In this document: piece by piece, positions 1 through 64,000 of the stretch
How positions within the stretch are numbered: the stretch's first letter is position 1
How the letters are laid out: the number at the start of each line of letters is the position of its first letter
Source: Mesaphorura yosii
Taxonomy: Eukaryota > Arthropoda > Collembola > Poduromorpha > Tullbergiidae
Assembly: GCA_009869945.1 (NCBI GenBank)
Contig: WIXG01000016.1
Location: 124,001-188,000 of the forward strand
DNA length: 64,000 bases
Direction: 5' to 3'
The notes under the pieces: generated by a model
Told to the model about the DNA's origin: nothing
Database searches by the model: none
What the model saw: the letters and a program-made list of their open reading frames with translations, nothing else
Position numbers and translations under genes: made by a program

Positions 1-19
1 TTTGCATTTGAATTCCAAC
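1..19 (-). CDS. RhoGEF2: Possible start of the next PDZ-RhoGEF exon, cut by the window edge
   Basis: A 3' splice site (pyrimidine-rich stretch then GGACAG) is followed by 19 open bases in the right phase (VGIQMQ). It would leave an 86-base intron, typical here. Too short to confirm. Confidence 0.35.
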
Positions 20-105
20 CTGTCCAGCAAGAAAATGTTCAATGCCCATGCCCATTTACGGCGACTGCCTAAACGAGAGCCTGAAATGAAGTGTCGAAAT
101 CTTAC

Positions 106-242
106 GTCAACTGGTATTGGCGCTGTGATAAGGTCCTGCGTAGTGGAGTGTGGCCGGGCTCCATTTCCACCAACCAATCCCATACCCGGAAGCGGCATCA
201 GATCAGGCGGACGAACCGTGAGAGTAACATAGGAACCGGCAG
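106..242 (-). CDS. RhoGEF2: PDZ-RhoGEF exon: end of PDZ and linker
   Basis: 137 bases lying 2.56 kb downstream of the previous exon. It completes the last PDZ strand (SAGSYVTLTV) and continues into a Pro/Gly-rich linker (RPPDLMPLPGMGLVGGNG...) ending PIPVD. The 3' site is TTTTCAG and the donor GTAAGA. The codon split with the previous exon reads Ser, as expected for this family. Confidence 0.75.
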
Positions 243-3219
243 CTGAAAATGAAGTAAACAAGAGCAGAACATGAAATCGATCCCTCATTGAAAACACCAA
301 AGGGAAGTGAGAAGGGCATTGTTCAGTCTGTTTAGTCGTAGGCCCTTGCAAAAGTTTTCACCCGAGAATAACTCTGATGCTCTGCTTCCAGTTCTCTGAG
401 GGCCAGTGTTGCACTCCAATACAGAAATTAGCATATTTGCGAAATGCAAAGGTAAGGCAAGCAAAGGTTTTAATAATAAACATTTCTGCGCACGGAATGC
501 ACATCTGCGCTATGATTCATGATTTGCATCTTCATCTTGTAACAGTGCTGGAACAGGACAAATAAGCGCGTCTCGCGTGGTACGCATTCACCTTCGCTTC
601 AAGTTCTTCACGAGAATTACAGAAGCTGAAATCTATTTCTGTCTCGAAAAACAAAATTCTGAGCAAGGCATACGATACGATACGCATATGCGGGCACGGA
701 ACACAGACGACTCTCAACACAGACCACAGCAAATGCTGCACTTCGTAACTCTTCGCGTCTTGGTTTTAACCATGGAGTATAGATGCGTCAAATGCGAATG
801 AATTCAGCGACTCAAGTGCCATTTTAATTATTATTCTATGCTTATTAATTCATTAAGAAGAAAGTGACCGATAACCCATATTTCGCATCAAAATCCTACA
901 CAGATCGGTTAGTGTCTACCTTTCTTTTTGCTCATTTTCGAGCTCCTCTGAGGTTTCTTGAATTTGGAACTTGGGCCCGGAAGAGTGTCCTCGCCATGTC
1001 CTCCCATTTGACACAAAACCTAACTTTACTTAATTGACTCACTTCAGAGTATTGTTTAATTTGCTGTTTTTGTATAAATCTGTCAAATGTGACCGTGCCG
1101 CTCGTCCGTTGGCTACTGGCGACTTTCAGAATTTGCACTTGAGAGATCTTGCAAACCACAATCACAACGTTCTGATCGATGAACTTCTCTTGAAATTGGT
1201 CATTGGTTTGCATTCACAATTTCACTAAATTCACAGTGCAAACGGCCGGTCATTCATGGATGTCAATGAGAGGCTATTTTCTCAGATACAAACCAATTAA
1301 ATTCCTGTGACCTGAACCATGATCGGCTTCAGCTTACTTGACTCTGGCTTGGTTAATGAACTTCACAGAACTTCAACCACAATGGGAATGCGCTAATCGT
1401 AATTTATTGTCTCCTTTGTCTCACAATAACGAAATTTCCTCTGAATCATAATCGCACCACACAAGATAAAGATTTGCGCCAGATTCCAGTCGCCACACTC
1501 TCCAAGAGTTAAGACTATGTCTTTGCGTGAAAACTTTGCCAAACTGGGATCCTTTCGATCTTCACTGATTCACTTCTATTTCTAAACATTTGTGCAGACC
1601 TTTCGCATAAATGTTGTACCACACATTGCTATCGCCTGGTTCACAGAAGCAAAGCTCCGAACCATGAACCAGAAGTATGACATGTGTACAAAACTCACAA
1701 TCAAATGAACCACACGGATTCAGAATTGCCTAAAAGTGAAATACAAGTTAGCAGATACACGTCAACTCCAACATTTGCCAAGAGCTCGACGAGTTCTTCG
1801 AACAGAATAACATCACATCAACATCGCGTATTTCATTACAGATCACAACATACGGGAACACACACCAGAGATTTTCACCCTTCAGGCCTGCAACCTCTTC
1901 CTCGTACGCTCGCTGTACGAACTTCTCTCCTCAAACAAACATTGTGAGGTACGAAATGAGGATACACATTATTGTTCACAAATATTCCTCGTCTGGTCTG
2001 AAACTCACCCTCCGCAAACGCCAGTCCAGCCATGGCAGTCAGTCGCACTTCATTCTTAAAGTTCTCAATGCAGAATACGAGTTTGGTGCAACAATGAGCA
2101 CAAATGTTATGCCAAGTTTCATCCCCAGGCCACATGCTGTACTTATGCCATGCTTGCTGTTACTCTTATTTTTGGTCACCAAAGAAAGGCCCACACGGCT
2201 CGCTCTTGCTGTTGGGAGGGATGCAGAAGACGGAATTGCACGTAACCACAAGAATCTCACTCTCATCTCATTCATAAATATTCATGCTGCACTATACTTT
2301 GTTCGATAGGATCGGGATAGTTTACTTATTAGTTGGCCAATGTGATGATATTCCCACATTCCCTGCCGCAGCCTTGTACAGAAAGTGCCTTCCGAAACCG
2401 GAAAATCACGGTAGGAATTCTCAAATAACCGAAATTCCATCATGCTTCTAAAGCGCAAAACAGAAATCTCAAATGCTTGAAGATGCTAGTCCTGCCTCTG
2501 CCTCGTCAATGTTATATGCCAATTCGGATGCTAAATCGGATTGATCTAACTGTTGGGCTACGATTGCCGAATTGCTGGAAACGGCCCAGGCGCGAACTCG
2601 TTTCCTAAGGCACGGAGGCGAAGATTTTACTTGGGCAAGTGTCGTTAATTTGAGAAAATACTACTGTGCATGATCGAGCCAAAGAATTCTTTTAAGCTCA
2701 AGATCGATTCTGTACTCCATCGAAAACTTCTTTCTCTTTCAAAGACTAGAAAGAGAACGGACTGATACGGACATATGAAAGAATAAAAGAAAATCTGCTT
2801 ACATTTGATGTGATTCACAACTTCGGGGTGATTTAAATGTTCCACCGGTGTACCATTGACCTGCAAAATAAACAAGACCGACTTGAATATAATCTCGATT
2901 TGCAGTACAAAGAGTACAAACACATAAACACACGTCCGCGCTAATCACCATTAAATCTAAGTTAATACTCGACCTACCTTTGTGATTATATCACCCTCAC
3001 GAATCCCGGCTAATTCAGCTGGACCTCCTGTTGAAAGAGTTTAATATATTAGAAGTCTGACATGAAATGGAGCCTCTTGCCACGAATTAACTCAGTCGAT
3101 TGCCCACCTCTCTTAATCGTCTGCACAGAAACAGGATTGTCGCCTGAAACGGTCAGACCAAACCCTTGCGCGTCCCTGTGAAGAATGACCGACCTCGCTT
3201 TCCACAAGTGCGAATCCAT
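106..3219 (-). CDS. RhoGEF2: PDZ-RhoGEF (RhoGEF2 / ARHGEF11-12 type), N-terminal part; gene continues past the left edge
   Basis: Four spliced exons (3219-3108, 3027-2978, 2860-2803, 242-106) join in phase into about 119 residues beginning MDSHLWKARSVILHRD. Residues of about 8-95 form a PDZ domain: carboxylate-binding loop GFGLTVSGDNPV, then GGPAELAGIREGDIITK and VNGTPVEHLNHPEVVNHIK, ending SAGSYVTLTV. GFGLTVSGDNP and (V/I)KS(A)GSYV-LTV followed by RPP are typical of the PDZ domain of PDZ-RhoGEFs, which couple G-alpha-12/13 and plexin-type receptors to RhoA; this comparison is from memory. The RGS-like, DH and PH domains are not in the window. The ATG sits directly after a good 3' splice site (TTTGCAG), so it is either the start codon behind a 5'UTR intron or an internal Met with upstream exons still missing. 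Another PDZ protein is possible but fits the loop sequence less well. Confidence 0.75.
243..2802 (-). other. Long intron of the PDZ-RhoGEF gene
   Basis: 2560 bases between the third and fourth PDZ exons. I see no recognisable exon or repeat inside. Open frames such as 932-1213 on the minus strand have no family resemblance. Confidence 0.65.
2803..2860 (-). CDS. RhoGEF2: PDZ-RhoGEF exon: PDZ helix B region
   Basis: 58 bases encoding VNGTPVEHLNHPEVVNHIK plus one base of the next codon. The histidine starting the LNHPEVV helix is the usual class I PDZ ligand-binding position. The donor is GTAAGC. Confidence 0.8.
2978..3027 (-). CDS. RhoGEF2: PDZ-RhoGEF exon: PDZ core
   Basis: 50 bases encoding GGPAELAGIREGDIITK. 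The flanking 3' site CAACAG and donor GTAGGT both agree in phase with the neighbouring exons. The introns on its two sides are 80 and 117 bases. Confidence 0.8.
3108..3219 (-). CDS. RhoGEF2: PDZ-RhoGEF exon: start and first PDZ strands
   Basis: 112 bases, 37 codons plus one base. It encodes MDSHLW through QTIKR, including the GFGL carboxylate-binding loop. The 3' splice site TTTGCAG precedes the ATG and the donor is GTGGGC. Confidence 0.75.
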
Positions 3220-6160
3220 CTGCAAAGGAATTCACAAAATACAAGTTATTAACACGGAATCAAATTGATCGACGCTTTCTAACAGTAAAATTCCTGACCT
3301 TTTCTGAGATAGTTCATTCACTTTTAAAACGACACATGAAGCCTTTGTTTGAAAAGCTTGCTTAGCACAGTAAATTTAATTTTTTGCATTACGAAGTTCA
3401 TTATCAAAAGCAGGGCACAAAAATAAAGGCTTCATGGAATTCGATAAGGCACCCTGATTTTTCTTGGCACAAAGATTTCGCTGGAGTGGAGTTAAGGCAC
3501 AGTTGGTAGAGTCACTTCCACTTTACTATAAGACAGTTGCTAGAGTTAGAAACTTCACTGCATGCCACGTCAACTCTTCAATTTCGAAGGTCAGTTCTAG
3601 TTAGCTTGATTAGCGACGGTTTCAGTTAACTTGGCCACATTTTGTACGCGTCGATTTGATGGAAGAATTGAAGGTAGCTCAGTAGATTAATTGCGATGAT
3701 TTCAGCTGCGCCTAAGTAGGTAGAATTCCAGATTCCACTAGGCCTGCAACGGCAAATGTTAGAAATTAGGATCCAGATTTTCATTGTGTTTCCGTGTTCT
3801 GTATTAATTCGTAGAATTGATTACCTATTCGATGTTGTGGAATCTTTTATTATTGTTGTCGCATTAACGCCCTCCTATCTTCTTGGAAGCACATCTTATT
3901 ATACTGACTAACTGTTGTGTCCAGTAATCAATTTCAATCATTGAGGACTAACTAAAAATTACAATCTATAATTATTAATTTTCACAATCCGTACAACTGC
4001 CGACTGTTGAGTGCTGCCTTTTTCTTCTGCTACTATCTGATGAATAAGCTAATTATGTTGCCCAATCTAAGTTAAATTGCTTAAAGTCAAATCAAATGTT
4101 TTAGCTTGCAGTTGAAATGGATCCATTGCTGATCCTCGAATTAGCTTGGAGCCAGCCGAACTGAACAAATTCACGAACACACTGCACAAACTGCAAATTA
4201 ATTAGAATTGCAAAGAATTCAACGAACAAAAATCCACCTGATTTGTTTACTTTCTTCTTTCCTTCGTACGTAGGCAGGAGAGATCATGATTTGTGGCCCA
4301 TTCGCTTTGAATTAAGAAGTGCCACCTTATTCTATTGTACGGCATGCATTGCATTGTAGTTGGTCGTAAAGACTCGGCAAGCAAAGAGACATCTGCCTTG
4401 CTCTTGGCCGAGCTGAGTATCCTACAACTTTCATTCATCCTTTTTATCGGAATCGTGCTGTGTATTTTTTATTAATTTGAGAAAGTTAATGTTTACATTT
4501 TTGCCGTGCAAGTGTACCGGCGGTGGTCTTGAATTAATTCGTCCCAATCATTCAATGCATGCAGGCTTTCTTATTTAAAAGCCGTCATGAATTGCTTCAA
4601 ATACTTAAAGTGCCAGTAATGACGTCCCTTTAATTCATCCGAAATTCTTTCTTTAATAATTTCTCATGAGTTGATCCCTGAACATAGCACGGTCGTTCCA
4701 AAAGGCGTTATCAAACTGAGACGATTAATTGAGATAATCCGGCTAATCGACAATTGAGTGGTTACAAGTGCAAGAAGCGTTACACCATTAAGTGCCAACC
4801 TGACAATTACTCATTTAAATGCCAATGTCAATACTCTTCATCTTCATGGTGTTCAGTTAAGACGTTTATGTCCGCATCCACCGCGACCTTCAAAGTATTC
4901 CATGACCACAGGTCCACGAGCGCGCCTTCGCTGAGCATTCCGTGTCATTGCCACAACACAACGAAAAGGTGAGGTCGAAGGTTACAAAAATTCCCTCTGC
5001 CGTTGCCGTTACTTTATAGTTCCTGTAATTAGTTTGAGCCGTCGGCACCGGCATATGAGTTCAGACTGTACAATTATTATGTAGTTACTGGCATTGCCGT
5101 GTTATGTAAGAATAGACGACAAACATTTCGAAGAATTTTCACCGTGAACTTGGCCGATATGATTTCATGAAGCATCATAACATGTTCATGTCGTTTGCCG
5201 TATCAATTCTGTTCAGTAACGCAAACAACTTAACTTCACTCGCATCAATGACGGATTGTTTAACTTTAACTCATCGGTGTGGATCAAGAAAGTTTGGTCA
5301 AAGTTCACACAAGGCAAGGCACGGCAGAAGCAGAAGCATAGAAAATCTTAAGAGTCCTTTTGACTTAGGAAGTAGGATTCTAATAGTGTCACAGTCTTGT
5401 GTTATCTCAATCTGTGCCGCTCGAGATTTGTGAAGGTCAACAGTACTACGCTGCTACGCAGTTCTATTCATTGATGGTGCCGGTTCAATGCAAAGTGCAA
5501 TCAGATGCTGGCGTAGACTGTTATCCACATTATCCGGGTTGAGTTCGTTGAGTACGAGTAATGGATTTTGCACTTTGCACGTGCGGCTGGACCCGTTCGA
5601 CCTGGTGAGTTGGTGCGATGTGCGATGCACAATTGGCCCAGCCCACCTTTGTTTAAAGGTAGTGCAATTAGTACAGCACATGATTATTGATTAGCAGCGG
5701 TATTATAACGAGGGTCTCATAAGCACAAAGTTTCATGGTGCCGTGTACTGGTGTACTTCCACTCTTGGGACAGGGTCCATAGGATTTAATTTGATCATTG
5801 CGTGGACTGGGAGCGAAACAATAATCCAAGCCTTAGAATTAAACCTGCAATAACCCAAGCCTTTTTAGATTAGGGAGAACTGCTGCTAATTAATGAAGCC
5901 GACAACATTGGGGCTTGGCGGGCTTGATTTGAGTATACAAGCGTGTCGTGCGAATGCGCGAGAATTGCACTCAATTTTTATGTGTTCGTTTCAGAGTCTC
6001 AATCACCACAACCACTCCAAGTTTTTGACTAGTCTTGTGCACAGTCTCGCGTGGCTCTTCAGTTCTGATGAGGACTTTGGGGAATGCACATCGATCATCG
6101 TTGTATTTGACTGTTACATTAATGAACTGAGCTGTCGGACGAGCGGTTACATTCCTTCAG
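3220..6160. other. Region between divergent RhoGEF and glycerol kinase genes
   Basis: About 2.9 kb with only short open frames and no recognisable coding sequence. It must hold the promoter of one or both divergently transcribed genes, and possibly unrecognised 5' exons of the RhoGEF gene. Confidence 0.5.
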
Positions 6161-6169
6161 CATAAAAAG
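6161..6169 (+). promoter_or_regulatory. TATA-like box upstream of glycerol kinase
   Basis: CATAAAAAG lies about 140 bases before the start codon, with CA-rich initiator-like sequence (CTCACAACTCAACTG) roughly 25-35 bases downstream. This would give an unspliced 5' leader of about 110 bases. The match is suggestive only. Confidence 0.3.
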
Positions 6170-6304
6170 CATCCACAAGACTCACAACTCAACTGACGCT
6201 TGAGCAGGAGCAGATATCCACATCGAACAGAAACTATCAAAAACTAACCGAATTTACTGAATTTCAACTTCCGATCTGGTTCAGCTGATCGACCTCAACG
6301 TGTG

Positions 6305-6385
6305 ATGGCGGCCAAGGAGACTTACGGGAAACATGGCCCGCTAATTGGGTCTCTGGACCAGGGCACAAGCAGCAGTCGATTTCTG
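6305..6385 (+). CDS. GK: Glycerol kinase exon 1
   Basis: 27 codons: start Met and the phosphate-binding loop [12 protein letters not shown]. Donor GTAAGC. Confidence 0.92.
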
Positions 6386-9300
6386 GTAAGCATTTAAGTC
6401 TTGTTTCACATTTTTCATGGCGCACATTCAGTCGTCCTTGTTGTCACACGTGCATGCAACAGCAACAGCGACCGAAGTCGTCGAAATTCTGACCTTCAGA
6501 TTGGTCACTTGAGACAAGAGCAATTTCCGAAGTTCTACTCTTGAGCCGAGTTGATGATGTACCTGTCTGTGCACTTCAATTTCAAGTGCCGTCATTTGAT
6601 TCATTTCACGTGTAGCGATAACGAAGCAACTGAATGCGGCCAATCCCACAAATTGATTCTCAAACACTGCGTGTGGCCCATTCTGGGGTTGTGGCCCGGT
6701 TGATAACTCAACTGCACAAATTAGATTTCATGCCTAAAGTTTACGTAACCATTTTCAAACCAGACAAAACATCATAGAAGACGGACTTCGCACAATTTGT
6801 GCTAGCATGCCGTTCGCGTTCCTGAAAATGGAACTTGCCTTATTCGATGCAATTTCCCATCATTACGTAATGCGTGCCGAGTTTTTTCTGGTCTGCCCGC
6901 GTCTCTAATCAATGAAAATAGGAGGCGGTGCGAAAGAACGATGATTGATGACAATTTTTAATGTCAGGTGTGACAGACAGACAGGAATAATTACAAGCAG
7001 AATAATCAAACGCGAACGGCCGAGTACTCATCGGTGCACAAGCTGAATGACGAGGCAATTGAACGAAATCTCAAATATTATCAACTTCATCAAATATCTA
7101 GAAAATGGTACTTGCAGCTGCTCCACGGAATTTAGCTCAAGTCGATACAATAATGAGGAAAATGTAAACAATTTGCAAAACAAATAGCGAATACGTGTGT
7201 GCAAATCATGAAGTTTTGTTTGCGGCTCATGCGTTTGTACTGTGCGAAGACAAATAAATTGCCAAATCGGGAGTATAAATGTTGACTTTGTACATTTAAT
7301 TTCCGCAGGTTTTCGCAGCGAATACTGCGGAGCTGCTGACTTATCACCAGGTCGAAGTTCCGCGAATCTGTCCAAAAGAAGGCTGGGTGGAGCAGGACCC
7401 GATGGTGCTGCTAAACGCGACACTCGCATGCGTCGATAAAACTGTCGAGAACATGAAGAAATTGGGAGTCGACCCCGCAGATATAAAAGCTATTGGAATC
7501 ACGAACCAAAGGGAAACTATAATTGCGTGGGACAAACTTTCTGGAGAGCCACTCTATAACGCAATCGGTAAGTACGAAGAGCGTACGATTACGTTTGGTT
7601 GATTTAACAATTTTCTGAGAATTTTACGAGGATTTATTTTGGAGACTGACAGGCTAATCCAGACTTTGATAATTTTTATCTTTCGGTAGTCTGGTTGGAT
7701 GCGCGAACTTGCCACGAAGTCGAAGAGATTTTATCCAAACCTCACCTTACCGTTCACGCCGACAGAGTCAAGCACTTGTGCGGGCTGCCAATCAGCACGT
7801 ACTTTAGCGCACTCAAGATGAAGTGGATGATTCAGAATGTTCCTGCCGTGAAAACTGCGGTGGAGGAGGACAGATGTCTCCTCGGAACTGTCGACTCCTG
7901 GCTCCTTTGGGTACACAAGGGCATTTCCAAATAAACTTGAACTGCGTTGCTCTAACATACATAATTTGCGCGATGTTGCAGAATTTAACGGGAGGCAAAT
8001 CAGGGGGACTTCATATTACAGATGTCACGAATGCGTCCAGAACAATGTTGATGAACATCGAAACGCTTCAATGGGACCCATACCTTTGCGAGTAGGTGCC
8101 TTGGTTTGATGGTTCTGTCCAACAACGTAAACATTCTAAACTATTTGATTAGGTATTTCCACATACCTGCCAAGCTGTTGCCCACAATCAGGAGCTCCTC
8201 GGAAGTTTACGGCCGCATGTCGAGGACCGTACTGCAAGGAGTTCCAATATCCGGCGTAAGTCACTCATTGCATGACAACTATTGCACGCGGTAGTGTGCA
8301 TTGAAAGGTAACCATATTCTGTACATGTTGCTCTTTAGTGTCTCGGTGACCAACAAGCTGCTCTGGTCGGACAAATGTGTTTCAAGCCTGGTACGTTTAA
8401 TTGAAACAATTAAGAATTGATATTAAGAACAGAGGGAACACAAAAGTTTAGTTTAGTTATTCAATTGGTGAAGGTTGCTTAACAATGAACTTATCCAGAG
8501 TATTTTTTTAACTGTGCCCTGGCTTGGGTTGAGAATTTTCTTCATCTGGCTGCAGCTTCTTCAACACTTTCAGTGGTTTTGTCAAGTGAAGACTTGGGTA
8601 GAAGCGTAGATTCCCCTTGTGCTGTACAGTACAGCCTGGAGTACAAAATAACAGCAATCCATGTTCGCCAGCTGATTTCGCCGCTGCAAATTCTTCGATT
8701 TTCTCGTTTATCATCGGAATGAAATTCCCTTCTTCCTGGTGTAGCTCATAAAGCCTTTAATTTTAATTCACCCATTTCAGTTTTGGGTCCTGAGTAGCTA
8801 CATACCTGGTACACTCGGTTAATTCTTGAAGGGCTGAGTCTCGCTCAGGTTCTCGTTGTAGCATTTTCTTAACTTACTTCTTCCACTCATTATGCCGGTA
8901 AGATTAAATTAACTGAATTGGATTAACAACACTAATTAAATAGGTTGCTGCTGGAAAAATGAAATAGAAGAACTGAAACAGAGAAAGGCAATTTTCAAGT
9001 GAAGACAATAGTGAAGAACAAAACTTTGTTTCGCGTGCTTGTTCGTTCGACAAAGCAGGATTTACTCCAAGTTGAAGACTTTGTATTTTCAATACCAGCA
9101 GAATTTATACTTTGAACCGCGCGAAAGCGCTTCTCCTGACTATTCGTTGCTTTGCTCAGGTTCCCTTTATTATGTATTTTTAACCATTGCCATTTCAATT
9201 TTTTTCAGGACAAGCTAAATGTACTTATGGAACAGGGTGCTTTCTACTGTTCAACACTGGTCATCAAGTAATTCTAATTACTCAATACCTTTTCAGCTGT

Positions 9301-10411
9301 GCTGTTCTGCTGATTACTAACTCCATTTTTTCCTCAGATAGTACGCTCTACGCATGGTTTGCTGTCGACAGTGGGCTATAAACTGGGCCCGAATCGTCCA
9401 GCTGTGTATGCTTTAGAAGGTATTGAAATCACACCATGAAATTTGAATCCACGACTTGAATTTGTGCTCACCATGAAATTTGTGATCAAGGCTCTGTCGG
9501 AGTTGCTGGTGCTGCACTTCGTTGGTTGAGAGATAACCTCGGACTGGCTGCTACTTACGAAGAATTGGATCAAATGTGTGCGAAAGTGAAGGATTGCGGC
9601 GGTGTGTATTTCGTTCCGGCTTTCTCAGGACTCTTTGCTCCATATTGGAAACCAGATGCTAGAGGGTAATGCGAAAATGGACAAATACCTAGGACTTGCA
9701 AAGCGCGCCTTTCCAATACATAGTTGTTACAATCTCAGGATTATTTGTGGTTTGACGGAGCATTCCTCAAAGGGTCATTTTGTGAGAGCAGCCTACGAAG
9801 CGGTTGCGTTCCAAGTGAAGGACATACTGGAAGCTATGAATACCGAGGGCGGATTTCCCTTCTCCTCTCTTCAAGTCGATGGTGGAATGACTAATAACGG
9901 TACATTCCAATTCTCATAACCGTCCCTCAAGCTTGTTGCAGTAAGCAGTAATGAAGTTTTTATCTTTCCTTGCAGACTCCCTGATGCAACTTCAAGCCGA
10001 TCTGTTGGGAATTAACACAGTCCGTCCCTCAATGCCAGAAACCACGGCCCTCGGTGCAGCAATGGCTGCAGGTAAGCATATTGCTGTAATACAACCCCAG
10101 TGGCGCCAGTGACTGGTCAATAGGGGAAATTCTCTCCCAACAGGCTGTGCAGAAGGAATCGACATCTGGGACATATTTTCCGAAGACTCCTCCACAGTCA
10201 CCAACGACGTGTTCAAGCCAAACATGGGCGCGCAAGGTAACATTTAATAGCAACGTATTCATCGCGTTAGGAGTAAGATTTACAATTTGGTTTGCTTACA
10301 GAACGGAACGAGAAATACTGGAAATGGAAGGAGGCAGTGCAGAGGAGCTGCGGATGGGAAAAGAGTCCCGAAGAGCAAGCTAAAGCAGCAGGTAGTGAGG
10401 ATGCGAAATAA
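6305..10411 (+). CDS. GK: Glycerol kinase, complete, 13 exons, 533 residues
   Basis: Phosphorylates glycerol with ATP to sn-glycerol 3-phosphate, feeding glycerolipid synthesis and glycolysis; FGGY carbohydrate kinase family. Exons: 6305-6385, 7309-7567, 7690-7910, 7982-8091, 8153-8255, 8339-8390, 9209-9267, 9338-9419, 9491-9665, 9739-9899, 9976-10071, 10144-10236, 10302-10411; all junctions are GT-AG and in phase (1602 coding bases). Visible motifs: [12 protein letters not shown] near residues 15-26 (nucleotide and substrate loop), TNQRET 92-97 with the glycerol-binding Arg95/Glu96, Tyr151 in YFSALKMKW (first FGGY signature), [10 protein letters not shown] with catalytic Asp262, GLFAPYW, and VDGGMTNN near 427-434. 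Length matches animal glycerol kinases. The start has G at -3 and +4 and is the first Met before the conserved core. No organelle signal or C-terminal anchor is evident, so it is probably cytosolic or loosely membrane-associated. Confidence 0.95.
6386..7308 (+). other. Glycerol kinase intron 1
   Basis: 923 bases, the longest intron of this gene. It holds no recognisable coding or RNA feature. First introns often carry control elements, but I cannot point to one. Confidence 0.85.
7309..7567 (+). CDS. GK: Glycerol kinase exon 2
   Basis: Residues 28-113: GWVEQDP and the glycerol-binding [10 protein letters not shown]. 3' site TTCCGCAG, donor GTAAGT. Confidence 0.95.
7690..7910 (+). CDS. GK: Glycerol kinase exon 3
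   Basis: Residues 114-187: VWLDART, first FGGY signature [13 protein letters not shown], and GTVDSWLLW. The donor GTACAC is non-optimal, but joining here restores WLLWNLTGG, the family sequence. Confidence 0.92.
7982..8091 (+). CDS. GK: Glycerol kinase exon 4
   Basis: Encodes [19 protein letters not shown] and LQWDPYLC. It ends two bases into a Glu codon; reading on would hit a stop at once. Confidence 0.93.
8153..8255 (+). CDS. GK: Glycerol kinase exon 5
   Basis: Encodes [20 protein letters not shown] and ends VPISG. The upstream intron is only 61 bases. Confidence 0.93.
8339..8390 (+). CDS. GK: Glycerol kinase exon 6
   Basis: A 52-base microexon encoding [17 protein letters not shown], which contains the catalytic-base Asp262. 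Confidence 0.93.
8391..9208 (+). other. Glycerol kinase intron 6
   Basis: 818 bases with no recognisable gene or repeat; it ends in a strong T-rich 3' splice site. Confidence 0.85.
9209..9267 (+). CDS. GK: Glycerol kinase exon 7
   Basis: 59 bases encoding [20 protein letters not shown], conserved in the family. Donor GTAATT. Confidence 0.92.
9338..9419 (+). CDS. GK: Glycerol kinase exon 8
   Basis: Encodes [17 protein letters not shown] and YALE, the segment bearing the conserved HGLL-T motif. Confidence 0.92.
9491..9665 (+). CDS. GK: Glycerol kinase exon 9
   Basis: Encodes [18 protein letters not shown] through [18 protein letters not shown]. The 3' site GATCAAG has a weak pyrimidine tract, but the family sequence EGSV is restored exactly. 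Confidence 0.92.
9739..9899 (+). CDS. GK: Glycerol kinase exon 10
   Basis: Encodes [14 protein letters not shown] through [10 protein letters not shown], including the second FGGY signature region with DGG (ATP site). Confidence 0.94.
9976..10071 (+). CDS. GK: Glycerol kinase exon 11
   Basis: Encodes [13 protein letters not shown] and [16 protein letters not shown], the conserved adenine-site ETTALGAA segment. Confidence 0.94.
10144..10236 (+). CDS. GK: Glycerol kinase exon 12
   Basis: Encodes [16 protein letters not shown] through KPNMGAQ. Confidence 0.92.
10302..10411 (+). CDS. GK: Glycerol kinase exon 13 with stop codon
   Basis: Encodes [19 protein letters not shown] and a short Lys/Glu/Ala-rich tail, stop TAA at 10409-10411. 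Confidence 0.92.
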
Positions 10412-10872
10412 TTGCTATTCTTCGCTAGCTTTTGTACCTTTAAACGTAGGAGTTTGCCCTTATCAGATTCAGATCTGCACCATTTTGAAATTAAATCGAA
10501 ATTCCTTTTTGCGTCTACATTAACTCACCGCTTTGCAATTTTCGCATGTTGAGTTGAGACAGAACTTTCCAAAGTTTCTCTGATCATTCGAGAAATGTAT
10601 GTGTCAGGGCATTCCGTTTTGAATTTGAGGGTCTCTTATCATGGTCCCTGATCTGTTGCTTTTACTCAATTATTAGACCATTGCTAGCCAGCCCAAAGTA
10701 GTGTATTCAGTCGAGCCTAGGAGCTTGTGTAATTTTGTGATCTGACGTCTTGTGATTTTGAATGGTGTGTGCTAGGAGGAAACCGGAAATATTTAGTACA
10801 ATATTACATCGACTTATTCTCTCAAGTCCAAAGAAGATGAACGAATTATATATTTTTTCCCTTCTATTGATT

Positions 10873-10878
10873 AATAAA
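10873..10878 (+). terminator. Polyadenylation signal of glycerol kinase
   Basis: AATAAA 462 bases after the stop codon, followed by G/T-rich sequence at about 10880-10925. It is the first canonical signal after the gene and implies a 3'UTR of roughly 480 bases. Confidence 0.6.
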
Positions 10879-10929
10879 AGTCTGTAGTTTTGATTGTTGC
10901 TCCGAGCTTTTGTCTGTTCTCTTTTGTTC

Positions 10930-13163
10930 CACGCCTCTCTGCCTTAGAACCTGCTCAACACTACGCCTTTAATTCTAATTGCTGTCATCAAACTAACACT
11001 TGGTACTCTTTTAGATAAGCGATACTGGTTAGTGCGATCCATTCCAGCATCACTCTATTTTATTGGAACATTTGGAATGCTTGTGCTGTCAGCGAAATTT
11101 ATGACGTCGCCTCCAACATAGCACTTGACAACACAATAGCAAAAATCTTCTCTTCCCGATCTCTTCCACATTATCCGAAGTTCGATGTCGAACCCATGGG
11201 TTCGACCTGAATCCCTACTCCTATGTCGTGTGACCTTTGGAGGGCGGCGCATTTGATCTGGTTCGTTGATTGATTTGAGTTGACAAGATCGTCAACGTGA
11301 TTCGGGAATGGATTGCGGTCTTATTTTGGTCATTGACACAACATCGATCTGCCATTCACTTGTGCGACACAAGAATGCCATTTTGAATTTGTGATTAGTA
11401 AACGTTACATTGAATTGAATAAACAAATTAACTGATTTAAAATTGAGTTTTGCAATGATTTGCACCACATGTCTCATACCGGTGAGAAACCATCGGGATT
11501 CGTTGGACGTGCACTTGCGCGTCATTTGAAAACGTGTAAGCTTACGCGTGGAATCATACAGGCGAGAAAAGAACAAAGCGCAACTGCACCTCAGCAATCA
11601 ACAATCCTATTTTGCAGGAGTCCTAAGCAATTCGCGCGGTGAAAGCGGCGAAGTCGACCAAATACATCCCGTTGAACTGTGTAGAGTTCATTTATTATTC
11701 CATTCGTCAAATCATCAAACAGCGAAGGATTCAGTTAACCGTACCCTAGATTTCTTTAAAATGCTCGAATAATTTGATCTATAACAATCTCTTATGATCT
11801 TAACGGCAAACTAGGCTTATCATGTAAACGCTCTAACTATGTTATCGCAGCCAATAATTCATTAACCTAACATTACAAATACCATAATAAATTATCTTAC
11901 TCCAATTCTAACCGAAGAGAGTTTATCGTAACCGATCGTATTTACAAGTCATCATGGATAGCAAATGCCTTTCACAAAACTCGCCCATCTATCAGTCAAA
12001 ATACACCTGAACGATAGTTTTGATTCACACTCGATCAAAGTTGCAACACTTCCAGCTAAACAAAGCCTTGAGATTGTTTAAAGCAAAAATGTAAGCTAAC
12101 TGTAATTTAACAAGGTTTCACAATAAAATGAACCCCTGAGTCGATTATTCAGGAAACTCACATCGATTATTGAAACAAGTCCAGTGAAAACTCTAAAGAG
12201 AACAATTGGGTACAGTATGCAGAAGCAAAGATGAATCTTCCACATTCGAATATTGAAGAAACATTTCTCTCGCTGAATCACCCCAAAATAACAGAATGTA
12301 AAATTCAAATGAATGCAAAATCTCTGAACAAAGCGTCAACAAAACTGAAACCTGAGTGCGCCTAAAACTTAGCTGAGATCCGTGGTAGATGACAAACCAG
12401 TACATTTCAATTCTAACTAACCTATACAAAACTCAAATCAAATAGTAAAAAGCTGCGAAAGTGTGCACTGAAATAGAGAAAAGTGACTAGTGCTGACTGT
12501 GGTGCAATATTCATTATAAAAACGGAAGTCTGACAGTAAAAGAAGTCAGGGAGCAACAGCGCAGTTCTCCCTGATTACAAATCACCCGCTCGACAAATGA
12601 CCCTGTGCTGAATGATTGTGTTAACGCTGTACGAAGTTCAAGCAACTAGAAATACGTTAAGACGACTTAAAGATTAAAGAACGATTACCCATTCATAAAA
12701 TTTACGATTCGTAAAATTCTCGCTTTAAGGCACGATATTCATCAAGTTTGTGAAGGTAGAAAACATGGAGCCATTAAGATTATCGAGCAGTGTTTAAGAA
12801 ATCCATACACGACGATAGCCATCTCAAACAGATAACAGGAATAACAATTTTAGAACTTATGAATTTGAAAAATGTCATGCTAAAAACTTCTTCCATGCCT
12901 CCCTTAAGTACTTTTCTAATTGTCAAGAAGGTACTTTGCATTCATACCCTAAACAGTCGATTATTCCAGAAAAGGATGCCAACATTCTTAAATTGACGTT
13001 GACCATGCACTACAAGTTATTTATACTTAAAATATACAGTAAAGTTATTGTCTTGACTTGTAGGGTGTGACTCGAGTCAATTAATAAGCACTTGGTAAAC
13101 TAGCCAATACCCTTCGTCCCGCTCTCTTTGGTCTGTCTGAAGTACACGGTACTCAATTAGCAA
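10930..13163. other. Convergent region between glycerol kinase and the nephrin-like gene
   Basis: About 2.2 kb with no supported coding sequence. Part must be the 3'UTR of the minus-strand nephrin-like gene. A short zinc-finger-like fragment is described in the findings. Confidence 0.6.
11691..11696 (-). terminator. Candidate polyadenylation signal of the nephrin-like gene
   Basis: AATAAA on the minus strand, the first canonical signal I find after the stop codon at 13164. It implies a 3'UTR of about 1.5 kb. Nearer variant signals could be used instead. Confidence 0.35.
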
Positions 13164-13525
13164 TTAAACTAGGTGCCCCTCGTGCTCAATGTTGTTGGGA
13201 CTAGGGTTTGGGACAAACGTCGTCAGAATGGAGCCTCGGTGCGGCGACAGGGGACCGTTGCTCGAGATCAGACGACCGTTCGGTTGATGGAAGCTCGACA
13301 TGTGGTCAATGATGTGGTTGGTGGAGTTGAGCATATCGTGAGAGGCAGAGTGAGGAATTTGACGTACCGACCCATTGCCGACAGGACTTCCGAAGCTGGC
13401 TGGGGGATATGGAACATAACGTGCTTCAGGGGGAATATTGTACAGTTCAGGAATCGGCGGAACTTGTGGTGGACGGCTTGAAACAGGACGCGGGGTTGTA
13501 CGTCCGTAATTTGGTGTTTTATCAC
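13164..13525 (-). CDS. sns: Nephrin-like last exon: proline-rich tail ending GHLV
   Basis: 362 bases including stop TAA at 13164-13166. The 3' site TCTGTACAG is the only one nearby that keeps the frame; the AG at 13557 would give an early stop. It contains RPPQVPPIPELYNIPPEARY, a class of SH3 and YxxP (Crk-SH2-type) motif, and ends EHEGHLV. Confidence 0.9.
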
Positions 13526-16500
13526 CTGTACAGAAACGATAAGGTTGATGACACACCTGTTAACATGTTGGTAAGCATTCTGACTTACTGAATCCTTGAT
13601 TGTACGCGTTTCTTCGTAAGGCGTCGACGTAGCCATCATCCTCGTGATGCCGAGGTAGTTCGACCGGTGAAATGTGCTTTGGTTGGCGAGGAAGTGTACT
13701 TGCTCTCAGTCCTCCCATCTCACCATACGGATACCCTGGCGCGTGATGATTGATCTGCTCAACTAAATACGTCGAAACTCCGGTTCCTTTCCCGTGGTCA
13801 TCCTGTTGACGAACATAAACAGGCGTATTTTTACTACATGGCCAGGCAAATATTTTCATGTCGTGCTTCACTGTGATGAGGATGAACTTACAATGTATTC
13901 GTCGCAATGATTTTCGCCATGTGAATAACTCGCGCTTTTCTCAGAAATTGAAGAAAGAGTCTCTCCAGTGACAGTTTCGTTGTATGAGCTCGGGGCGTAC
14001 ATTTCAATTGTTGCAGATTTGCTGCTCCCTTGTTCGCTCGCTGAAAGTAAAAGAATGTCATCAGTTCCAAGTAAAATAGCACAATTACAGCTTCTTCTTA
14101 GAGATTGTGGAATTCACGCATTAGGTGAAGTCACCAATAAGTTAATGATATGTCGCTTTTCTTTAGCTTCCCACTTTTCAGAACTTTTAGCGATCAAAAT
14201 AAATTGTATACGGAGGAAGAGAAAACAAAAATTAAGTTTTATACCCTCATCCTGTTTCGTCTTCGTAGTGTTACTTTTCTTGTACATGAAAAAGGACACG
14301 ACGATAATATTGAGGAGGAGCAGGAAGGTTCCAATTACAGATACCGAAACTATTACGATTTTCGGAATGTCTGCTCTTCCGCTCAGCATCAGCGAAAGCT
14401 GCAAATCGCGAGGACCTGAAAATGTGAAATAAAAGTTTAACTCTCACCTGTGGACAATCGTTTCTTTGAGCGCCGTTGCATATAGCAGGCGATGAGAAGC
14501 ACGTTGAGCAGAAGAGTAACAACCCCGAGAACAGTGAAGATAATTAGTATGAGACGCGAAATTGGGTTATTTTGGAAATCTCCGTCTGGATTAATTGTAA
14601 GAGGCTCAATCCCACCACCTTTAAATCCACCACCAATTCAGAAAAGGAAAAGAAATAGTTAGAACAGTTAGCCAGGTCGAAAAAAGGCAGGATAAATAAT
14701 TATTCTTTTGAAATTATTTGAAGCAATAGGACAAACGGGCAAACGGGATAAAACTGAAAGACAGAATTTTCCGACGTTACGGTAGAGCTAAAGAGTCACC
14801 AACTGACAAAGTAAATGCAACGCAAAAGCAATTAAAGTTAAGATCAACCAAGCCTGGAAACTTACTCAGCGTTGACCCACGAACAATCTCTGTTGTGTAA
14901 TTGCTCTCGCCAAGAACGTTAGCCGCCATGATCCTGAATGAATATTCCGTTCCTGTGGCCAACTGCTGGACCGTAAATATTGTCGCATTTGGAGGAGACG
15001 TCTCAACGGTCCGTTTCTCATTTGTCTTCATGTTGGTGTATTTAATGATGAACGATTGCGGGAAACCACCATCAAATCCAGGAATCCAAGTCAGCGTTAC
15101 GGCATCTTGAGTAGAGTTCACAGCGTGGAGGCCCAAGGGCGTGTCTGGAGCCGAAGTTACGTCCAATTGAACGTGGTGTGTCGCAAAATCAATCTAAAAC
15201 AGAAAATCATTCAGTTTCCTTCCATGTCCCTTGACAGATTAGGGTAGATTTAAAAGTCACGCTAACCAAGTTTGACGCGATGCACTCATATTGGCCATAA
15301 TCGTCTGACTGTACATTTTTAATGATCAAAATAGATTCCCAGGTCATCAAGTCCACCTGAACAAAAGCATCGCAGGTTAGAGAATTGGCATTCGACAATA
15401 AAACCAGGACAAACCTGATATGAATCATGTGCGGGTCAGCGAACAGCGAAAAGATTCCGACTTACCGAGTTGTTTTGAATGGCATATTTGCCTGGACGGG
15501 AGTCTGGCGTGATTGAGACACCTTCTCTGCTCCATGAAAACGTGACATTAGGAGCTCCTCTTGCCCGACATGTTAATTTTCCAGTCTCTCCCTTGTTGCT
15601 AGCCGCTTTGGCCATTTGTGGTGATAAATCAATGTCTGGTTTATCTGTGCCATTAAAACCAAGACGGTACATACAAATGGAATGAACATATACTTCAGAT
15701 GCTGTGGCAAACACTTAGTAAACCATTACTATCGATTTCATCTTAGACGCACTAGTCAAACTCTATTCTTTTCTCCTCCATCACCTTTGCTCCCATTGTT
15801 TCACTTTCATCTCATGAATCTAACTTCTACTCTGCTACTTTATGCAAGACGTAGAGAGCTTTCTTTCGCACAATACAAAAATCTTTGGAGTGGGCCTTGC
15901 ATAAGCATGGAACAGGCTCACAGATTCCGTATCAGTGAAGTGCATTCTTACGCCCCATTAGGCTCAATTCGTTCAGTATTGAAAAAGGCTGGGCAAGTTT
16001 CACATTAAGAATTTTTACCGAATTCTCTCAAAATGTATTCGCTATTCCTTTAAATTTTAGAAACAATATTGTTTGCAGTACAAACTTACGTTTCACGATG
16101 AGAAAAATCGATTTGTTGACTGGTTCTCCAATTCCATTGTCCACAATGCACAAGTAGGATCCAGCGTCAGCCTTAGAGACACCTTTAATAGTCAGGTAGG
16201 CTTTGTTGTCCAGAAACTTGTGGTCTGTGGGGCGCGTGATGTTCATTTCTTCGTATCTCCATTCTATCATTGACTGATCAAGTGGATTCGCGTCGATCCC
16301 GCATTCTAATGATAAATGTCAGTCATTATCAATTTGATATGACTGAAATAAGCATATGAAGTGAATAATTACCAAGATGGGCATCTTCTCCTTGGTCCGC
16401 CATAATCCAAGACTCCTCCGTTACAATGGAAGCGGGATCTGAAGCCCAATAAAGCAATTCATGACACGTTATTGGGGCCAATAAGCCTTTCCCAGCCTCT

Positions 16501-19500
16501 TTGTCTGTTACTTACACTGAACTTCCAATTCAATTATCTGAATCGTGGATCCTTCGCTGTTGCTTGCCTCGCACTCGTACTTTCCTTTGTCTGTGCGACT
16601 GACTTCAGTGAAATTCAACACAGCCCCGTCCACATGTAGTTTCTTGGCCACCGATTTTACTTGGGACCCATTTTTATTCCACTTGTACTTGATGACATTG
16701 GGATTGCCCTTTGCTCCTGTCGATATAACTTTGCCCTCACCCTCAACCACGCTCACTTTCGTCTCTGCCGAGTCTTGGAAGATAGGTTTGTCTGAAATAT
16801 GACGTAAATTCACATTATTAAGACTTTTAGTTCTTTTTTCTATTCACAAGCGCAAAGCAATAAAAATGAAAACCCTTAACAAACTTACAATTCACATCCA
16901 ATTTGATCGATTCCCTTTTGCCCCTTTTAATGGCTGGGTTCTTCACTTCGCATTCGTAAATAGACTGATCCATGGATGCGGTCAAGTTCAGTTCGAGTCT
17001 GATTAGGGTCTTCTTGCCACCGAATTCCCCCTTCTTTATTACAGGCTCCGACTGCGGAGGAAGTTCTTGCCCGTTTCTCCAAAATGTAACTTTCGACGGG
17101 GGATTGGAAGATCCAGACTCGCACGTCAAGTAACCTTTCTCGCCTTCTTTCAATTTCTTTGGTTGGCTTTGAATTGTCATTCCGGTTGCAGGAACTGTGG
17201 ATAAAATATGCAATCAGTGCATAACTAAGCATAGTTAAATCATAATAAATCTTACAGAACACTTGGAAGGTCACGGTTTCGCTGAGAGGAGTCGTGATGG
17301 CCTTGTTTTTAGCTTCACATTTAAATGGAACTCCGTTGTCGGTCATGTTCGCATCCATCGAAAGTTCAGCAGTGACAATATTACCGTCGGAAGTCAGAAC
17401 CGAATCCACCTATTATTCAAAAACGACAATTCAGTCACTGTTCATCTGAATCTCACCAGCAGTCGAGTGTCAAGCAATTGTTATGAACTTACTTTCTTCC
17501 CATTTTTGTACCAAGCCAGAGTGGCTGGAGGATGACCGCCAGTGGAAGTGCATGTTATCCGGTGCATTTGTCCAGCAGTGATATTTGCGACTCCCTTGTA
17601 AATGTACGGCTGGCCAGGCGGTTCTAAACACGGCCGACGAATTTATCATTAGTTTACACCAGCCTAAGGAAGAATTTTTGGCCAGTTACGAGGAAACTAG
17701 TAACTTACGGATCACGTTCACGACATGCGGGATTGATTTGGTGTCTCCGTAGCCACGATTCACCGCCTGACAAGTGAACACAACTTTCCGGTCCTCTTTG
17801 TCAATCTTCACCGTTACATTGGACGAAGTAATAAATCCCCCATCAGGAGACGACGTCGTTGATGTATGCACGTTGTTTAAGGCCACGCCTCCTTTGAACA
17901 GAGCGATTTCCACCGCAGGATTGCTGTTTGAACTTGCACATGTTAGCGTAATGGTGTCATTAATTTTCGCCTCGTTGGGTCCGGTCATTTTGACTTCTTT
18001 TGGTGGATCTGCGAGAAAGACAAAATCACAACCAAATGCTTTGAACTCGGGGCAACTCATTAGCATTGTTTCTAATGTCATGCTGGTATAAAACTGGCTA
18101 ATTTGAGAAGGATTAGAAGCCGCGCTCAAATTGAATGGCTTCTGTAACAATGAGAGCAGTAGATTCAAGTACTGACGATCATTCCGCTCGTGCTCTCGGA
18201 GCCTGGATTCCAAAGCAAAAAGAGGTCGGGTGGAAAGTGGGAATGAGTGACGGCTGCTCGAGGAATTTAATACCGAGAATATTCATGAAATGAAAAAAAT
18301 TAATGCAACTCTGACTTGACAATGACATGCTCGAGATATTGCCAGAACCAACGCGCTCGAATAATATCATTCACCGCTTTGGCTTTAGGCGCTTTCTTTC
18401 TCTTTAGTAAAACTGCAAAATGCTTGAACCACGAAGAAAGTGAGAAGTGAAAGCGGAAAGTGTCGAGGCAGGCGTTGGGCAAAGAACACAACAAACGGAA
18501 TATTCGAGTTTGCATTCCGATCCGACCTGACGTCAAAAGTCAAATTATTTGCCTGCCCTCACTTCGAGTTCAACTCTATGCCTTTGTCGTTTTTGCGAAA
18601 CACAAGTCGAAACTCGAAATCCTCAGGAAAGCCACGAAGGAGCGCAACAACTGATTGAAAAATTAGACGTGCTTTAGGCGCGGCGAAGTAGGACGAAATA
18701 GAAGTGAAGTGAAAGAGAGAATTCCTGGAGGAGCGAAACTTGTATGGCTAATGGTTGTTCTCGACATATGGATGCGGGAGAGCAGCTGGGAGACAAGGCT
18801 CATTTTTCTCTCCTCGCCTAACAAAGGTAGCGCGGAGCGTTTTGGATACGAGGCGCAACTTTACCAAACTATTACTTCTAATCTCATCAGCATTCAAGTT
18901 ATTTCAATATTCGAGACAAGTAGGAAATGATACGACAAAATGATATGAAATTCTCTTTGTAAGAACTTAGACGTAATATATCTCTCTCCGCGTCGGCTCC
19001 CGCGAACGTGCTACTTTGTCGCCCTCCTCGGTTTCATTCAATAAGAAAAGACGGTAATATGCTGACTTTAAATGTCAATTCAAAACCATTTTTGACACGC
19101 GGCAATCTTTCTTCGCCCTCGCCATGTAATCATAAAATAAGCGCCTGTTCGAAGGCGTGAGATTTTCTTGCTGCACATTCTGCCTGGGTGTGTAGAATAT
19201 CAATTTTAATGGAAATTCCTCGCATTTGAGTGAATGAAACCTTGGCCTTGATACTGTCATACCGTCATTCCTAATTGCCAGCTTCTTTCTGAATGAGTGC
19301 AAGCACGCGCTCACAATGCACAAGCTCCAGGAAAGCACCAGAGCCTTTGTTTCTTTGCGTCCTAAACATCGATTACGCATGCATGGATACAACGGACTCT
19401 GTGCTCGGCATTCAAATCACTGCGATTAGTCCTGTATTGACTTTTGTTCATACTACAAATGACAATTAAATATTCAAAGCAGAAGCATTTGGGATGCAGA

Positions 19501-22500
19501 AGGAAGGAAGCTGTTTCACGCTGGAGCTGAGCGCCGGAGTGTGGATTATAAACGGATTTACTTCCACATTAAATTTTGCCGTCCTGTATTAGCTATTAGC
19601 TACCGCTCACGACTTACAGTAAACAGACAGAACGACGTCCGCCAGCTTCGGAGTCACGCTCATCATGTTGGATGCTTCGCAGCGGAATGTAGCCATGTCA
19701 TCTTTCTTGCTTGCCACGAAGGTGTACTCGTTCCGTGATTCCTTGCCAAAGTAATCGTACGAAGTGTCTACCATGACGTTGTTCCTGAACCAAATCAGTT
19801 GTGCCAGCGGATTTCCACCACGCGACACACAGATGAGTGTTTGGGTCTTGTTCTCCTTGATTGGAGTGTCTTCGTTGTAGCCGTCAATTCGTGGAGCACC
19901 AGGCGCGTCTGAATGCATATGTAATTTCAAATTTAGTTCCTGATGAATAATCTTAAGAACTCGACGTTTTACAAAAGTTTCGAAGCTTTCGCTTGTGCTC
20001 AGTCTTACATTGAACGCTTAGGAACACGGACACCCTCTGAGGTCGTGAGAAAGCCGGATGCCTGGCTTCACAGGTGTATTTCGCTTTGTCATCTTCGGAT
20101 GTTGGAAGGAATTTGATCTTGCTCCGCGTTGTGTTCTTGAGAACATGCAGAGTTCCATCCACGACTTCAATTTCTTCGGTGGAGTCCGTGCGAGATTCTG
20201 CAAAGCAAATTGCAAATGAAAATGAAACAAGCGCAAAATTTCGTTTTATCTTTGTGCTCTAACGAAGTCGCCACCGCCATTTTGGCATACACTTATGCGT
20301 GCCATATCATGACGGGACCACCGTGTATTTCGGTGTTCCTGAGGCGGGCCGGCCACCTGTGGCTTCAGGAGCGCGAGGGCTGAGTATTTTACGGGGTAGG
20401 GCGAATTCAACTTCAGCCGAAAACCGCCCGTGCCCGTAGAGGAGAAGGAGCAGCGGCCACCCATGCAAGGGCTGGGCCAACTGCTCCAAATACTAATTAA
20501 AATTCACATACGATTGATTGAATAATTGTAACTTGATATTCTTGCTAATGGAATAATTTTTGTGTAATGTGAAGCTTTTGGTATGTTTGTCGTACATTGA
20601 TGTGATTGTCTTTTGTATTTGAGTGTTAATGCGACAATAAATTTGATCGTTATTTACGGGGAGTGGGGGGGGGAATTCACAACAAGTGCAAAGCTTTTCT
20701 CTTGTGAAACATTTTTAGCTGTCACCCATGCACGAATTAAAGTCGATTTAATTCGGTTTCAGAGGAGTAAAATGGAAACGAGAAGAGCACAAAAGCGCAG
20801 CAGTCGCATTTTGGCACGCAGTCGAATTTTTATGATGAATATGGCCGTCAGCTTGCGACTTCCTCCTCCCTGCTTCAGACTAGTTGCAGTTTTTGAGATT
20901 TTTGCGCTTTCTAATGACCAAACTTAAGCACAATCGTGCGTATTTAGTTGCAAACGCAAAACTAATTTCGACTAATGGCCGCTGTACGAAAACAAAACTC
21001 TCCTCCGAGATTCCATTAAACGGAGCATGTTTTCATTGTGAATGCCCACATGTTGAAGTAATTATTATTACGAGCGCTAACGATCTCGGGTGGGAGGCGA
21101 ATTTAGCGAAACAATTTAATCTAGGCACGTTCGATTGTGCAGTCTTTTGATTTTTGCCGAGTGATTTTGTTTCTGATTGCAGTTTAAGGGGGATAATTTC
21201 AGACTTACCGGCTCGGAGAATAATATCATTTCTGTACCATACAATCGTGGCTGCTGGTCGCGCTTCCTTCGCAACACATTCCAGTTCAGTCGGAGACTTC
21301 TCCCGCAGAGTGATCTCGGCATCAGCTGCGTGGTTGGTGATGTCCACAGAGACGGGTGGCACTAGAAACAGAAAGAGGTGCATTCATTAAAGTGGGGTCA
21401 TAAGGGGTCAAGTCGCCAATATCTAAAACTCATCATAAAGTAATCTAAATGCAAAATTTTTGCCGAAATAAATTAGAATTTATTGTATTCTCGCTCATGC
21501 AATTTTCTGTGCATGCCAAGATTAATTTGTAACCGAAAAACAGAGCAAGTGGCATCTTTCCTTCATTCGATTCGAATACGATCAGTCTTAGAACGATTTT
21601 TGCGCACCCAACCGGCCGAGATAATTCAATCCACAAGCGTACGTATTTCGTATATGGTAAACAAAGTTTATCATTCTCATCATTCTGGTCTACGATGTAC
21701 ACATGCTAATTTGAATGAATTCCCAGAATAGAATACCGAGACACGATCCGCATGAATAATGTTAACTTTGCCACTACAATCGTCTGCACTTCAAATTGTT
21801 GAAACGAACTTGCATTTTTGTTTCTGAGCCTAAAGAAAATGAAATTAGATTCTTTTCATCTGTTTTGTTCTTTGAATTCGGGTGACATAATCTGAATGCA
21901 CTTTTTCACAATGGTCGGGTTAAGTGCTCGCGAATAAATTCTTAAAAGAATTCGTGAAGCTCAGAAGTAATAAAAATAGTATTAATGGAATTCCAAAAAT
22001 TCATGTTTTGATATTTGTGTCGTGGTTTTCTCCTCAGGATGTTATGCTGATTTTTTGCCTCTGCAAATATTCAAGCGAATTCCTAAGACGAATTCTACTC
22101 TGCCTCGCCATGCTCTTTGCCATTTCTTTACTCTACTCGCTCGTCGGCCTAATTTTGAATTCTGGAGTTATGTAATATTCTGCAAAGATAAGAAAAATGC
22201 AAAAATGCCATGTCAAGGCTCACGGTTATGGGCCGTGCCATTGTCATTCTTAGTATTGAAAAGAGGAGACTCGCGTTCCTGTTATTTCAAACTGAACGAA
22301 AATCTCATCGCACGGCGGTCTTTGTTCTGAAACGGTGGTCCAATGCAGCGCAGTGCATTCCTCATTTACATATCACCGTGATTTAACTTCGTGAGAAGAA
22401 TTTCACGAGAATGTGACTCATACTGATGAAGTACGCATAAAATTGTCTTCTTATTCCGATGCGTGTGCAATGCAGCCCAAAACCCGGAGAGAAGAAACGG

Positions 22501-25500
22501 CAGTGTTCCGAAAATGTGAGTCAATATAATTAATATGAGTCGGGCCTAAACTTAAAGTTATAATATTACAAGTATAGTTGTTCATGTTACCATTCTGCTT
22601 CAATAAGAAATTTGTGCGTTTACTTCTTGTATATGCTGTAATAGGCCACTAGCAGTTTATTTTGATAACTGAAAGGATGCTGCTAAATGAACAGGGTCAA
22701 ATTACTGAACAGCTCGCTGAAAACTGCTCAACAATAAGAATCGTGAGCTGACTCACGACTCACGCTCTCAGTTATGACAATACGAATAGAATCTGGATAT
22801 CGCAGAAAGACGAGTGCAACACTTTACGGTACTTCCTTTGAGTCAATTTCCTCGGACATCAGACTGAGTTTCATGCCAGAATCAAAGCGAATCGTAAAAC
22901 TCGTGTATTGAATTTACGCACGGCAGAAACGGAATAGACTCAATTCCTTCTGTTTTCGTTTTTGGCAGTCAGAAATTATATTTGTCTCACTTCACTAAAT
23001 CCGAGTCCCGAAATTGCCTGCTCATCCTTTCTCGACAAGTGAATGTCAAGTTTTCTTCTTTATGTGCCATTTCGCCGGCATCGAATCTAGTAAAAACTAG
23101 TCAGAGACCATCAACTTCGCCACGCAAAATGGGAAAATGTGGACGCGGGCAAAGACAAGACGAAGAGCACAAGCCAGAGTGCGTGAGAAAGGAAAGATAT
23201 TCTCCGACTTCTTTTATAAATGCCAAAAGAGTTTCGCGAGAGAAGATCTGCATCCAAAGCTAAAATTAGTGTCTTTCTTTTTCGGCTCTTCACTTCAACT
23301 CTTTTCTTCCGTAACCCTTTTCTCTCTTTAACAAAGTCGCGCACGGCTTTACGTAGCTGTGAAAATATTAAAACGATATTTCATGGAAATTGTCACGTGC
23401 GTTTTGGACCGGCGAAGAACCTATTATTAAGAGGGTCGAATCCACGCACAGAAATCTGTCTACGCCAGTGCTACCGAAATGTGCTAACTGCATTCTGCGA
23501 GAATAGATAAAGTGCACAGTCTGCTACTGCTACAGTTCTTCCTTGCCTGACTTGGAGACCCACATATGTATATTGTAATCACATGCCATCGGATAAAATA
23601 ATTTTACATCAGCAAGGCACGCTGGTACGCTTGACACGCTAGCCGGCCCGAGCGTACTTTCTCTTTAGTGCTGGCCTAATAGGGTTCTTATATCCCAGAT
23701 CGCGTCGTTTCAATTGTGCTGGGTGGAAGTCCCATTTCATTCTATTCCATGTCATTACATTGGATTTCGTTTTCTCTATCTTCTCTACGCCACACCAGCC
23801 ATCGGAGCAAGCTGGGCCACATTTTCCCTTCAACATCATTGCTACTACGCTTGTCCTGAGAAGATAGCAATAAGTGTGCTATAATTTCATCCCAGTATAT
23901 TATATTATGATATCAAAGTCACGATGCACGAGGTCTACATGAGCGACGGCGATATCGAGTCAGCGTGTCTGATCCGAGAGTGTAGTTTGAATTAAGTATT
24001 TTCCTCCTTTGCTCAACTGGACCAAATATGGTGCTTGTCTGTAAATCTTTCATTTTCTCCATGAGATAGGAACGAGCCTTCTCAGAAATAATCGCTTTGA
24101 TCTTTTATAGGTAATTTTCAGGCTATCACGGATGCGAGGATGCGCCGCACATTCGGTCGGCCGAGTGTGACAAAACGAATTATACAACGGACTCAACTGC
24201 TTTCCTCTTCCGAGACGACCAAATTCTCTCTTTTTATCCTCAAGGAATCTCCAGTTATTTTATTATTATTCAGTCCGCTCTTTCATAACAATCTGGCCAT
24301 AATTTTTCCTTTTACGAATGGCCGAGTTATTTTCTGCGTCCATTTCTGAAATGACTGATGAGCCAATTTCGTTTGGATTGCTCTTATAACTTTTTGTGAC
24401 AGCCCAAATCCGAGGCGGAAGTCAAACGATAACATCGAGGAATGTTATTATTCCGGTGAACGAGTAAACTGAAGCCATTTCGTTCGCCTTGCCTTATTCT
24501 CTAAAAAGACTGGATTGCTCTAAATAAATTCAGTCAAACCGACTCATACGCAAATCGCAAATGGTGTAATTACAATCACAACATTCCACCTGGCAATTTC
24601 CTTACAGGTTGTGAATGGAGACTCTTCTCCAAGACGAAAGATTCTGTTTTCTGGGTGTATCTTTTGAATGAAATTCTGCGGATTCCAACAGTGCGTAAAC
24701 TCGGAACTATCTGCGTTCAATCGAATAGAAAGAGAAAAAGTGACTGATTTGCAACTCGCCGAACAGATGAAAACAAAGTAGCATTTATGCTACAAGTTTG
24801 GAAGGATTTGGAAAACAGATTGGCACATGTCTGTCAGCTTTGTAAGACAGAACAGATCCGCGATCTGTGCTGAAGAATCCCGAACCTCCTCCTGAGACTA
24901 ACGCAAATCATCCGGCAACAATAACTCGAAACGAATAACATTTGGTAAGCCGATACGATCGCTGTTGTTTCAGCATCCATCAAATGAAAATATAACCAAA
25001 ATCTGTTATTTACTCCGCGATTCGAATAGGCCTGAAGAGGTCAGAAGAAGCTACTCAGATTTACGTTCCTTTTTGAAAATCTTGAAACAGTCATTACGAA
25101 GTGTTTGCCGCATTCTTACTCTTGAATTCATTCGAAAATTCTTGCGCCCTGAACTCCTCCACCCAAGTTGAAAATGTTTTGAATTCATACACTCCGAAAT
25201 CGTGAAGATACGCCAAGATAAAAATAAAAACTCTATGAAGCGGTAAATAATATTTTCAACATTTCGGCAATGCATTCACTCTTGAGACAGACAGATTTAT
25301 TCAGAGACCGGAAAGAAATGCAATAAAGACTGCAACTTAATAAGTAACGCAAATAGACGCACTGTACACTCAAAGACAAAACTGAAAACTGTTTTTCACC
25401 GCACACTGCACGCACACTGCCGACGCTTGTAGCGTACAACTTCGTTTCTGGTATTTATGAGTGCACACTCTTTCCGAACTCGCGTTTTAGAAATTCAGCA

Positions 25501-28500
25501 AAATATTATAAACTCGCTACCACTAGAAAATGCGGGGCAGATAAAATGTTGATAAAATGCTGGCAAGATCGCCGGTTTCTTTTTCTCTCTTCAATTTCGA
25601 GTCGGGTTGGTCTCGGTTGTGGATGTCAAATTGTGAATGTGTTACATTCTGTGCGTACGTTCGAGCGCTTATGAGCGTGCACTGCACGAGGAATGGTGGA
25701 GGAAACTTTTAATGGTCTACACATTCTCATTTTTCATAGAAAGTTGTCATAATTTTGATCTCTTCTTCTTGCTCGAGTGATTCTATCTCCTGATGAAAGA
25801 ATGCATTCACCGAAAGTACGACGGCACAACTTTCTCGCTGGGAGAAGGTCGTAAGTTTTCTTTACTCCTGTCCTAAATGACAATTTATTTTATTAATCTT
25901 CAGCGCCAACCGAATGTTGGACAGTGGGAGGAAGGTTAATCGGAGCAGCAAGAATCAAGTTTCAAAACTTGGGTAACTTCTTGTTTTTGTTTCTTGTCTT
26001 AAATTTCCGAGCTTGGGACTGGCTATTTGTCTGCACACTTTGTCAGTCAGCGAAGAGACCAAATTGTTTTCAAAACATTGTCAGCCAGCCAGCCAAAGTT
26101 TAGTTTCAACGAAAAGTTCAACCAAGGTGACAGAACCAAAAGCGAGCGGCTTACCGATGACGTTCAGTTTTGCATCCGCTCTGATTGCCTTGTTCGTTCT
26201 GGCCGGACCGACCTGACACTGGTATTCGGCAATGTCGCTCAGAGTCACGTGCTCGATCCGAAGGTTGTGAACTCCACGATCTGCATCGCCAGTCATCGAA
26301 TAGCGAGGAAAATTCGGGATTTCACGAGGAAAACCTGCGAGACAGACACAAAAACACATTTGATTAGAATAACTTGAATTATCAGGCGATAAATCGCGCG
26401 TGCACGCAATTCTCCACTCGCACGTGCCTTTGAGTGTGGCGCGAGATCTTTGTGTGTCGAAAATAATTACTTTTTCAATTATTTCATGAAAGAAAGTAAA
26501 CTGCGAACAAAAAACAGAAGTGTAATTTTTTTGATTCATCGAATCGTGGTAAAGCAGAACTCTCGTTTGGTTCTTTCTCTTTGTGGAAAGTTCGTTTGGG
26601 GAGTCGAGTGGAGGAAGATGTTGAGGAGAGAAAGGCAGAGCAGAAAATAGGTGAAAGCAGAAAGGCATTGGCAAAGTGCATGACGCCTCTTTTCTGAATT
26701 GAAAGAAAATGGTGAGCTGATTTAACTCGTCTATCACGAGTTCTTCATCGTTTTTCTCCACCGTCATGTGAAGAAAATGGTGCCTAATGGAGGTTGATAA
26801 AAATGTTTCTTTCTTGATTACAGTCGGAATATTTCTCACAGTTGGAATTCCTCTCTTCGTTTCTTCGTCTCTGATTATGTTCAATACGAACGAAGGCAGT
26901 AAATATTATTATTATAGAAAGTCGGCTATGCGCCTCGTCCAACCGAACATGAACATGGAACGGAGAAGGCGAAAGCAGCAAAAGCAAAGAAAAAAGTGGA
27001 AGTGACTGAGCAGTTATTTGAAGGAAAAAAAGACTGAAGATGCAACTCTTTTAATGCTCATTCTCGCGTCTTCCTTTCTTTCTCTCGCTCACATTTTGCC
27101 TCTCGTTCCTTTGGTATTTTGTTTCCTCACACTTTTATGCACGAGCTTCCATCAAAGCGGAATCGCATAATCCTCGTCTTAATCAAAGAAAAATTGAGGC
27201 GCCATTGTGGAAGCCGAAAACGAACGCTTCAGAAGGTAGACGAAGAGAAAGCGGAGAGTAGAAAGTAAGCAAACAGAATTTCTATCGGATTGGGAACGAA
27301 AACCAGTCCCGAGTCTTAAATGAAAGTCAGGCAAGCCAACGACGGTGCGACGGTGGGCGCAAATGAAGATGAACCGACTCTCGTCGTAAGCGCGTGTAAC
27401 TCATCCACTCAATCGTATTCAACATTTCCGTATTTTCTCTTCCCCCTTCACGCTTGATAATTTAACCAAATCCTCGTCACTCGTTTTCTCGTTGCTCTCG
27501 TCACAATGCCTTCCCGTCACAGGACGAATGACTTTGTCCTGACGAGTTAACGAGTTGAATTCAGCGGAAGATATAAAATTTATTATGCATATTTATGAGG
27601 GAAAAGTTCTAAGGTAAGCAGTACTCAAATTCGTGGATTCACACTTAAAATTAAATTGGCCCCAGTTTATCAATCTCTGGATGCATTGTAATATCTTTTC
27701 CCAAAGTCTCCAATCTGAAACGCGACCAATATCGAGTCACGGGCGACAATCATACAGACTTGGCTTACAAATTTATTCTTTGTAATTCTGAATTCTTACG
27801 ACAAGATTTACCGGAGCCAGCGACGTAAACATCGAAAAAGAGATGCAATAATTTTCATCAAGAGAGGAAACTTGGAAGGGCCAATTTGTAATGGATCCGC
27901 ATTGCAGTTTAATGAAAAATTTATGATATAATTACGCAAAGTCAGCGATACGTTTTGCCAAGAAGAAAAAATGATGCAAGATTTTCCTAATACATGGCAA
28001 ATACATGCACTCAGCTTTCTCTGCCTTGCTCGAGAACAGAGTAATTTGCCATGAGTACATGCGCCAGCAGAGTTACATATCCGAACAAGACGGCAAGCGG
28101 CCTGAGAATGTACGATCAGGCGACCAAGTTAAGAAACTAAAGTTTGTCTCCTTAGTTTTGAGCTTTCCTCCAGCAGCAGCACGGCGATGGATGTTATCTA
28201 TTTGACTTGATGTCTCCGCATCTTACCAAACATGGACAAATGCTCTCGCTTCCACACAAGTTTTTCTCTCTCCTTCCACTTTCTAGTTCTAGTTTTATTT
28301 CCATACTTAAACAGATTCGTAGAAAGCCTCCAAACTCCGTCGACGAACGGCCGTCTGCGCAGGCAGAATATTTCGCTGTAATATGCACATTACATGCCGT
28401 GAATGGAACTTTCTTAAGTAAAGCAGGGCCAAATGTGTAACTTTAAACTTCAGAATCTGCGATGTGTAGTTTAGAATATTTCCAATACCGAGAGCAAAGT

Positions 28501-31500
28501 ATTTTCCACAGCTGCCTGAGACCGTGGCGATTTCGGTGCGGCAGTGAAGAATCGCGGAAATGGAAATGCGAAGAATCGCAGACGAAACTTCCTCATCGCC
28601 TCGTGCTTGTCGCTCCTCAACAAGCGTTCTTGCACCACGAGCGATCGTACTTTCTCTTGTGAGGAAATTTATCTATTCCGGTTCCTTCCAGCCATGCCCT
28701 GCCTGCCTTATCTTGGCAATCAAATTGTTGGTTCCTTATCCTCTCTCAGCCGCACAGCAAATAAACCAGTAAAAATGTTATTTGGGTTAGAGAGACTCCG
28801 AAATCTGAGTCAGTGAGATAGACAGCACGGAGGTTAAAGGCCAGCTCGGTAAACTAAGACAATTGGTCATAAAAAATGCTCGAGACGGCTGAGTTCAATT
28901 TCCTTCGTCTTCCCGAGACGTCTGTGTACATATTTGATTACAGGGCTGTAGAGGACAGACATCCAGCGATAGCGAATAATTTTGCGCAGGACGCGGAAGC
29001 GTCGCTTCCCGGTCTTCAATTCGTCGTGCATCTGAGATGAGAAGAGACCGAAACCAAATGGGAAAGCAATTTAAAAGTTTCAGTGTAATCGACTGAAGTG
29101 GATGTATAAATCCAACTAGCCAAATTGAAACGATTTATCTCGGCAAAGTTTCCCAAGTCAAAGTCCCGCACTTCCTCTAGGCTGGATGACTCCTGCAGTC
29201 GAATCAAGTCGTGGTCGTAGACTCCGTTTGTTGTGACAGATGACAAATACGGAGTGAGCCAAGTTGGAGTTGGACAAACTTGCGACTTGTGTTAATTTAA
29301 AGAGCCTTCCGGATAAAATGCTTGTGCCTTGAAGGCTGAAGCAAGAAGTCGTAATCAAATTACTGCTTTAATTCTGCATGAATTTGATTAAAACTGACAT
29401 AAAATGTTACAACGACTTTATGATCGCATTTCGACGTTCTTTCGTTTACAGAGTCATATTTTTATTAGCACGGAGACATAAAAACCGACCATAACAATTT
29501 TACGTACGACAACGAATCTTTGGAATCAAATAGCGTCATGAAATGAAAGTACTCTTCATGACCACAGAATGAATATCGCACTCTGCCGTCAGCTTTGTTA
29601 TTGCATTTGGTTAGTATTACAGAAAATACAGTTAATTTTAGTTCCATTTCTGATAACGCCGACTGGCAGTGCACGATTAATCACATCGCAATGACACCCA
29701 GATGACACGATTTCCATTGAAAGTTGTCCACACAATTAAACCCTCAGAGGAAAATTCAAAGCCTCGAGGACAAGATGAGTCGTACTCTTGGATTAGAACA
29801 TGAAATTACACAATAGGAAGCGAACATTAAACTTTTGTCGCGTACTCCTGCATCATCGGCGCACTACTTTGTTTATCTACGCACGCTGTAGACAATTCGC
29901 TCAAAGGAATTGTTACTGTTATGCATTTTAAATGAATATTAACATACTTCCTTTAATGAAGTAGTACGCAGACTGCGACCAGACAGGAGGCTATCACAAG
30001 AAGTGAGGTTTAGCTAGTCTAGAACCATTATCAGAGACTCGTCTCATTCTGTGTTATTTGTGATGTGCTCCAACTCCAGAGGATATCAAAACAGCTATCT
30101 TTAATTTCGAGCAAATAATTTCCTTGTGGGCCGACTAATCAGAAGAGACACAAATAGAACGAAATGATGAGAACAAATGACGTAACACAACATAACGAGA
30201 TCGACAACGCCTTGAAAGAGGAACGGAAACAATAAACTCATTACAAGCAACAACAACTCATTCCTAAGAACATCACGCACAAAACTGCGTGTACGGTATT
30301 GAGAACAAAATGCAAAGGCCACGAAGGAGAGGCTTAAAATTTTGTTTAAACAAGATCTGCAACTTCAAGTGGTTCTTTCTTTCAGAATTCCCACGCAAAT
30401 TAATACCTGGAAATGAGCAACAATTGATTAAAGAGAAACAAACTCTTTCTGTCCTTGATGACATGAAAATTGAAAACAAATACGTATCGCTTATTATATT
30501 TTTAGAATCTCCTTAAATTACTTTTCAAAGTGAGCAAAATCAAAACTTAACAGTTCCTATTTCCAATTGGGCAAAAGATGCTCCACAGAGTAAGTTTTGA
30601 TAAAGAACCCAAACCGGCAGAATTCAAAATGAGAAGTTATAATTGGTATTAATGAGCACTCCAAAGTATGCTTAAACTTTCAAAAATGTGAGCACTCCGC
30701 AAAAAGTATTCTATTTTTGAAACAAACAGCACGGCGCCGGATTTACGACTTTCCACGCTCGGAATTCTTGCTTCATCTTTCATTTGTTCAAGCTGGAATT
30801 ACGCAAGGCCTTGCTTTCATCATACACTTCCTAGTTAATAAACTGAATACAAGGTAAATGCCTGCAGCAAGACTTTCCCTTCGCCGGTCGCATAATAAAC
30901 TACGGAGATTAGTATTATTATTCGGAAAAGTTCAAGCCAGGAAGCTAAGCGAGTTCAACAAAGTATCAACTTCGGCTCGCAGGGCGAAATGAAATTCTCC
31001 GTCTTGGTTTCGTCGTCTGGCCTGTTGTTACTGAATTCATCTCCCAACTTTGTTTCGTCTGCACAAAATTCCGTGCCGCTTTCTCCAGCATGTTTGTATA
31101 TTATTACTGCCATTTATAATAGAACGATTTAGAACCACTTTGTTCTAATATTGGCCCACTTCGTGCTGCCGTTAAGTTCGGGCGCAAAGCGTGCTGCACA
31201 AAACGGGCCCATGGAAAAATTGCCCCTTTGTTCTCTCGCTCCGATGTTATTGAATTTTCGTGAATGCATGCAAAGCAAGTCCAAATGCGTGCTTTCCTTT
31301 TCCGCTTTCGCCGGCGCAGAGAAAAAATAAAAAATCTGCATGAAACCTGAGATGAATTTCTAATAAGATTTGCTCGCTCTATGTCTAGATTTGAATAGCA
31401 CTCGGCCTTACAACACTTCATAAGTTCCTGCTCCCATTTTTGGAGCACCGGCCTCCCATGCCGGCACTACGAGGTTTGCATTTCAAAGTACCCGATAAAG

Positions 31501-34500
31501 TCCCTCACACCTGGAACAAATTATAATATCATGCGAAATTCCAGATTACCAGTTTTACATTTAGCACAATTTGTATTCTTGATCGCTCATTTGGAGGCTG
31601 AGATGAAACATAAAAATTTATGCCAACGGTGTTTAATCAGATGCGAAAATTCTATCGGGCACAGACAAATAGCATAAACACAGCAGAATATGACTCCGGG
31701 AAGCCGTAAACGACGAAAGCTGCTACTTGCGTAATAACAATACAATAAAATAAGATGATCGGAAATTGAAACGGATCCGGATCGGAGGCGGTTATTGTGT
31801 GTGAAAATTTTAACCAAATTTTGGGATGTGCAATATAATTCAATAATACGAGACGCAACGAAGCGCTCCGCGAATGAGAAGCCATTCACACCTGACCAGA
31901 GGAGACCCGAATGTCATTTCTTTATTTCTGCATAAATGCCGAGCTCCTGTGTTTGATTAGAATATCGCACAGTGAAACGGAGTTTGAAAACTTTATCCTG
32001 TAGCAAAATTGTGTAATTAAGAATTATGTTATTTAGAAAACTTTTTAATGTTCCACGAGAGTGGAGAGAATACGGCAAATGCAAATTCGTGGCTAAGATA
32101 CTAAGAATGCACGTTAGGCTAATTCAATTGTCGAGATTTATTAGTTTGTTATTCCGATGAAGTGTCTCTGTGCACAAAAGACCGGTGAGGTCCCGACATA
32201 GACGCACTGTAAAAAAAAAGTGCGTTCCACTGCATTGCATTGCAGTGTCGCAATGTTTAATAAACCAAGACAACGCTTGGCATGAAATGAAAAGTCAGAA
32301 GAGGCCAAGCCACTCGTAGATCACATTACGCAAAGACCCCACGTAGGATCAGTGCAATATGCTTTTGGAAGAGGAAGGAAGGAAGGCAATACAAAACAGT
32401 CGAGTCGAGATTTGATGCGGAGTGAAAAGAGACTTTAAATCGGTGTTTGAAGGAAGAGTCCCTGTGGAGCTCGCTGTGTCATCTTGTCACAATAATACAA
32501 TAAAAAACAGACTGATATTAAAAGCTCTGTCTGTATGCTGCTCGTACGGCTTGTACTTTCCATTGTGTCGTGCTGCTTTTTGTACTTTATCCCAGGACAA
32601 AACCCATTTCTGCTGCTTTCTTCAAATAAAATCGCTTCTTGCTTGACGGTGCTAGCAGGCAGGAGATTAAGCGTACTTCATTTAGTTACAGTTATGACGA
32701 CGATGCGTGAGAAAGTCATGTTAAGGATTATTTTGCTCTAAATGCGGGTATTAGCCGAGTAAATGGTCAAATTCGGCTCATCCGGGAATCTTGTAATTAT
32801 TACCACAACAGGGCTTAGGAACTCGAGATCCTCGATTGCTTCCCGCTGCTACGAAGATGAAGAGTGAGTCTCTTATGCAATGTGTTTGGTGTTCAGAAGG
32901 TAGGTTCTCTGAGCTCGGTCTTTCGAGTCTCGGTTTCTCACAAGATAAATTGTATCATCGTCAAATAAAATATGAACCTGCAGACTACAAAAGCGCAGAG
33001 CAGCAACTAAAAGTATCAAGAATTCATAACTCCATTAATACATTGCCGCAAAACTTCACTTAACAAGAACTCGTAAATTATTTTCGCTGTCTTTCTCTTC
33101 TTATCTCTGGACTTCCATATGCGCCGTTGTCTCTTGGCCGCATAAACTAAATGCTTCGCCAAGATAGCCAGCCGCCTGTCTGTGCTCTTATCGCCAGAAT
33201 CTACCTTCAAAATATGCGTAAAGAGATTCCTTCCTCCTCTGCTCTCAAAGTTGAGTTAATTTAGTTTTCTCAAGTCAAACACGAGGATGATGACATTCAC
33301 AAAGCGATATTAAAATCTTTTCTTTGACTTTGACTCGCTCGCTCGAAACGAGAAAACTTGCAAACTAAAAATCAGTGATAGCAATAACAAATAATGGGTC
33401 ATTGAATTTTAGTGGATAACTATCTGGAATGGGAAGGAGAGTCGAGTTTGTGCGTATGTAAATCAGGAAGACATAATATCCATAACGCTCATTCCATTTA
33501 CACACAAGCTTTGCAAAACCCATCCTCATGCCTTGTGCTTACTTTATTGCAAGGAAGAATGACGGCTGACGGATATTTCTACTTCAAAGGGAATGATACT
33601 CAAATTAGATTCTATGTTTACTCAAAGTTTGGCTGGCTGCGAGTCCGCATTACACCGACTCTTTACTCAACAACCGTGATTTGCTGCAGCCAGATGCAAT
33701 TTTGTCACAAAAATACTTTTAAAGTTTTGGAGGATAAGTTAAGTTTGGTCGTCGATTCCATCCTCATCACCAAGCACACACCACCACCGCACACTACTTC
33801 CTAAGGCTCAGTTCTTCCGAGATTGCTTAGCCTGCTGAAGTGTAATCAAGCCAAACCACGGCAACGACGACGACTTGCCTTGGATACGTTTTCGCTTATC
33901 GCTTTCTCCGACTTCCAAGTACGACGCACATGTTTGAAGCCGAGCGCAATTTGCATTCTGTTGTTTAATCTCATCTTCGTGGCTAAAGGGCTTTTCTCCA
34001 CATTCGTGCGTCGGAGGACGGGACATTATAAATGAATTAGGTAGTCGCCATTAACTGTGGGCAAGGCACGACGGCCTCTCTGTCACAGTCATAAACAAAA
34101 GTAAGGAACGGCCCGCTTCGTATCAAAGAAGATGCAAACAGGGCACGGACTTCGACTCCAGAGCGCAGAGAAAAACGCCCGGTCGTGACTAAATGCAGTC
34201 AAAAGTTAAATTTCTCTCATTTGTCGTCTAATGGATCAAGAACACCAATTATCCACGCTGTTGGACTCAAAAAGAGAACATGCTCCTTTCGCTTTCGCCG
34301 TTTCTTCGTTAGTCGCGTACTGCACTATTGATATACAATTTCAGAGACGCGGAGTGGAACTTGCTAAAAGGAGCCATTCATTTCCTCTGATTATACAGTC
34401 TGCTTTCGTGTTCATTTGTGAGTGCTTAATATTTCTTTTCCCTTCGTATAATCCTCATTTGTTGGGCTCGCGGAGAATAGACTGCCGTTCGCTCATGTAG

Positions 34501-37500
34501 TTATTCTCGCTAAATGTGTTCATTCAGAACATTAGAGGACATTAGTCGGTCCAGGGAAGAAATAAATAAACTGGTCTTTGGCTTGGACTGTCAGTGAGGT
34601 TAATTTAACAGCGCGTTCACTGCATGGTCACATCTCAAGAGAAACAAGCGGTGCAAGGAGTTTGCTTTCTTTCACCTCCATGCATCAAGATCAAGAGCGA
34701 ACGCTCTTCTCCGCTGACTGACTGCTTGGGGTTTGCAGTCTCCAGCCTTTCACCAGAAGTAGTATGCATAATTTGTCTCGGAATGAATGATCACATTTGA
34801 TGGAAAAGACGAAAGCCCTTCGAGTAGCACACAAAACAGGAGATGAACAAAAAGCATCCTCTGCGTAAAATAAAGACTGGAGGAAGAAAGAATGCCGGGC
34901 TTAAGCATTCCAACTCCTATTTTTCTTTCTCCTCGCGCATGGAGGTATAAAATGAACAAGTCATACAAGCAAGGCAAGGCAGCAGACTCGTGGGAGAAGA
35001 TTGTTGAATGTTTCCTCCTTGCAAGTCTCTGGAGCATTGCACTCTTGCACTTTCCCTTCCAGCTTTGCGTTGAGAAATGTTGAACCGAGAAGTTATTTTG
35101 GAAATTCTTTGAGGAAGTTAAATGCGAAGCATTTCCTTCTATCATTCAAGTTTCGCCCGTCTTCTTCCTCTGCCTTCAACTTTACGAATTTAAATTTTTA
35201 TCTAGCAAATTCATTCCATTCCGAATATTGAGTAATACGCACAAAACGAAAAAAGAAAAGTATTTTCGTATCAAGCAATCTTAATGTTAAGTAAATACCA
35301 AAAACATAATTCCATTGTCTTGTTAGTAAATCTTGGGCTACGTTTTTCAGTTCAGAAGGAAGAGAAGTCCTTGTAAATATCTTCCATAGCAAACTGTAAG
35401 ACCGTTGTATTCTTCGATCAGCAGTTAATGCCGCGTTAATGGCGCGTGAAATTCCTCCTCTAAATGTATTGTAAATGCATGCGAAAGACGAGAATGAAGA
35501 TTTGGAAGGAAATGCAGAATCCAGGGGCTGTAGCATAAAACCAATGTATCCAAAGTAATGCGTTTTCGATCGCTGCCACTTCCAAAGCGCAAGGCGGGTT
35601 GCAAGCGCCCAAATTTTGTTCTTCGTTCTAGAAGACGCACCAACCTTCTGATCTTCGTAAGCAGATGTAGAAGAAGAATTGAAAAACATGAACCTAAATT
35701 CATTCCGTTTCAGTGTAATTTTGCCCACTTTATGATTTCGTTTAATCGTGGTCACTTTCGAAGCGCATTCGAAATGTTAGTCCTCGAAAGAGGTGTTTGT
35801 GCGATGCCCCGCGACCGAGGTCAAATATGACATAAATTGCACTGGCAGTGGTGGAAAAACATGCACATTCAGGCGAGACTCCCACATTAAGTTGCACGAA
35901 GCCCTCTTTTTTTGTGCCTGTGTTCACATCAATCCGGTTCAATTTCCGGAGGTATTGCTCTTACCACAAGACACAAGACACCACGAAGGAAGAAGTAAAT
36001 CGCATTTTCTCAACCAGCGCCTGACGATTACCTTAATTTCGAGCTTGCAGAATGATAAACAACAACAAATATGCTTCAGCGTCGGCAATTGAAGGTTAAA
36101 AGCGATTTATGGATAATAGCGCTCTGGGTGGGAACACCCAACAAGACAACAACGACTTCTAATTCTGCACTTAAACTTTAAGTTAACAGACGAATTATTT
36201 CGAAATTGCAAAAGGTCTCCTGCAAGTCAATTTAACGTAACACACCATCGAAGAAAGGAAATGTTGGCAGACAAGTCTTTAGTCTTCAAGAAGAAAATTA
36301 ACTGAAAGCCGCAACTCGCAACTTTCATGTGTACCGTTGCGTAATGCGAGTGCGTGAAATACAAACGCTTGCACGGCACTCTTCCCGGCCTTTCCTTCCA
36401 CATTTCCATACAATAATAGAACATTCATCATTTTAAATAAGAACTTGAGAAGAAATTGTTCATGACTCTCATGACACGACTTGACGGAGGCTTACACTTA
36501 TTTACAACGCGCACCAGCCCAGAACACGGCAGCATAGTAGGCGAAGCGTTGCGTCGCTGCGTGCGCGTTCGTTTTAAATTTGCGATTCCGTATCAGAAGC
36601 TTCTCCGCCTAGCGCCAAGTCAAGCCATCATCAGAATTCTGGGCTGCAGTGAAGTTGAAGTCGGGACGAAGACGAAAAAGAAATGAAGTGAATTTTATGT
36701 ATTGCACTATTCGTATTGTTACATTTCCACGGAGCACCGCGCCACGCAGGAGGCTGAACGACGTAACAAGATGGAATTAGGTTGGTTATGGTTATGTGAA
36801 AACCATGTAATATTCATTCTATGGTTTGGAGAGGTCCTTCTTCTTCCGTGCCAGTGATGCCAGAGCTCTCCTGCAGTCAGTGAGTGGTAAAATAAAGTAT
36901 CCATTTCATTGAAACTAACTTGCTTCGTGTACATTTTGCCTAATGGTTCAAATCCAATTCGCCCGGAATCGAATTGTATATCATTAGAAAACAGCTTGCT
37001 CCGAATTGCTGCGGCCTGTAATTATAATTTGTGATCCAAAGCCAAAGCCTGCCCGTATTTTGTCCATACTGGGATGTGAGTAAAGTAAGCACCTCTCCAC
37101 ATTTACAGAAGCAATTAAACTGAACGCGCAATTTGTTCGAAGCATAACACTTCGTTCACATTCTCTGTGATCAACTCAATTTAACGCTAAAAAGGGACTA
37201 ACTGGACCCAAATTACCGTGAAATAGTCCATAACCAGAGACTAATTGTCCCGACACTTGTCTTTTACTCTGCTCCGCTATTCTCGGTAAAAGAAATTGAT
37301 ACTCAATGTGAGGAACTAATTGTAGCCTTTGCACTGGTGACTGACTCTTCGTTAACTCGAAAGCAATCAGAGCAGCAAGATTTCTCCGCCTGAGTCCTGA
37401 CATGTGCTATGAATTCCAATTCGTTATACACGCTACGAGTGACTCTCGAGCAAAGTCCTTCTGGGTTCATTTGTTGTGAAATCGAAGACCCACACCCGCA

Positions 37501-40500
37501 ACAGCAATAGCAGTAGCAATGGAAAAGCAGCACACTTGAAATATGATCTAATCGAATCTTTTCTTCTTTCACGCTCTCCTGTCGCCGTATCAAATTTACT
37601 TGTTAGACGCATATGTACATGTAGCTACACAATACATTGGCACTGGATGGCAACATCAAACATTCTCGCACATGAAATCAGTCCCATTCCTGAAAGTGCA
37701 GGCAGATAGAGGAAGTGTTTCACTTCAGTTTCTATCTGGAACCATTCCAAAACTTTACATGAATTAGCAGCGCTGGCTGTTGTACTCTAGGCATAGCAGA
37801 AGTAGAACTCGTGTAAGTGGCGTATTTTGCGTTTTATTAGTCAACGCTTGCAATGAGTGCATGGCAATGGCACGGCCGCCTGGTCACAATAACTAGCCAA
37901 GCCTTTGTCATCTTTCATGAAATACAATTTTGCAGACAATCGCCCCTCGCTGCTACAGTTTCCTCATTTGCAAGTATTTGCACTTCACACATGGCATCAA
38001 CCGCATGATTTTCGTTCAACGAATAAATTAGTAAATGGCCGAAGACCTGCAGCGAGAAAAGTCAAAAGAAGACGAAGAACGCGTGTAGGCTTGATGAAAC
38101 AAGCAAGTGTGAAATCTAGTTCAAGTCCCAGAACTGAAGAAGTGTTGAGTGGAACGCGAAAGTGGGGTCTTCGAACTGAGAGAAAGGTTCATGTGGTGCT
38201 AGAGAAGTGAAGAGGAGCTGGACGTACCACAAAAAACCATTACTATCACCATTACTCACACCTGCACACTCTGAGCGATAGAAAGGAAAGAGTGAATTCA
38301 TGGTGCTCGTTTTCCAGTTCCTATTGTACTACTTGACGATGGAGTCCGCAACCAGCAGCGAGAGAATGCGAACAAGATTCATTTATACGCACCAGGCACA
38401 AAAATCCATGATTTTCAAGTACCTCTGTCTTTAAAATAATATAATGCTATCCCAGTCGTTCACTTCTTTCTCTCTTAAATTGCAGCAAGCGGAACAGAGA
38501 CCACTTTCTCTCAATACTTTTCTGAATTTATTTAATTCGAGATACATTTCTTGCCGAGAGAAACGAACGAGCGAATCGCTTTCTCCGCACTCGTAACTTA
38601 TAGCACACAATCTATTATTGAGGACGTGAACGCCCGAGAAGTCGAAACTTTCCGATATTTATATTTTATTTATAGGATTGTTATCTCATAACTGGCAATA
38701 ATTCGTACGGGTATCACCTTCCTCCCAATTTCTTCTCCACACATATGAAATAATGCTCGGCCGCCGGTCTTAAATTTGAAATGAGGTATTTGAGAGGAAA
38801 TACATCAGACCAGATGCAATAAATTGGTTCCAAACACAAGAACAGTCCAATCATCAGCAGCGCTAAATTCATGTCGTTATTACTACTTCAACGAACGCCA
38901 TTAAAACCAGTGGTATCAGAATTTCAAATTTCCAGCACACGCCTAAAACAAAACAGAAGGCTGATACCAATCAAAACCTGAATCATTAGCAGTCAGTCTG
39001 CATGTTTCGTGTATTTTGGCTTTCATACATCGGTGAAAGTGAGCAGAATGCATAAATCAACAGCCTGCCTGGACAAAATCGTGCTTAGTTCTCGTTAGCC
39101 AGTCTTGCAGCTGCCTATTTTGACTAGTGAAATGTGAACTCACATGGCGATGATGGACAAATATGTGGAACTGACATAATTTCATTATAAGTTTACAGTT
39201 TTCATTATATTTCACAAAATTCTGCCTGGAATCAGAATTCTAGTCAAAGCTTGATTGAATCCTGCAGAGCAAAACGAGTACATGGTCATTAGGAACACGC
39301 AACCAGCATCAGCCAGGCGGGCAGGCAGCGGTGCAACGGGCATGTATCTGCATTTCATGTGAATAACCTCATCACGTGTTTGCCTTTCCTTCCCAAGTAT
39401 CAAGTTAGTTGTAACTGAGGCAAATATGATCAACACATCGCAGTAACATTTCCACTTCCAGCACAGACCATGCCGTGTTTGTTTGCTGAAGGATAGCATT
39501 TCGTTCTGCAATTTTCCTGGAGTGAAGCCTGGTTTATTAAATCTGACAATGGCAGAACACAGAGACGTCAATCACTCGCAAGTTTCGGGACACCGTGGCA
39601 CGCAGAAGCTGCCTGCGTACATCTTTCGTGTGATGCACGATTCCCAAGCTGTGAACAGGATTTCATTGTAAATATAAACACATTTCAATCATCCACTAAA
39701 TTTTGGCATAGTCAACCACGACACGACGTCGCTAACCGAATGCTGCAGCGCGTTTTCTGCACAGGTGAATTCTCAAATTAAATGTCGAGTAAGTCTGCTT
39801 CGTCACAAATTCTTGCAATCAGTGAAAAATGCAGAGGTTACAGAAAGAAAGAGCGCAGTGTGCGTTACGTGACGATTGATGGATGAACCCACAGACGCGT
39901 CTGCGAAAACATCAGCATTTCTGACTTCGACAAATGATTATAATAACAAAAGTGAAAAATTCCCTTACATCTGTTCCAAACTCGCAGATGCATCGCATTT
40001 TCGTATTTTGCACGCGGGATGGATTCGTTGCCAATAAACCCATTTGAAACTGGGTTACGACATAATGTATGGTGGAATAGCTGTCTGCTATTGCTGAGTA
40101 ATTCAATTGTGTGACCAGCAGAGCACGGATGTAGTTACGAAAACTCAACGAACTCTAAACTAGAAACTTTATGACTCAACACGCATAATTTCATCACAGA
40201 GCAGAGCGCATCGTGGAATCATCTCATCTGTCGAGAAACGCTTGATTTACGCAGATGAAGGCAATAAAAATCCCACACATAAAAATTCCTCGATGAATGA
40301 GCTCCAGCCTCGCTGGTTCGAAGAACAGAGCATATTTTAAAATTTATTTTTTGGCAAATGCTAGTAAGTCTGTATTTCAAAATAGCTTGAGTCATGCACC
40401 AGTAATGAGACCAAAAGACCGCTGTCCCTGTCCATCCTACTCGATTAATATCTTCTGCCGACATGAATTGAAAGCCGTCCGCTTTCATCGGTTGGCGAAT

Positions 40501-43500
40501 CGGGGAAGATGAATCCCGTCGTGAGCTAAATGAGATAATTTATCGCCATTACATGTTTATTAATAAAATCTTCAACTTTCAACTTCCTCATCGCATTGCG
40601 AGTGCCGACCATGGCAACTCTCCTCAGAGGAATGAGTGCGTTGAATTATTCTGTGTTCATACATGCAAACACGCTATTAATGAATTATAAGTTTCAAAAT
40701 GCTCTGAAATATTAAAACAAACAAAGCATAGAGTAAAATAATAGTCTCACTTTTCCCTGCTCTGCACATGATACGCCGATCATATCAGATGAATGATGGA
40801 AAAGCAGAGCGTAGACGCTTTCAACCCACTTCATTAGCTCAGTTGTTCGGTTCAGTAACACGATTCCCAAACGCCTCCATCGGAAGTGCCAAGTATCCAT
40901 GTAATGCATGTAAATTTCTCTGCTGCAAAACACGAGAGTCTACTCACACCGCTCCAAACTCCTACTTTTGTTTAAGAGGATCTTTTGTTGGACTTTTCTG
41001 TTTGCAGATTCACTGCTTGAGTTAAATTTCACGCAGCTTGCCAAATCACGGCCTTTGTCCTCTCACCCCGAAACATCGTTCAAATACGATTCGCACTAAA
41101 TGAAGCGAAGTGCTGTGCGATACTCTAAATCAAAACACTACAAAATGTGAAATACTCTCCGCGAGTCCGTTGCTGAAGTTTTATGAACAAAACGTGTTCA
41201 AAAGTGTTTGAGAAGTTGATGTGAGAAGAGGAGCAAATACCTAAATGCAAGATTATCCAACCAACCGCTTTGTCATCCTAAATGATGTTTGAAACTTTTT
41301 CTAATTCTTGGAAGTAGTCCAAAGAGTCTTTAGAACTCTTGTTTAAAGCAGGGTACAAGCACAATTCCGTGCTGAACTGAACCCCAGAGAAGGATCTTTT
41401 GTTCTCTCTGAGGCATGTTCGCTCTCTGGTTCATTAAGATTTTACAAATTAATAGCAATGGTTAACAACACGCATAATAACTCTTGCCTCTTCCATTTAG
41501 TACATCTCTCCGGAGATGCTACTTGAGCCTTAATGCACCACTTTCATTGTACTAATGTGCGTAATAAGAAGAATAATTACAAACAGCTCGTATTTATCCC
41601 TCAATTCATCTCCATGAGTGTGTACTTCGAATTCCGAACATTACAGATAACGAATTCTGGCAAACAAGGGCTTTAGTTCATGCGGTGACTCTTCATTAGT
41701 CCCAGTAAAAGCAGCAGAGGATTAAAATGGCGTAAATAGCGTTCACGATTCCCGTCATTTATTTTTAAGATTAAGAAAACTGCATGCATTTCAGTATTTG
41801 GACAGCAAATAATAAATAAGTCAATCCAATGATATCAATCTTGTTCAGATTTTGCAGATTGCGCAATTCTTATCGCAGTATTTGCATACATTTTGCATTA
41901 GTTTTATTTGGCGAGTTGCAATTTAGAATCACAATCGCAGATAACGGTTTTGTTCAGTCGTCTCATTAGTAAACAAGAGTTCCTTCAAAAATTATAAACG
42001 TGATGAGAATTTACCAAAGCCAAAAGTATTCAGACGTCGGACGTTAGAGTTAGAGCCTAAAGCAAGATTGACTTAAAAATTAATTGAATCGTACGCAAAT
42101 TGGCAATAAACCATGTTCTTAATCCTCCTCATGACCAATTGTAATCGAAGTACCGGTCCGACTGCTCGTTAGTATGCAATGCAGTGAAGTCAAGTCGCAG
42201 AGTATGGGAAATATAAGTGCTAAGTTCATGTGCAATGATACAATGCTTAATCGTTAAGTGAGTGAAAATGCAGGATTTACAAAAGTTGATTGAGCAAAAC
42301 ACGAATTCATGCCATAAATTCATTTCCCACCCTGAAACTGACAAGCCGACCACTTGCACAATTTCTCACCGTTGCAAGAGGATCCAGTATCGAGACAAGG
42401 ATGCGAAGTAAAGTTCAAATTATTCGTAAGCGTCATCACATTTATTGAAACAATGCTCGTTCTCAAGCTCAAATTTCTCAGGACTGGAATTGTGGACAAA
42501 TCCACGCGTCGTAATATCTTCCACTAAAGTCAATTAATCCATATGTTCTCACTCCGCGTACTCAAGAATTAAATTCTAGAATTTCCGTTATGTGATCTCC
42601 AAATGCCGTCGAGGCAAAAGAAGTCGTACTACTCGTTCAGTCTCCTCAATTTTCACTTTCGCTGTTCGCAGTTCTTGAGTAATATCATCATTATAATCAT
42701 TTTAAATTAAACCTGCTCAGAATTTCAATAAGTTGGACTTGCAGATCAAGAACCCAGCGTCCTTCTTTCGTCTGTACTAGCAAACTCAGAGCTTCCTCGA
42801 GTTCATCGAAATAATTGCCATGCTAAACGCTTTGTCTCTGTGACTGTGTCGTTGCTTGCGTTGCAATAGAGTTGAAGTTTCCAGTCCAATTCAATTGTAA
42901 TTCCCTGTCTGTAGTCACTCCCAAATAATAGACAGTGATGTCTGTCCTCCTCTGGCAGTAAGTCCCCAATCAGTCAACTGTTCACAATGCCAGCCAGCGG
43001 GCTATGCATTGATAGAGGAAGTTTGATAAAGTTCTCAAAAGTCGTTAATCTGGTTTCAGCACTGTCAACGTCTGGCTACTTTCATATGTAGGCGATGCAG
43101 TGCACGCCATTTATTGTTTCGTATTGCAAGGTTAAAATCCAATACATTGGAATAACAGTTCAAAGCTGCCTTCAGTATATGTTACCCATTCTTGTAATTC
43201 TATTTAAATGGGTTTAACTTCACACGCCTGAGTGACCTAATTTTCGTTCTATTGAGCCGAGGACTGATTAAATTGGTCACACAAGACAAATATGCGTTTA
43301 TCCCGTCGATTTTTTTGGTTGGTACAATGCGCCGGTCGTGGGCATACAAATGAGGGCTTTCAATTCGTTCCTGAAATGTGACAAGATCGCCAGGATCTAC
43401 ATGGAATTCTGACTTCAAAAGAATTTTATCAAGATGCTACGTCTATGCAAAAAGAACGCATACAGAAAGCGAGAACAAAAATGCGTATGGTCATGAATTG

Positions 43501-46500
43501 ACTTTAATGAAAAGAGGTGCTAAAGTAGCTAATCAACATAATTTCCCGACTGGCAAATGAGGTATAAAATGAAGGCAATCCGCACCAACTCAAGGATACT
43601 TGACAACCCGATTAATTCAATTCCATCGTTTCAAAAAATTGCAGAGTTGAATTCAATACTTTGGAATTTATACAATTATCAATTGCTTCAATCATGAAAT
43701 ATTGATCGCGTGTGAACAAAGTTTGGCTGCCTTTAATTTACTTTGGGACCGCCGTTTATTATTTGAACCCGTCGGCGGTGACTCATTTCAACATCTTCGA
43801 TCAAACCACAAGAAAACAAGCGACTGAAGAACTCTTCGTACCGAAACAGTTAGTCATCGTCGGACTTATCAGAGTCAGAATTCCGCGCACAGTGCTTTAG
43901 AGTTTCGTCAGGTGATTTCAAGCGGATAGAAATGCATAAGAACCCAAGAGAACGCAAGTGAATCCTGGCAGCAATATTGCTGCGGGATGAGAGTGCGCGG
44001 ACAATAGACGATGATTTCGTAATTTGTAAGATGAATCACAGTCGTGCTTGAGTTAGATGCCAAAACAAGAGAAGCGACAACTTAAATATATGAAAGGGAT
44101 GATGATCAAAAGAATTAGCCACCATGCTTGCATCCATCCTCCGTAAAATGACGTGGTAAAAATTTATCCTCGAGCAATTGCAACCTTGACTTTGGCTTTT
44201 GGTTGAAATGCTTTGCAACGAGCAACTCGCTAAGTGGGTTAACTGGGATGAACGGGAGTTTTGGAAAAATTTATTGAGCTTGGGTTTTTAATTGCAAGAA
44301 TGTTCTAAAAAGGGACCAATGGTGATACCGAACCCAAGAAAAGGCAACCTGCATCAAGAGCGCTTGATTTCGCTAGCCCGCGAAGAGATCTTTTGTCTCT
44401 AGCGAGTTTTTCACTCGAATAATCACATCATCGTAATAAAGGTTTCCAATTTCCTCTTCTCTTCTTATTTAAGAGTTAGGAGGAAGATGAGGAAGAGCGA
44501 TGAGGAAATCAGTGAACAAACAAGAGGACAAATTGCGAAAAGAAAAGAGGCAAGAGATTAGAGCGACCATAATCCGATACTGCCAAACTTCTCCATCTTG
44601 GTCAGCCCAGCATTTCAAGAAATTGCAAGATGATATTATTAGATACTTTGTACAAAGGAGAAACGGAGAAAGAAGCTTAAGGTGGATCACGAAACAGAGT
44701 CCCTAAGTTTCAAAGTTTCTCATCCTTGCAGGTACTCGCCAAGTTGCAATAAGCACAAGTGAAGCGGATTTTTTACGAAGTAAGAAAAAACTTGAGTTTC
44801 TTTAATGGTTAATTTCTAAAGCGTATTTATCTTCACAGCTTGTTTCAACAAAAGTCCAGTTCTCAGGTCTCAGCTTTCCCGGTTTGTGTTGACGATATGA
44901 GATGAGATTAAATATGATTGTCGATTAGAGGCTCATAACAAAGAAAGTAATGCGAGAAAGCGTCTCCTTTTCCAGACGCTACGCTGGAAGCTGTATTAAT
45001 AAAGAACAAGAGCAACTTGATACAGGACGGAGAAAGATCTGACGAACGAAGAACAAATCCACAATCTTACGATCAATCTAATTCTCGTCTCATGCTAAGC
45101 GGCCGTTAGTAGTTGGCCGACGGATAAATCACGACACGGCCTGGAGATAGTTCACGAGACCACGGCACGGGAAAACTAATAAGAGTGGTCAATACAAGTC
45201 ATGCGAAAAGCAATTCTTATAATGTTCTTGAACTAGTGCGTGGAAGACAAGTGCATACAGCATGCACCGGTGAACAATACGGAATGGAATGCGAGCCTTG
45301 TATCACTGAAAAATGTAACCTCGCTGCTGGAGAAGTTGGTGTGTAACAGTGTCTTGTGGTTCTTTTACTGCACAAGGCAAGATGTTGAGATGAAAGAGCA
45401 AGGACCAACGGAACACAACGCAGGTACGCCATAATAAAACTTTGTACACGCGTCTCGCACGTACAATGCACGCGTTTGTGTTTTGTTTGTGTTAGCGTCA
45501 TGCAGGAAGTTGGCGTATGTAACTTTCTCTTGTTTGTTTTTCTTTTCCGTCAATAAAATATTACATTCCATGAAATCCTACCTTCTCTCCTCTCATTTAA
45601 ACTCACGGCTTCCTCCTCCACTTTATCTTTCGCAGCAACAAGAATGCTGAACATTTTTTGATAAAAGCGCGTTGTGTAAACTTCAAACTATTGCAAACAT
45701 AAACTCAAATAACAGATCCCGTGTAATATTGCGCAGAACTCGACAGAAAGAGCAAACGCAAACGAAAACTCTTCAAATTACAAAACTCTAAGACGAGAGA
45801 ACAGAGAAATTCCAAACTGAAAGCAGAGGCCGAAGGCTGCGCAAGCATGCTGTCAGCAATTTGCCTGAAGCGTACCAAAGAAATCGAATTAGCAACCCTG
45901 GAATTCCTCATACTATTTGAATACTCGAACTGTTCTCACTACCGTAGGGACAATGAGAATGCATTGCGCTGCATTCTGGAATGCAAGGCATGGCCCAATG
46001 ACAAGATGCAATAAGCTAATGCACATTTTGCAAAAAATCAGACTGCGAAATACGAATCAGGAATCAGGGAAAGCAGAACGAACACCAGATGATGTACGAA
46101 CGCAATTTGAAGCGAGAGTAGTTACTGATTCGCAAAGGAGCCATTCATGAACAGCGAGCAAATTGCCACTTAGCAAAATGGCTCTGCTCTGTGCTGTGAC
46201 GCTGTCATGTTCATTTTGTTCACACTTCGTTCTGCACTGCACTGCTTCAGAATTCCACGATCACTGGAAAAAATCTCGTACATTTTACTCCAAACCTTTT
46301 GCCCTAGTTTAACTCAACTTTGCATTTGCATTTCCATTCCATTCGAAAACGCCAACTCGCCGTGAATGAAATATGACTTGAAAATTCAAAGCACGAATAA
46401 GGAAGGTACTAGTGAAGTTCATGAAACATGAGCTGAGAGCGAACGAGCAAATTAGTCGCGCGATGCAACAGCATAGAGAGAAATTAATTGGAGTTGTTAT

Positions 46501-46649
46501 TTGGCACATACCCAGTGCGAATCCGTCTTTGGTCCATTGAGCATGACCGGCTTGGTTCTCAATTTCACACCGAAGAATCGCCGTATCACCCAATTTGATT
46601 TCCACGTCTTCAGGTCGTCTGCGAAAGGATTGCTGCTGTGCCAAAACTT
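13164..46649 (-). CDS. sns: Nephrin / sticks-and-stones (SNS-Hibris) type Ig receptor; first exon not identified
   Basis: Single-pass adhesion receptor; in insects SNS/Hibris pair with Kirre/Roughest in myoblast fusion, nephrocyte diaphragms and cell sorting. Exons: 46649-46512, 26334-26155, 21361-21209, 20197-20009, 19908-19618, 18008-17709, 17623-17493, 17409-17256, 17194-16889, 16791-16516, 16438-16373, 16305-16090, 15644-15466, 15356-15267, 15193-14866, then 14618-14448 or 14415-14245, 14040-13892, 13802-13589, 13525-13164. All are GT-AG and in phase, giving about 1297 residues without the signal peptide. Order: nine Ig domains (about 1-890), fibronectin III (891-999), membrane segment (1000-1056), tail of about 240. 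WTKDGFALG plus YQCQVGPAR in Ig1, TPGFDGG-like WIPGFDGG in FnIII, and ATIEMYAPSSYNETVTGETL in the tail are SNS-family marks (from memory). Nine Ig plus FnIII excludes Kirre/Roughest, which have five Ig. Most domain borders are phase 1, as usual for Ig exons. Confidence 0.93.
13589..13802 (-). CDS. sns: Nephrin-like exon: cytoplasmic tail
   Basis: 214 bases encoding DDHGKGTGVSTYLVEQ, YPYGEMGGLRASTLPRQPK and DGYVDALRRNAYNQGF. Several tyrosines sit in acidic context. Confidence 0.88.
13892..14040 (-). CDS. sns: Nephrin-like exon: cytoplasmic tail, conserved SNS motif
   Basis: 149 bases encoding SEQGSSKSATIEMYAPSSYN, ETVTGETLSSISEKSASYSH, CDEYI. The ATIEMYAPSSYNETVTGET block is, from memory, the most conserved tail segment of insect SNS/Hibris and includes candidate phosphotyrosines. 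Confidence 0.93.
14245..14415 (-). CDS. sns: Nephrin-like transmembrane exon, version B (alternative)
   Basis: 171 bases, phase 1-1, exactly the length of version A. It encodes PRDLQLSLMLSGRADIPK, a hydrophobic span (IVIVSVSVIGTFLLLLNIIV) and basic MYKKSNTTKTK. The acceptor TTTTCAG has a strong pyrimidine tract; the donor is GTATAA. It lies 32 bases after version A, too close to be spliced to it in the normal way. Confidence 0.82.
14448..14618 (-). CDS. sns: Nephrin-like transmembrane exon, version A (alternative)
   Basis: 171 bases, phase 1-1. It encodes a linker (GGIEPLTINPDGDFQNNPIS), a hydrophobic span (LILIIFTVLGVVTLLLNVLL) and a basic stop-transfer QRRSKKR. The acceptor AAAG is preceded at a distance by a pyrimidine tract; the donor is GTGAGA. 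It is one of two tandem copies (see version B). Confidence 0.85.
14866..15193 (-). CDS. sns: Nephrin-like exon: fibronectin type III domain
   Basis: 328 bases. It first completes Ig9 (IDFATHHVQLDV) and then encodes the FnIII domain: APDTPLGLHAVNSTQDAVTL, TWIPGFDGGFPQSFIIKYTN, LATGTEYSFRIMAANVLGES. The hallmark Trp and Tyr positions are present. Confidence 0.94.
15267..15356 (-). CDS. sns: Nephrin-like exon: C-terminal part of Ig9
   Basis: 90 bases, 30 codons: VDLMTWESILIIKNVQSDDY, GQYECIASNL. The donor GTTAGC is slightly atypical. Confidence 0.9.
15466..15644 (-). CDS. sns: Nephrin-like exon: N-terminal part of Ig9
   Basis: 179 bases encoding KPDIDLSPQMAKAASNKGET, KLTCRARGAPNVTFSWSREG. First Cys and the Trp are present; ends phase 0, donor GTAAGT. 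Confidence 0.92.
15645..16089 (-). other. Nephrin-like intron between Ig8 and Ig9
   Basis: 445 bases; nothing recognisable. Confidence 0.8.
16090..16305 (-). CDS. sns: Nephrin-like exon: rest of Ig8
   Basis: 216 bases beginning ECGIDANPLDQSMIEWRYEE and ending GSYLCIVDNGIGEPVN, IFLIVK. Both Cys and the Trp are present. Confidence 0.93.
16373..16438 (-). CDS. sns: Nephrin-like exon: start of Ig8
   Basis: 66 bases encoding PASIVTEESWIMADQGEDAHL, with the typical GEDA-L strand just before the Cys of the next exon. Confidence 0.88.
16516..16791 (-). CDS. sns: Nephrin-like exon: Ig7, lacking the first Ig cysteine
   Basis: 276 bases, phase 1-1: KPIFQDSAETKVSVVEGEGK, VISTGAKGNPNVIKYKWNKN, GKYECEASNSEGS. 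Ser (TCG) stands where the B-strand Cys is expected; the F-strand Cys is kept. Confidence 0.93.
16889..17194 (-). CDS. sns: Nephrin-like exon: Ig6
   Basis: 306 bases, phase 1-1: PATGMTIQSQPKKLKEGEKG, LTCESGSSNPPSKVTFWRNG, YECEVKNPAIKRGKRE. Both Cys and the Trp are present, with an N-glycosylation site NLT. Confidence 0.94.
17256..17409 (-). CDS. sns: Nephrin-like exon: C-terminal half of Ig5
   Basis: 154 bases encoding VDSVLTSDGNIVTAELSMDA, VPFKCEAKNKAITTPL, VTFQVF. The upstream intron is 83 bases. Confidence 0.92.
17493..17623 (-). CDS. sns: Nephrin-like exon: N-terminal half of Ig5
   Basis: 131 bases encoding PPGQPYIYKGVANITAGQ, ITCTSTGGHPPATLAWYKNG. It ends in phase 0 with donor GTAAGT. 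Confidence 0.92.
17709..18008 (-). CDS. sns: Nephrin-like exon: Ig4
   Basis: 300 bases, phase 1-1: PPKEVKMTGPNEAKINDTIT, LTCASSNSNPAVEIALFKGG, VFTCQAVNRGYGD. Both Cys are present. The core Trp position after the first Cys appears to be Leu or Phe. Confidence 0.93.
18009..19617 (-). other. Nephrin-like intron between Ig3 and Ig4
   Basis: 1609 bases, with no recognisable coding or RNA feature. Confidence 0.8.
19618..19908 (-). CDS. sns: Nephrin-like exon: Ig3
   Basis: 291 bases, a whole Ig domain in a symmetrical phase 1-1 exon: YAPGAPRIDGYNED, TLICVSRGGNPLAQLIWFRN, ATFRCEASNMMS, LSVY. Both Cys and the core Trp are present. Confidence 0.94.
20009..20197 (-). CDS. sns: Nephrin-like exon: C-terminal half of Ig2
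   Basis: 189 bases, ending KYTCEARHPAFSRPQRVSVF and LSVQ; second Ig2 Cys present. It contains SKIKFLPTSEDDKAKYTC, the F-strand signature D-x-KAKYTC. Confidence 0.92.
20198..21208 (-). other. Nephrin-like intron inside Ig2
   Basis: 1011 bases, including a run of nine G at 20665-20673. No gene seen. Confidence 0.8.
21209..21361 (-). CDS. sns: Nephrin-like exon: N-terminal half of Ig2
   Basis: 153 bases encoding VPPVSVDITNHAADAEITL through ELECVAKEARPAATIVWYRN. First Ig2 Cys and core Trp are present. 3' site TTTCTAG, donor GTAAGT. Confidence 0.92.
21362..26154 (-). other. Nephrin-like intron between Ig1 and Ig2
   Basis: 4.8 kb without recognisable features. AT-rich and interspersed with short open frames that show no homology. 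Confidence 0.8.
26155..26334 (-). CDS. sns: Nephrin-like exon: C-terminal half of Ig1
   Basis: 180 bases encoding FPREIPNFPRYSMTG through EYQCQVGPARTNKAIRA to LNVI. It supplies the second Ig1 Cys and lies 20.2 kb from its other half. 3' site TCTCGCAG, donor GTAAGC. Confidence 0.92.
26335..46511 (-). other. Giant 20.2-kb intron inside Ig1
   Basis: No exon, RNA gene or mobile element is recognisable. Only scattered short open frames occur, the longest being 185 codons at 35198-35755 on the minus strand, which resembles no family I know. Small simple repeats occur, such as GGAA repeats near 32370. Confidence 0.75.
46512..46649 (-). CDS. sns: Nephrin-like exon: N-terminal half of Ig1
   Basis: 138 bases, phase 1 to phase 1, encoding VLAQQQSFRRRPEDVEIKLG to WTKDGFALG, with the first Ig Cys in LRCEI. 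A strong 3' splice site (T-rich, TTTGCAG) precedes it, so a signal-peptide exon must lie upstream. An AG at 46636 offers an alternative in-frame start at QQS. Confidence 0.9.
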
Positions 46650-48700
46650 CTGCAAAGACAAGAAAAAAGGAGTCGTAAGCACTTAAGTTTTGCTAATAAA
46701 TTCGATTTACCTTCAGACTTAACATAATAGCACGAATGGTAAATGCAAACTCCTATTTTTAGCATCGGCTTGCATTGTGTCTCACGCAGAGAAAGTTTGG
46801 GAAAAGTTCTAGAATCCTGAGAACTATCTCTGGTCTAGTGCGTAGTCTATAATTACATTGTGCCTGCAAGAGAAAGCTCGCAAATACTCTGGAATTACAA
46901 AACTCCAGGACTCTCACTGAATTAAGAATGTTTAACGAACTTCTTCCGTGTCATGACCTACATTTGTCATAATATTGGAAAGCTTTGTGGGAATGTCCGC
47001 AGCAAATTGCAGGGCCAAACCTCGGCGTTTTCTACAAACAAACACTTCAAACTCACAGGCGGGCTGGATATCCTTAAACACCGCTGCGCCGTCGTGTCCT
47101 GGTTTTGTAGTTTTTGAATTCTTGCATTTCCCTGTTTATTTGCACTGCTGTTAAATTTCTGTGATAATTAGATCTATTCTTCTCTAACTTCATTAGAGAC
47201 ATGGCACAACAAGAATATCGAAGCAAGGACTCGCCTAGCCGTTGGCGTGTGCAGTCTGCAGATTGCCTTCACTGCACTTCAGGGAGCACTCGCGGTGGCA
47301 GTACTCTTGAACTTCGCATTCATTCATACGTGTCAGTTCTCTACGCTTCTGCTTTCTCTCCTCTTTCAAAACACTCCACGTCCACGCCGCACTGCAACTC
47401 ACTCCACACAAGCAGGAGAGAGGAAAGTTCGAGAGACGTTCCTTACAATTATCATCATAATAAAGGAAGACATTGAATAATTGGTCGTGTTGAGACAGAG
47501 AAAAGTAAGAGATAACCACAAGTCTTAATTAACGACCTTCCCGAATAATAAATTATTCCAGCAGGACCAAGCCAAGCCAAAAGGCCATGGCCGCGCACAA
47601 AGCAAACTTCAGACAGTGCAGTGGAGAAGTCCTTGCACATTTCGCGCCGGAGTAGACTATCATCTTTGTCAGTGAAAAACGCGTGCCAACTTAGGATTCG
47701 AGACGAGAATGGACGCACACTGAAAGACCATCCAACGCGTTGTTGGATAATCCACGCGGTTTCAATTTTCGCATGCAAATTTCAGGCCACAAGTGCTAAT
47801 ATCGACACGAGCATGCCTCTTGTAAGTTATGGGAAGTTATTTCACTCCCCGGCCTAAATCCGGATCCAAGCCGCACTTCAGTTAATAAGTTGAGCCTAAG
47901 CAGCACATTTCAACAACAAAAGTCGAATATTTCATTTCTACATCATCGGCGCTCTCCTTGTAGTTTTACTTGAAGATGTTGATGTTGTTGTGCAAGTGAG
48001 AAAAGTGGTGCAGCAAAATTCAAAGAGCTGATCGAATTTTCCAGATTGAAAATTCTGGTCTACTTGAGTATGAAATCTATTTCAAATAGATTTTCCGACC
48101 GAGTAAATATAATACCAAGTAAGGAACTCACAACAACACAACGCATTAAGGATTGGGCGAACAGCGAACTAAACAACATGCCAGCCACTTTCGTAGTATG
48201 AATGACAACGGCAGCGGCAGCAGAGGAATCGACGCAAAAGTGGAAAACCTCTCCGGTTTAAGAAGATCGGCTCATGCTTGCTTGTTCAAGAACGCTTGAA
48301 TCAGCTTATTCTTGAGCGCTATCGAATTACTGCATTAGTCAGTATTCTACATTTAAATTCGTAGATTGATGGCGATAATAAAAGGCGTTATGAGACAAAA
48401 TCCGGTCCCAAATTTCAGGTCGAGCTTTGGGCCGCATTTAAATATCATCGGGCTCGAAGGCTCATAAACTAAATGAATTAATTTATTCCCTGTAATTACA
48501 TAACTCACTTCAAAAAGGGAGTCACTTCAGACGTGCCGCCAAGCCACGCTTAATCATACAGTAAACGTCGAAGGAAGGGAAAGTCGGTGAGAGGATTTGG
48601 TGTAGGCGAAGGGAGAAAGCGAATGTGAATTAGAATATAAACACGCCCGAGATTCAAGTTGGTGAAAAAGCTGTTGAACTCCATAATATGCAGTTCAAAC

Positions 48701-48772
48701 CGTGGCGGTGCACGAGACGGTAGTGAGGAGAAGCAGATGGAGAAGAGCCGTCAAGCGCACGTGAGGAGTCAT
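48701..48772 (-). CDS. Weak candidate for the missing signal-peptide exon of the nephrin-like gene
   Basis: An ATG opens 24 codons with the shape of a signal peptide: short basic start (MTPHVR), hydrophobic core (LTALLHLLLLTTV), then SCTAT. The following donor GTTTGA is poor. It can be joined in frame only to the alternative 3' splice site at 46636, not to the stronger one at 46650. A TATAAG lies about 50 bases upstream. It may be coincidence. Confidence 0.2.
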
Positions 48773-51700
48773 ACATATCGTTTTCTTTCCAAGTGGACGA
48801 TCCACTTGAAGGAACTTATAACCACCAGATCCGCGAGCCAGCCAAGCCATCACCAGCAAGCACGCGATATGATATTTCGCGTGTCTTCCCATGAATAGAC
48901 TCTCCATATCTCATCATCATACTCATCTCACGAACCACACAACTCGACTCAACTGCTAAATAAAGGATTCCAGGCGGAGAGCCTCTCAACTCGCTCCCAC
49001 TTTCCACCACACCACAGCCACTCACAATGTCTGCTTTAGATTAGATTTTATTCGGCAGCTTTTTATCATCGTTTCCACCCAACGAATTTATATTATAGAA
49101 TATTGTCGAAATTAGGATCGAATATGGCGCGACATGCTTTGGAGGCATGACACGTAGCCGAGTTGAGCTAAATTAGTTCGGTCGAGTGAGGAAGATTCGA
49201 AAGTACTTAGAACCCGGTCTCGCCTTTCATGTTTACAAGTTCCCATTGAACAGTAACAGTGAACATTTAGGTTAGGTTGCAGACAGTCGTACTCTGGTGG
49301 TGGCTCCCATTGATTAAAAATTAATGTGTTTAAAAAGTATTGTAGATTGAGTTACAAGAAAAGGATTCTGTTTCTTTGGGTGTTGCAACAATTTATGAGT
49401 CAGAAGAGAAGCGTCAGATCGAAATAAACAAGAATCCAATCCGACAGTGCAACACTCGGAAAATGCGCCAACTGCCAGCATTTCTGTATCGATATTTCCT
49501 TTCAACCAAATGAAATCCTAGTTGCAGAATTACAGCACATGAAATATAATACTGCATAGGTTATATGGGCTGAAGTGCTGCGGATGGGCGAACATGGAGC
49601 ACGAGAATTCCATAAAAGTCCTGACGGCAAAACTACACGCTGCAGAGACTCGTGTGCACTTGCGGCCGCCTGCAATAAACTTGGTTTCCTTTTCTCACTT
49701 TCCAACTTTAATACAATCATTTAATGCTGGGTGTACATTTACTAGATTCCGAGTCCAAACCCTTTAAGCTCTAAATTATGTTGCTGTGAGTAAGTCCTGC
49801 AAGGGAATCCGAATACTTGGGCGGAATGGAAAGTAAGGACAAAAGGTGTGCTTGCGGTGTAGCTGTCAGGAGAAAGTGAAAAAACTGCTGTAAATGTAAT
49901 AAAGCAGCAGGCGTCTTATCCTTCAGGAGGGTTTCAAAATCCGCTTAAGTCATTTACCACTTGTCACTATCCCTCTCCTCTGCACGCATCACGATCACTC
50001 CCGCGCCCATGCCATGCCAGTCTTTCGCATCGGCAACACAACACAAGTGTGAACGCGGCCCTGAGTCCTCGCTGGCCAAATCATTGACTCTCTCTCCAGC
50101 GGCATTTATAGAATTACAAGGCACACAACAATGTGTGCACAATAGACCCAATTTAGTTCATCCAAACTGTATCATTCGGATGCAATAATAATATTGTAGC
50201 CTCTTCGCACGCACAGACGAAACACATGGAGCGGATGAAGTTCATAAAAGTAAATCCTGATTTATGTCCAAATAGAGTCTTAGGAATGCCAAAAGTCGTC
50301 ACGAGACAAATAAAAATACAAATAACTAAACACTACGTCCATTCTTTCCCATTCAGCACACAATTTCACTGATTGTGATTCAACCAACTTAAACAACGAC
50401 AAAATAGCACCATATATTTCAATTTGCGAATGCTACACGTTCGTTAACTTCGTAAACATTGTACATGACAAATAAAAGAATGAAAAACAAGCAGAAGTTG
50501 CGTGTACGAGTACAACAGCAATAAAACTAAACAGTCGAGAATTCCTCAAAATGTCGTACCGGAGAAAGCATGTCGCGATTCGTTTGTGTAGAGTGTTGAC
50601 AGCCCGCATTGAACGTAGATATTTTGAATGAAATCATACTCCGAATGGAATAATTTCCCTGGCGCCCTATCCCTTGATTATTTAATTGTGACCACAAATG
50701 CGAACGTAATCCGTAAAATATTAAAGTGAAAACGTCAAGTCAAGTCATAAAATATCGTGTGGAGAACTGCCTGCCACTGCCAACTTTATGGAGCCGGTGG
50801 GTTTTGGTTTGGTGTGTAACATCTGTGCGGGATATTCTGCGTTTGATGGTTGTCACCATGTTGGTTAACTCAATCCAAACTCGAAACCTCAGTAGAGTGC
50901 GCGTGGTTAAACGGTTTACGGCTTAACTATTTACATGCATCCTCGATTTCAAATAGTACATCGGTCCTTATGTTGTTACATGTTACGTGTTATGGCTGTG
51001 CGAGAAGATAGTCATAAAATACTGACCAACACGATGGGTGTGTGTGAAAGCATCTCAACCCTTAGTCCTCATTTCCTCTGCTAGCTGTAATTTCAATTAG
51101 ACTGAAGATGCGACAAGAAGCAGCAGTCCAAAACATTACGTCCGAGTTTTGTACGGCAATTACCAATAATAAGATTTAACGACTTAATTTAAATAAAGTC
51201 TGTGTAATTTCAAACACAGCACACAAAACAAACACGTACGACCGACGCGTCGACGGTCGCCTGGCTGTAGCATGTTCATGGACGGTTGTTAAAATTTTAT
51301 TGTCCACGCCAAACATCACGGAATCATTTCACGCTAAATTCGAAATTGCTTCTTGACACGTTACGTGGTTAAAAGGTTTTAAAGCAAAACCCTACAAAGA
51401 GTTGGCACGTCAGCTGGGCAGACAGGCCTTGTGGCTGGTCTGATTCTTGAATGAGGACTCGTGAACCAGAATTGTGTGCATTGCACTGCAGCGTTCTGTA
51501 CGTTTTAATGCTTCTCTTTAAATTGCCACGGCGGTTTGTGTCGGGTACACATTTAGTTACATTGTACGATGTCTTCGTAGAGAAAGAACCAACTCGTTTA
51601 ATAATAAGACCCGAGTTCGTCTCGCATTGTTGCTGAAATGGAAGTATTGAAAATTGCTCTCTTTATGTACACATGTGCACATTAGAGCTTTGCTTGTACT

Positions 51701-54700
51701 TTGTGGGTGCTTTCACCAGCACTTTTGTGTACGGCGTACAGCACACATACACGTACTGCTTTATCACGCGAGCAGCGCGGAGAAAGTCTGAGCAGAGAAC
51801 ACAGCATAAAAATAAGTGAACCGAGTGCTGCTTCCATTCTCTTGTCTGTGTGCTCTTCTGATAATAAACTACTTGACTACTGTTATTTCATCTTTCTTAA
51901 TATCTTTCCCCATGAATATGTACGTGAGGAACGCGAAATGAAAGAATTTCACTTCTTTCTCCAGATTCCGCCGTGCACGTACTCATTCCATTGTATTTAT
52001 GCACGCTGCGAGTGCAGAGTGTGAAAGCCTTCTCTTCCACTTTCTGGTTCGGTTTTCTTTTCGAAAAGAATCAGCAAATGGGAACGGAGAAAAGAGGAAC
52101 GAAACGAACGTAAACGTAAAAGCAAGCAATCTCAAATAAAAACTTTTCACATTTCTAAAATTTCTTTTTACGAGTACTGCCACGACAGTGTGCTTGAGTG
52201 TGTGAGGCTGTTGCTGTCTCTTTCTGTCCTGTTATTATTATTTAGCGACTTTAGGACAAGAGAGCGAAGAAATTGTAAATAAATGGCACGCTCGCCATAA
52301 CTAATGAGCATTAAGAGCCACGAACCGACGATCTTCCCCAGTGGATTTCAATTGCACCTTCTCCGTAGCATTTTAGCGAGGAATAACTTCATATTTCATT
52401 GACTTAAGATGGTGGCCTGCTGACTACAACAGAGGAGGCCTATGGCAGGCCACACGTGTGATCATTAACCTCTTCGATCGTGCTAAGCAACCAAACCAAC
52501 TCTTAATGGTGTCTGATTGCATAAAACATCTTCGTAGAAGAAAGCATCCAAGAGACACGTCCATCATGATTCATTTCATCCAGTGAGATTCGTTCACCTG
52601 ATAATTCCTCTGCCGCTCTTCGCATTACACGTGGACACGCCGACGCACGTACGCAGTCGGCGGACAGCTGCTTTCACTTTCCTGAAAGTCCATCTTTTAT
52701 TTTCCTTTTCTTTACATTTTCCTCTTGACCAACTTTGCCAAATGTCACTCATTCGCGATGTCTAAACACATCAGCAAACTCTTAATCAATACATTATACC
52801 TTCTCTTCCGTGTCATTGCCCGTCGTCTTCCATTTTCGTTCACTGGAGATTTTGGCAGATGGAAAAATGTTTTCGTGCAATGTCCTTCAGCATTGAGGCG
52901 AGTCTGTGGAGGCTGACAGTTGTGCCCAGCGGTTCATAACACGCGCCACGCTTGAAGGATCCGTCAAAACGACATTTAATATCGGAAGAGGAAGGAAGAG
53001 CAGTCCGGAGACGGGCTTACAGGAGATTAACAATAGAGCATCAGCGTCATGTCTAAGTCAGAAGCCATAAAGCCATGGTCATCGTCATCAGCGTGAGCTC
53101 TAATTTTATGATAAGTACGGGACGAAGCTATTTAATTAACTGTCGACTCGCATTGTTATTGTGTCACTTCGCGCTTGATTTACCCAGGAAATGATAAGCC
53201 AGCTGACTTGCTTAATGGGCAGTCTAGCGGACAAAGTTGCTTTTTGTCCAGTTTAGTCTTTCACAGCGAATGTTCAGGCATCGAAATTAAAACCAGCATC
53301 AGAAGAAATATTAAACCGAATGTGGGTGTTATTTAAGGAAATAATGAGCAGAGTAAATACTAAATGCTGGTTTTCACGCTTCAGCTTCCTGGAATAGCTT
53401 CAATATTTTATTTATGTTTCACATCAAAGAAATGTGTCCTCGCTCTCGCTTGAAACTGCTTGATCAACTTGTTTACTTGGACCAGCCGTTCCCTGTTCGG
53501 TGCAACGTTAGAATGTTACTTTTACTACTTCAAAGGAAAGTCACGAAAGGAGGGAGGTCGAGAAGGACGTGCGTCTTGCTCCTTATTGGAATTGGTAGTC
53601 TTTCTTCTCAGTCTGCCGTGCTCCATTTCGACTTGTTAAAGGCTTGGCGAGAATTTACGCTCTACGAGACACCTTTCACTCCCATTTATGGCCTGCTCGC
53701 ATGTTGCATGTGGCCCGAGAAACTTTTAATGTGCACCACCTTCCCGAGCATAAAAGACGGAAACGGCCAGGCACGTCGAAGGCATTTGGCCATAAACCAT
53801 CCGAAACAAAATAAAATGTAGTGCACGGTGACGTGACTCTGAATCGGAACGGGTTCCCCTTTCGAAGGCTTACGAAGAGGAAATTCTTTTACTTTTAGTA
53901 GTTTAGGACTTTTCCAAGATGACGAGATGACATTTATAAGTTGACCACAAAATACACTTATGATTATACGGCCTTCTGTATTAGCACGAGCTGAAGTGCT
54001 CAATTCGATAAGAGGTGTTAAGTTGATGGTAAAACTCCAACATGTGGTGCTTTCGTGGTTTCCTTTACCACGCCATGCCAAGCCTGTCTGCCTGTGCCCT
54101 GCTCGGAAAGCAGCAGCCGTAAAAGCATTGGCGTGTTCTTAATGGAGGCTGCGCAACGACCATGACTTGGAGCAGAAATTATTGTCACAAAGCATTACAA
54201 CTTTTACAACAAATCAATAAATAAGAAACAGAAAAGCCTGAATACGAGTTCGAAATCAATCCTGGCTGACTGCTATCGACTATTGCAGTTGCACTGCTAA
54301 GATTCTATTCGAATTGAACCCTGGACACTAATCAATTTAATCATAATGGACGGTGCAGTTGCTGTGCTACTCGCCGCCTGAATTGGAGTTTCAGGAGGTC
54401 GTAGGCAAAAATGTTGACTCGCGCGTCGTATCGCCGTCGCTTCAAAGACACTAACACACTATTATTCTACGATCAAGTAGAAAAACTCGTAGTAGACTTC
54501 GCAGGCGCAACTTTTCACTCGAGTGCACTGGAAGCCTTTGAAGTGCAGAGACACCGTGAAGCACGGCAGTGACTGCGCGCAGGCAGGAATTCAGAGTAAT
54601 CACTCGTGTGTCTTACCTTCCGCGAAATTGAATGACCAACTGAAACCTCTTTCTCATCTCTTATCCGCGTAACATCTCGATTGTGAATACAATCGTTGTT

Positions 54701-55087
54701 CAGAATGCGGTCGACTTTCTCTAGCACGTGCATGTATGCTCTGCCATGGCCACGGTTCGCATCTGCAATCAGCATTGTGGACCCTGGACCACGACCACAG
54801 TTATGAGACTTTTATTAAAAACTGTCGCCTGCTCTGGTCGAATCTCGAGCAGAATAGCACGGGATAAGTTTACCCAACATTACTTCTGCATTCTGCTTCG
54901 CGTTTTAGTCGCACGCACGCAGCACGCACGCATGAGGACAAGATAGCCTAGTGCCAGTGTGAGTCGAAGGCACAGTTCAATTTCAAACTCTTTGATCAAA
55001 CATTCATCATACATGCATGACTTTCTTTTCGTAAACAATAATATGCACCCTCACTTGGCTTTGGTTCCTGTGCCGTGCTCTCTGCAA

Positions 55088-55122
55088 TCTCATCTCCAAT
55101 TCTCATCTCCAATTCTCATCTC
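55088..55122. repeat. 13-base tandem repeat, 2.7 copies
   Basis: The unit TCTCATCTCCAAT occurs twice perfectly, followed by nine bases of a third copy. A small minisatellite with no known role. Confidence 0.85.
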
Positions 55123-58100
55123 GAAAATATATTTTATTCACCATGTCCTAAATCCAATTTATTCGCAAGTTATTCGCAGCCCGGCCAGCAGCGCACGAGA
55201 TAATATATTATTTTCCAATTTTGTTATTAGACTTCAATTTCGATAAAATCTTTTTGTTTATTCACTGCTTCCTGTCTGAGAGTAGCTCGCCATCTCTGTC
55301 CGCAATGCAAATGCGAAACCCGGCGATGGTGAAAATAGCAACAGCATGGACAACTTTCATTTCTCGAATTGAAGTGAAGTACAGTTGTGGCTCGTGATAT
55401 GCAAATTTTCACTTCACAATACCTTTTGCAAGACCATGAGTTCGTTCTTTTTAATCTGTTGGCTCCATATGCGTACGCAAGCTCTAGCTTTAGTCAAGTA
55501 TCGCGTATCCACTGCCGTATCGAACGAGCAGGAGTCTGCACACTCCTCGGATCCATTCCATGTCATTACATGTAACATTTATTGAATGGCACGCATTTTC
55601 CAGGCAGCAGCCGTCTAGAGCCACTTGCAAACGTTCCATCCGCATAAATTGCGTACTTGCACATTCTCATTCGTCTGGGATGGCGAGCGCAGTGCACAAA
55701 AGAGTTGTTGCATCTACGAACCGGAATCAGAAATTGAAAAGTTACAGCAGGCAGTCAAGGCAGGGCTCCGTTGTTGTGCGCTGCTCTTTGGTTCGTAAAT
55801 AAAACGCTCTCTGATGAAGATTAATGGTTTTGTATGCAACTTCGCTCATCTCTCTCGTTCTCTCTCATGTGTAGCAACAAAAGACAGGAATGCATGTAGA
55901 GAGAGACATGTAAAAATGGATTGCGAGCACTGCACAATTTCTGTTTCATTTCCCGGCGACGCTGGGCTCTTGTTACGCGTGCTGGAATAACAAATTGTTT
56001 ACACGGGACTTAATCTCGGATCCGCAGCGAACAATTCCCACGCTGGGATGCCAAGCTTTGAGAAATTAATTAAAATCGATGTATTTATCATTCACACTAA
56101 TTTTATCAGAATGAAGAACTCGGAGCAGGTTCAAGTTGAACTCATTTCACCATGTTTCTCAATCAATTAAAGCGGAGCAGGGATTGAATGCCATCGCATC
56201 TCAACAATGAACTACAGGAATTACGCAATAGTAATTTAACAGTCATAAATAGCACGATAGCTGCATTCTTGCCATAATTCGGCGAATTTTACTTTCATTA
56301 GTCTAGTGTACTAATCACAATGCTGGTTTCAGTACCAGTTGCAGCCAGTTTCCTTTCCATTTTGCTCCATGGTTCTAGTTTTAGACCTGGCTGAGGCTTG
56401 AGTTCATTCATTCACCCGTTCAAGTCGAGAAAAAATGAGAACTCATCTTGCACCTGTTGTCTACCTGCCTGCCTCCGTCAGAGATGACGCAACAACATTG
56501 CACGCACAATTCAACTGAACTTCGATTGCTGCGCTACGCAAAGAATAAAACCTGCTGACTACATTTAAAATGTTAAATTAAGAAAGATCTCGTAGCACAG
56601 CGTTGCATCTTGCAATTGGAACAAGCAGCTCGTGGTGGATGATGAAAATCCTGCGCGCTGCATTTCTTAGACCGTAACATGAATAAAAAATTGAATGATT
56701 CAGCACAAATGTGATTTATCAAAGGCAACGTTATTTATGTTATTAAATTGAAAGAGTAAACCCAGAGTTAACTCGGAACAACAAAGACGTAGGGGTTCTG
56801 TTTGGAGTACGAGTCAATGCAGTATTAGACTAATGAGAGTTAAAATTACAGCAACGATCGAATTCAGAATGCATCTTGAACAGTTGCAAGTGCAACGTTG
56901 CGAGAACCAGCAAATACGCTTGCCACGTGAAACCAGTCGCAGTATCTCAAAGGTGTGGAGGGTTCAACCGTTCAAAGGGCTGCAGTACGAATCGAGGCGA
57001 AGGAGTCTCAAAACTGGATTCGCCGGATTCGATAAGGCTTAAAATTTTTTCTCACGAGAACAAAAATTACCAGCAGAAGCAGACTCCCAACACAAAAAAC
57101 TGGCTGAGAAATCAAGGGTCTTTTGCTCGACTTCCGAGCCTAAGGGCAGCAATTGATTCGACGCGAGTTTAATCTTCGGGTAACAGGTTGCAGTTGTTTT
57201 TGCTTCGCAGGACCCAAACGCCCAAAATTACTAATGCTTCTCTCCATCTGAAGTTATTGTACAGTTGCAGTGAATATGAAACACGGTCTGCTGATGATGC
57301 CAGCATGCGAAAAAAAATTGGGTGAACAATTTAATTTTCTTCAAACGCCTAGAAAGGAAATCAAACGACATATTTTAAACAATCTGCAGCCTGTGCAGCA
57401 GAACGAGTCGAGTATCCGTGAAAAGGTACGAAATATTGCACCCAACATTCGGAGTGAGTTTCGCGAGGCAGTGATTAGCTCAAGTGTTTGAATAATTCAT
57501 GGTAGAAATAGTAAATTTGAAACACATGGGACAAAATGCAAAGTTTTCTTGCGCCTAGTTGAGTTTAGCTCTTTAAAAAACTTTTAACTAGGAAATTAGG
57601 AAGGAAAGGAAGACGGGCGTGACAAAAACCGGAAGCATGGCCGAAAGGCAGTCTCTGAATGGAAGAATGAACCAAAGTTTTAAGTTTTCGTCTCGCTTTA
57701 ATTTCTGTATGACATATTGAGTCATCATCATTGTACTGGAGGCAGGAGTAGAGCCTGAGCCAGCCTTTCTACTTCACACTTGATCCATTTTACCGGCACG
57801 ACCCAAAGTTTTTCTGCATAAAAGTTCTTGCTGCAGTTGAGTCTTCTGCAAGTGTATGAAATCGAGCGTCGAATCAAGTCGCAGGACCAGCTGTGCTCTA
57901 AATTTGCGTAAGAATCGCATTAGAATGACGGAGATTTCACGCGGCCGTTGCATTCGTTGAATTTATCATTGAGTTTTATTCTATGCACAGTTTTCGCTCT
58001 TTAGTCAAGCCTTCGTGGCGTTGTATATTCGTATCGGTCGAGAAATTAGTGAAGCAGTCCACATTCTTCAAAGTCATTGCAGAGTAAATACTAGTTGCGG

Positions 58101-61100
58101 AACTAGCTGGTCTTGCCCAAAAACAGCCCGAAGGTAAATCGGAGATGCACTTGACTGCCTGGAAATTGGAAGGCCGGCCAGATTGGAGATTGGATTTCGA
58201 CGCTAACTCTTTTAGTCAATATCTAATCAATCTGCTCTCCAGTCAGGTTACTGTATTAGCAAGAACAAAAACCAATTCGGAATGTCTACAATAATCAGTC
58301 TTAAGCCAACAGTACAACTACGTTGCTGCTGCTGCACGTTGATTAGATAGCAGTCAGACCAAGTTGATCAAACTCTCGAGTTGAAAGGAGCAAAAAGTCT
58401 TGCAACTTGCAATAAAAGGCAGCGAAATGGAGACTGGAGAAACCAGCTCGTTCTTTGTTTTGATAAGGAAATCGAAACTGGAAATCTTAAGCCGGAGAGC
58501 GGAGCAGTCTGAGTCTGAGCGCTGGTTTCTTTCTCATTTTCTCTGGAACACGCAGCAAGGCTCGGCAAAGACGAACAGCGTAATGATAGAAGGAGAAAAA
58601 CGAGAATTAATTCGAGTTGACAGATAAACAACGATTTACACACTGGCTGTCGTAACTCATAAAACTGGAGATGGAGTGCGAAAGGAGTGAGATACAGCAG
58701 AACAGGCGCCACTGCGAAGTGGCAGAAAAGTGGCTGGCACCAACACCAAGAGCGTGAAGTGAACTTTCGCAGGCAGACAGGCAGTTCGCAAAACACACTC
58801 GACTCGGTCGCCATTCCATTACATTTTCAGCTTAGTTTATTCAATTTTCATCTTCAAGGATAACATTGCGCCGAAATAATTCCTCGGGCTTCCAATTTGT
58901 CATGACTCTCGTGCCGGACTGCGAGCAGCACGGTTCAAAGATTTCGATCTCTTCTCTTTCAAGTTCACACAACATTTCATCACGCGTCCATGTCAGAGCA
59001 AACAAGACAAAAAGCGGAAAGACGTGAGACAAGTCGCAGTATTTGCTCAGCAAGCTGGGTGAGCGAAATTGGTTTGGTGAAATTCCAATTTTCTTGACCT
59101 CAGTGTCAGCATTTTAATTATGTGGCAAGTACTTACTGTGATAACGCGTTGATTCAGAGTGCATTCGCATTAATATTCACGGAATGCCCCGTCATGCGGT
59201 CACACTGCATTTCGCGAGCTCAATTAAATTAAAAGTGACATCGAGATCGAGATCAGAATCTCGTCCATCTGTCCACATTACTCTTTGCTAAATGAGTTTG
59301 ACAGCAGCAGCTTAACGGCACACATGTTTTATCACTCATACAATTTGTACCGCATTCCATTAATATTTTTGTTACACGGAATCATGATCCTAAGCTTAAT
59401 TGTCGAAGTTCCGTTTCAGTTTGAAGACTCAAGATTCATGTTTCGGAACCACAACGCAAGTGAATATGTAATGAAAGCGCGTCTGCGTCGCTCAAAATCA
59501 GTTACACTGCTCGTAACGCCAAACACAGACAGCAAATGTACTAGAAGGAAATTATCCAACCAAAACCAAAACTTCATTTTCATGAACTGCAAATGCCAAT
59601 TGGCAAACCTGATTGTCATTTGTTATTATTACTTCTGGTGATGATTATTAACTAGAGCTCATTAACTTTCTAGCGTAAATACATCATTAAATTGGGAACT
59701 GTGCATTCAAACAGGTAACAGGATTCTGCAGCCGGTAATTGTAACAGTTGGTCAAATGTACGAGTGCATACACAAAATTAAAATGCGAGCCTTATATATC
59801 ATTTCTGAATCTTAACTCTCTGCACTGCACCGGGATAATGAGCAATATACAAGAAACATGTCTTTGTGCTTTGGAAACCAAATGATTTTTCAAAGCGGAG
59901 ACGGTCTCAGAAACAAGTTTCTTTTGTTTTATTTCTTCCTTACAAGACAAGCCAAGTTAGACAAGGAGGGAAAAGAAGCCTCAGAATTATATTGCCTACA
60001 TCCGACGTGTGTGTGCAAAATATACATGGACAGCACCGTCAGGTGCTCCAGCGCTCCATGAATTTCAACAAAAGTACGAATATCCTGTCAATTGTGCTGC
60101 TGCTTCTGCCTGGAAGAAGCCAAGCCACCATAAAACAAAGGAGTTTCTGCTGCGCACATAAATATATTAATGAAATCTGTTCTTCTGTTGTGTCTGGGAG
60201 TTACGACAATGAAATAATTTATGAACTAGTGCACTTACTTGTTGCACTGCACTCTCAGAAAGGGAGCAACTGACTGCATTTCAGAGACTTCTCCATAAAT
60301 AGTCAAATTTATGCACGATGTATTGTCATTAAACAGTACAAAGTACACGCAATTGAAGGAGAGATGAATAACAACTGCATCCGAATGCATTAGCAGAATG
60401 AAAGACGGACGGAGTGGGGGCATGGGCGTTTAACAAGGGCGTAGGCCGGCTACACACTTTGCACTGCCACCAGTCAAAAGGAATAAAATCTTGTAAAAAG
60501 TTTTACGATTGTGTTAGTTTTCAGAAAAGGTTCTTTTACAACTTTGTTTGAATTAGGAAATGTTATTGTACATGCTCGGCGAAGGAGTCAGGTCTTAACG
60601 TAGTAGTTAGCAGCCAGACGTATGCAAGTAGGGGGATTGGCAGTCCGGATCTGGTCCGTGTTGTGCTCCGTCGACCATGATATGGACAAACCATCAAACT
60701 TTATGCTCCCTAACTCTGATTAAAACTTTAACACTGGTCTGCTAACGCTGTTTAAGGACCAAGACGGATGTATAAGAAGAGCCCGTGAAATTGCTCAATT
60801 CAAGCCCTGCTGAACCCCTTTCCATCTCCACATGCGATCGAATCGCGGAATCGCTGATCGTAACCACATAACATGACACGCGCCAAGTGGAACTAAATGC
60901 CATTTAGCAGCCGACGAAACGAGCGCAGCGAAACGAAAGGTGGGCAGCCCAGAATAAATTGTATTTGCGCTTGTAATCTAATTACTAAAAAAGGAAGTGA
61001 TTTGTAAAAATGTAATAAAACATCTGACGAGGGCGAGCGCACCTTATAATCTTCGAGACGGCGAAACAGGTAACACACAATTACAACTGATGTAGGTAAG

Positions 61101-64000
61101 ATCCTTATCTTGTACACATTTTAAGCGAATAAAGTGAATTTTAATTGGTTCTGACTTTAATTTAAGAGAAATGAAAAATGTGCCTTGCCTTTCACATCTT
61201 CAGCTGCAGTCGTAATCTCTCCTACACATCTCTTTAATCATAGTTCCTCAACTATATCAGTGTCTTGATTACAGGGCACATCAAATTATGACAAACGAAG
61301 CCACCATAAAAATTTAATTGCTTTATGCAGTTGAGAGAGACTATGTGACTGTCACATCCAAAACGAGAGCACATCAGCTACATTTGCGAAAACTTTATTG
61401 ATGGTGGCTTGCGTTGCTTCATTCATTATTTGCATTTGTGATGCACAACTTGTAGGAGTTAGCTGGCCGAATTATTCAGGTCATGGCAAAATTAATTTCG
61501 AGTGCAGAAAGAGAGATCTCGAGCGTTGAAGCAATTTAATAGATTTTTGTTCTGATTTTGATTTTCAAGTGTCATTCGGATGATTGAAGTGCGATTAATG
61601 ATAAATGCACGAGGCACAAGAAATTGGAGCTGATTTGATGTTGAAAGCTGCGGCACTCAAATTCTTCCTTTGTTTGGTGGAAGTGCAGAAAACGCAAAAC
61701 TGGTTTACTGCATTCAAAGACGTGGGCAGGCATTTAAGATACTTCTGATAAGCCCATTTGAATTGTGCACATGTCGAATTAAACACTTGCATCTCGCAGC
61801 TGACAACGTGATCGTGACAGGCAGGCTTTGGGAGTTAATTTAACCCAGCAGCGGCACGACAAAACAGAAGCAGAAATTGAGTGAATCAAAAGGCACCTGC
61901 GCCTTGCCCAGCAAAACTAAGCCAAACAGAGACGGGCAGTCCAGAATAAAATCTTGTAATCGGAAGTCGTTACTTTCCGCCGGAGAAGAATATTATCAAA
62001 AAACTCAGCGAGACTAATGTACCTGCTTAGGCCGTCTTACGCGTACGCGTACCTTTGAGTGCAGTGCGTGCGGTGTTCTGAGCCTCAGAGTCTACTTTAT
62101 GTACATTCATAACCACTCAAGCAGAAAGAGATTTTCGTGTAATATTTGTGTCTATCTCTGCATGCAGAAGAGGACCCGCAGTAGTGGAGGAAGGCAGAAA
62201 CCATAAAAATGATAAACAGCCTGTTGAGAATTATGAGGGCTATATAAACTACACGGATGTAATAGGTTAGGTAATATACATGGTCACAGTCAAGAAATAA
62301 TACTCGTTAACATCGCTTCTCTTTACTCCTTAAACCTGGCTACCTTGCACGTAGAAAGCTCGGGCCTCACGGACCAGATACTTTACGAAATAACATGGCG
62401 TAATGGAGCGGACCTCACTGCAATCTAAAGCAGACGCAGAAATGCGTTTCGGCGAATGCGGTCCGTCGATCTGAACTTCAAACACAAAGTTTCGTTTCCA
62501 ATTCAACCGCCCGTCACGAGCCCACGCAATTTAGGATCTCGGCTCTTAAAAATTCTCAAAAATGCTGGTTCATGGGATAATAAAAATGCTTGCGCAAGAA
62601 CACTCGCCGTGTACATTCTGCATTTTAGTTTGAGCATGAAGTTTTGCAGTGAAAGCGTAAGACAAGCAGAAATATCTGTTACGGGAAATAAGGAGAGAAG
62701 GAGCAAGCGCGTAAAACCAAGGAAAGTAACCGCGGCAGCCAAGGGCCATGCCATATGGGGTATAAAAAAAACTAGTGTCAATACTTCCCAAGAGAACGGG
62801 CAGCAGCCATCTCTCAATGGCATCGCAGCAGCCGCGAACGAAACAAGCGTCTGCATCTCAGCACAAATGCACCGAGTTCACAGGCACATCAAAGTATTCA
62901 ATGATGTTGGATGGATCTCTTTATACAGTACTTAAAAGAATCTAACTTGCCCCATAAAATTCCAAGCCATCAACAAGTCTTTCATTTCCGCGATAAACTT
63001 TTACGGTCAAAGTAACCATTTATGTCAACTCAAACTTGTGTAGCCATTTGAATGTGAACAAGAGCTGTGCATGTCTGTCCACTCCAATATACACTTTACT
63101 GTACTCCGTCTGCATCCTTCCTTTTGCTTTGCTTTGCGTACTTTTGTAATTCTTCATTCGATCATAACATGATTTCATGCCCATCGCCCATGCACAAACA
63201 ACTTGCGACTTGCCGGCTGCTTCTCCATACAAGCCACTCGCGATTTGATGAAAATGAAAGTTAGCACATACTTAATTAAATTTCCGATTCATTTTCTCGC
63301 ATTATTATCTTGAGATGAATTAGTTTGATTGAATTGGGATACGGCACAGTCTTCTCAATCCGTATCGTTCATGTGGCACTGTGCTCGTTCGAGGAGTCGA
63401 GTCAAAGTATTTGAACTTATGATGATGCTTGACCTCATCGACTCGACACGGAACAGATGTGGATATAAATTGAATTTGGCGTACTTTGCTCCGCTCCACT
63501 CAAATGGTAGGCGAAAAGCTCATTTTCAGCGCTACATTCTAGACAGGGTAACCTTAACGTCCACGAATTTTGGACTCAAATTGCCTGCCTCAATTTAAGA
63601 CGACGATGAGGACGATGAAGCACTAACGCGTCTGATTAGAACAACTCGCCAAGGCTCCTGTCCTTCGTAGACAAGACGCGATAACGCTTCATTGATATTC
63701 AGACAGGGTGCAGAGTCCAAACTTTAGCACCCGAAAATCAAATATTGCAAATATTTATTCTGCCACTCTTCTCCAAGGCAAGACAAACATTCGTCAAGAA
63801 CAAACGCAGAATCCGTCAATTGCGCCCACCTCCGAAGGGATAATTTTGAACAAACTTCAAATTCAACATCAGCAGAAGATGCAGTAGAGATTTGGATTCG
63901 CGCTTTTACCCAAATTGACAATGTTAAGTTAAACAGGTTGTGTGCACAACTCCACTCCATTTATGTACACTGTAAATGAAGAACGACGATTCAATTGGAA

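Follow-up and report, generated by a model that had tools for sequence, protein, structure and literature searches.

Two probably mutually exclusive transmembrane exons in a nephrin/SNS/SYG-2-type receptor gene of the collembolan Mesaphorura yosii

Introduction

Nephrin-type receptors act in cell (muscle) fusion, in nephrocytes, at filtration slits and in synapse choice. SYG-2 of C. elegans and SNS and Hibris of Drosophila are built from an Ig array, one FnIII domain, one transmembrane (TM) span and a cytoplasmic tail. Nephrin shares this layout, and a splice variant without the TM region is described for human and rodents (PMC3144718).

Alternative TM exons are described for Dscam in Drosophila and other insects (PMC3364881). 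With Dscam1 exons 17.1 and 17.2, the TM1 form is largely confined to dendrites and the TM2 form is enriched in axons; its authors state that this sorting may be governed by the juxtamembrane domain on the cytoplasmic side (PMC2566808). The sequence-only reading of the DNA studied here had named Dscam as the precedent for alternative TM exons, and both sources bear this out. As for the mechanism of exclusion, exons 2 and 3 of alpha-tropomyosin reportedly cannot be joined, as the branch point lies too near the upstream donor. The same arrangement blocks joining of OGDH exons 4a and 4b (PMC7969005).

The M. yosii gene described here likely encodes a receptor of the nephrin/SNS/SYG-2 type in which the stalk, the TM span and the juxtamembrane region are specified by mutually exclusive exons, while the FnIII domain and the tail would be common to both forms. 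It resembles Dscam1 exon 17 in having two candidate alternative exons for TM span and juxtamembrane region in a large Ig/FnIII adhesion receptor, but it belongs to a different gene family.

Domain layout and family of the receptor gene

The window, i.e. the whole stretch of 64,000 nt that was analysed, corresponds to C16:124001-188000 (contig WIXG01000016.1) of the 93-Mb genome (1127 contigs). The gene lies on the minus strand and is at least 33 kb long. Two exons for the first Ig domain are followed by further Ig exons, the FnIII exon, the TM pair and three tail exons (Table 1). The first Ig domain (exons within 26156-46650) is interrupted by an intron of ~20 kb, far above the 16 introns between E3 and T3, and the intron between E2 and E3 measures ~5 kb.

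Table 1. Features of the nephrin-type gene, in positions of the window
Feature	Description	Position	Strand	Basis or remark
E1	half 1 of first Ig domain	46504..46650 (C16:170504-170650)	-	~20 kb upstream of E2
E2	half 2 of first Ig domain	26156..26338 (C16:150156-150338)	-	Ig1 search
E3-E14	ectodomain, Ig-like domains	15267..21361	-	joined open frame; Pfam Ig families; SYG-2 structure
E15	FnIII exon, phase 1 end, precedes the candidate alternative pair	14866..15193	-	reading frame, GTAAGT donor, fn3 match
Intron upstream of exon A	247 nt	14619..14865	-	two CTAAC sites, pyrimidine-rich stretch
Exon A	stalk, TM span of 24 residues and basic juxtamembrane region MQRRSKKRLST; 171 nt, phase 1-1	14448..14618	-	
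A-B gap	32 nt, GT...AG; retention gives a stop	14416..14447	-	yUnAy sites 17 and 22 nt from A donor
Exon B	stalk, TM span of 24 residues and juxtamembrane region MYKKSNTTKTKQDE; 171 nt, phase 1-1; donor GTATAA, weak	14245..14415	-	
B-to-tail intron	204 nt	14041..14244	-	gene model
T1	tail exon, predicted to be common to both forms	13892..14040	-	gene model; genome search
T2	tail exon	13589..13802	-	gene model
T3	tail exon, carries the stop codon (13164)	13164..13525	-	gene model

Pfam found Ig families and one fn3 stretch on the gene model. The fn3 match fell on E15 (E 6.5e-11), which also matched FN3 structures such as those of titin and fibronectin. With E2-E5 (end of Ig1 to Ig3) as query, the best solved-structure match was SYG-2 (4ofy_D, E 8e-31), with Kirrel1 and Roughest next in rank. 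An Ig array, one FnIII domain, one TM span and a cytoplasmic tail thus give the same layout as in SYG-2, SNS/Hibris and nephrin. The assignment to the nephrin/SNS/SYG-2 type, already proposed from the letters of the DNA, is supported by the SYG-2 match together with the Ig and fn3 families. The gene does not fit Dscam: SYG-2 is the best match to the part between the last portion of Ig1 and Ig3, only one fn3 stretch is present, and the genome has a Dscam-type gene elsewhere, on C442.

This Dscam-type gene (C442:20001-39000) has a tandem array of about a dozen Ig7-like exons with a spacing of ~420 nt (12 such open frames counted by eye), and one copy matched the Dscam structure 3dmk_A with E 4.6e-36. 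In the 19 kb, read on the minus strand only, a single TM span lies within an open frame of 970 codons, and no TM exon pair was therefore seen at this locus.

Queries with A, B and the tail exon T1 against the 93-Mb genome returned only themselves among the matches listed, by a tool that scores best candidates only; the other copy was absent from the A and B results, and no paralogue with the same exon pair was retrieved. A weaker Ig1 match at C16:358270-358416 (43% identity over ~50 residues) looks like a nephrin/Kirre-like first Ig exon and is perhaps a paralogue. At the contig end (C16:450152-460151), a multi-Ig gene with a TM span was found; it was rejected as a nephrin since its TM region was judged by eye to be PTK7/Off-track-like. 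The cuticle domain Chitin_bind_4 had 66 matches in the genome, which, together with the Ig7-like array of the Dscam-type gene, suggests an arthropod source.

Structure and reading frame of the exon pair

Exons A and B have GT-AG borders, and their coordinates verify the earlier claim of two consecutive exons of 171 bases with phases 1-1. The frame was kept in all four possible joins between the FnIII exon and the tail: A alone, B alone, A plus B, and the skip of both. That either copy links FnIII to the tail in frame, as had been read from the sequence, is therefore correct. Joining A to B gives two TM spans in one chain, while skipping both gives a TM-less form with an intact frame. The latter recalls the TM-less nephrin variant; there, however, the alternative is TM or no TM, and here it would be TM A or TM B. 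When the 32-nt gap is retained after A, the frame reads GES and then a stop.

The stalk (~18-20 residues), the TM span and the juxtamembrane region all differ between the two products. The TM spans, 24 residues each as cut by hand, have Kyte-Doolittle means of 2.74 (A) and 2.68 (B). Over the first 12 residues, the juxtamembrane region of A has a net charge of +5 and that of B +4, with acidic residues beyond. Similar length (171/171), compatible splice sites, the same frame and sequence similarity, which are among the features by which mutually exclusive exon pairs are recognised in PMC3228551, were found here.

Two further observations concern exon B. Its frame runs open for 43 codons beyond the donor before a stop (14114-14415), so that a B product made without use of the GTATAA donor would have another, short tail. 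A stronger donor-like site (TCT/GTAATT, score 8.0) lies within the exon at 14338 (14339-14415); its use would break the frame to the tail.

The 32-nt gap between A and B

Mutual exclusion draws its most specific support from the gap of 32 nt, as compared with 61-1609 nt in the 16 other introns from E3 to T3 (a set without E1-E2 and E2-E3). The gap has roughly half the length of the shortest intron observed. Across the genome, the gaps estimated from 34 pairs of neighbouring kinase-domain matches, chosen by eye among the matches listed, measured 63-339 nt; possible protein inserts could only lengthen these gaps, and very short introns with a length that is a multiple of three would be missed in this set.

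Open-frame GT-AG joins in 264 kb peaked at 70-79 nt at all three settings. With a flank score >0, both flanks were coding-like in none of 42 joins of 20-49 nt and in 35 of 163 joins of 50-130 nt. Three donor-shuffled controls gave 3/48, 3/32 and 3/32 for the short joins and 13/131, 15/120 and 4/102 for the longer ones. The strict flank score (>0.1) says little, as it left 12 real joins versus 7, 6 and 1 in the three controls. Eight joins of 40 nt or less were obtained at the first setting; four of them were inspected by eye and none was coding-looking. A 56-nt join inspected in the same way was not coding-looking either, while joins of 59 and 60 nt were.

By the AG-exclusion rule, the branch point is confined downstream of the nearest upstream AG. 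This AG lies 25 nt upstream of the B acceptor, so the branch point for B should fall within the gap. Two yUnAy motifs are predicted branch points there, at 17 and 22 nt from the A donor, and any other adenine in the gap is also less than 32 nt away from it. For the distance from donor to branch point, PMC5740500 gives a steric limit of ~50 nt, a value also used in PMC7969005. Given the length of the gap and predicted branch sites below this threshold, splicing from A to B is probably impossible. A branch point inside exon A instead would likewise make the joining of A to B impossible.

Mutual exclusion is therefore likely to be an intrinsic property of the predicted geometry, as it is said to be in alpha-tropomyosin. 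The likeness to alpha-tropomyosin and OGDH lies in a predicted branch point too near the donor of the upstream exon; it differs from OGDH, where PMC7969005 places the branch points far from the acceptor, in that the entire gap is only 32 nt and the branch points are predictions. The sequence-only reading had proposed mutual exclusion without mention of the gap, which now gives it a physical reason.

Exclusion by docking and selector RNA pairing was considered and rejected, as the flanking introns and the gap showed no excess of mutual pairing (z +1.47, +0.71 and -1.18; 200 dinucleotide shuffles each, single sequence).

Strength of the splice sites and possible use of both exons

With a site matrix trained on the other sites of the gene, which flatters those sites, the A donor scored 2.2 and the A acceptor 1.8, the B donor -1.8 and the B acceptor 7.5. 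The other sites of the gene ranged from 5.3 to 12.2 (15 donors) and from 6.6 to 12.2 (16 acceptors). Both the A and the B donor thus fell below all 15 other donors, and the A acceptor fell below all 16 other acceptors. Larger pseudocounts changed the values to 3.0 for the A donor, 3.1 for the A acceptor, -0.4 for the B donor and 7.0 for the B acceptor. Two CTAAC branch-point-like sites lie 40 and 49 nt before the A acceptor, with no AG in between.

Weak and unequal sites suit a regulated competition, but they would also be expected of an exon with hardly any use, which is the principal doubt. Real use might be limited to a single exon of the pair, the other being an ancient duplicate whose sites have weakened and which is seldom or never included. 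The GTATAA donor of B, and an A acceptor and donor below every other scored site of the gene, speak for it. On the other hand, both frames are intact, each with a 24-residue TM span, Gly and Asn in register and a basic inner flank, and A has its CTAAC candidates with an AG-free stretch to the acceptor. Both exons also carry the synonymous codon bias of the gene (A, P 0.0077; B, P 0.0067; 3000 simulations each against composition-random codons). Use of a single exon is thus considered unlikely.

Likeness and origin of A and B

The best alignment of the two products was gapless over 32 residues, with 9/32 identical and a BLOSUM62 score of 64. It contains the features described in the earlier reading, namely a shared glycine (VLG/VIG), LLLN and M-x-(R/K)(R/K)S. 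When B was permuted separately within stalk, TM span and juxtamembrane region, which keeps the composition of each segment, this score was reached by 2 of 2000 shuffles with gaps and by none of 4000 without gaps. Compared with 21 TM-like segments taken as controls from 264 kb of the genome, A and B each scored 32 at most. Among the 210 control-control pairs, 206 scored 37 or less; the other four, near-duplicates by eye, reached 64 or more and were the source of all draws at that level when control pairs were sampled at random (70 of 4000).

Searches of the window by tblastn agreed with this in one direction. With A as query, B was the best non-self match (E 0.002), while with B as query and composition correction, A was absent from the list (up to E 5; E 1 in a second run). 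Omitting the correction gave E 1.5e-4 in both directions. No convincing third TM copy was present in the window, the next match to A being at 22545-22438 with E 0.18. Other exons were used as queries in the same window: at E <=1, E3 and E7 matched nothing but other Ig exons of this gene, E11 had no match, and T1 matched one stretch with E 0.49 that contains a stop. Taken together, a likeness of A and B beyond TM composition is supported by the residue comparisons.

On the DNA level, 45/96 positions of the block were identical, namely 10/32 at codon position 1, 23/32 at position 2 and 12/32 at position 3. The likeness is mainly at position 2, as expected from hydrophobic composition, and position 1 is close to chance. 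With such an identity, the duplication, if real, is old. The sequence-only reading had put too much weight on the equal length of 171, since the alignable parts are offset by 3 residues and the length was not inherited column by column; the family, the splice-compatible TM exons and the likeness itself stood.

The TM spans may also have had separate origins and converged on a nephrin-type TM pattern, which would be compatible with mutual exclusion. In its favour are the low DNA identity concentrated at codon position 2, an equal length that is partly a coincidence given the offset, and the composition-corrected B query that misses A. It is opposed by the alignment, which runs over 32 residues without a gap, shares Gly, LLLN, Met and Ser between A and B and beats segment-composition shuffles, and by the control TM pairs, whose scores apart from the near-duplicates stay far below 64. 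Separate origins of both spans are accordingly held to be quite improbable, while the two copies as they stand appear old or partly convergent.

That A is instead an alternative last coding segment, with its donor unused, a stop three codons on (GES*) and a tailless anchored receptor as product, B alone giving the full receptor, would fit the reading on from A and its weak donor but is very improbable, because A has a phase-matched donor (CAG/GTGAGA) and no AATAAA or ATTAAA is present in 14447-14041, the latter being weak evidence as the 664 nt downstream of the regular stop codon lack these motifs as well.

Discussion

The preferred reading is a receptor with two exons of which the splicing machinery can probably use only one at a time, which would yield two forms of one receptor that differ in their membrane anchor. 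The gap would be too short for removal as an intron, and with the branch point for the B acceptor inside it, close to the A donor, one spliceosome could not use both sites. Every transcript would then take either A or B. The choice is probably made by competition, with a poor acceptor and a middling donor on the side of A and a good acceptor and a poor donor on the side of B, and it may be tuned by further factors.

The two resulting receptors would be identical in ectodomain and tail and would differ in the anchor and the juxtamembrane region. By analogy to TM1 and TM2 of Dscam, the A and B forms might be sorted to different membrane domains or might differ in shedding or clustering, in which the function of the choice may lie.

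Dscam exon 17 and the TM-less nephrin are the known precedents. An alternative TM exon pair in the nephrin family was not found among the open-access papers covered, and the sequence-only reading knew of none either. We lean slightly towards a nephrin-family anchor that is switched by exons exclusive through spliceosome geometry, in a genome whose Dscam-type locus, as far as read, has one fixed TM span; the choice of anchor known from Dscam would then have been invented in a partner-recognition receptor. If both exons are used, one gene would provide two receptors with the same partners and different anchoring, sorting or cleavage. If true, Dscam would be joined by a second adhesion receptor whose membrane anchor is chosen by splicing.
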